Below, in pieces: positions 1 through 27,712 of a stretch of 27,712 nt of DNA. The DNA is from a virus. The notes beneath the pieces were generated by a model, which was given only the letters and a program-made list of their open reading frames with translations, did no database searches and was not told where the DNA came from. The translations under genes were made by a program, and so were the position numbers. Position 1 is the stretch's first letter; each line of letters begins with the position of its first letter. The stretch covers positions 1 to 27,712 of IMG/VR virus record IMGVR_UViG_3300018036_000814; one strand, written 5' to 3'.

Positions 1-466
1 AGATTTTTAGGAAAGATAGGATTGCAGGTACTACAAATGCTGCCAATGTAATGGCTCCTAATAGGATATATCTCCAGCGCTCAAGCGCGGAAATACGGGT
101 CTCTAATCGCTCGGTTTTGGTAACCACGTGAGCTTTTAAATCTTTTATACTATCTAATACTTTATCGATATCTTTAGACATCTCTTGCTTAAGCTCCCGG
201 GTGGTGGTTGTCATCCTAGAATGAAGTTCTTTAATATCATTGTCTGTTTCTTTCTTACGTGTGTCCAATGTTGTTAAGACCTCTTCTTGTTTTTCGTCGG
301 CATAATTGAGCCTGGACTCATGGACTGCTAACATCTGTCCAATATTTTGTGAAACGTCACCAATTTTTTCTAGTGCTGTTTCCAGTTTAACAAAAAGAGA
401 ACCTATCTGATTCACGTCGTTCTTTAACAGAGCGACTTCGGTTTCTAAGGATTTATTTTCTGCCAT
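1..466 (-). CDS. Coiled-coil protein with C-terminal membrane anchor (3' end outside window)
   Basis: This ORF starts at an ATG at 466 and stays open to the window edge, giving at least 155 residues. An SD-like GGA with an A-rich spacer precedes the start, which overlaps the end of the upstream gene by 14 nt. Residues 1 to about 130 are charged and heptad-like (for example SLETEVALLKNDV and the segment up to LETRISALERW), which suggests a long coiled coil. Residues about 133-152 (ILLGAITLAAFVVPAILSFL) form one hydrophobic segment, so the protein looks tail-anchored. No enzymatic motif is visible. A membrane-associated late protein, for example a lysis or envelope-remodelling factor, is possible. 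A structural protein with a hydrophobic tail cannot be excluded. I do not recognise the family. Confidence 0.75.
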   Translation of the reverse strand, partial: MAENKSLETEVALLKNDVNQIGSLFVKLETALEKIGDVSQNIGQMLAVHESRLNYADEKQEEVLTTLDTRKKETDNDIKELHSRMTTTTRELKQEMSKDIDKVLDSIKDLKAHVVTKTERLETRISALERWRYILLGAITLAAFVVPAILSFLKI

Positions 467-977
467 TTTTCTTTTTCCGTCTACGTACCATGGGCATCAT
501 TACGGGATCCCTTCCTGGTTCCCCTTTAGGGCCTACCCCAATTCCATGTACGTTACCACCACCGACGGCATTTGCTGCTACATCTTCGCTGTACATAAAA
601 GATCGGAAAGATACTAAATTGTTTTTTTCTAAATTTTTTGCTTCCTGTATTATTTCTTCGTCATTCATAAAAAGTTCTAAGAGTGTATCAACATCGTCTT
701 CTTGTTCGTTGTACTCTCTAAGTATTGCCATAGCTGCGGCAAAAGATAAAAGTCTTTTTGCCTGTCTATCAGGCGACTTTGTAAGCGCCCTTTGTATCTT
801 AAATACAAACCTATTGAGAAAAGAATAAGCGTCTAGCTCTGAAGTGCCTTGTGGAGATCTAAGTTTTTTACCATCTTTATCAATGATACCCAACCTGTAT
901 GCGTCAGAGTTTTCGATGGGTGTTGACAGCATCCTTAAGATCCTGTATGCAACTAATGTATCGACAAACCTAGACAT
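453..977 (-). CDS. Conserved hypothetical phage protein with Gly-rich, Arg/Lys-rich tail
   Basis: The product is 174 residues. The start is supported by a GAGGA ribosome binding site in GAGGAAAATATAATG, and it overlaps the stop of the upstream gene by one base (translational coupling). The N-terminal two thirds (MSRFVDTLVAYRILRML onward) are predicted helical and resemble a small protein recurrent in marine T4-like and podovirus genomes, as far as I recall. A Gly-rich collagen-like stretch (GIGVGPKGEPGRD) and a basic end (RRRKKKNGRK) follow. The basic tail could bind nucleic acid or the inside of the capsid. No catalytic motif is seen. The position among virion-type late genes suggests a structural or assembly role, but this is inference. 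Confidence 0.75.
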   Translation of the reverse strand: MSRFVDTLVAYRILRMLSTPIENSDAYRLGIIDKDGKKLRSPQGTSELDAYSFLNRFVFKIQRALTKSPDRQAKRLLSFAAAMAILREYNEQEDDVDTLLELFMNDEEIIQEAKNLEKNNLVSFRSFMYSEDVAANAVGGGNVHGIGVGPKGEPGRDPVMMPMVRRRKKKNGRK

Positions 978-1354
978 TATATTTTCCTCAAAACATCTAT
1001 CAGTTCCCGGTTTAACGGGATATTCGTTTCTTTTACACCTTTAGAGACTACTGTTTCTAATGGCATCCTGTTTAAAAATACTAGGTAGGTTTTTAGGTCC
1101 GACCAATATTTTTCCTCTAATTTATAAAATAGTAAGTCGGTTGCGGCGTTTCCAAAAACATTGTATAAAACTACAATGTGGTTTATAATTAACCGCTCGC
1201 TTATTTCACCTGTTTTTTTGTACCTGTTCAACAACCTTTTAATATATTTAAAACGCTTTAAATCGTCTTCTAATTCTGTGAGCCCCATACAACCTGGGTT
1301 GTGATAGTGCTTTATTGCATATATTAAAAAGTTATCCTCATTCAAAGTAATCAT
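977..1354 (-). CDS. Conserved hypothetical phage protein, 125 aa
   Basis: A compact, probably all-helical protein of 125 residues without signal peptide or membrane segment. It begins MITLNEDNFLIYAIKHY and has a typical run of alternating helix and basic turns (DDLKRFKYIKRLLNRYKKTGE). Proteins with this opening recur in marine T4-like phages, from memory, but have no assigned function. The ribosome binding site is weak (GGAAAC about 12 nt before ATG), so coupling to the upstream gene 15 nt away is likely. Its stop overlaps the start of the next gene by one base. It lies in the late, virion-type block. Confidence 0.75.
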   Translation of the reverse strand: MITLNEDNFLIYAIKHYHNPGCMGLTELEDDLKRFKYIKRLLNRYKKTGEISERLIINHIVVLYNVFGNAATDLLFYKLEEKYWSDLKTYLVFLNRMPLETVVSKGVKETNIPLNRELIDVLRKI

Positions 1355-1368
1355 TATATTTTAGTTTC

Positions 1369-1815
1369 CTATGATACAGTAGCGGTGCCTCCAATGAAAT
1401 ACCACTTACTGTTTGTGCTACTATATATTAGTGTCGCAGAGTCACCTGCTGACGCAAAGGAAACTGTACCTTGTACATTGGCACCAGTTAAATTAACTGT
1501 ATGACCACCTGTATTGGAACTCATAATGATTATTTGTATTTGACCTTCTATGCCAGTTGCTATAGATATAGAACCAGCTGAGTCTACATTGCTAATGAAT
1601 GTGACATTGTTTGTGGTGTTAATTTCACCACGGGCTGTTATCGTACCGTGATCGGCTATAGCTACTTTGTCGTTAAATGACGCAGGAGTATTTACCCCAA
1701 GAAATAAATTGGAGTAGGATAACTTCTTACTGGCTGAGCCTTGAACTAAGTAAAACTGATCTGTCCCTGTTAGGGAACCAGCCGACTGTAGCTCTGATAC
1801 TTTTGAATCTGCCAT
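1369..1815 (-). CDS. Virion/tail-fibre-type beta-rich protein
   Basis: The product is 148 residues with a good ribosome binding site (AAGGAG, 9 nt before ATG). The N-terminus (MADSKVSELQSAGSLTGTDQFYLVQGSASKKLSYSNL) matches the short module found at the start of many phage tail-fibre and neck-fibre proteins: a D-x-K-V-S-E-L-x-x-A opening followed by a 'gtD.f.lvqg..skk.s...l' stretch. The rest is rich in Thr, Ser, Gly, Asn and beta-branched residues (TITARGEINTTNNVTFISN), as expected for a beta-sandwich or trimeric fibre tip. No catalytic residues are visible. Its position directly after a small gene with a late promoter supports a virion role. The exact location in the particle cannot be told from sequence alone. 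Confidence 0.7.
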   Translation of the reverse strand: MADSKVSELQSAGSLTGTDQFYLVQGSASKKLSYSNLFLGVNTPASFNDKVAIADHGTITARGEINTTNNVTFISNVDSAGSISIATGIEGQIQIIIMSSNTGGHTVNLTGANVQGTVSFASAGDSATLIYSSTNSKWYFIGGTATVS

Positions 1816-1830
1816 TACCAGGACTCCTTA

Positions 1831-2076
1831 TTAGGCGTCTGGGAATTCGGCGTCATCATCGGCGCCACCGGCTGCTTCATATTCAGCGTCAGTAAAGGCA
1901 GCTGCCATAGCTACGAGTGTCTCGTATTTTACTCTAGAACCAACTGTAGTTCTACGTACCCAACCTGGTTGTGCAATCCCTGGAGTTGCGGCACATTCTG
2001 CCTCATCTACCATAAAGATTTCATTTGCGGGTACACCAGTGATTACTGGCTTAACTGATTTTGACCATGCGGACAT
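1831..2076 (-). CDS. Small virion-associated-type protein, 81 aa
   Basis: An 81-residue protein with a strong ribosome binding site (AGGAG, 8 nt before ATG) and a T4-type late promoter box only 24 nt upstream of the start. The sequence (MSAWSKSVKPVITGVPANEIFMVDEAECA, then PGWVRRTTVGSRVKYETLVAM) looks like a small family seen in marine phages in which W-x-K-x-V-K-P opens and PGWV/K-x-E-T-L-V-A-M closes the core. The tail is acidic (GGADDDAEFPDA). Small size, late promoter and adjacency to the fibre-like gene suggest a decoration or accessory structural protein. No biochemical function is recognised. Confidence 0.72.
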   Translation of the reverse strand: MSAWSKSVKPVITGVPANEIFMVDEAECAATPGIAQPGWVRRTTVGSRVKYETLVAMAAAFTDAEYEAAGGADDDAEFPDA

Positions 2077-2079
2077 TTT

Positions 2080-3297
2080 TTATTCTCCTGTTAAAATATT
2101 ATTTATATGATCTATAAGTTTGTAAGCTTCCGTCTTAGTGAGTAGAGCAATTTGCTCGTCTGTCATTGAGTACACATCGAAGGACTCGTCCATTTTAACG
2201 GGTGCCAATCCACGCTTGCTGGATTTGGCGTAATCTCTTTTCGCGGCTGCTACTGCGGCTGCGTCATTTTTTACTGCCTGCTTACGAGCTGCATTCTTAA
2301 TCATTTGAAGTCTGTTTGCTTTAGCTTCAGGACTCATTTCATCTTGTAAGTTTTTCTTACCTTGGCTAGTGTCTTTAGGCTTACTCTTGAATGTATCAAG
2401 GCCTGATCCTTTTTCGCCAGTTTGTTGTTGAGTTGCTAAACGCTTCATTGCGCCTTCTTCAACTTCTGTTTCTTCATTAGCTTTCCTAAGAGCGTCTGCA
2501 ACAGGTTTGTGTGACGCTAGGCCTTTCTTAACTTTATTAATAGTTTTAAAGGCACCTGAGTAGTTACCACCTTTGTATCGTTTGTCGTTGGCAATACCTT
2601 TACCCATTCTAACTTCTTTAGGTGTGTATGCTTCCTCGTGAGTTCCTTTATTATCACAATGCTCACAACCTTCGCCTTTACATTTAGGACATTCGTCTTT
2701 CTTCATTTCTTTACCTTCGTCCTTGCCTTTTTCTTCAGTATCAGATGTTTGCATTCCGTCAACCGTGTTAAAGAATTTTTTCTTTTTATCTTCGGGCAAA
2801 TCTCTGATAGAAGAAACACCGAATTCTTTAAGGGCTTCTTCGAACTTGGCTTTGTAGTCTTCATTCATTTTAGCTACTTCTTCCGATACGCCGGCTCTTT
2901 CTTTTTCTTTACGCAACGCTTTAGAAAAGGTTTTAAGTTTTTCTATTTTACCCTTTCGCCCCAATTTGGCGCCATCCTTCTCAGCCTTTTGCCTGTCTTC
3001 TTCACCGTCGACGATCTCTACACCGTCAACTAATTTCTCATCTAGTTGTTCCACGATTTGCTCCTCTGTATGGTATCGATTTTTCTGAGTATGTTGCTTG
3101 GCACGTTGGAATACTGTATCATCGCCAAATACAATGTACATCATTTCATCCATAAACGTTTTAATGACTGCTCTTTCATTTGGCAACAAGTTTGCTCCCA
3201 TTTGAACACGTGCAATTGCTCGTTTAAGAATAGGCAAGTTCTGTGCAGGCATCATACCTTGTCGAACTAGCATATCCAATCGTTTACTCTGATCCAT
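2080..3297 (-). CDS. Large charged phage protein with CxxC...CxxC zinc-knuckle motif; possibly virion/scaffold
   Basis: I set the start at the ATG at 3297 (405 aa), preceded by AAAGGG with a 7-nt spacer; the TTG just before it is less likely. A late promoter box lies about 33 nt upstream. Residues 1-75 are helical and regular, and 80-200 are highly charged and probably coiled. Residues 203-214 hold a rubredoxin/DnaJ-like knuckle (C203PKC206...C211EHC214 followed by NKG). A further conserved-looking segment follows (KEVRMGKGIANDKRYKGGN). The C-terminus (LTKTEAYKLIDHINNILTGE) resembles short C-terminal tags on other marine T4-like phage proteins. An internal head, scaffold or other virion protein is plausible. 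No function is established. Confidence 0.72.
   Translation of the reverse strand: MDQSKRLDMLVRQGMMPAQNLPILKRAIARVQMGANLLPNERAVIKTFMDEMMYIVFGDDTVFQRAKQHTQKNRYHTEEQIVEQLDEKLVDGVEIVDGEEDRQKAEKDGAKLGRKGKIEKLKTFSKALRKEKERAGVSEEVAKMNEDYKAKFEEALKEFGVSSIRDLPEDKKKKFFNTVDGMQTSDTEEKGKDEGKEMKKDECPKCKGEGCEHCDNKGTHEEAYTPKEVRMGKGIANDKRYKGGNYSGAFKTINKVKKGLASHKPVADALRKANEETEVEEGAMKRLATQQQTGEKGSGLDTFKSKPKDTSQGKKNLQDEMSPEAKANRLQMIKNAARKQAVKNDAAAVAAAKRDYAKSSKRGLAPVKMDESFDVYSMTDEQIALLTKTEAYKLIDHINNILTGE
2100..2107 (-). promoter_or_regulatory. T4-type late promoter box TATAAATA (81-aa virion-type gene)
   Basis: Minus strand TATAAATA within the last codons of the zinc-knuckle gene, 24 nt before the ATG at 2076. 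The start of transcription would fall just upstream of the AGGAG ribosome binding site. Confidence 0.6.
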
Positions 3298-3329
3298 CAA
3301 TTTACCCTTTATATGTAATCTTGTAAATG

Positions 3330-3337
3330 TATTTATA
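3330..3337 (-). promoter_or_regulatory. T4-type late promoter box TATAAATA (zinc-knuckle virion-type gene)
   Basis: Minus strand TATAAATA (in CTTATAAATACATT), in the 51-nt gap after the radical SAM gene and about 33 nt before the ATG at 3297. Box position and gene type agree with late transcription. Confidence 0.65.
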
Positions 3338-3348
3338 AGAAATTTATG

Positions 3349-4908
3349 TTAGACACTAAACTTTTTGGTTTTATAGTCTGAGATGAATTTTGCTGCTAAA
3401 TCCTTAGGTAATTCAAGCAGTCTTTGTGGTTTTTTCATATCGCGCCATGTGTACTTAGGATCAATCAACCAGTTATGGAATGAGAATACAGTAGGTGGCT
3501 GATCGTTTGTAGGACCCTTGTAAAACTCTAGTTCGATAAACTTTAGCATTTCGTATATGTTTGTTTCATCATTTTCCCAGTTCATAAAAGTCATGCCAGC
3601 CATGCCACCACCTTTAGGCTCTGGTAGTTGGTTAAGTCCGTCTCTCGCTTTTAATCCCTCATACAATCCTCTAAACCTTGGAAATACACCATCAACCCAA
3701 GGTTCGTCATTAGGATTGCTAGCTCTAATTGTAGTTGTATGGTATCCAAACTTTGCAGGGTCTTCAGCATATCGGTTAACTTCATCATATTTTCTAGCTG
3801 CCCCTGTAGGAATCCATAAAGGATTTATGTGTGCTGAGTCGTCGGGCAACCAGTATTCATCAAGCCACTTCTTTGTATCTCTAAGTGTGTCTAATGTTTC
3901 GTGAGGTAGTCCTGCGATTAAATTAATATGCCCACGGTAATGTCCTTTTTTGTTGAAGTGTTCTTTAAACTCCAACAACCCATCTTGCAGTCTTACAGTC
4001 TCCATGCCTTTACCGACTGCCCTACCCGATTTATTATTAAATGATTCTATGCCATAGAAATGAGAGTCTAATCCCAAATCCCACAACATATCCCAATCGT
4101 CTTGCCTACTTACTAATAAGTCACCGCGGATATAGCCACCAAGATTGGGACGAAAAGGTAACTTTCGTACAACACGAGCATATCTATGTAACTTCTCGGA
4201 ATAGTCATTAACAGTTTCATCTGATAATGTGTAGCTAGTCGTACCCCATTGCTCATAATTTCGTAAAAATTCGTCATATAAATTATCCTCGTCTCGGCTG
4301 TGGTCGCCTTTAATGTTTCTGTGCACGAGAGTACAGAAGTGGCAATTAAATATGCAACCTCTGCCTAGTTCTACTGTTAAAATTTCTTGTGGTTGTATGA
4401 AGTCACGTTCTTCATATGAGATTGTAAAGTCTTTTATTCTCGTAGCATCATAGTTATGAGTAGCATCTATATAGTTGTAGCTACCGTGTGTCTCATACTT
4501 TAAGTCTGTTCCTATGTTTGTGAGATGTCTTACAAGTGCTGATATTGCAAGCTCACCGTAGCCAACAATAAGCCAATCAATAGGAACATAGGATGCGTTG
4601 TAATAGGATTGTGTCCCAGCTACAATAGGAATGTGCGGGTATTCAATTTTAGTCCACTCTAAAAATTCTTTAAGTGAATCAAAGTCAACTGTAAATGTAG
4701 CACTAACACCTATAAAGACGGTATCTTTACGAACTCGAAGTTTAAAGTAATCTTTCAGCTCTTCAGTAGTCCAACTTTGTACAAAGTCTACTACCTCAAC
4801 ATCCATACCTTCCTTACGAAGGTGGGACGCTATCCTATGAGCGCCAGGTGCTCTTTTTACAGAGTCGTAGTAATAGTCTACAACCCCACCGAAGATCATG
4901 GCGTGCAT
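3349..4908 (-). CDS. Radical SAM protein with N-terminal B12-binding-like domain
   Basis: The product is 519 residues. Residues 1 to about 130 look like a Rossmann-type cobalamin-binding domain (FIGVSATF, IPIVAGTQSYY, DWLIVGYGELA), though the usual DxHxxG histidine signature is not evident. The core has a canonical radical SAM [4Fe-4S] cluster motif CxxxCxxC at C185, C189 and C192 after VELGRGCIFNC. Downstream (SDETVNDYSEKL, GGYIRGDLL, DSHFYGIESFN, INLIAGLPHET) it follows the beta strands of B12-type radical SAM enzymes. Such enzymes methylate, rearrange or thiolate substrates using SAM; the substrate here is unknown. It starts 2 nt after the stop of the gene upstream and lacks a clear SD, so it is probably translated by coupling. 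A full-length viral copy close to structural genes is unusual. Confidence 0.88.
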   Translation of the reverse strand: MHAMIFGGVVDYYYDSVKRAPGAHRIASHLRKEGMDVEVVDFVQSWTTEELKDYFKLRVRKDTVFIGVSATFTVDFDSLKEFLEWTKIEYPHIPIVAGTQSYYNASYVPIDWLIVGYGELAISALVRHLTNIGTDLKYETHGSYNYIDATHNYDATRIKDFTISYEERDFIQPQEILTVELGRGCIFNCHFCTLVHRNIKGDHSRDEDNLYDEFLRNYEQWGTTSYTLSDETVNDYSEKLHRYARVVRKLPFRPNLGGYIRGDLLVSRQDDWDMLWDLGLDSHFYGIESFNNKSGRAVGKGMETVRLQDGLLEFKEHFNKKGHYRGHINLIAGLPHETLDTLRDTKKWLDEYWLPDDSAHINPLWIPTGAARKYDEVNRYAEDPAKFGYHTTTIRASNPNDEPWVDGVFPRFRGLYEGLKARDGLNQLPEPKGGGMAGMTFMNWENDETNIYEMLKFIELEFYKGPTNDQPPTVFSFHNWLIDPKYTWRDMKKPQRLLELPKDLAAKFISDYKTKKFSV

Positions 4909-4910
4909 AA

Positions 4911-5096
4911 TTAGAGTACTTTTCTACGTACTAATTCGTTTCTAACTTTTTGTTTGATTTTGGGCTGTGCATTACTTCCTTCTAAATACTTTAAAAGTTC
5001 TTCGGTGGAAGTAGAACGCATATAATAATGAACGTTCTTAGTTTTGCCCGTTGCTTTGTCGCGAGTTGTTTGTGATTGTTTAAATTTCATCGGCAT
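4911..5096 (-). CDS. Small conserved T4-like marine phage protein, 61 aa
   Basis: A 61-residue basic protein (MPMKFKQSQTTRDKATGKTKNVHYY, then STEELLKYLEGSNAQPKIKQKVRNELVRRKVL). The opening and the terminal K-x-K-Q-K-x-R-N-E-L-V-R-R pattern match a small conserved protein I recall from many marine T4-like phages. GGAG lies 8 nt before the first ATG; the second ATG (residue 3) is an alternative start. It lies between the P-loop kinase gene and the radical SAM gene and is almost contiguous with both. Function unknown. Its charge suggests nucleic acid or protein binding. Confidence 0.78.
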   Translation of the reverse strand: MPMKFKQSQTTRDKATGKTKNVHYYMRSTSTEELLKYLEGSNAQPKIKQKVRNELVRRKVL

Positions 5097-5116
5097 AATA
5101 TATCTCCATTATATAG

Positions 5117-6556
5117 TTATCGTTTTTTAGGCTTAGGTGCCTTAGTCTTTTTTGTCTTTGCTTTCTTTGCGATAGGCTTAGCTGGCTTATACTTTTTACT
5201 AGTTGCTGCCTTCTTGCCTCCTCTAGATTTCATTCTATTGATTTCCATTTTTCTCATATTAGGCAACATCTTAACTGCTAACCTAGATACTAGTGGCTGG
5301 AATCTTTGTACCATTGTTTCCAAACGTGAACGCTCTGCAGGTGGTAGCTTGGATCTATCACGACCCCTCAACAATCTTTTGTATACCATTCCACGAGCAC
5401 CACGGGTCGCTCTACGTTTTAGTCTATCAGGAGAGGAACCTCGTCTGAGTGCAATACCTCTAGCGACTTTTAATTTTTGTCTGTTACGTCTAGCAGCGAA
5501 ACGTCTTTTCATTCTGCCTGTGACTGATAATACTTCGTGGATTTTTAATTCGTCACCGTGTTCTTCTTCATCAGGGTATTCTGTATTGTCTAAAATTTCC
5601 AACTCATCTTCATCATACAATCCTAAATCCAAAGCCTGTTGCCAATCAAATTGTTCTGCTTCTGATTCTAGTTCTTGAATATCTTCTTTAGTTAAGTCCC
5701 AATGGATTGTTTGTAGTATGGCATTGTCCTTTTTATACTGCGCTTTTGTTTCGTGGGCAGGACCAGACTCTTTTACGAACTCTTTAAACTTTTTAGGCTC
5801 TTCACCCGGCGTCAACTTCTTAAAGTATTCAGTACCTTTATCAGTACCCCACTCGTGCCCGCCTGGCTTAGCATCGTATTCTGCGTCTTCTCTCATGTTC
5901 TTTTTACGTTCCTTATTAATCCACGCAACTGCTCGTCTATCCTGTGGGGCCTTTCTTGCCCATTGCCACATTTTACGATATGCGCTAAGTGTTCCTTTAT
6001 TTATATCAGAACTTTCACTGTTATCTACGACAATAAAGTTGTTTCCAAATGCGTGTTGAAACTTACCAATGTTATTTTGTACTTGGGACCACATTGTTTT
6101 TACAGTTTTTGTGGGTAATGCTCTTCCGCCGCGTTCACCTCTTTGAATGTTTCTATTTGCTGCTGTTTCTTCGTCGGTGTTAACTAGTATTAAAGCTGTC
6201 TCGTAACCTAAGGATTCTAGTTGTTGTTTTTGTTTTTGTATCTTGGTGTAATCTTTTCCTGTACCGTCAATTACTAGTCCGAGCCTTCCATTAATCCAAC
6301 CACGCATTCTATTACTGGTTAGTCTTTTAGAATTGTCTCTAATACCTTGCCCTTTGGTGGACATAATGTTCTTTTGTGTGGCTTCTAATCCTGCCTTAGC
6401 CAACTCTTTCTCAAAAATAAGATCAGAGTTTACTACTTTAAAACCTAGTGTCGTTAATGAGGTTCTACCGACAACAAATGACTTGCCAGAACCAGGGCCT
6501 CCTGCTAGGAAAATTGCTTTGAAAATTCCAGGATCATTGACACCTTCTGTTATCAT
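5117..6556 (-). CDS. P-loop kinase (AAA_33/zeta-toxin-like) fused to a basic C-terminal domain
   Basis: The product is 479 residues. The N-terminal domain (about 1-215) has a Walker A motif at 19-26 (GGPGSGKS), a following D/S-rich strand (VVNSDLIFE), LGLVIDGTG as a Walker B-like strand, and an R-rich lid (NRNIQRGERGGRALP). This pattern fits small-molecule, polynucleotide or zeta-toxin-type phosphotransferases. A charged linker follows. The C-terminal part, from about residue 345 (LSVTGRMKRRFAARRNRQ) to the end, is dominated by Lys and Arg, with a helical core (LETMVQRFQPLVSRLAVKMLPNMRK) and a Lys/Pro tail (KKAKTKKTKAPKPKK). A nucleic-acid-associated or head-packaged kinase is possible; the substrate is unknown. 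Its start overlaps the o-spanin stop as ATGA. Confidence 0.82.
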   Translation of the reverse strand: MITEGVNDPGIFKAIFLAGGPGSGKSFVVGRTSLTTLGFKVVNSDLIFEKELAKAGLEATQKNIMSTKGQGIRDNSKRLTSNRMRGWINGRLGLVIDGTGKDYTKIQKQKQQLESLGYETALILVNTDEETAANRNIQRGERGGRALPTKTVKTMWSQVQNNIGKFQHAFGNNFIVVDNSESSDINKGTLSAYRKMWQWARKAPQDRRAVAWINKERKKNMREDAEYDAKPGGHEWGTDKGTEYFKKLTPGEEPKKFKEFVKESGPAHETKAQYKKDNAILQTIHWDLTKEDIQELESEAEQFDWQQALDLGLYDEDELEILDNTEYPDEEEHGDELKIHEVLSVTGRMKRRFAARRNRQKLKVARGIALRRGSSPDRLKRRATRGARGMVYKRLLRGRDRSKLPPAERSRLETMVQRFQPLVSRLAVKMLPNMRKMEINRMKSRGGKKAATSKKYKPAKPIAKKAKTKKTKAPKPKKR

Positions 6557-6945
6557 TCTTCTTCAGTCTCTTCTTTAGGCTTTAGTTGCTCTTCATAGTA
6601 AACAATAATCGCCTTTTGTTGTTCTATATATCTTTTGATATCTGCTAAGGACAGAGATAAGTTCTCATATCCAGGAACACTTATTGCGAAGTAAACAAGA
6701 TCTCCGTTTTCTTTCTCAAATCGTTCTGCGAACTCTTCATAGTTTTCAGAAGTTACTGCATAAAATTGTGTTTCAAAAAGCTCTAGTCCTTCAGGGCGAG
6801 GCTGTATTGGCACCATTCTTTCAACAGTCTGAATCTGTGTAACGATTCTTTCTGGGCCCTGTAATATAGAGCACCCGCTTAAAGCTACAATACTACCTAT
6901 TAGAAGTGGTAGCTTCAAGCTCTTCCAATATAGCTTTACTTGCAT
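6553..6945 (-). CDS. Outer-membrane spanin lipoprotein (Rz1-like o-spanin)
   Basis: The product is 130 residues. The N-terminus is a lipoprotein signal: basic start, hydrophobic stretch LPLLIGSIVALSGC with lipobox LSG|C, then SIL. The mature part has proline-containing (VPIQPRPEG) and charged segments. The gene begins 53 nt inside the 3' end of the upstream gene in another frame, the classic nested/overlapping Rz/Rz1 arrangement. In two-component spanins the lipoprotein sits in the outer membrane and contacts the inner-membrane partner through the periplasm, fusing the membranes at the last step of lysis of Gram-negative hosts. It is longer than lambda Rz1, with an acidic C-terminal extension (LKPKEETEEE). 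Confidence 0.82.
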   Translation of the reverse strand: MQVKLYWKSLKLPLLIGSIVALSGCSILQGPERIVTQIQTVERMVPIQPRPEGLELFETQFYAVTSENYEEFAERFEKENGDLVYFAISVPGYENLSLSLADIKRYIEQQKAIIVYYEEQLKPKEETEEE

Positions 6946-7261
6946 TATTCACTCTCGTTTCAATAAGCCCTGGCTTTTGCATTGTCAGGGCGGTTAAATT
7001 ATGACGTCTCAATTTTCCAATCAATTCGTTTTTATATTCATTCGCAGAACTTAACTCTACATTCAGTTCTTGTATTCTAAGTTCGTTTTGTATGTTAGCA
7101 GCAACCAATTCATCTAATGCGATTTGATTTGATCTGGCTGCTGTTTCTGCTTTAGCTAGATTTTCTGCGGCGACTTGTAATCTGTTCTGGGTATCTTTGT
7201 AGTACATATAAGCACCACCAAACATTCCAGCGATTAGTATAAATGGCAATAGTCTCCACAT
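6893..7261 (-). CDS. Inner-membrane spanin (Rz-like i-spanin)
   Basis: The product is 122 residues. A short N-terminal segment followed by a single hydrophobic helix (residues about 3-20, LLPFILIAGMFGGAYMYY) forms a signal anchor. Residues about 24-85 are an Ala/Glu/Leu/Asn-rich predicted coiled coil (LQVAAENLAKAE, IQELNVELSSANEYKNELI), matching the type II topology and periplasmic helix of Rz-type i-spanins. The lipoprotein gene overlaps its end out of frame by 53 nt. The partner pair, topology and overlap together make the assignment strong even though spanin sequences are poorly conserved. Start codon ATG is 10 nt after a GGA and 1 nt after the stop of the upstream gene. Confidence 0.82.
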   Translation of the reverse strand: MWRLLPFILIAGMFGGAYMYYKDTQNRLQVAAENLAKAETAARSNQIALDELVAANIQNELRIQELNVELSSANEYKNELIGKLRRHNLTALTMQKPGLIETRVNNASKAILEELEATTSNR

Positions 7262-7262
7262 A

Positions 7263-8108
7263 CTAGCAATTCCATCTTTTACGAGCAGCTTTACCTCTTT
7301 CGCCTGTCCAACTTCCGGATCTAGCGCAGAATGATTTACGTCTTTTCGCTGCCTTGCTTCCAGCCTTTAATTTACTAGGTGGAGTAGTTACTGCTGTTTG
7401 TAGTTTACTGCCTGGGTTTTCTCGTCTGTGAGCATCGACACCTTTTTGTGTTAGTCCTGCACCATCTTCTGTGGGTCTCTTGTGCCCAGATTTAATACCT
7501 TCTTCTTGCATTGACTGTCTCATCATGGCAGTCTTCAGAGCCTTTTTATGATGAGTTAAGGCATTCATATGCTTCACCATTTGTTGATTGGATGAAGCAG
7601 TTTTCATCGCCGCATTTGCCTGACGAATACCTGACTCGTGGCGGGCAATAGTTTTATCAATGCCTTCGTTAACTTTTTTGCTCGTCAAGGAAGAAGCGGC
7701 TTTACTTGCAGCCTGACCAGCAACGGCTTGTCCAACCTTACCCGCGCCTTTTTTTGCCGCGTACCGTGAACCAATGGCTCTGGCAGCCCCGGCAATTATA
7801 GGGTTCTCAGAAATTATCTCTTCGTTTTCCATATCATTTGCCTCGTCTGCGGACAGTTTAGCCGCAATCGCCATTTCTCTTTTCTTTTCTTTAGACTTGC
7901 CTTTGAATTGGGGTGCGTCAGACTTTTGAAAGTCTTTGATAACTTCACCCATGTCCATGTCTTTTACTTTTTCGTCAAGTTCTTCTTCTTTGACACAGTC
8001 ATTCACACGGGTATCACCTTTCATCTTGGTGCCCTTCTTCTTATAACCGTCCCAACATTTAGGATCGAGTCTTTGTTTTTCTTCTCTAAACTCGGTAAAT
8101 GATTTCAT
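7263..8108 (-). CDS. DUF6321-type phage protein (modular, basic)
   Basis: The product is 281 residues. The C-terminus, from about residue 215 (GAGLTQKGVDAHRRENPGSK ... TTPPSKLKAGSKAAKRRKSFCARSGSW ... KRWNC), matches the DUF6321 domain found in marine T4-like phages. The N-terminal part carries other recurrent phage modules: CWDGYKKKGTKMKG with NDCVKEE, and VIKDFQKSDAPQFKGKSKEKKREMAIAAKLSADE. The middle (residues about 100-145) is Ala/Gly-rich and may be flexible or membrane-associated. Cysteines at both ends could bind metal. Function is unknown; a virion-associated or DNA-binding role is possible. It overlaps the upstream gene stop by 4 nt (ATGA) and has a GGAAG ribosome binding site. Confidence 0.78.
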   Translation of the reverse strand: MKSFTEFREEKQRLDPKCWDGYKKKGTKMKGDTRVNDCVKEEELDEKVKDMDMGEVIKDFQKSDAPQFKGKSKEKKREMAIAAKLSADEANDMENEEIISENPIIAGAARAIGSRYAAKKGAGKVGQAVAGQAASKAASSLTSKKVNEGIDKTIARHESGIRQANAAMKTASSNQQMVKHMNALTHHKKALKTAMMRQSMQEEGIKSGHKRPTEDGAGLTQKGVDAHRRENPGSKLQTAVTTPPSKLKAGSKAAKRRKSFCARSGSWTGERGKAARKRWNC

Positions 8109-8425
8109 TTTTTCTTCCCTTCGATTTTGTTTATTCGCTCGATGAGATCGTTAATTTGATCTTGTAACTCTGTGGCACCCCCTGGTGCTACGGGAGGATG
8201 ACTCCAACCCTCAAGCTCTTTAATTTTTTCTGCTAAACGAGGATAATCTTCTTCCCATTTAGCTTGCTTCTTTGCTATATTTATATTATATCTATGTGCG
8301 AGAAATTCCATCATGTTATCCAGATGGAACTGAAACCAAATCCCCATTCGTGTAGTTAAAAACCACTTACCAAATGCTGATCCAAAAATACCTGTTAGAC
8401 AGGCTCTAGCTAATAGTGTCCACAT
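8105..8425 (-). CDS. Small membrane-associated phage protein (lysis-region neighbour)
   Basis: The product is 106 residues with a strong ribosome binding site (AAAGGAG). The N-terminal ~45 residues are amphipathic to hydrophobic (MWTLLARACLTGIFGSAFGKWFL, then GIWFQFHLDNMMEFLAHRYN). The rest is charged and coil-forming (ELQDQINDLIERINKIEGKKK). Proteins of this shape recur in pelagiphage- and cyanophage-like genomes, from memory, without an assigned role. It lies two genes upstream of the spanin pair. A lysis-associated role such as an atypical pinholin or membrane adaptor is possible but not supported by a specific motif. Confidence 0.72.
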   Translation of the reverse strand: MWTLLARACLTGIFGSAFGKWFLTTRMGIWFQFHLDNMMEFLAHRYNINIAKKQAKWEEDYPRLAEKIKELEGWSHPPVAPGGATELQDQINDLIERINKIEGKKK

Positions 8426-9050
8426 TAATGTTCTCCTTTAAATACAGCCCAAAGGATTTAAATGTGTCTTCTTCTTTTAAACCCATGCCTGCTCGTGTTG
8501 CTTGAAATAACTTTTTAGCATGAGTATCGCTTGCTCTCATATGTAACCCAGATTTAAATGATTTGTAATCATTATTAGATGCGTGGGCTCTCATCTTTGT
8601 CCCACTAATTCCTGACACCCCTTCAGCATCAGGATCTCTTTGTCCTGCTGATACTACCTTAATATGCTTAAAATGATAATCGCCGTTAGGTCCATTGTAC
8701 TTATCGACTAGTCTTTGAAACTCGTTTACTCGATCTGAACCTGCCACCATTGTTACATGGGTGTGTCCTTCTTGATGCATCTTTTTAAGATGAGCTAAGA
8801 AGTGTGGGTGTTGAGGACTTGATGCCTCAAACTTTGCACCCTTGTGTATAGACTTAAGATAGGAAATTTTCTGATGGGCTTGTAGGGGATTCTTTTTAGC
8901 ATCGAATGAGTGGCTAACAATTACCCTATGATCTGCACCTAGTTTCTTAGCTTCAGAATGTACCTTGTCGATTAGTTTACTATGTCCTGCAGTCGGAGGA
9001 TTAAGCCTTCCAAATGCGAACACTATATGTTTATCTTTTCCTTTTAACAT
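8406..9050 (-). CDS. Nucleotidyltransferase of the cytidylyltransferase/NMN-adenylyltransferase superfamily
   Basis: The product is 214 residues. An HxGH-type nucleotide-binding motif occurs at 14-23 (GRLNPPTAGH, with TAGH in place of HxGH). The second signature is ISGTKMR at 148-154, equivalent to ISSTxxR. A central strand-turn (VAGSDRVNEF) completes the Rossmann-like alpha/beta fold. Family members transfer NMP from NTP to small substrates such as NMN, pantetheine phosphate or sugar phosphates. The GRxxPPTxGH pattern is closest to NadM-like phage proteins, but the substrate is not proven. It directly follows the ligase-like gene with a one-base overlap, so the two are translationally coupled. 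That pairing hints at NAD, AMP or RNA-end chemistry (inference). Confidence 0.85.
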   Translation of the reverse strand: MLKGKDKHIVFAFGRLNPPTAGHSKLIDKVHSEAKKLGADHRVIVSHSFDAKKNPLQAHQKISYLKSIHKGAKFEASSPQHPHFLAHLKKMHQEGHTHVTMVAGSDRVNEFQRLVDKYNGPNGDYHFKHIKVVSAGQRDPDAEGVSGISGTKMRAHASNNDYKSFKSGLHMRASDTHAKKLFQATRAGMGLKEEDTFKSFGLYLKENINVDTIS

Positions 9051-10234
9051 TAGGAACCCTTTTTAAGTTCGTCGCCACGAGCAAAGTTAGCAGCGCTGAA
9101 TTCGTGTCGAGCTACAAATTTACTTGGGCGTCCGTTTTTATGAACAACATAACCTTCTGGCTTCGCAGGAGCACCACCAATTTCGTGCCCCACTTCTGAG
9201 TGGGAAGCCAAAGAGTCTGTTAGTATATTTTTTGCCTGTTGTAAGTGATGATGCATCTTTAAAACAGATTCGATATGATCTTTGTTATCTGAAGCATGCT
9301 TCATGTGAGCATCTTTTGTTGCCTGATGCTTAGCCTTAGCAACATCAGTTTTAACACCGGCAATCTTTTTGTCATGTGCTAATTGAGCATGAGCTACGTA
9401 ATCTTTGTGATTAGGAGTAGAGCCATCTCGAACTGTTTGGTTAATGTAAGTTTTCAAAGGAACAACATGATGCTTGGCAACTGCTGTGTGTGCTGCCTCA
9501 GGAGTCTTTCTGTAATGCTCTGTAGCAGCCTTCATGTGCTTCTGATATTCTGATTGGGCTTCTTGTGTGTAAGCTACTTTGCTTAAGTCGTGTTGGACAC
9601 CTATTTGGTGTACATCAGGATGCTCGCCTAGTTCAATGTCTGCACCATGTTGTGCTGCTAGATCGGCAAACTTCTTACCTTCGTATTTTGTATGGACTGC
9701 GATACCTATGTGTGCCGCGGCTGCTTTCTTAGCGTGATCTGAATCTGCTTCGTGGTGGTAGGTAATTGTGTTTGGAGTGTAATGAACTCGGCTACCGTCA
9801 TTCTTGACGTCACCTTTAGTGTGCATAATGTCTGCTTGGTAAACACCTTTGCCTGAGTGAACCTTGGGCAAGTGAGCTAGGGCTGCTTTTAGTTTAACAG
9901 CTAAGCCAGGAGCGTGTCCATGATTCTTATCTATGTCTTCGGGTGTGTAGTTGATCTTTGGCTTCTTGTTGAACACCGACTTAGAGCCAACGAAGAACTT
10001 GCCTGTCTCTGGGTGTGTACCAAACACGACTGCAGGAGAGCCGTCATATTTGACGGTAATCTTAGTATCGCTAGCACCACCTCGGAGCTTTGTGTGAACG
10101 TCATTTAAGTTCTGAAACGCATGAGCAAAGCCTTTAGAACCACCGTGGATAACATGGTCTTCTACGTGCTCTAGATGCTTGAGTTTGTCTTCTTCAGTGG
10201 CTTCAAGTATCAAGTGTTTCTTAAATTTTAACAT
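9050..10234 (-). CDS. DUF6267-like covalent nucleotidyltransferase (RNA/DNA ligase fold)
   Basis: The product is 394 residues and histidine-rich (about 40 His). Motif I of ligases and capping enzymes appears as K62-Y-D-G-S-P after TKIT, with K62 the predicted AMP-accepting lysine. VYQADIMHTKGD near 131-142 fits motif III/IIIa. E360-G-Y-V-V fits motif IV and S371-K-F-V fits motif V. The order and spacing support a complete adenylation domain with a long insert (about 165-340) rich in His, Lys and Ala. The family is, to my knowledge, annotated only as DUF6267 in marine phages. The substrate may be RNA, DNA or protein. A sigma70-like promoter and a late box lie upstream, so it may be made both early and late. 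Confidence 0.8.
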   Translation of the reverse strand: MLKFKKHLILEATEEDKLKHLEHVEDHVIHGGSKGFAHAFQNLNDVHTKLRGGASDTKITVKYDGSPAVVFGTHPETGKFFVGSKSVFNKKPKINYTPEDIDKNHGHAPGLAVKLKAALAHLPKVHSGKGVYQADIMHTKGDVKNDGSRVHYTPNTITYHHEADSDHAKKAAAAHIGIAVHTKYEGKKFADLAAQHGADIELGEHPDVHQIGVQHDLSKVAYTQEAQSEYQKHMKAATEHYRKTPEAAHTAVAKHHVVPLKTYINQTVRDGSTPNHKDYVAHAQLAHDKKIAGVKTDVAKAKHQATKDAHMKHASDNKDHIESVLKMHHHLQQAKNILTDSLASHSEVGHEIGGAPAKPEGYVVHKNGRPSKFVARHEFSAANFARGDELKKGS

Positions 10235-10277
10235 TTATTCTATACTCTTACAGTTCGTTTCTTCATTTTATAGTTAT

Positions 10278-10306
10278 ATTATACAACCTTTTTTGCCAAA
10301 AGTCAA
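10278..10306 (-). promoter_or_regulatory. Sigma70-like early promoter P1 (ligase-like gene)
   Basis: Reading the minus strand, TTGACT (10306-10301), 17 bp, TATAAT (10283-10278). The -35 is embedded in TGCTTGACTTT and the -10 in GTATAATA, both shared with other promoters in this window. The start codon of the ligase-like gene is about 44 nt downstream of the -10. An AT-rich tract lies upstream. Confidence 0.85.
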
Positions 10307-10338
10307 GCAAAAAACGCACTTTTTTGAATTATTTTATG

Positions 10339-10346
10339 TATTTATA
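10339..10346 (-). promoter_or_regulatory. T4-type late promoter box TATAAATA (tandem with P1)
   Basis: The minus strand reads TATAAATA, the T4 gp55-dependent late consensus, in the noncoding gap between the glycosyltransferase gene and the ligase-like gene. It lies 33 bp upstream of the -35 of the sigma70-like promoter P1, giving an early/late tandem with a leader of about 100 nt. Confidence 0.6.
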
Positions 10347-10359
10347 AAGAAAAAACTGT

Positions 10360-11148
10360 CTACATGAGCCGAACGAAAGGAAAATTTAACTTACTTTTCA
10401 ATGTGTTAGCCATGGCGTCAAAATCCGGTATTTCTCCTGGATATTTGATCTTCATCTCGACATTATCGTACACAGGCATGATCGTATCGTCGGCTAATCC
10501 GTAGTCTGTAACGATCTTTCTACCGGTTCTGTAGTTGTTTAGAGTGAGGCCTGTGTTGGCTTGTTTTGTTAGTTTATCTAACTCTTTGTGCAAGGGACGA
10601 TCCCCGTAGTGGTGCCCTGTGTAGCTCTCATCATACCCTCCGGCTTCCCAGAACGTGTCCTTATTGACGATAAAACAGTTGATATGCCCAGGGTAAGGGT
10701 ACCATTGTTTCTTGAAAACAGCATACATATTGAACCGATAGATCGTCTTAGGGTTCATAGCTAGCCTTCTGAGATGTCCCACGTCTCCTGGATTGAGTCT
10801 CATGTCCATGTCCAAGAAACATATTTGATCTGTGGGTGCGTATTTTGCTGCTAGGTTTCTACAACCGTGACTATTGAATCCTAAATCACGGGTAACCCTC
10901 CAAAGTTGAAAGTTCACTCCATATGTAAAGTAAACATCTTTCAGTATATCATATGCAGGGTATTCTTCAGAGCCATCATCTATAACCATGATTTCAACCC
11001 CAGGAGGATAGTCCTCCCAGAGTTTGATTTGCTCTTTTAAAAGTTCGGGTTCGTTGTAGTAGGTATAAGCGATAGTCAACCGAGGCGGCATCTTATCCTT
11101 ATTTTCTACTATCCCGTTTTCCTCAAACCACTTCTTCCGTGAAATCAT
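10360..11148 (-). CDS. GT-A fold glycosyltransferase (family 2-like)
   Basis: I place the start at the ATG at 11148 (262 aa) because GAGGA lies about 11 nt upstream; an upstream ATG at 11190 would overlap the previous gene by 68 nt. Near the N-terminus RLTIAYTYYNEPELLKEQI is the nucleotide-sugar-binding strand, D57-D58-G59 (VIDDGS) follows, and D113-M-D115 (FLDMDMRLN) is the DxD metal-binding motif. INCFIVNKDTFWEAGGYDE matches the acceptor-loop region of family 2 enzymes. The enzyme should transfer a sugar from a nucleotide sugar. The acceptor is unknown and could be phage DNA bases, a virion protein or host LPS. Confidence 0.88.
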   Translation of the reverse strand: MISRKKWFEENGIVENKDKMPPRLTIAYTYYNEPELLKEQIKLWEDYPPGVEIMVIDDGSEEYPAYDILKDVYFTYGVNFQLWRVTRDLGFNSHGCRNLAAKYAPTDQICFLDMDMRLNPGDVGHLRRLAMNPKTIYRFNMYAVFKKQWYPYPGHINCFIVNKDTFWEAGGYDESYTGHHYGDRPLHKELDKLTKQANTGLTLNNYRTGRKIVTDYGLADDTIMPVYDNVEMKIKYPGEIPDFDAMANTLKSKLNFPFVRLM

Positions 11149-11452
11149 ATTGTTGTACGTCCTCAGCAGGGAAATCAATTGTTCCCCCATTTTCTAATTG
11201 GAAGTTCTCGCTATGTGTCAAAGAGTTTAGATCATACAATTCGAATCCTGTATAAGTTTCAACGACTCCTTGATTGATCCTTCCTTCTAGGACGTGCATA
11301 AATTTATTTACGGCTTCACCAATATCCTTGAATGTGGGTTCTTCTTCAAATCGATGGATTACATATTCATTGCCACCTACTGCTCGCCACATAGGGACTT
11401 CAGCATTGCCAATGTTATTCCACAGCTTAGTGCAAGCTACTAATTTTAGCAT
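11123..11452 (-). CDS. Hypothetical protein, 109 aa
   Basis: A 109-residue acidic protein with a GGAG ribosome binding site about 9 nt before the ATG. It opens MLKLVACTKLWNNIGNAEVPMWRAVGGNEYVI and continues with predicted helix (DIGEAVNKFMHVLEG) and acidic C-terminal segments. I see no known motif, signal peptide or membrane segment. It overlaps both neighbours by about 26 nt (up- and downstream), indicating a tightly packed operon within the glycosyltransferase/cytidylyltransferase cluster. Confidence 0.7.
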   Translation of the reverse strand: MLKLVACTKLWNNIGNAEVPMWRAVGGNEYVIHRFEEEPTFKDIGEAVNKFMHVLEGRINQGVVETYTGFELYDLNSLTHSENFQLENGGTIDFPAEDVQQYDFTEEVV

Positions 11453-11615
11453 TATAAAACTCCGGGTTCTTTTTAATTTCTTTCAAATCTGCGTTATATT
11501 TAGTTGCCAAAGCCTTAGCTGTTGCAACCCAAAACTTCTTAAAGCTCGGATCGTTTGCTCGGTTTGCCGCTTGAATACAATTTGCAATTTTGCGTTCTAC
11601 TTTTTCTTTTGTCAT
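11427..11615 (-). CDS. Small basic hypothetical protein, 62 aa
   Basis: A 62-residue, Lys- and Ala-rich, probably two-helix protein (MTKEKVERKIANCIQAANRAN, then FKKFWVATAKALATKYNADLKEIKKNPEFY). GAGG lies about 8 nt before the ATG. It begins 3 nt downstream of the TagD-like stop and overlaps the next gene by 26 nt, so it is part of the same transcript. No motif is recognised. Confidence 0.65.
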   Translation of the reverse strand: MTKEKVERKIANCIQAANRANDPSFKKFWVATAKALATKYNADLKEIKKNPEFYNAKISSLH

Positions 11616-11618
11616 AAT

Positions 11619-12050
11619 TTAAGCCTCTGTTACTCGTTTTCTCAATGATGTGCTACTAAAAGAATGTCGTCTACCATTATATACAATATCAGGAGTTAAC
11701 CCTTTGCCTGTGTAGTCTACATTCTCATACTCTTCACCTATTATACGCACTTTAATAGGCAATGTCAAGAGCAAGTCAACCAAATCGGCTTCTGTGTTAT
11801 ATATGACTATCTCGTCTACATATTTTACTGCCGCCAGTTGTATTTGTCTCTCAACGATTGTTTGTACAGGTTTGTTCTTTTCAGGTCGATCTAAAGTAGG
11901 ATCATTCTGTAAGCCAACGATTAGGAAATCGCAATGGCGTTTGGCTTCTTCCAGCATAGTAATATGCCCAGCATGCAATAGATCGAACGTGCTACAGGTA
12001 AATCCTATAACCTTATCCTTCTTGAACTCCTCGCTATAATTAAGTTTCAT
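11619..12050 (-). CDS. Cytidylyltransferase, glycerol-3-phosphate cytidylyltransferase (TagD)-like
   Basis: I prefer the ATG at 12050 (143 aa) because AGAGG lies 6 nt before it; an ATG at 12056 is an alternative. The protein has the family hallmarks: an N-terminal strand GFTCSTFDLLHAGH containing the HxGH motif, the central DFLIVGLQNDPTLD strand, RQIQLAAVKYVDEIV, and the C-terminal SSTSLRKRV (RTxGISTT-like site). Its length is right for TagD-type enzymes. The expected reaction is CTP plus a phosphorylated alcohol or sugar giving a CDP-product. With glycosyltransferases on both sides, it may supply an activated building block for a surface polymer or a modification (inference). Confidence 0.88.
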   Translation of the reverse strand: MKLNYSEEFKKDKVIGFTCSTFDLLHAGHITMLEEAKRHCDFLIVGLQNDPTLDRPEKNKPVQTIVERQIQLAAVKYVDEIVIYNTEADLVDLLLTLPIKVRIIGEEYENVDYTGKGLTPDIVYNGRRHSFSSTSLRKRVTEA

Positions 12051-12588
12051 CTTCATCCTCTGATATCATATCCTGGCTCCATGATTCTAGTGTGTCATCC
12101 AGCCACTCGTCCCAACCAGCATCTTCCCAAACCTCGTATGAGTCCAAGGGTGTGCCAAGATACTCAGCACGTTTACGCATAAGCCAGTCACCTGACTCTT
12201 CCTCGTATTCTGATTCTCCATCTGAGAATGTCCAAACACCCACGAAGTTATAAAACTCGTCGATGTATTTTGCGGACATTTTTACATCAGCATCTACTTC
12301 AGACATTTTATTTGCTAACTTTTCTAGGAACACCGCGGGCGGTACCCATGCAGATTGAATCCAAGCCCAAGTGTCTTCTGCGTCCTGAAGCCAAGCCCAT
12401 TTAGGACCTACATTCTTCTCCATCCATTCTCGTGAACACCACTCGTCGTCCCAGTCTGGGAGAACCGCGCTGAATTCTAAACCTTCTTCTTTAAGGTCCT
12501 TGATACTTTGAAATGCGTCCTCAAAGATCTTGGTTGCTGATTTATTTGCCTGTACTAGCCAGACGTTGGTCTCTACATGGTTTGCCAT
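12040..12588 (-). CDS. Api92/YubB-like ferredoxin-fold phage protein
   Basis: The product is 182 residues, very acidic and unusually rich in Trp. It opens MANHVETNVWLV. A W-C-S-R-E-W-M-E-K-N-V-G-P-K-W-A-W stretch near residues 50-67 matches the REW...NWGTKW region of Api92/YubB (DUF1281-like) proteins with a ferredoxin-like fold, found in phages and plasmids. The C-terminal half is Asp/Glu-rich (DWLMRKRAEYLG, then WSQDMISEDEDET). Acidic surface proteins of this kind may act as anti-host or DNA-mimic factors, but no function is established. AGGAG supports the start. Its end overlaps the cytidylyltransferase start. Confidence 0.65.
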   Translation of the reverse strand: MANHVETNVWLVQANKSATKIFEDAFQSIKDLKEEGLEFSAVLPDWDDEWCSREWMEKNVGPKWAWLQDAEDTWAWIQSAWVPPAVFLEKLANKMSEVDADVKMSAKYIDEFYNFVGVWTFSDGESEYEEESGDWLMRKRAEYLGTPLDSYEVWEDAGWDEWLDDTLESWSQDMISEDEDET

Positions 12589-12599
12589 TTCTATTGCTC

Positions 12600-13205
12600 C
12601 TATACAATTTTTAAGGTATCTAAATATTTACGCAATCCACCGGTATGGTCTCCACCATAGAGAACAACCTGTGGCGTAAAATTTATTTTCAACAAGTCCG
12701 GATGCTTTTCCATTGGCATAATTATCCGTCCTTTATTCCTAAACAAGCCACGAGATTGTGTAGTATCTTTGGTGACGGTGTTTAGTCTAACATACTTGTC
12801 GGCGTATGTCAAGTTATTTTCGTTGAAAGAGAGAATATATCCTTGGTAATATCTTTGACAAAGATCCCAGCCTTTCAAAGTCTGGTGCTGTAGAAATTTG
12901 TAATTCTCTCGATTCCTTTTACCCGGTGAGGTGTAACCTCTGTGTCCGAGTATCATATAGTCACTATCATGTAAACGGCAAGACCCTGCTCCACTAATTA
13001 TTTTCCCATCTTCTATGGAGACAGAGTATTGGCCTTGGTTTTTCTCGTCATACAGTTCTTCAATGTATAATTTGTACAAGAATGTTTCAGGTTTGCTTTG
13101 CCAATCGTCGGTTGACATATTAGGAGTATCAACAAACGTATTGCACCATTCTTGAACAACGGGGTAGGGTGTTAAACTATCTATTTTTTCAAACGATCTG
13201 AACAT
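12600..13205 (-). CDS. Hypothetical protein in glycosyltransferase cluster, 201 aa
   Basis: I choose the ATG at 13205 (MFRSFEKIDSL) because GGAAAGG lies 6-8 nt upstream; the ATG at 13220 would lie within that region. The protein has beta-strand-like stretches (QYSVSIEDGKIISGAGSCRL, then YMILGHRGYTSPGKRNRENY) and a helical segment (QTLKGWDLCQRYYQGYILSF). These loosely suggest a GNAT-like acetyltransferase fold, but I cannot identify a Q/RxxGxG/A coenzyme A loop. It overlaps the upstream glycosyltransferase stop by 17 nt. Function unknown. Confidence 0.68.
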   Translation of the reverse strand: MFRSFEKIDSLTPYPVVQEWCNTFVDTPNMSTDDWQSKPETFLYKLYIEELYDEKNQGQYSVSIEDGKIISGAGSCRLHDSDYMILGHRGYTSPGKRNRENYKFLQHQTLKGWDLCQRYYQGYILSFNENNLTYADKYVRLNTVTKDTTQSRGLFRNKGRIIMPMEKHPDLLKINFTPQVVLYGGDHTGGLRKYLDTLKIV

Positions 13206-13962
13206 CGCGTACCTTTCCAATATTTCTTTTTTGTATTAATTTTGTTGTATAGACGACCTGCTTAACATCTTGGAAGTAATTCCATAGAGTACCCTGGGTC
13301 ATCTCATATTCGTACAGAACTTTGTCTGTCAAAAAGTATTTTACGTCACTGTTATACAAATCGCAGGCAGCTATAATATCATCACAGGCTTTTATATCCT
13401 CTAGATATGAAAAGTTCATAGCTGCAAACTTACTTAAAATTAAAAATCTATTGAATGGTATCACGCTATTAATGGCTTCTCTAAGCGCACCCATAGCTAC
13501 AATGTTTCTTTTGGAAGGTTCGATTGCTCCGTATTCAAAGAACAATCCATCCTCAATAATGTTTTCCCAAGTATTGACATTCCCGTCATATACCATAGGA
13601 TTATGCCTTTGTCCGAGTACATCTATCTCAGGATTTTCTTCGAGTAAACCCTTAATGTGTTCGAGAGCACCAGGAGCGAGATTGTCGTCTCCGTCGATAG
13701 GAACTAGATGTGTATGTGGGCTCATGGCAAATAAATCTATGACAGAGTTCTTACCTCTGCCAGGTAAGCCGTTGCTGGACGTAATGAAGAATTCAACATT
13801 ATGTTTCTCAGCAACGGCTCTAGCGATTGGGATATAATCTTCATCAAGTGTATTGCACACAACGAAGGCGTCAAAGTATTCCTGCTTTGGTCCCAAACTT
13901 TCAATGCAACGTTCTAAACGTTCGGCATCTCGGTTTGTTAATATCCCAACGAAAAGTTTCAT
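13189..13962 (-). CDS. GT-A fold glycosyltransferase (family 2-like)
   Basis: The product is 257 residues. MKLFVGILTNRDAERLERCIESL opens a typical family 2 fold. VPIDGDDNLAPGALEHI (D90, D92, D93) carries the metal- and sugar-nucleotide-binding DxD. FLILSKFAAMNFSYLEDIKACDDIIAACDLY matches the region that usually holds the catalytic ED. It overlaps the upstream 60-aa gene by 4 nt (ATGA). Donor and acceptor are unknown. It is the second clear GT-A enzyme within 3.5 kb, and the tagD-like gene lies between the two. Confidence 0.86.
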   Translation of the reverse strand: MKLFVGILTNRDAERLERCIESLGPKQEYFDAFVVCNTLDEDYIPIARAVAEKHNVEFFITSSNGLPGRGKNSVIDLFAMSPHTHLVPIDGDDNLAPGALEHIKGLLEENPEIDVLGQRHNPMVYDGNVNTWENIIEDGLFFEYGAIEPSKRNIVAMGALREAINSVIPFNRFLILSKFAAMNFSYLEDIKACDDIIAACDLYNSDVKYFLTDKVLYEYEMTQGTLWNYFQDVKQVVYTTKLIQKRNIGKVRDVQIV

Positions 13963-14141
13963 ACAGTATCTAATGCTTCCAGTAGATCCCTGTAATGAGC
14001 TACTTTTCCTAGCTCTTCTTCAATTGCTTCTGCCCAGCCAGTATGTTCTGGGATTGAAGTCTTACTGTCCATTATTACACGGACGTTCAAGGCATGACGA
14101 TCCCTCGCCGCAATAAAATAATTTCTTAAGATGTCTTCCAT
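13959..14141 (-). CDS. Small conserved phage protein, 60 aa
   Basis: A 60-residue acidic helical protein (MEDILRNYFIAARDRHALNVRVIMDSKTSIPEHTGWAEAIEEELGKVAHYRDLLEAL). AGGA about 8 nt before the ATG supports the start. It lies immediately downstream of the tRNA gene and overlaps the glycosyltransferase start by 4 nt. From memory, similar small proteins (R-D-R-H and S-I-P-E-H motifs) occur in other marine phages. Function unknown. Confidence 0.7.
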   Translation of the reverse strand: MEDILRNYFIAARDRHALNVRVIMDSKTSIPEHTGWAEAIEEELGKVAHYRDLLEALDTV

Positions 14142-14159
14142 AATCTCTTCCTGTTAAAG

Positions 14160-14235
14160 TGGTGCCGGCACCATGAATCGAACACGGGACCTGAGGTTTA
14201 CAAAACCCCTGCTCTACCAGCTGAGCTATACCGGC
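14160..14235 (-). tRNA. tRNA-Thr(UGU), CCA end encoded
   Basis: The minus strand folds into a complete 76-nt cloverleaf. The acceptor stem is GCCGGTA/TGCCGGC (one G-U), the D arm GCTC...GAGC, the anticodon stem GGGGT/ACCTC with loop TTTGTAA (anticodon TGT), and the T arm CCGTG-TTCGATT-CATGG. The discriminator A is followed by encoded CCA. UGU reads ACA (and other ACN by wobble), a Thr codon favoured by AT-rich phage genes. It is the only tRNA seen here and lies between the early small genes and the glycosyltransferase block. Confidence 0.97.
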
Positions 14236-14310
14236 GGTACTTTATATATAAAAATCTGTGAGCAGTTTTTTAGGGCCATGCTCAGGGCACCACATAACGA
14301 AAAGCGCGTC
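14236..14310. other. Short intergenic spacer upstream of tRNA-Thr
   Basis: A 75-nt gap between the HTH gene stop and the tRNA 5' end. It is AT-rich next to the tRNA and holds no clear promoter box, no strong hairpin and no ORF. It may contain the tRNA leader and RNase processing sites, but nothing specific can be read. Confidence 0.4.
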
Positions 14311-14571
14311 TTATTTAAAGATTGTTGCGCCTGCTGCTGTATATGCTGCAGCGATCATTGCTCGGCTTGGGGTACCGAGGCGGTAGACAGTTTTACCTGT
14401 CTTTGTGACATTCGTGTATACAGGGAAACCTGCTTCACGAAGTTCTGCCACACGGGCTCCGACTGATTTGATGCCAAACATCTTAACTGCTTGTGCTTCA
14501 GACAGAGATTGTCCGCTAGTTAGAAAGTTAAGAACTTTCTTAGTTTGAGTTGTGTTTACTGACTTAGTCAT
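14311..14571 (-). CDS. Helix-turn-helix (HTH_39-like) DNA-binding protein
   Basis: An 86-residue protein with a GGAG ribosome binding site. Residues about 10-70 fit a winged helix: KKVLNFLTSGQSLSEAQAVKMFGI forms helices 1-2, KSVGARVAELREAGFPV the recognition helix and wing start, and KTGKTVYRLGTPS the wing. This matches the small HTH_39-type domain common in phages. It follows the early-promoter genes near 15 kb and precedes tRNA-Thr, so it may be a transcriptional regulator of phage or host genes made early. The target is unknown. Confidence 0.75.
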   Translation of the reverse strand: MTKSVNTTQTKKVLNFLTSGQSLSEAQAVKMFGIKSVGARVAELREAGFPVYTNVTKTGKTVYRLGTPSRAMIAAAYTAAGATIFK

Positions 14572-14577
14572 AATATA

Positions 14578-14907
14578 TTATTCTCCAATATTTGATTTAA
14601 CAACGGTTACACTTTCAGCACCCTCAACCTTCGGAGCGGTATTAACCACCCGTTGGGTTTTAGGTACATTCCTAAACACGACTTTCAAAAGAGCATCTTT
14701 TGTTTCTGCATCCGGAATATTGCTATTCTGGAGTACATACTGAGCTGCTTCCTTTTTAGTCATGGCTGACGGTAACTCCACAAAATAATGTGATGAGTTA
14801 TCCTTCAACTTCTTGATGCGGGATACCATATCGTTACCGAACCGAGCCTTACAAGTCCCGTTCGACATTACGCTGTATCCTGCAAATTTAAATGTTTGGT
14901 TTGACAT
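14578..14907 (-). CDS. Hypothetical early protein, 109 aa
   Basis: A 109-residue basic protein (MSNQTFKFAGYSVMSNGTCKARFGNDMVSRIKKL, then AMTKKEAAQYVLQNSNIPDAETKDALLKVVF). GAGGA precedes the ATG. A perfect TTGACT-17-TATAAT promoter lies 35 nt upstream, so it is probably expressed early. I recognise no family. The helix-rich C-terminal half (TKKEAAQYVL, TKDALLKVVF) and net positive charge fit nucleic-acid or host-protein binding, which is speculation. Confidence 0.72.
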   Translation of the reverse strand: MSNQTFKFAGYSVMSNGTCKARFGNDMVSRIKKLKDNSSHYFVELPSAMTKKEAAQYVLQNSNIPDAETKDALLKVVFRNVPKTQRVVNTAPKVEGAESVTVVKSNIGE

Positions 14908-14941
14908 AATTTATCCTCTTTCTCAATTTAATATAACTATT

Positions 14942-14970
14942 ATACTACCGTTTGTTTCTAAAGTCAAGCA
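14942..14970 (-). promoter_or_regulatory. Sigma70-like early promoter P2
   Basis: Minus strand TTGACT (14970-14965), 17 bp, TATAAT (14947-14942), in the context TGCTTGACTTT and GTATAATA. It drives the 109-aa early gene (ATG at 14907) and probably the HTH gene and tRNA-Thr downstream. Confidence 0.88.
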
Positions 14971-14996
14971 CTTTCTGACCAAAATGTGAAATCTTT

Positions 14997-15512
14997 TTAG
15001 GCGACTGCCGCTTCTTTACAAGCGAACCAGTCGCTTAGGAAGTCTTGACTCCATCCGCGATGTCCATCTTCCATAAGATACATACACTTATAGTCGATTC
15101 GCTCCTGGCTAGGGCCCATTAGGAAACTCTCGGTTTTTTCTACGATCTCTCGTCTCATATAACCGAATTCGTCATTCTTTTGGATGCGAGTACCACGGAA
15201 CCTCTTAATCAGTGTGTCGTACTCGATATAGGTAGGTATCTCCCACTCTTGGATATGATCCTCGAGTTTGAAGTCAATATCGTCGATGAGATCGGAGTGA
15301 ATGATGATCTCTTCCCAAGATTCGTTGCGAACCTCGATTAGTGATTCTAGCTTAGCCCAGAAGTCCTTACAGCCCGACTGCTCTACAGTCACGCCTTCCA
15401 TAATGAAGGTATCGCCGCCCTTGAACTTCCAATACTGCGGACACTCGCCCTTGCCGTCCCAATCATGGGCACCATAGTTCTCACGGGTTTGTGTCTGTAT
15501 GACGATTTTCAT
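14997..15512 (-). CDS. Conserved hypothetical early marine-phage protein, 171 aa
   Basis: A 171-residue acidic protein. The opening (MKIVIQTQTRENYGAHDWDGKGECPQYWKFKGGDTFIM) is, from memory, a recurrent signature in cyanophage and pelagiphage hypothetical proteins: I-Q-T-Q...E-N-Y-G-A-H-D-W. A second strand-rich part includes EIIIHSDLIDD and EIPTYIEYDTLIKRFRG, ending with MYLMEDGHRGWSQDFLSDWFACKEA. GGAG lies 8 nt before the ATG, and a consensus TTGACA-17-TATAAT promoter lies 35 nt upstream. This is expected to be an early, possibly host-takeover gene. No catalytic motif is recognised. Confidence 0.75.
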   Translation of the reverse strand: MKIVIQTQTRENYGAHDWDGKGECPQYWKFKGGDTFIMEGVTVEQSGCKDFWAKLESLIEVRNESWEEIIIHSDLIDDIDFKLEDHIQEWEIPTYIEYDTLIKRFRGTRIQKNDEFGYMRREIVEKTESFLMGPSQERIDYKCMYLMEDGHRGWSQDFLSDWFACKEAAVA

Positions 15513-15546
15513 GCTCTAAACTCCAATTTCTTCAGTTTATACAAGT

Positions 15547-15575
15547 ATTATACAGGGTATTTTACTAAATGTCAA
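15547..15575 (-). promoter_or_regulatory. Sigma70-like early promoter P3 (full consensus)
   Basis: Minus strand TTGACA (15575-15570), 17 bp, TATAAT (15552-15547): both hexamers and the spacing match the bacterial optimum. The flanks again read TGCTTGACATT and TGTATAATA. The start codon of the 171-aa gene lies 35 nt downstream of the -10. A-rich tracts upstream (AAAAAAGTGAAAAAAAG) could serve as an UP element. Confidence 0.9.
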
Positions 15576-15602
15576 GCATTATTTTGACTTTTTTTCACTT
15601 TT

Positions 15603-16958
15603 TTAGAAGTTTTTGGGTACATCTTCGGGTTTGAGTACGTTATACGGGACTAGATTGGGGGATTTGGCGCCATCTCGCCAGAAATTTCCGTTCATATGTA
15701 GGTCCATATCAGTGAGATAGTCCTCTTCATTGAATGAGTTACAGTAAGCACTAAAGTCCACAAACCAATCGTCATATTTATCCCTATAGGCCTGATAATC
15801 CACTCTATTTTGCGCTATAAGGGTACGTTTATTGCGTAACTGTATAGCATTACACTCTGCGACAACCTGGTTATAGGAGCTCTCAGGGAGGGCACAGATA
15901 CGCTCTACTTCAGCCACGATAGCGTTTAATCGCTCTGCGGGGTCGTATATTGTGTCATATGTTTCGTCTATCCAAGGTGAGAATGATTCGTATCCGCATA
16001 ATTTTAGCTCTTCTAGAAACCCTGGGGTAGTATGTACTAGGTGAGGAGTCTCTGCCATAATAGCTTTGTAGAACTTCTCCGTAGCGAATGAGGGTGAGAA
16101 CTCGTGTACCTTGAGCTTACCCTCATTGTGCAAGTGCAGGGCGTGATTGTAGTTCTTGTATGGTAGGTAGTGTGACTCTACGACAATGTGGAAGTCTGCT
16201 GAGGCAATTGCTCTAGGGACTATTGGCCCAAACTTACTAAGTCTGCCTGTTTTAAAGTGGCTGGTCTCGTTGATCTCATAGGGGATACCAGTGATCCAAC
16301 TCTCACAAGCAGGCTTGCCATATCCCATTTCCCTAGCCATGTCCAGAAGAGTTTGAATGGGATACCTAAAGTAATTTCCATCAAAGCCAGTTTCATATGG
16401 GTTTAGATTGTGAAACGAGTATGAGAAGTGTTTGAGTAGATTCTTATCTACGAGTTTTAGGTATAGCTCGAACCTGTCCTCGTTAAAGTTTCTGCTAAGT
16501 ATATTGAATTTGGTTCGTTCTGTTAATTCAGAGGTATCAACATTCTTACATCTAACCTGCAAAGGACTATATAGAACAAATTCAATGTCTGGGATATCGG
16601 AAAATATTCTTTGACAGAACTTTCTGAACATCTGATCTTTAACCACGAATACTATCTTGTTACCAGGTATCTGCCACTCTTTTATCCTGCGTCTAAAGTT
16701 TCGAACAACTAGTAGATTAAAATAGTCATCGCAGAAATTAATTAACAGTCTTACATTAGGTTTGGTTTTTAAATGGATTAGATGTGGGTCATCCAAATTA
16801 TTGAAAAGATCTTCGAAAGGATAAGACCTCATTGCTTGATCTAATCTGTCAAACAATAGAACAGCGTTGTCGTCTTCTAATGCCTTGTTCCAAGGTAGAA
16901 TAGGACCGTAAAGATAGATATCCTCTGTTTTAATCCTGTGGTAAAACTTTGTTGGCAT
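15603..16958 (-). CDS. Large protein with fucosyltransferase-like C-terminal half (putative GT-B glycosyltransferase)
   Basis: The product is 451 residues with AAGGA before the ATG. The N-terminal half has alternating strands and helices (NVRLLINFCDDYFNLLVV, then NKIVFVVKDQMFRKF, IEFVLYSPLQVRC). From about residue 290 the sequence (FSPSFATEKFYKAIMAETPHLVHTTPGFLEELKLCGYESFSPWIDETYDTIYDPAERLNAIVAEVERIC) follows the pattern seen in fucosyltransferase-type and related phage proteins: T-E-K-x-x-K-x-I, a P-H strand, G-F-L-x-x-L-x-x-x-G-(Y/F)-x-x-F-x-x-x-x-D-E-x-Y-D. This suggests a GT-B sugar transferase. Substrate unknown. It lies directly downstream of a 2OG-Fe(II) oxygenase. Confidence 0.72.
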   Translation of the reverse strand: MPTKFYHRIKTEDIYLYGPILPWNKALEDDNAVLLFDRLDQAMRSYPFEDLFNNLDDPHLIHLKTKPNVRLLINFCDDYFNLLVVRNFRRRIKEWQIPGNKIVFVVKDQMFRKFCQRIFSDIPDIEFVLYSPLQVRCKNVDTSELTERTKFNILSRNFNEDRFELYLKLVDKNLLKHFSYSFHNLNPYETGFDGNYFRYPIQTLLDMAREMGYGKPACESWITGIPYEINETSHFKTGRLSKFGPIVPRAIASADFHIVVESHYLPYKNYNHALHLHNEGKLKVHEFSPSFATEKFYKAIMAETPHLVHTTPGFLEELKLCGYESFSPWIDETYDTIYDPAERLNAIVAEVERICALPESSYNQVVAECNAIQLRNKRTLIAQNRVDYQAYRDKYDDWFVDFSAYCNSFNEEDYLTDMDLHMNGNFWRDGAKSPNLVPYNVLKPEDVPKNF

Positions 16959-16961
16959 AAC

Positions 16962-17699
16962 CTATTTCCTTGTTGGGATATCGAATGGTTCGTTAGATTC
17001 TTTGTCGTACCAATATAAACTCCTATGAGGTCTATCCTCTGGTTTATAATCGGCATCACTATAGTAATAGAATAATCTAAATGTTGTCCTATGTACACCT
17101 GCAGGACATTTCAGTGGCTCTGGATATCCGTGGAATCCTCGGTTACTGTAATTCCATATTACTGCGCTATTAAATAGGCAAGGGAATTCTTTTACTTTAT
17201 TTTCTTTTTGATTGTCCCAGAACTCTAATGCTCCGCCCCATTCAGGATCCCAATCGGGTGTGAGGTAAACAATTAATGACTGAGCTCTGTGTAATTTGAA
17301 TTGGTCGTTCCAGTTAAAATCAGAATGTACTTGCAAGGAATCGTTGGTCCAACTTTTAGAATACCCACCACCTACAATAAACGGATCGCCTATAGATCCT
17401 TCAGTTCCGGTTATTCTATTTAACCAGTCTATACCTAATGAACTGTGCATAGAGTTTACAAATTCTGTTGCAACAGGTAAGTGTTCTAACTTATTACACT
17501 CTTGCATATGACTTCCCTTGCGATCAAAGGTAGTCCACAGATGTTCGGGCGTGTTTCTTGCCTCGGAAAACATTTTCCTTGCGATCATATCTGGAAGGAA
17601 ATCGTTTAAGTAGACGTGAGGTACTGGAACTTCTGTTTGGTAATTGCTTTTGTATTGCTCAGGCGAGAACTTCTCTCTGATATATCGTATGCTTTCCAA
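16962..17699 (-). CDS. 2OG-Fe(II) oxygenase (prolyl-hydroxylase-like)
   Basis: The product is 245 residues. The jelly-roll iron site is clear: H125-x-D127 in LQVHSDFNW, distal H190 in GFHGYPEP, and an Arg (R204 or R208, in HRTTFRLFYY) to bind 2-oxoglutarate. The strand LIVYLTPDWDPEWGGALEFWD is typical. The substrate could be a protein, nucleobase or small molecule. The best start is a TTG at 17699, directly after the upstream TAA; the first internal ATG would remove the HVYLNDFLP strand. GGAAAG lies just upstream. It is followed after 3 nt by the glycosyltransferase-like gene, so hydroxylation and sugar transfer may be linked (inference). Confidence 0.88.
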   Translation of the reverse strand: MESIRYIREKFSPEQYKSNYQTEVPVPHVYLNDFLPDMIARKMFSEARNTPEHLWTTFDRKGSHMQECNKLEHLPVATEFVNSMHSSLGIDWLNRITGTEGSIGDPFIVGGGYSKSWTNDSLQVHSDFNWNDQFKLHRAQSLIVYLTPDWDPEWGGALEFWDNQKENKVKEFPCLFNSAVIWNYSNRGFHGYPEPLKCPAGVHRTTFRLFYYYSDADYKPEDRPHRSLYWYDKESNEPFDIPTRK

Positions 17700-18020
17700 T
17701 TACTTCTTTCCTAGTGCCTGCGCCCCAAAGAATGCGGCTACAATACCTGCGACTGCTACAAAATATGTAGCTGCCATATCGCCTAAGATTTGACTTGCTG
17801 AGTCTAGGCCTATGAGGACTGCGAGAACAACAGCAAAAGGATAAAGCAACATACCACCTAGTGCGAACCACGCCATTTTACGTTGGGCATCTCGCATCGC
17901 ATCTTCATCTTCTAGGCGCTTACGTTTAAACTCCATATACATTTCATGCTCTGCTTTACTGACTCTTCCGTCACCGTTGCTATCTGCTTCATGGAAAGCA
18001 GTTTTATTTTCTTCAGACAT
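17700..18020 (-). CDS. EF-hand membrane protein (holin-like candidate)
   Basis: The product is 106 residues with an excellent ribosome binding site (AGGAGG). Residues 13-24 (DSNGDGRVSKAE) are a canonical 12-residue EF-hand calcium loop with D13, N15, D17, R19 (backbone position), S21 and E24. A charged helix (25-48) leads to two hydrophobic segments, about 50-71 (AWFALGGMLLYPFAVVLAVLIG) and 82-101 (MAATYFVAVAGIVAAFFGAQ). A late promoter box lies about 50 nt upstream of the start. Two membrane segments, small size and late expression fit a holin, and the EF-hand would make it calcium-responsive. This family recurs in marine T4-like phages, from memory. The holin role is inference. Confidence 0.8.
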   Translation of the reverse strand: MSEENKTAFHEADSNGDGRVSKAEHEMYMEFKRKRLEDEDAMRDAQRKMAWFALGGMLLYPFAVVLAVLIGLDSASQILGDMAATYFVAVAGIVAAFFGAQALGKK

Positions 18021-18028
18021 TATGCCTC

Positions 18029-18760
18029 CTATTTTGCATACTTGCTAATGTGTGATATTAACTCCTCTTTATTTATATCACCTACAATGTCTGCAAAAGG
18101 AATATATCCGATAGCTAACCTGGGGTCGTGGAATTGGTGAGGCATTTTGTCTGCCATTCGATGCCATGCTGGCTGAGCTACTCTCTTTAGCCAATCATTT
18201 TCCATATCTTTTGTAATAGGATCTCCCATGTGCATAAAGAATGTAGCCCTTGCCCATACTTGTGCTTGAACCTGAGAAGGTTTTATATTCCAGTCTTTTG
18301 TATTTACAATCTCTGCAAAGTGTTTACCTACATGAGCATAGGCAAGATATAGTGTTCCTAACTTTCTTTGAACTGTAAACTTTGGAAATGCTTCGGTTGG
18401 AATTCTATATGTTTTTTCTCCGTCGGTGTATCCCCATCTAGGAGGGGCACCAGTCTCTAATAATTCTATCTGATGAATGAGGTTGTTGATGTCGTCCCAA
18501 ATTAATTTATCTTCATGCTTGGCAGTGTTTACTGATAAAGCAAATTGATTGTGCAAGCCATTGAAATCAACCTCGTCTCGATTAAAATTAAAATGTGCTG
18601 CCTTATCCCACAAATCGTTTAGAAGTTTTTCTTTATCTCGTTCTAACCAAAAATATTCCCTAGAATATTTAACTTCTTGTTCTAAGAACCGTGCGTGATT
18701 TTGTGAGAATTCGTCTGCGTGTACAACAAAGTCTAAATCGTTAAAACTTAATATCATCAT
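18029..18760 (-). CDS. Hypothetical protein downstream of gp41, 243 aa
   Basis: I take the start at the tandem ATGATG at 18760/18757, preceded by AAGGGTGG (AAGG 6 nt upstream); the open frame extends further to a GTG at 18811 but without a good SD. It overlaps the gp41 stop by 20 nt. Features: acidic N-terminus (MMILSFNDLDFVVHADEF), helical middle (LEQEVKYSREYFWLERDKEKLL), and a C-terminal part rich in Trp, His and Pro (RVAQPAWHRMADKMPHQFHDPRLAIGYIPF). No known motif or membrane segment is evident. The close coupling to the helicase gene suggests a replication-related function, which is inference. Confidence 0.72.
   Translation of the reverse strand: MMILSFNDLDFVVHADEFSQNHARFLEQEVKYSREYFWLERDKEKLLNDLWDKAAHFNFNRDEVDFNGLHNQFALSVNTAKHEDKLIWDDINNLIHQIELLETGAPPRWGYTDGEKTYRIPTEAFPKFTVQRKLGTLYLAYAHVGKHFAEIVNTKDWNIKPSQVQAQVWARATFFMHMGDPITKDMENDWLKRVAQPAWHRMADKMPHQFHDPRLAIGYIPFADIVGDINKEELISHISKYAK
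18070..18077 (-). promoter_or_regulatory. T4-type late promoter box TATAAATA (EF-hand membrane gene)
   Basis: Minus strand TATAAATA inside the 3' end of the gene downstream of gp41, about 50 nt before the ATG at 18020 of the EF-hand membrane protein. The box and distance fit a late promoter that would bring a lysis-type gene under late control. Confidence 0.55.
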
Positions 18761-20120
18761 ATCCACCCTTAAATTTATTTGAGGCACCATACTGTGGAGT
18801 CTGTTCAGCACCCGAGTCTTGTAAGTCGGCTTGCGGATTTTCTAAATCAAACAATTTCATTCTCGCTCTATCTACACCAACCATAAATCTTTTGTTCTTA
18901 GTAGGATCAGCATAACGATTCTTCAACTGTTTAACCATCAATTGTCCTAACTGTTCTATCTCTTCTGTACTTATAAGAGCAAACATCAAGTCTGCTGTAG
19001 CAGGCAAACCAAATGATTCTGAGGTATCCGTCAATTCAACGTCACTGTTTCCATAACCACCTCGAGTTGTCTGTGTCGCTGACATAATAGGAATATCAAA
19101 CTCTACTGCCAAGCCACGTAGCTCTTCTGCAATACTCTTAATAATTGTATAGCTGTTCGCGGCATTGCCAGGACGGAATCGAGAACTACCACAAATGTTT
19201 AGATAGTCAATAAAGATAATGTCAGGAGCAAAGTTACGCTTGAGTCTAAGTTCATTCAACAATGCTTTAAAATGTCCGGCGTGTGCTGATGCTGTAGGAT
19301 ATTCTTTAACAATTAACTTACCATTAATCTTTTTATTAATTTTAGAAATCCTATCGTCGAACATACTCTTAGGCATATCCTTCAAATCCTGAATAGGAAT
19401 GTTCATTAAGTTCGCATCAATACGTTCTGCAATTCTTTCCTCGGACATTTCAAGTGTAATGTACAAAACATTTTTGCCTGTGCTAATAGCGCCTGCTGCC
19501 ATATGACACATAAACAAAGACTTACCTACACCTGTACCTGCAAGTGCTATGTTCAATGTTTTATTTGCTAGTCCGCCTTCAGTAATCTTGTTAAACATAT
19601 CCAAGTCAAAGGGCATCTTCTCTTCTAGTCTGTGATAAAATTCAAAACGCTGATCTGCGTTCTCAATATAATCGTGTCCTACGTTATTGTCGAACCCAAC
19701 TGCAAGAGCGTCTGACAATATACTAGGTAATGCATCTGTACTGTACTGCTGATTCTTACCATCAATAATCTGAATCGAATCCATAATAGCATTGTAGAGT
19801 GCCTTGTCCTTACAGAATTTTTCTGTTTCTTCAACCAACCATTTAGTATCTAGTTCTTTATCCTCTACATTGTTGAGGAACTCATTTATCTCTTTGTCCT
19901 CAATCTCAGACACACGTCTATCATCTTGACAGGCAATAACGATTGCCTCTTTACTAGGGCAAGCATTATACTTCTCAGCATACTCCCAAATTTTAAGATA
20001 GATTGTACGTTCTGCAGAGTCGTTGAAATATTCACTTTTCAAAAAAGGAATAACTTTCCTAAGATATTCCTCATCATAAAATAATTTTGTAAGTATAATT
20101 CTTTCGACTCTATTTTCCAT
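18741..20120 (-). CDS. 41: DnaB-like replicative helicase gp41
   Basis: The product is 459 residues, as expected for T4 gp41-type helicases. The N-terminal helical domain (about 1-170) precedes a RecA-like motor. Walker A is GTGVGKS at 195-201, a DnaB-type motif 1a follows as VLYITLEMSEERIAERID, Walker B is IIFIDYLN at about 301-308, and motif 3 is SATQTTRGG. The C-terminal RMKLFDLENPQADLQDSGAE is typical. The hexamer should unwind DNA 5'-3' and recruit primase. Its ATG overlaps the upstream TGA by one base. The gene lies in the early replication block, with uvsX about 1.6 kb upstream. Confidence 0.93.
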   Translation of the reverse strand: MENRVERIILTKLFYDEEYLRKVIPFLKSEYFNDSAERTIYLKIWEYAEKYNACPSKEAIVIACQDDRRVSEIEDKEINEFLNNVEDKELDTKWLVEETEKFCKDKALYNAIMDSIQIIDGKNQQYSTDALPSILSDALAVGFDNNVGHDYIENADQRFEFYHRLEEKMPFDLDMFNKITEGGLANKTLNIALAGTGVGKSLFMCHMAAGAISTGKNVLYITLEMSEERIAERIDANLMNIPIQDLKDMPKSMFDDRISKINKKINGKLIVKEYPTASAHAGHFKALLNELRLKRNFAPDIIFIDYLNICGSSRFRPGNAANSYTIIKSIAEELRGLAVEFDIPIMSATQTTRGGYGNSDVELTDTSESFGLPATADLMFALISTEEIEQLGQLMVKQLKNRYADPTKNKRFMVGVDRARMKLFDLENPQADLQDSGAEQTPQYGASNKFKGGYDDIKF

Positions 20121-20734
20121 CAGCTAAGTTCCAAGTTGTAAACAAATAAACCGTCTCGGTTAAAGTAGTTATCCATTGTGAATAAAATAGCATTATATAT
20201 TACTTCAGGATCAAATGCAACATCTTTTAGTCCTGTTTGGTTAAGTGTTCTACCGGCTTTAATAGGACCAAACTTAATATTGCATATTTGTTTATCTAGG
20301 CAAAAATTGTTAACGTTGCCTTTAGTTCTTCGGTATTCTCTTTCATCGTCGTCTAAGAATATATTTTTAGTTGCCAACAACTCGTCAGAATATTGATCGA
20401 TTGTTCCACCTATGTTAATTAACATTACCCTGTCATTACCTGTAGGCCACATCTTAAGAGTATGCCAGTCTGAATAATGGTTGCCATACAAGTCCATTAA
20501 CATATGCATCTGGGCATCGTCCCATGCCGAAAAGTTATAAGCGTTGTTAATTATAACATCACAATCTTTAGACTTTTCTACAATAGACTGCCTGTCTTCT
20601 GCATTTGAAATATCGTATCCTAGACTTTTAGAGAATCCAATAACATCGTTACCTAACTCCTGTAAGTTTTCAAATACAAGTTTACCAAGTCCTTGTGTAT
20701 GTCCAATGACTGCTATCTTTTTACCCGTGATCAT
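20120..20734 (-). CDS. Short-chain dehydrogenase-like NAD(P)-binding protein
   Basis: The product is 204 residues with AAGGAG before the ATG. It has an SDR-type nucleotide-binding loop (GKKIAVIGHTQGLGK, G11 to G17), the NNA motif at 63-65 (DVIINNAYNF), and a YxxxK pair (Y134, K138) that corresponds to the SDR catalytic residues. It lacks part of the C-terminal substrate loop and is short for the family (usual about 250), so it could be a reductase, dehydratase or epimerase with reduced specificity. It sits between the radical SAM enzyme and gp41 and overlaps the radical SAM stop by 14 nt, which suggests a joint pathway for a sugar or nucleotide derivative (inference). Confidence 0.78.
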   Translation of the reverse strand: MITGKKIAVIGHTQGLGKLVFENLQELGNDVIGFSKSLGYDISNAEDRQSIVEKSKDCDVIINNAYNFSAWDDAQMHMLMDLYGNHYSDWHTLKMWPTGNDRVMLINIGGTIDQYSDELLATKNIFLDDDEREYRRTKGNVNNFCLDKQICNIKFGPIKAGRTLNQTGLKDVAFDPEVIYNAILFTMDNYFNRDGLFVYNLELS

Positions 20735-21602
20735 ATATAATCTCCTTAATTTTTATTTCGTTGGGTCTCATCTGACGGTGAGGAACATCAACTCCTGTAT
20801 TAAATCCTAAGCAGACTCGGCATGCTTGGATATTTGTTTCCGACTCCATCATATTTTTAATCAATTCACCTGTGTTTTCTTGGTGAAGTGGAATTGCATC
20901 TTTGCTAAAATCAAAAGGAGGTTCTATTCCGCTTTGTTCATATAACTTTGCCTTAACATAAGTCATTGGACATCTGTAAAAGTGTCCGCCGTATATTGCA
21001 ATTGCGCTATCCTTCAACCAACATTTTTTCCAAATGTCTAAGGCTTCCTCTTCTGTATTTAATGTGTCTTTATGGTGCATCACTTTGAAATGCCCATTTA
21101 CAATGTTAACCTCAGAACCCTTTGCTACAATATCTCTTTGGTATCCTATTAGGGTTTTAACAACTTCCATGTCTGTTAAAACTCTAAGCTGTAGTTTAGG
21201 ATATATTTTTTGATACCCTTCAATCTTTTTAATTATTTTATCATAGTTTATATTTGTATCTCGGTATATGCTGAGATTAATTGAATCTAAATTTTTCCAA
21301 AATTCTTCAGGCTGAGACAAAAGGTTTATACCATTAGTAATGATACAGTTCATTTTAGCCAGGCCAATCTCTTTAGGGTATTTTAAAAACTCGACAATCT
21401 CTGGGTGTAGTGTACACTCGCCACCTGTGAACCTGGCTACGTCTATTTCATAATACTTATTTAGAGCATCGCAATCCTTTTTAAATTGCTCTAAAGATTC
21501 AAACTCTGGTTTTAGATATGGACTTGCCATAGAACAATTTAGACACTTCAGGTTGCAATGCAACACTGGGTACATTTCAATATAGGTCTTTTTATACTTC
21601 AA
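20721..21602 (-). CDS. Radical SAM enzyme with SPASM-like C-terminal cysteines
   Basis: The product is 293 residues counting from the TTG at 21602. I choose this start because AAGGA lies upstream and the N-terminal strand (KTYIEMYPVLHC) is needed by the fold; the alternative ATG at 21575 would remove it. The radical SAM cluster motif is C16xxxC20xxC23, followed by GGECTLHP at 60-67, the GGE motif that binds SAM. C-terminal cysteines (KKCWLKD, YRCPMTY, ACRVCLG) resemble auxiliary-cluster ligands of SPASM/twitch-type enzymes that modify peptides or sugars. The overlap with the SDR-like gene indicates co-translation. Substrate unknown. Confidence 0.88.
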   Translation of the reverse strand: MKYKKTYIEMYPVLHCNLKCLNCSMASPYLKPEFESLEQFKKDCDALNKYYEIDVARFTGGECTLHPEIVEFLKYPKEIGLAKMNCIITNGINLLSQPEEFWKNLDSINLSIYRDTNINYDKIIKKIEGYQKIYPKLQLRVLTDMEVVKTLIGYQRDIVAKGSEVNIVNGHFKVMHHKDTLNTEEEALDIWKKCWLKDSAIAIYGGHFYRCPMTYVKAKLYEQSGIEPPFDFSKDAIPLHQENTGELIKNMMESETNIQACRVCLGFNTGVDVPHRQMRPNEIKIKEIIYDHG

Positions 21603-21616
21603 TTAATATAATATCC

Positions 21617-21805
21617 TTAACGAACGTCTTCTGCTATAAATTCTTCACGAACTACTTCCACACAAACTTCACAAAGATATAACTCTTCGACGTCTGTGTG
21701 AAAGCATAATGCTCGATCTCCTTCCCAAATAGGAACTGAACAGCGATCGCAGGTGCCTTTAGACTTCTTCGTAGACTTGTTGAATATCTTCTGCAGAAAT
21801 TTCAT
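21617..21805 (-). CDS. Small zinc-ribbon protein, 62 aa
   Basis: A 62-residue protein with a basic N-terminus (MKFLQKIFNKSTKKSKG) and two CxxC pairs: C19-x-x-C22 (CDRC) and CEVC near residues 45-48, plus one Cys between. This is the pattern of a treble-clef or rubredoxin-like zinc ribbon. It starts inside the 3' end of uvsX (47-nt overlap, other frame) with only a weak ribosome binding site, so translation is probably coupled. It might modulate the recombinase or bind nucleic acid; this is inference. Confidence 0.7.
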   Translation of the reverse strand: MKFLQKIFNKSTKKSKGTCDRCSVPIWEGDRALCFHTDVEELYLCEVCVEVVREEFIAEDVR

Positions 21806-22832
21806 CTTGCATTATACCTGCTTCGCTTGAAATAATATACCTGTTTTCAATCCACTTAATAAAAGTAGGATCTGATAATACTGGCAACCAGAACTCTTTA
21901 GTGTAAGTATCTTTAGATCTATATTTGCCTTCGATAACTTCACCTGTAGTCATATCCACTTTCTGATACCAGCCGTTGCTAGGCTTGATAACGTGTCCTG
22001 ATTCTATTGCCATGTCAATTAGGCCTGACCACTTGCTAATACCACCTTCAAAGGATACTTCAACAGGGATCTTAGACTTCTCTCTAACAAACCTAGACTT
22101 CTCGACATTAATTACAAAGTCATAACCTGATACATCTGATCCTGTTTTCTGCTGACGTCTGCCAATGATAAAGATATTGTCTGCGGAGTAATACACACCT
22201 GTTCCACCTGATACGATGTCTTTAGGGAACAAACCAATCTCTTTATAAGTGTGGTTAATAACTACTGCTGGAATATCTTTAATTGTAAAGTGAGGAGTAA
22301 CCATACGGAACAAGGACTTCATTTGTTTTGCCCTTGTCATATCAGCTACACTCTTTCCATCTAGTGCGTCATCTACTTCTTTCTTTGACGCTAAGTTACC
22401 AATGGAATCTACAATAATCATAACATGATCGCCACGTTCAATACCATTCAACTGTTGCATAAAGTCATGCTTCAATTGTTCAACATCAGTAATAGGAGTA
22501 TGAACTACTCTGTCTGTATCAATACCAAATGTTTCAAAGTATGCCTGAGGTGCACCAAATTCTGAATCGTAAAAAAGAATAACGCCATCATCATATTTGT
22601 TTAGATAGGACTTAGCCAACAACATAGCAAACGCTGTTTTAAAGTGTTTACTAGGGCCTGCGAATACTGTTAGTCCGGGAGTTAATCCACCGTCTAACCT
22701 ACCGCTTAGTGCCACGTTTAACGCAGGCACCGAAGTCTGAATTAAATCCTTTTTGCCAAAGAATTTAGAGTTTGTTAACTGCGACGTTTCCTTAATCGTC
22801 GAGTTTTTTTGTAGCTTGTCTAGTAAGCTCAT
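21759..22832 (-). CDS. uvsX: RecA-like recombinase UvsX
   Basis: I place the start at the ATG at 22832 (357 aa): AGGAGG lies 7 nt upstream, whereas a TTG further upstream has no SD. The N-terminus MSLLDKLQKNSTIKETSQL is typical of UvsX. Walker A is GPSKHFKT at 59-66, VILFYDSEFGAP follows, VMIIVDSIGNL is Walker B, and FTIKDIPAVVINHTY matches the L2-adjacent strand. UvsX forms filaments on ssDNA and drives recombination-dependent replication and repair in T4-like phages. It has its own sigma70-like promoter within the upstream gene. The first 41 nt overlap the UDP-sugar dehydrogenase gene. Confidence 0.94.
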   Translation of the reverse strand: MSLLDKLQKNSTIKETSQLTNSKFFGKKDLIQTSVPALNVALSGRLDGGLTPGLTVFAGPSKHFKTAFAMLLAKSYLNKYDDGVILFYDSEFGAPQAYFETFGIDTDRVVHTPITDVEQLKHDFMQQLNGIERGDHVMIIVDSIGNLASKKEVDDALDGKSVADMTRAKQMKSLFRMVTPHFTIKDIPAVVINHTYKEIGLFPKDIVSGGTGVYYSADNIFIIGRRQQKTGSDVSGYDFVINVEKSRFVREKSKIPVEVSFEGGISKWSGLIDMAIESGHVIKPSNGWYQKVDMTTGEVIEGKYRSKDTYTKEFWLPVLSDPTFIKWIENRYIISSEAGIMQDEISAEDIQQVYEEV

Positions 22833-23589
22833 AATTACACCTCCTAATAGTGTTTTGTTCAAGTGCAGTTTCTAATATATTATATGTATTGTAACACATA
22901 CTTGCCATGTGTGTCAAGTCCTTAGGGAAACAAGTTCCCCCAAAACCAGGCATTCCATCAGGACCAGGTGCCTGCCAATGAGTACCACCCGTCCAAGGAT
23001 CAAGTTGTAATAGTTTTTCTATTTCTTTGTAGTCAATTTCCATGCGATCACACATTTCTTTGTATTCATTCGCAAGTGCTACCCTCATTGCTAGTGCCGA
23101 GTTTCTTGCTAACTTAAAAAAGCTAGCCTCCTTCGGTGTCAACATTGTTACAATTTTCAGCAAGTCAAACATTGAAACAAACTCGTACATTTTGTTCACA
23201 TTATATGAACCACCAACACAACCAATAATAAAGGGCAATGTGGTGCTATCTACATCTTCTTTCCAGGATCGTTCACGTAGAAACTCTGGCATGATGATTG
23301 CACCTTCAAACAAATCAACTTGATCGGGTCCTATAGTAGAGCGAATGATAATATCACCTGTGTTCTTTTCTTTATATTCATTGAACACCTGTTGTAATAG
23401 TGAAATGTCTAATTCTCTGCCTTTATTTGGTGTAGGTACACAAAGGAAAGTATAATCAAAATCCGTTTCCTCACATAGCATACCTAAGGCAGGATCTTGA
23501 ATGAAAATATTTTCTTTATCTACAACCCTTTGTAGCAAGTACTCTGTTGCCTTTCCTACAAAACCATAACCTACAATTAAAAATCTCAT
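22792..23589 (-). CDS. Short UDP-glucose/GDP-mannose dehydrogenase-like enzyme
   Basis: The product is 265 residues. The NAD-binding Rossmann motif is G7-Y-G-F-V-G12 in LIVGYGFVGKAT. FLCVPTPN, PEFLRER and KLARNSALAMRVALANEYKEMCDRM follow the family core (E and N/K catalytic region). GFGGTCFPKDL contains the nucleophilic C220. Family members oxidise UDP-glucose or GDP-mannose to the uronic acid, but full-length enzymes have about 400-430 residues. This one stops soon after the catalytic Cys and lacks the C-terminal UDP-binding domain, so its activity or substrate may differ. It starts within the gp43 stop (ATGA overlap), and its 3' end carries the uvsX promoter. Confidence 0.88.
   Translation of the reverse strand: MRFLIVGYGFVGKATEYLLQRVVDKENIFIQDPALGMLCEETDFDYTFLCVPTPNKGRELDISLLQQVFNEYKEKNTGDIIIRSTIGPDQVDLFEGAIIMPEFLRERSWKEDVDSTTLPFIIGCVGGSYNVNKMYEFVSMFDLLKIVTMLTPKEASFFKLARNSALAMRVALANEYKEMCDRMEIDYKEIEKLLQLDPWTGGTHWQAPGPDGMPGFGGTCFPKDLTHMASMCYNTYNILETALEQNTIRRCNYELTRQATKKLDD
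22888..22917 (-). promoter_or_regulatory. Sigma70-like promoter P4 for uvsX (inside upstream gene)
   Basis: Minus strand TTGACA (22917-22912), 18 bp, TACAAT (22893-22888), lying within the coding sequence of the UDP-sugar dehydrogenase. The uvsX ATG is 56 nt downstream of the -10, with an AGGAGG ribosome binding site at 22845-22840. Confidence 0.65.
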
Positions 23590-26087
23590 GCGAATAAATC
23601 CTCTAATGATGCTTGTTCTTCTGTGTTCCAGCCCAATGACTTTACAATTGTGTCCATTGGCTCTAGGAATGCTTTGGAGAACATCAAGTCATAATCAACA
23701 TACTTGTGAACGTCAAACTCTGGAGGCAATTTTGTTACAAATGCTATAGTGTTTTCTCTAATGGTATTCGGTTCCTTTAGATATAAAAATTTAATCTTGT
23801 CCCCTTCTTGTATCTCCTCATATTTAGAAGTTACATTTTTCTGAGCAAGATGATAATTATATAGTAGAGCACCTCGAACGTGCATCGGTGTGCCCTTAGA
23901 ATAAATATCAGATACGCTACGATACTTTGCTAAGTTGTTACACCCACGTGGAAATGCTATCTCCTCGGGAGTTAAAGTATTAAAATGTTTCTTAGCGTTC
24001 TCAATAAAACTCTGTACTGTCTTTTCGTCTGAGTTCAAGCACAACCTAACTGCCTCTTTCAAACTATCTCGAACAGGAGCAGGAGTAGATGAGCGAACAA
24101 TCTCAAGTCCCATAACCTTCAAGTCGGGTGGGTCATACCTAACACCCTCGTTGTCGTAAACATTCATAGCGTATCTCTTCTTCGCAATCCAAACACACTT
24201 GTCTGCAATTGCCTCACGTTTAAAGAATATCTTTTGTTCGAAGGCATTTGTATACTTAGCAAGTTTATCCATTGCCCTAGCGATACAAGGTTCAATCTGA
24301 TCTGTACCAACTTTATCTAGAATGTCTACAATTTTATCTTTAGGCTTATCTGCATAGTACATCTCAACCAATTTGTTTAGAGTAATGTAACAGGAGTCTG
24401 TATCAGAATAAAAACTGTAGGTCACTTCGCCATTAGTACCACACACCTTGTTCAAGAACACGTCTAGTGCCTTAGCAGTATCCTGAATAATGTATTGTCC
24501 GGATAATGTAATACCTTCTGCAATCCTATCATCATAGTATCTAAAGTATTCGTTAGCCATGGCACCATAAAGACTGTTTAACTGAATCTTTCTAGCCATC
24601 TGAAAATTATTGTATTTAGCAATCTCTGCTTTGTAAACATCTGCACCTGTGTCTTGATACTTCTGTTTTGCCTGAAGCATAAGTTTTTTATACTTTTGCC
24701 TATCATCAAAAAACTTCTGTACAATCTCAGGAAAGTATCCTTTTTTATCTCGGGTAAAACAATACCCATTAGAAGCCATTGCGTAGTTTTTATCTTTGAG
24801 TTTGTCTAAGTCATATCCTTTAGTTAACAAGTCCTTAACCTGTACGTCAAATGTATAACCATCTACGATTGTCTCAGGAGACATATTGTACTGCATAATA
24901 ATCGAAGGGTACAGTGACGTCGCATCAAAAGAGGCAACCCATTCATAAGAACCAGGAACAGGCTCTTGTACATAAGCACCAGCAATGTTCCTTGCTGGAC
25001 GTTTGCCTCGAGAATTAATTATAACATTCTGATCGTGTAGGTGATTATACAACAAACAGTCCCACAATTTTACAGGAGAGAATACGTCTTGGTAATTACA
25101 CTTGGCATCGTATGCCATTGTCATACAAAGTTCAATCAACTTCATCTTGTTTTCTAATTCGTCTACAAGAACAGTATCAATAATATTATATTCAACAAAT
25201 AAGTTCCAGTCATTCTCATAGAACTGTTGGAATGTATCGTGTGGATTTTCTAGTTTCTTATGACCTAGTTCTGTTTGTGCAATGAAGTCTAGTTTGTAGG
25301 ATTCCCTAGTAATGTAAGTGAACTTCCTGTACAAGTCTAAGTAGTCTAATTGAGCCAGGCCTGTAATATCATATTTAGGAATCTCACGTCCAAAGGAATT
25401 AATAGTTTTCTTAGCAACTAACTGAAAGGGACTAAATGCTTTCTTCTGTTCGTCGCCTAGTGTACGTTCAACCCTAGCAACAAGATAAGGAATATCGAAC
25501 ATCTCACTATTCCAACCTGTAATTACATCAGGGCAATTAACTTGCCACCAATTTAAGAAGTTGTTAAGTAAGGCGCGTTCATCAGAACAGTTCACGTAAT
25601 CAACGTTTAGATGTTCTGTATGCTCTGTAGGAGTATAGGAACCTGTGCCAAATGTTGTTATTGCTTTTGTTCTAGAATTTTGTAAGGTGATTAGAAGGAC
25701 ACGTTCAATAGGATTGTTTACATCTGGAAACCCATTCTCAGAAGTTGTCTCAATATCTATAGAATATATTTCAACATTTTCTGAATCCCATTCTACTGTG
25801 CCGGGATATTTTTCTGTGAGGTATTGATAACCCCACTGATCTTGTCCGAAGATAGGAAAGTTTGCTACGTCTTTGTAGCGATTAACAAACTCTGTTGCTT
25901 CCTTATTTGTCTCGAACTTAATAGGAGAAACTGCTTCTCCAAACATACTTTTATATTCACTAGGCTTGTCAGACTTGACAAACATCGTAGGCTTAAAGTC
26001 GTGCCTTGCTGTAAAGCGTTGTCCATTTTTAACACCTCGGACAAGGATTTTGTTGCCGTAATGCTTGGCATAAGTGTAAAAGTTCAT
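23586..26087 (-). CDS. 43: Family B DNA polymerase gp43
   Basis: I take the start at the ATG at 26087 (833 aa): GGGAG is 5 nt upstream and the family begins MNFYT; the ATG at 26099 is only ~14 nt past the -10 box. Proofreading exonuclease motifs are intact: Exo I D111-I-E113, Exo II NCPDVITGWNSEMFD (about 184-198), Exo III YNIIDTVLV (about 300-308). Polymerase motif A is DATSLYPSII from 388, motif B is KIQLNSLYG about 500-508, and motif C is YSDTDS at 560-565. The length is shorter than T4 gp43 (898 aa) but normal for marine T4-like phages. It replicates the phage chromosome with gp41 and UvsX. Confidence 0.96.
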   Translation of the reverse strand: MNFYTYAKHYGNKILVRGVKNGQRFTARHDFKPTMFVKSDKPSEYKSMFGEAVSPIKFETNKEATEFVNRYKDVANFPIFGQDQWGYQYLTEKYPGTVEWDSENVEIYSIDIETTSENGFPDVNNPIERVLLITLQNSRTKAITTFGTGSYTPTEHTEHLNVDYVNCSDERALLNNFLNWWQVNCPDVITGWNSEMFDIPYLVARVERTLGDEQKKAFSPFQLVAKKTINSFGREIPKYDITGLAQLDYLDLYRKFTYITRESYKLDFIAQTELGHKKLENPHDTFQQFYENDWNLFVEYNIIDTVLVDELENKMKLIELCMTMAYDAKCNYQDVFSPVKLWDCLLYNHLHDQNVIINSRGKRPARNIAGAYVQEPVPGSYEWVASFDATSLYPSIIMQYNMSPETIVDGYTFDVQVKDLLTKGYDLDKLKDKNYAMASNGYCFTRDKKGYFPEIVQKFFDDRQKYKKLMLQAKQKYQDTGADVYKAEIAKYNNFQMARKIQLNSLYGAMANEYFRYYDDRIAEGITLSGQYIIQDTAKALDVFLNKVCGTNGEVTYSFYSDTDSCYITLNKLVEMYYADKPKDKIVDILDKVGTDQIEPCIARAMDKLAKYTNAFEQKIFFKREAIADKCVWIAKKRYAMNVYDNEGVRYDPPDLKVMGLEIVRSSTPAPVRDSLKEAVRLCLNSDEKTVQSFIENAKKHFNTLTPEEIAFPRGCNNLAKYRSVSDIYSKGTPMHVRGALLYNYHLAQKNVTSKYEEIQEGDKIKFLYLKEPNTIRENTIAFVTKLPPEFDVHKYVDYDLMFSKAFLEPMDTIVKSLGWNTEEQASLEDLFA

Positions 26088-26112
26088 AGAGACTCCCATT
26101 CAAGTTAAACAT

Positions 26113-26141
26113 ATTATATTATAAGACTATGGAAAAGTCAA
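26113..26141 (-). promoter_or_regulatory. Sigma70-like early promoter P5 for gp43
   Basis: Minus strand TTGACT (26141-26136), 17 bp, TATAAT (26118-26113). A second overlapping TATAAT lies 5 bp closer to the -35 but with only 12-bp spacing. The predicted transcript begins around 26106, giving a short leader before the GGGAG and the ATG at 26087. Confidence 0.85.
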
Positions 26142-26144
26142 GAA

Positions 26145-26567
26145 CTATTTTGCCAAAAACTCCTTAACAAGAGCTCTATTGGCTATATGTTTTTCGGCAA
26201 TTAGTTCTTTAGATTGCCCTGTGTATTCAACGGCATGATGATCTCTAACAAGCATAGTGTTTAGACTGTTTTGTCTATCTTCAACCCTATCATATATGAT
26301 GAAGTCCCCGAGAACTCTACCAAATTTCCCTGACTTGTCTTTATGAGTTCGTAGGATAGCCCCATTGGACAGTGCCGCCTTGACATACTCCTTTGCCAAT
26401 ATTCCGTACTTTTTTTCATCGAGATCACGGGTTCTACTTTCCGGGGTGTCGACGCCGTATAGCCTAACCCTTTCATTACGGATCCATACACCGAATCCCA
26501 AGTCGATATCCACATCTACGGTGTCTCCATCTACTACTCTTCGGATGTCACATTTATATTCGTACAT
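26145..26567 (-). CDS. Staphylococcal-nuclease-like (SNase/TNase) nuclease
   Basis: The product is 140 residues. The OB-fold nuclease signature is VVDGDTVDVDIDLGFGVWIRNERVRLYGVDTPE with R35, D40 and E43, followed by HKDKSGKFGRVLGD with R84. These match the catalytic Arg/Glu/Arg and calcium ligands of SNase. Family members cleave DNA or RNA with calcium. No signal peptide is visible, so action in the host cytoplasm is likely, possibly in host nucleic acid breakdown. AAGGGG precedes the ATG. It shares an operon with the Sm-like gene (2 nt between). Confidence 0.9.
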   Translation of the reverse strand: MYEYKCDIRRVVDGDTVDVDIDLGFGVWIRNERVRLYGVDTPESRTRDLDEKKYGILAKEYVKAALSNGAILRTHKDKSGKFGRVLGDFIIYDRVEDRQNSLNTMLVRDHHAVEYTGQSKELIAEKHIANRALVKEFLAK

Positions 26568-26569
26568 GA

Positions 26570-26899
26570 CTACCCCTTGAGTATTTTTTGTTCTTTAGTA
26601 ATGATGCCTGCGTGTTTAGGCATATTGTGAATTCTTCGATATTCAGCCTCGAGCTCGTCTTCAGGATCATATACTGAGACAATATGAGAAGGCATCACGG
26701 GAACCTGCTTGTCTTTAGCGAAGGGTGCGTAAGGAGCTAATCCAATACCAAATTCGTCAGGGTTATTTTCTTTTGGCATCATCATAATGAGAGCCGGTTT
26801 GTTCATTGTAATTAGCTTACTGCCATTGTATTCAACTTCACTGACATCACTAATAACATCTTCGCCTGAACTTAGCTTAATGATTTGTATATTAGACAT
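26570..26899 (-). CDS. Sm-like (LSm-fold) phage protein
   Basis: A 109-residue protein with AAGGA before the ATG. The opening IQIIKLSSGEDVISDVSEVE...KLITMNKPALIMMM has the pattern of the Sm1 motif of cyanophage-type Sm-like proteins (hK-x-x-S-G-E-x-V-I...P). A second, shorter beta segment follows (QVPVMPSHIVSVYDPEDELEAEYRRI). Sm-like proteins form rings and bind RNA or other proteins; the specific role in marine T4-like phages is unknown. The last third is helical. It lies next to the SNase-like gene and below the strong hairpin. Confidence 0.65.
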   Translation of the reverse strand: MSNIQIIKLSSGEDVISDVSEVEYNGSKLITMNKPALIMMMPKENNPDEFGIGLAPYAPFAKDKQVPVMPSHIVSVYDPEDELEAEYRRIHNMPKHAGIITKEQKILKG

Positions 26900-26929
26900 A
26901 ATTTATTCCTTAATAATATAATTAGTGGC

Positions 26930-26950
26930 TGAGGGGGGAGACCCCCCTCA
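26930..26950 (-). terminator. Perfect 9-bp GC-rich hairpin between hsp20 and Sm-like gene
   Basis: Minus strand TGAGGGGGG-TCT-CCCCCCTCA, a perfect 9-bp stem with a 3-nt loop, about 17 nt after the Hsp20 stop. No U-tract follows on the minus strand, so it is not a typical intrinsic terminator. It may still terminate, protect the hsp20 mRNA 3' end or block read-through. Confidence 0.5.
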
Positions 26951-26966
26951 ACCGTTTTGTTACGAG

Positions 26967-27416
26967 TTATTTAATTTTAATTTCCTGAGGTTTTTTCTCA
27001 TCAGGAATAACTCTTTTTAGTTCAATCACCAGCATACCATTAGTAAACTCGCCACCTACTACCTTAACTTCTTCTGCCAAGGCAAAAGTTCTTGTAAAGT
27101 TTCTCGCACCAATGCCCTTGTGAAAGTATTCTTTCTCATCAGGACCTCTGTCCTGAATACCTTGGATAACTAGTTTGTTACCTTTAGGAACAAGATTGAC
27201 ATTAAATTCTTCTTTACGGAAACCGGCTGCTGCGATTTCAATTGAGAACTTGTCTTCTTCTGGGTGGTTAATAATGTTATAGGGAGGATAGTTATTAGCA
27301 ATCTCTGAAACGTTCTTCAGGTTTTCTAATACCCCATCGAAGCCTATTGTAAATGGACTAATTCTATTAAAAATCTCGTCCACGTGTGATGTGTTGAATT
27401 TATATTCTGCTACCAT
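26967..27416 (-). CDS. hsp20: Small heat shock protein Hsp20
   Basis: The product is 149 residues, normal for IbpA-type proteins. A variable N-terminal arm (FNRISPFTIGFDGVLENL) precedes the alpha-crystallin domain from about residue 42 (PPYNIINHPEEDKFSIEIAAAGFRKEEFNVNL), with the G-x-x-x-F/L region near YFHKGIGARNFTRTFALAEEV and the conserved G-M-L-V-I-E-L (near FTNGMLVIELKR). It ends with IPDEKKPQEIKIK. It would hold unfolding proteins, possibly aiding capsid or tail assembly. AAGGAG is a strong ribosome binding site and a late-type promoter box lies about 60 nt upstream. Marine T4-like phages commonly carry this gene. Confidence 0.93.
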   Translation of the reverse strand: MVAEYKFNTSHVDEIFNRISPFTIGFDGVLENLKNVSEIANNYPPYNIINHPEEDKFSIEIAAAGFRKEEFNVNLVPKGNKLVIQGIQDRGPDEKEYFHKGIGARNFTRTFALAEEVKVVGGEFTNGMLVIELKRVIPDEKKPQEIKIK

Positions 27417-27475
27417 ATTTTTCTCCTTAAATTAAGCAAGTTAAAATTCGGATACCCTTACGGCGTACCCGTTAC

Positions 27476-27483
27476 TATTTATA
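27476..27483 (-). promoter_or_regulatory. T4-type late promoter box TATAAATA (hsp20)
   Basis: Minus strand TATAAATA overlapping the stop of the upstream oxygenase, 60 nt before the hsp20 ATG. The box matches those before the virion-type genes at 2-3 kb. Confidence 0.6.
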
Positions 27484-27712
27484 CAGTTTCTTCCTCTGCC
27501 TCAGATTTTTCTGCTGGTTTTGGATAAGTTGTATCTCGGTACCACACATTAGCCGCCCACTTCTCTCCCATGCCTACAGGCTCTCCACCATGTAATGCTA
27601 ATGGATGCTGAATTTTTGTGCCTGGGAATACTGTGCTGAAAATAACTAGCCTGCCTTTCATAGCATCTACTCTTTTATGTAGTGCAGGAAAAGATGTGCC
27701 ACCACCAGATAT
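27479..27712 (-). CDS. Prolyl-4-hydroxylase-like 2OG-Fe(II) oxygenase, C-terminal part (5' end outside window)
   Basis: The frame is open from the window edge to a stop at 27479, giving 77 residues. The sequence ISGGGTSFPALHKRVDA...KGRLVIFSTVFPG...HPLALHGGEPVGMGEKWAANVWYRD is the C-terminal half of a P4H-type oxygenase: GGxTxFP strand, hydrophobic strand, the distal iron-binding His in LALHGGEPV, and the 2OG-binding Lys in GEKWAANVWYRD. The HxD half lies outside the window. An internal ATG at 27661 is not the real start. The tail is acidic (KPAEKSEAEEETV). The likely role is hydroxylation of a protein or small substrate; the target is unknown. Confidence 0.88.
   Translation of the reverse strand: MSGGGTSFPALHKRVDAMKGRLVIFSTVFPGTKIQHPLALHGGEPVGMGEKWAANVWYRDTTYPKPAEKSEAEEETV

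Follow-up and report, generated by a model that had tools for sequence, protein, structure and literature searches.

A twitch-type radical SAM protein and an SDR-like protein encoded as an overlapping gene pair in the replication block of a marine T4-like phage

Introduction

Radical SAM genes are frequent among the auxiliary genes of aquatic phages, and their functions are guessed. A Baltic Sea survey counted 261 instances of "ahbD" and called the function speculative (PMC9301287). The stretch of DNA described here (27,712 nucleotides, hereafter the window) is a 27.7-kb contig covering part of the genome of a marine T4-like phage, and it carries a radical SAM gene that overlaps the gene of a short SDR-like protein in the midst of replication genes. 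What do the two proteins do, do they work together, and does their place mean that DNA is their substrate? As discussed below, the pair is real and conserved and its chemistry can be interpreted; it is a phage version of an enzyme type already known, and it probably serves the phage in remodeling a molecule of the sugar type.

The gene pair and its neighborhood

The genes considered are the following.

20721..21602, minus strand: radical SAM / twitch oxidoreductase, 293 amino acids, TTG start (PF04055, SpeY 7wzv and Foldseek matches)
20120..20734, minus strand: putative short SDR-like NAD(P)-dependent reductase, 204 amino acids (motifs; family relatives match adh_short, PF00106, above cut-off)
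20721..20734, minus strand: overlap of the two genes, 14 nucleotides, read from the sequence
21617-21805, minus strand: zinc-ribbon-like ORF, 62 amino acids, CxxC...CxxC, between uvsX and the radical SAM gene and overlapping the 3' end of uvsX
22792..23589, minus strand: short UDP-glucose/GDP-mannose dehydrogenase-like protein (PF00984, E 1.6e-16)

The earlier note had described two genes sharing 14 nucleotides between uvsX and gp41, and both the overlap and the location are as it had them, the interval also holding the zinc-ribbon-like ORF. The upstream uvsX product is 53% identical to T4 UvsX, and directly downstream of the pair lies the gp41 helicase (a DnaB_C match and homologue of T4 gp41). 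The radical SAM gene starts with TTG, with AAGGA 11 nucleotides upstream, and the SDR gene has its own Shine-Dalgarno sequence, AAGGAG at 20742-20747, which is located 7 nucleotides before the ATG and within the 3' part of the radical SAM gene. The window's DNA polymerase is closest to those of marine cyanophages, and its identity to the enzyme of any annotated phage is at most about 48%.

Occurrence of the pair in other phages

No homologue of the radical SAM or the SDR protein was found in annotated phages at E<=1e-3. In IMG/VR, however, the search for the same pair that the earlier note had proposed gave a positive answer, and the two genes co-occur in three divergent lineages including that of the window. 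Lineage 1 consists of the window and further IMG/VR contigs that carry both genes or a portion of the pair at 97-100%. In lineage 2 the radical SAM protein is 51% and the SDR 78% identical to those of the window and the genes lie 11 kb apart; the lineage-2 contigs with one gene only end before the position of the other. Lineage 3 is a 162-kb near-complete contig (radical SAM 44%, SDR 33-36%), in which the genes overlap by 8 nucleotides, likewise between uvsX and gp41, and the next genes encode a P-loop kinase and a nucleotidylyltransferase-like protein. Both genes are present in all contigs of lineages 1 to 3 that are long enough, and they overlap in lineages 1 and 3. The UDP-glucose/GDP-mannose dehydrogenase-like gene accompanies them in all three lineages and is a possible associated gene. 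More distant radical SAM proteins have 31-38% identity, and no SDR was detected on their contigs.

The relatedness of the genes is discordant: between the window and lineage 3 the polymerase is 78% and the SDR 33-36% identical, while between the window and lineage 2 the values are 61% and 78%, respectively. The genes have therefore been exchanged separately, yet they recur together. Both are under purifying selection, with dN/dS of about 0.08-0.27 (about 0.15 for the SDR between lineages 1 and 2). Because the pair is kept under such selection in further lineage 1 contigs and in two divergent lineages, its association is more than chance.

Some other genes of these phages deserve mention. The zinc-ribbon-like ORF is kept in lineages 2 and 3 (45-61%), and T4 has gene 40 at this place. 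On contig L156 a P-loop kinase of the lineage-3 type (1520-1966) is located between uvsX and gp41 without an SDR. The window also has, at 10360-17699 on the minus strand, a block of two GT2-like glycosyltransferases, a heptose/cytidylyltransferase-like protein, a 451-amino-acid protein and a 2OG-Fe(II) oxygenase, which is mostly common to lineage 3 and not to lineage 2. A second radical SAM protein (3349-4908, minus strand, 519 amino acids), with a B12-binding match (PF02310) slightly below cut-off, is confined to lineage 1 as far as the compared contigs go.

The radical SAM protein as a twitch enzyme

The residues important for the assignment are as follows.

21534..21557, minus strand: CNLKCLNC, radical SAM [4Fe-4S] cluster motif (C16, C20, C23), invariant in the radical SAM alignment including the hygromycin-cluster protein
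21414..21425, minus strand: GGEC, residues 60-63, SAM-binding GGE motif; GGE is invariant in the alignment
20811..21023, minus strand: twitch auxiliary-cluster region (C194, C211, C261, C264), invariant in the alignment and the SpeY fragment
21003..21005, minus strand: A200, aligned with HygY Cys183 (alignment of phage radical SAM proteins, SpeY and the SAT1 homologue)

In Pfam the protein matches Radical_SAM (PF04055) only, with E 1.4e-11 and 45.2 bits against a cut-off of 29.5, and C16, C20 and C23 are invariant, so it belongs to the superfamily. The CxxxCxxC and GGEC motifs previously claimed are there as C16-x3-C20-x2-C23 and G60-G61-E62-C63, and the "extra Cys pairs" turned out to be C194/C211 and C261/C264, arranged in the twitch (half-SPASM) pattern C-x11-G-x4-C ... 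C-x2-C, which is also found in the phage relatives, in HygY-type proteins and in SpeY. All seven Cys residues (16, 20, 23, 194, 211, 261 and 264) are invariant across phage and bacterial members, the same seven occur in SpeY, and they fit one radical SAM cluster plus one predicted twitch cluster. Judged from these residues, the protein is a twitch enzyme of the SpeY/HygY/BtrN type, and binding of an auxiliary [4Fe-4S] cluster is predicted.

The best solved relative by sequence is SpeY (PDB 7wzv; also 7wzx and 7x0b), with a phmmer E of 4.6e-20 and a profile E of 1.8e-24 (next best 1e-3). The alignment consists of two collinear segments, the radical SAM core and the C-terminal Cys region, although identity to SpeY- and HygY-type enzymes is about 20-30% only. 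In addition to this low identity, the window protein differs from SpeY in being phage-encoded and partnered by a short SDR. A predicted structure of the protein gave a Foldseek match to the same entry, "Twitch Radical SAM Dehydrogenase" SpeY (E 9e-14, 272 columns), from a low-confidence model (pLDDT about 56). Since the predicted structures are poor, fold matches were relied on only where the sequence agrees. MoaA and QueE readings were rejected, the match going to SpeY and not to QueE.

In plasmids the sole near full-length match is a radical SAM protein of Streptomyces sp. SAT1 (L041; >90% of the length, E 1e-19), a HygY homologue. The SAT1 locus is a hygromycin B cluster, because it also holds APH(7'')-Ia, and directly after its radical SAM gene comes one for an NAD-dependent epimerase/dehydratase. 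The order of a radical SAM gene and then an SDR-superfamily gene is the same in SAT1 and in the window, but the SAT1 SDR is of the extended type and its similarity to the phage SDR is not detectable. A scan of the genome collection gave a weak Lokiarchaeal radical SAM match only.

The residue at the position of HygY Cys183

HygY is reportedly an epimerase in which Cys183 gives the hydrogen back to the substrate, and its C183A mutant is said to be a dehydrogenase. The alignment column of window A200 is taken here to be the site of this hydrogen donor. The residue is Cys in the SAT1 homologue, Ser in SpeY, Ala in the window lineage and Thr in lineages 2 and 3, so the SDR-linked phage proteins differ from HygY-type epimerases and share the absence of the donor Cys with SpeY-type dehydrogenases; alcohol oxidation by the window protein is predicted from the state of this residue. 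In contrast, the column is Cys in most of the close relatives on whose contigs no SDR was detected (L070, L100/L106, L102/L105, L156-L162 and L158). The correlation is imperfect, since Tyr stands there in L148-L152, where no SDR was found on the contigs searched, and still more distant relatives are variable (S, R, T, C).

In the trees, the SDR-linked radical SAM proteins form one group (0.907), as do their SDRs (0.993), and because of this the contrast between donor Cys and SDR linkage is a single evolutionary transition kept over large divergence. It gives a prediction at the residue level: where the donor Cys is present, a one-enzyme epimerase is expected, and where it is absent, a dehydrogenase with a reductase partner. 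In this way one phage family of radical SAM genes is now tied to a chemically defined group, the SpeY/HygY twitch oxidoreductases.

The SDR-like protein and the question of a functional pair

The motifs of the SDR-like protein are listed below.

20684..20704, minus strand: GHTQGLG, dinucleotide-binding motif (G11, G15, G17); the three Gly are invariant in the SDR alignment
20540..20548, minus strand: NNA, residues 63-65 (sequence and family alignment)
20405..20407, minus strand: G110, followed by T111; all other aligned family members have the catalytic Ser
20321..20335, minus strand: Y134-x3-K138, catalytic motif; Y134 and K138 are invariant in the SDR alignment

The NNA and YxxxK motifs of the earlier description were thus recovered (N63-N64-A65 and Y134-x3-K138) together with G11-x3-G15-x-G17, so that both classical SDR signatures, GxxxGxG and NNA, are present. 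Against Pfam the window protein gives no adh_short or Epimerase match above cut-off and only RmlD_sub_bind at 15.8 bits, but relatives exceed the cut-offs (L121 and L137 for adh_short, L123 for Epimerase). The fold search found generic FabG-like Rossmann matches with TM of about 0.25. In the Ser-Tyr-Lys triad, Tyr134 and Lys138 are conserved, and the Ser is kept in lineages 2 and 3 as well as in further relatives. In the window lineage Gly110 replaces this catalytic Ser and only T111 is adjacent, so the activity of its SDR could be impaired.

Many phages that lack this radical SAM gene have an SDR of the family, often directly behind a 2OG-Fe(II) oxygenase, which weakens the exclusivity of the link and suggests that these SDRs may generally be reductase partners of oxidizing enzymes. 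The oxygenase-linked SDRs of marine phages (L137 and L131) have the signature GHTxG(I/L)G...GYDIS...NNA in common with the window SDR, and they differ in the intact Ser, in the partner and in the absence of the insertions shared by the SDRs of the radical SAM-linked clade. On these two contigs (4426-5537 in L137, 4426-5540 in L131) a 2OG-Fe(II)-oxygenase-like protein overlaps the small SDR by 4 nucleotides, and the oxygenase-SDR pair is recurrent in marine T4-like phages.

It might be supposed from these facts that there is no functional pair, with the radical SAM protein working by itself and the SDR serving as an unconnected auxiliary reductase that may even be inactive in lineage 1. The 11-kb separation in lineage 2, the SDRs living without the radical SAM gene, the loss of Ser in lineage 1 and the discordance of core genes, SDR and radical SAM all speak for it and weigh against a joint module. 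However, the co-occurrence is constant in spite of the discordant histories, there are two overlapping arrangements, the SDR clade is specific to the lineages bearing the radical SAM gene, and the SDR itself is under purifying selection. Separate action is therefore regarded as unlikely.

Proposed function in sugar tailoring

Our tentative reading, held with somewhat less than even confidence, is that the pair is a two-enzyme module changing one stereocenter or oxidation state of a small sugar- or cyclitol-like molecule. In the first step, the twitch radical SAM protein, with SAM and one auxiliary [4Fe-4S] cluster, would take the hydrogen from a C-H bond of a secondary alcohol, the second electron would pass to the auxiliary cluster and a ketone would be released, as with the dehydrogenases SpeY and BtrN. 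Release of the ketone is expected because the protein is without the hydrogen-returning Cys of the epimerase HygY. In the second step, the SDR partner would use NAD(P)H to reduce this ketone, probably at the opposite face, to give a net epimerization or another tailored alcohol. For a radical SAM enzyme that hands its product to a reductase, AprD4/AprD3 (see below) offers a precedent. The product would most likely feed a phage-directed glycan, for instance one of the host surface or the virion, which may be made by the phage's own glycosyltransferases and nucleotide-sugar enzymes. Of the earlier suggestion that the pair could modify a nucleotide sugar or a peptide, the sugar part fits roughly, the closest relatives, SpeY and the hygromycin-cluster protein, acting on hydroxyls of sugars or aminocyclitols; the peptide part is dealt with below. 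If the reading is true, phages have evolved an aminoglycoside-type sugar chemistry of their own.

A related possibility is a deoxygenation like that of AprD4/AprD3, in which a radical SAM diol dehydratase feeds an NAD(P)H reductase partner on an aminoglycoside (PMC5461906). Compared by description, the phage pair has the same logic of a radical SAM enzyme followed by a reductase, and here a 1,2-diol would be dehydrated to a ketone, the SDR would reduce it and the sugar would lose a hydroxyl. The best match, however, is the dehydrogenase SpeY and not a dehydratase, so this route is considered distinctly unlikely.

Modification of DNA or nucleotides

The early region around uvsX and gp41 is one where T4-like phages carry many unrelated auxiliary genes, which speaks against a link with DNA. 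The family nevertheless recurs among replication and nucleotide genes: beside uvsX and gp41 in the window, lineage 3 and L150, near gp41 in L156, after DNA ligase in lineage 2, between nrdA and nrdB in L070 and after gp46 in L105. For this reason a nucleotide substrate is kept as a possibility. The pair might modify a (deoxy)nucleotide or a sugar attached to phage DNA, and in keeping with this, the T4 interval from 43 to uvsX holds gp42 and bgt, and lineage 3 has two QueC-like proteins and one QueD-like protein, none of them linked to the pair. On the other hand, the near-complete lineage-3 genome has no homologue of T4 gp42, bgt, agt or gp56 and no PF00303 protein, so it lacks a base hydroxymethylase of the thymidylate-synthase type and the T4 glucosyltransferases. 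In the examined contigs as a whole, the 162-kb relative included, PF00303, gp42, bgt and agt are missing, the window covering part of its genome. In addition, the radical SAM protein matches SpeY, not QueE. DNA hypermodification, raised earlier as one option on account of the location, is thus not supported by the gene content, although the location itself and its recurrence stand, and modification of a nucleotide or DNA-linked sugar by the pair is quite improbable.

A wider form may be imagined, in which the phage twitch family of the replication and nucleotide blocks acts on a sugar hydroxyl of a nucleotide or of a glycan attached to phage DNA, oxidizing or inverting it, one clade having split the epimerase reaction between a radical SAM protein lacking the donor Cys and a dedicated SDR. 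This is speculative and has a small probability; if true, it would mean that phages modify their nucleic acids or the precursors of these in a new way.

In the lineage-3 phage, two adjacent QueC-like PP-loop proteins are encoded between nrdA and nrdB (L075, 15749-17025). The twitch radical SAM gene of L070 occupies the same slot, which is therefore an insertion hotspot.

Viperin and peptide maturases

A phage viperin-like enzyme producing a modified nucleotide is very improbable. PADLOC pVip profiles do match the protein (E 7e-11, 40 bits) and viperin structures are among its Foldseek matches, but the profile match is limited to residues 14-112, the common radical SAM core, and for the C-terminal twitch region with its four Cys the alignment is to SpeY, which scores far better, so the identity was rejected. 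A peptide (RiPP) epimerase or maturase pair is just as hard to believe and was also rejected, the NCBIfam RiPP maturase models giving weak core-domain matches far below their cut-offs (e.g., YydG, 18 bits against 300) and no precursor peptide gene being seen beside the pair.

Related gene clusters in other phages

Phage relatives and distant cousins of the radical SAM protein are found near glycosyltransferases, an aminotransferase and amidinotransferases. The "BtrN" proteins of Campylobacter phages and the radical SAM protein of cyanophage S-SCSM2R are likewise phage-encoded and weakly related to the window protein (tblastn E 1e-3 or worse); their neighbors include an amidinotransferase, an aminotransferase and glycosyltransferases, and unlike the window protein they have no SDR partner annotated beside them. 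In S-SCSM2R (L040, 5134-11887) the radical SAM gene lies with those of a sugar-type aminotransferase, an inosamine-type amidinotransferase, 2OG oxygenases and several glycosyltransferases, a cluster that looks like an aminocyclitol-type pathway.
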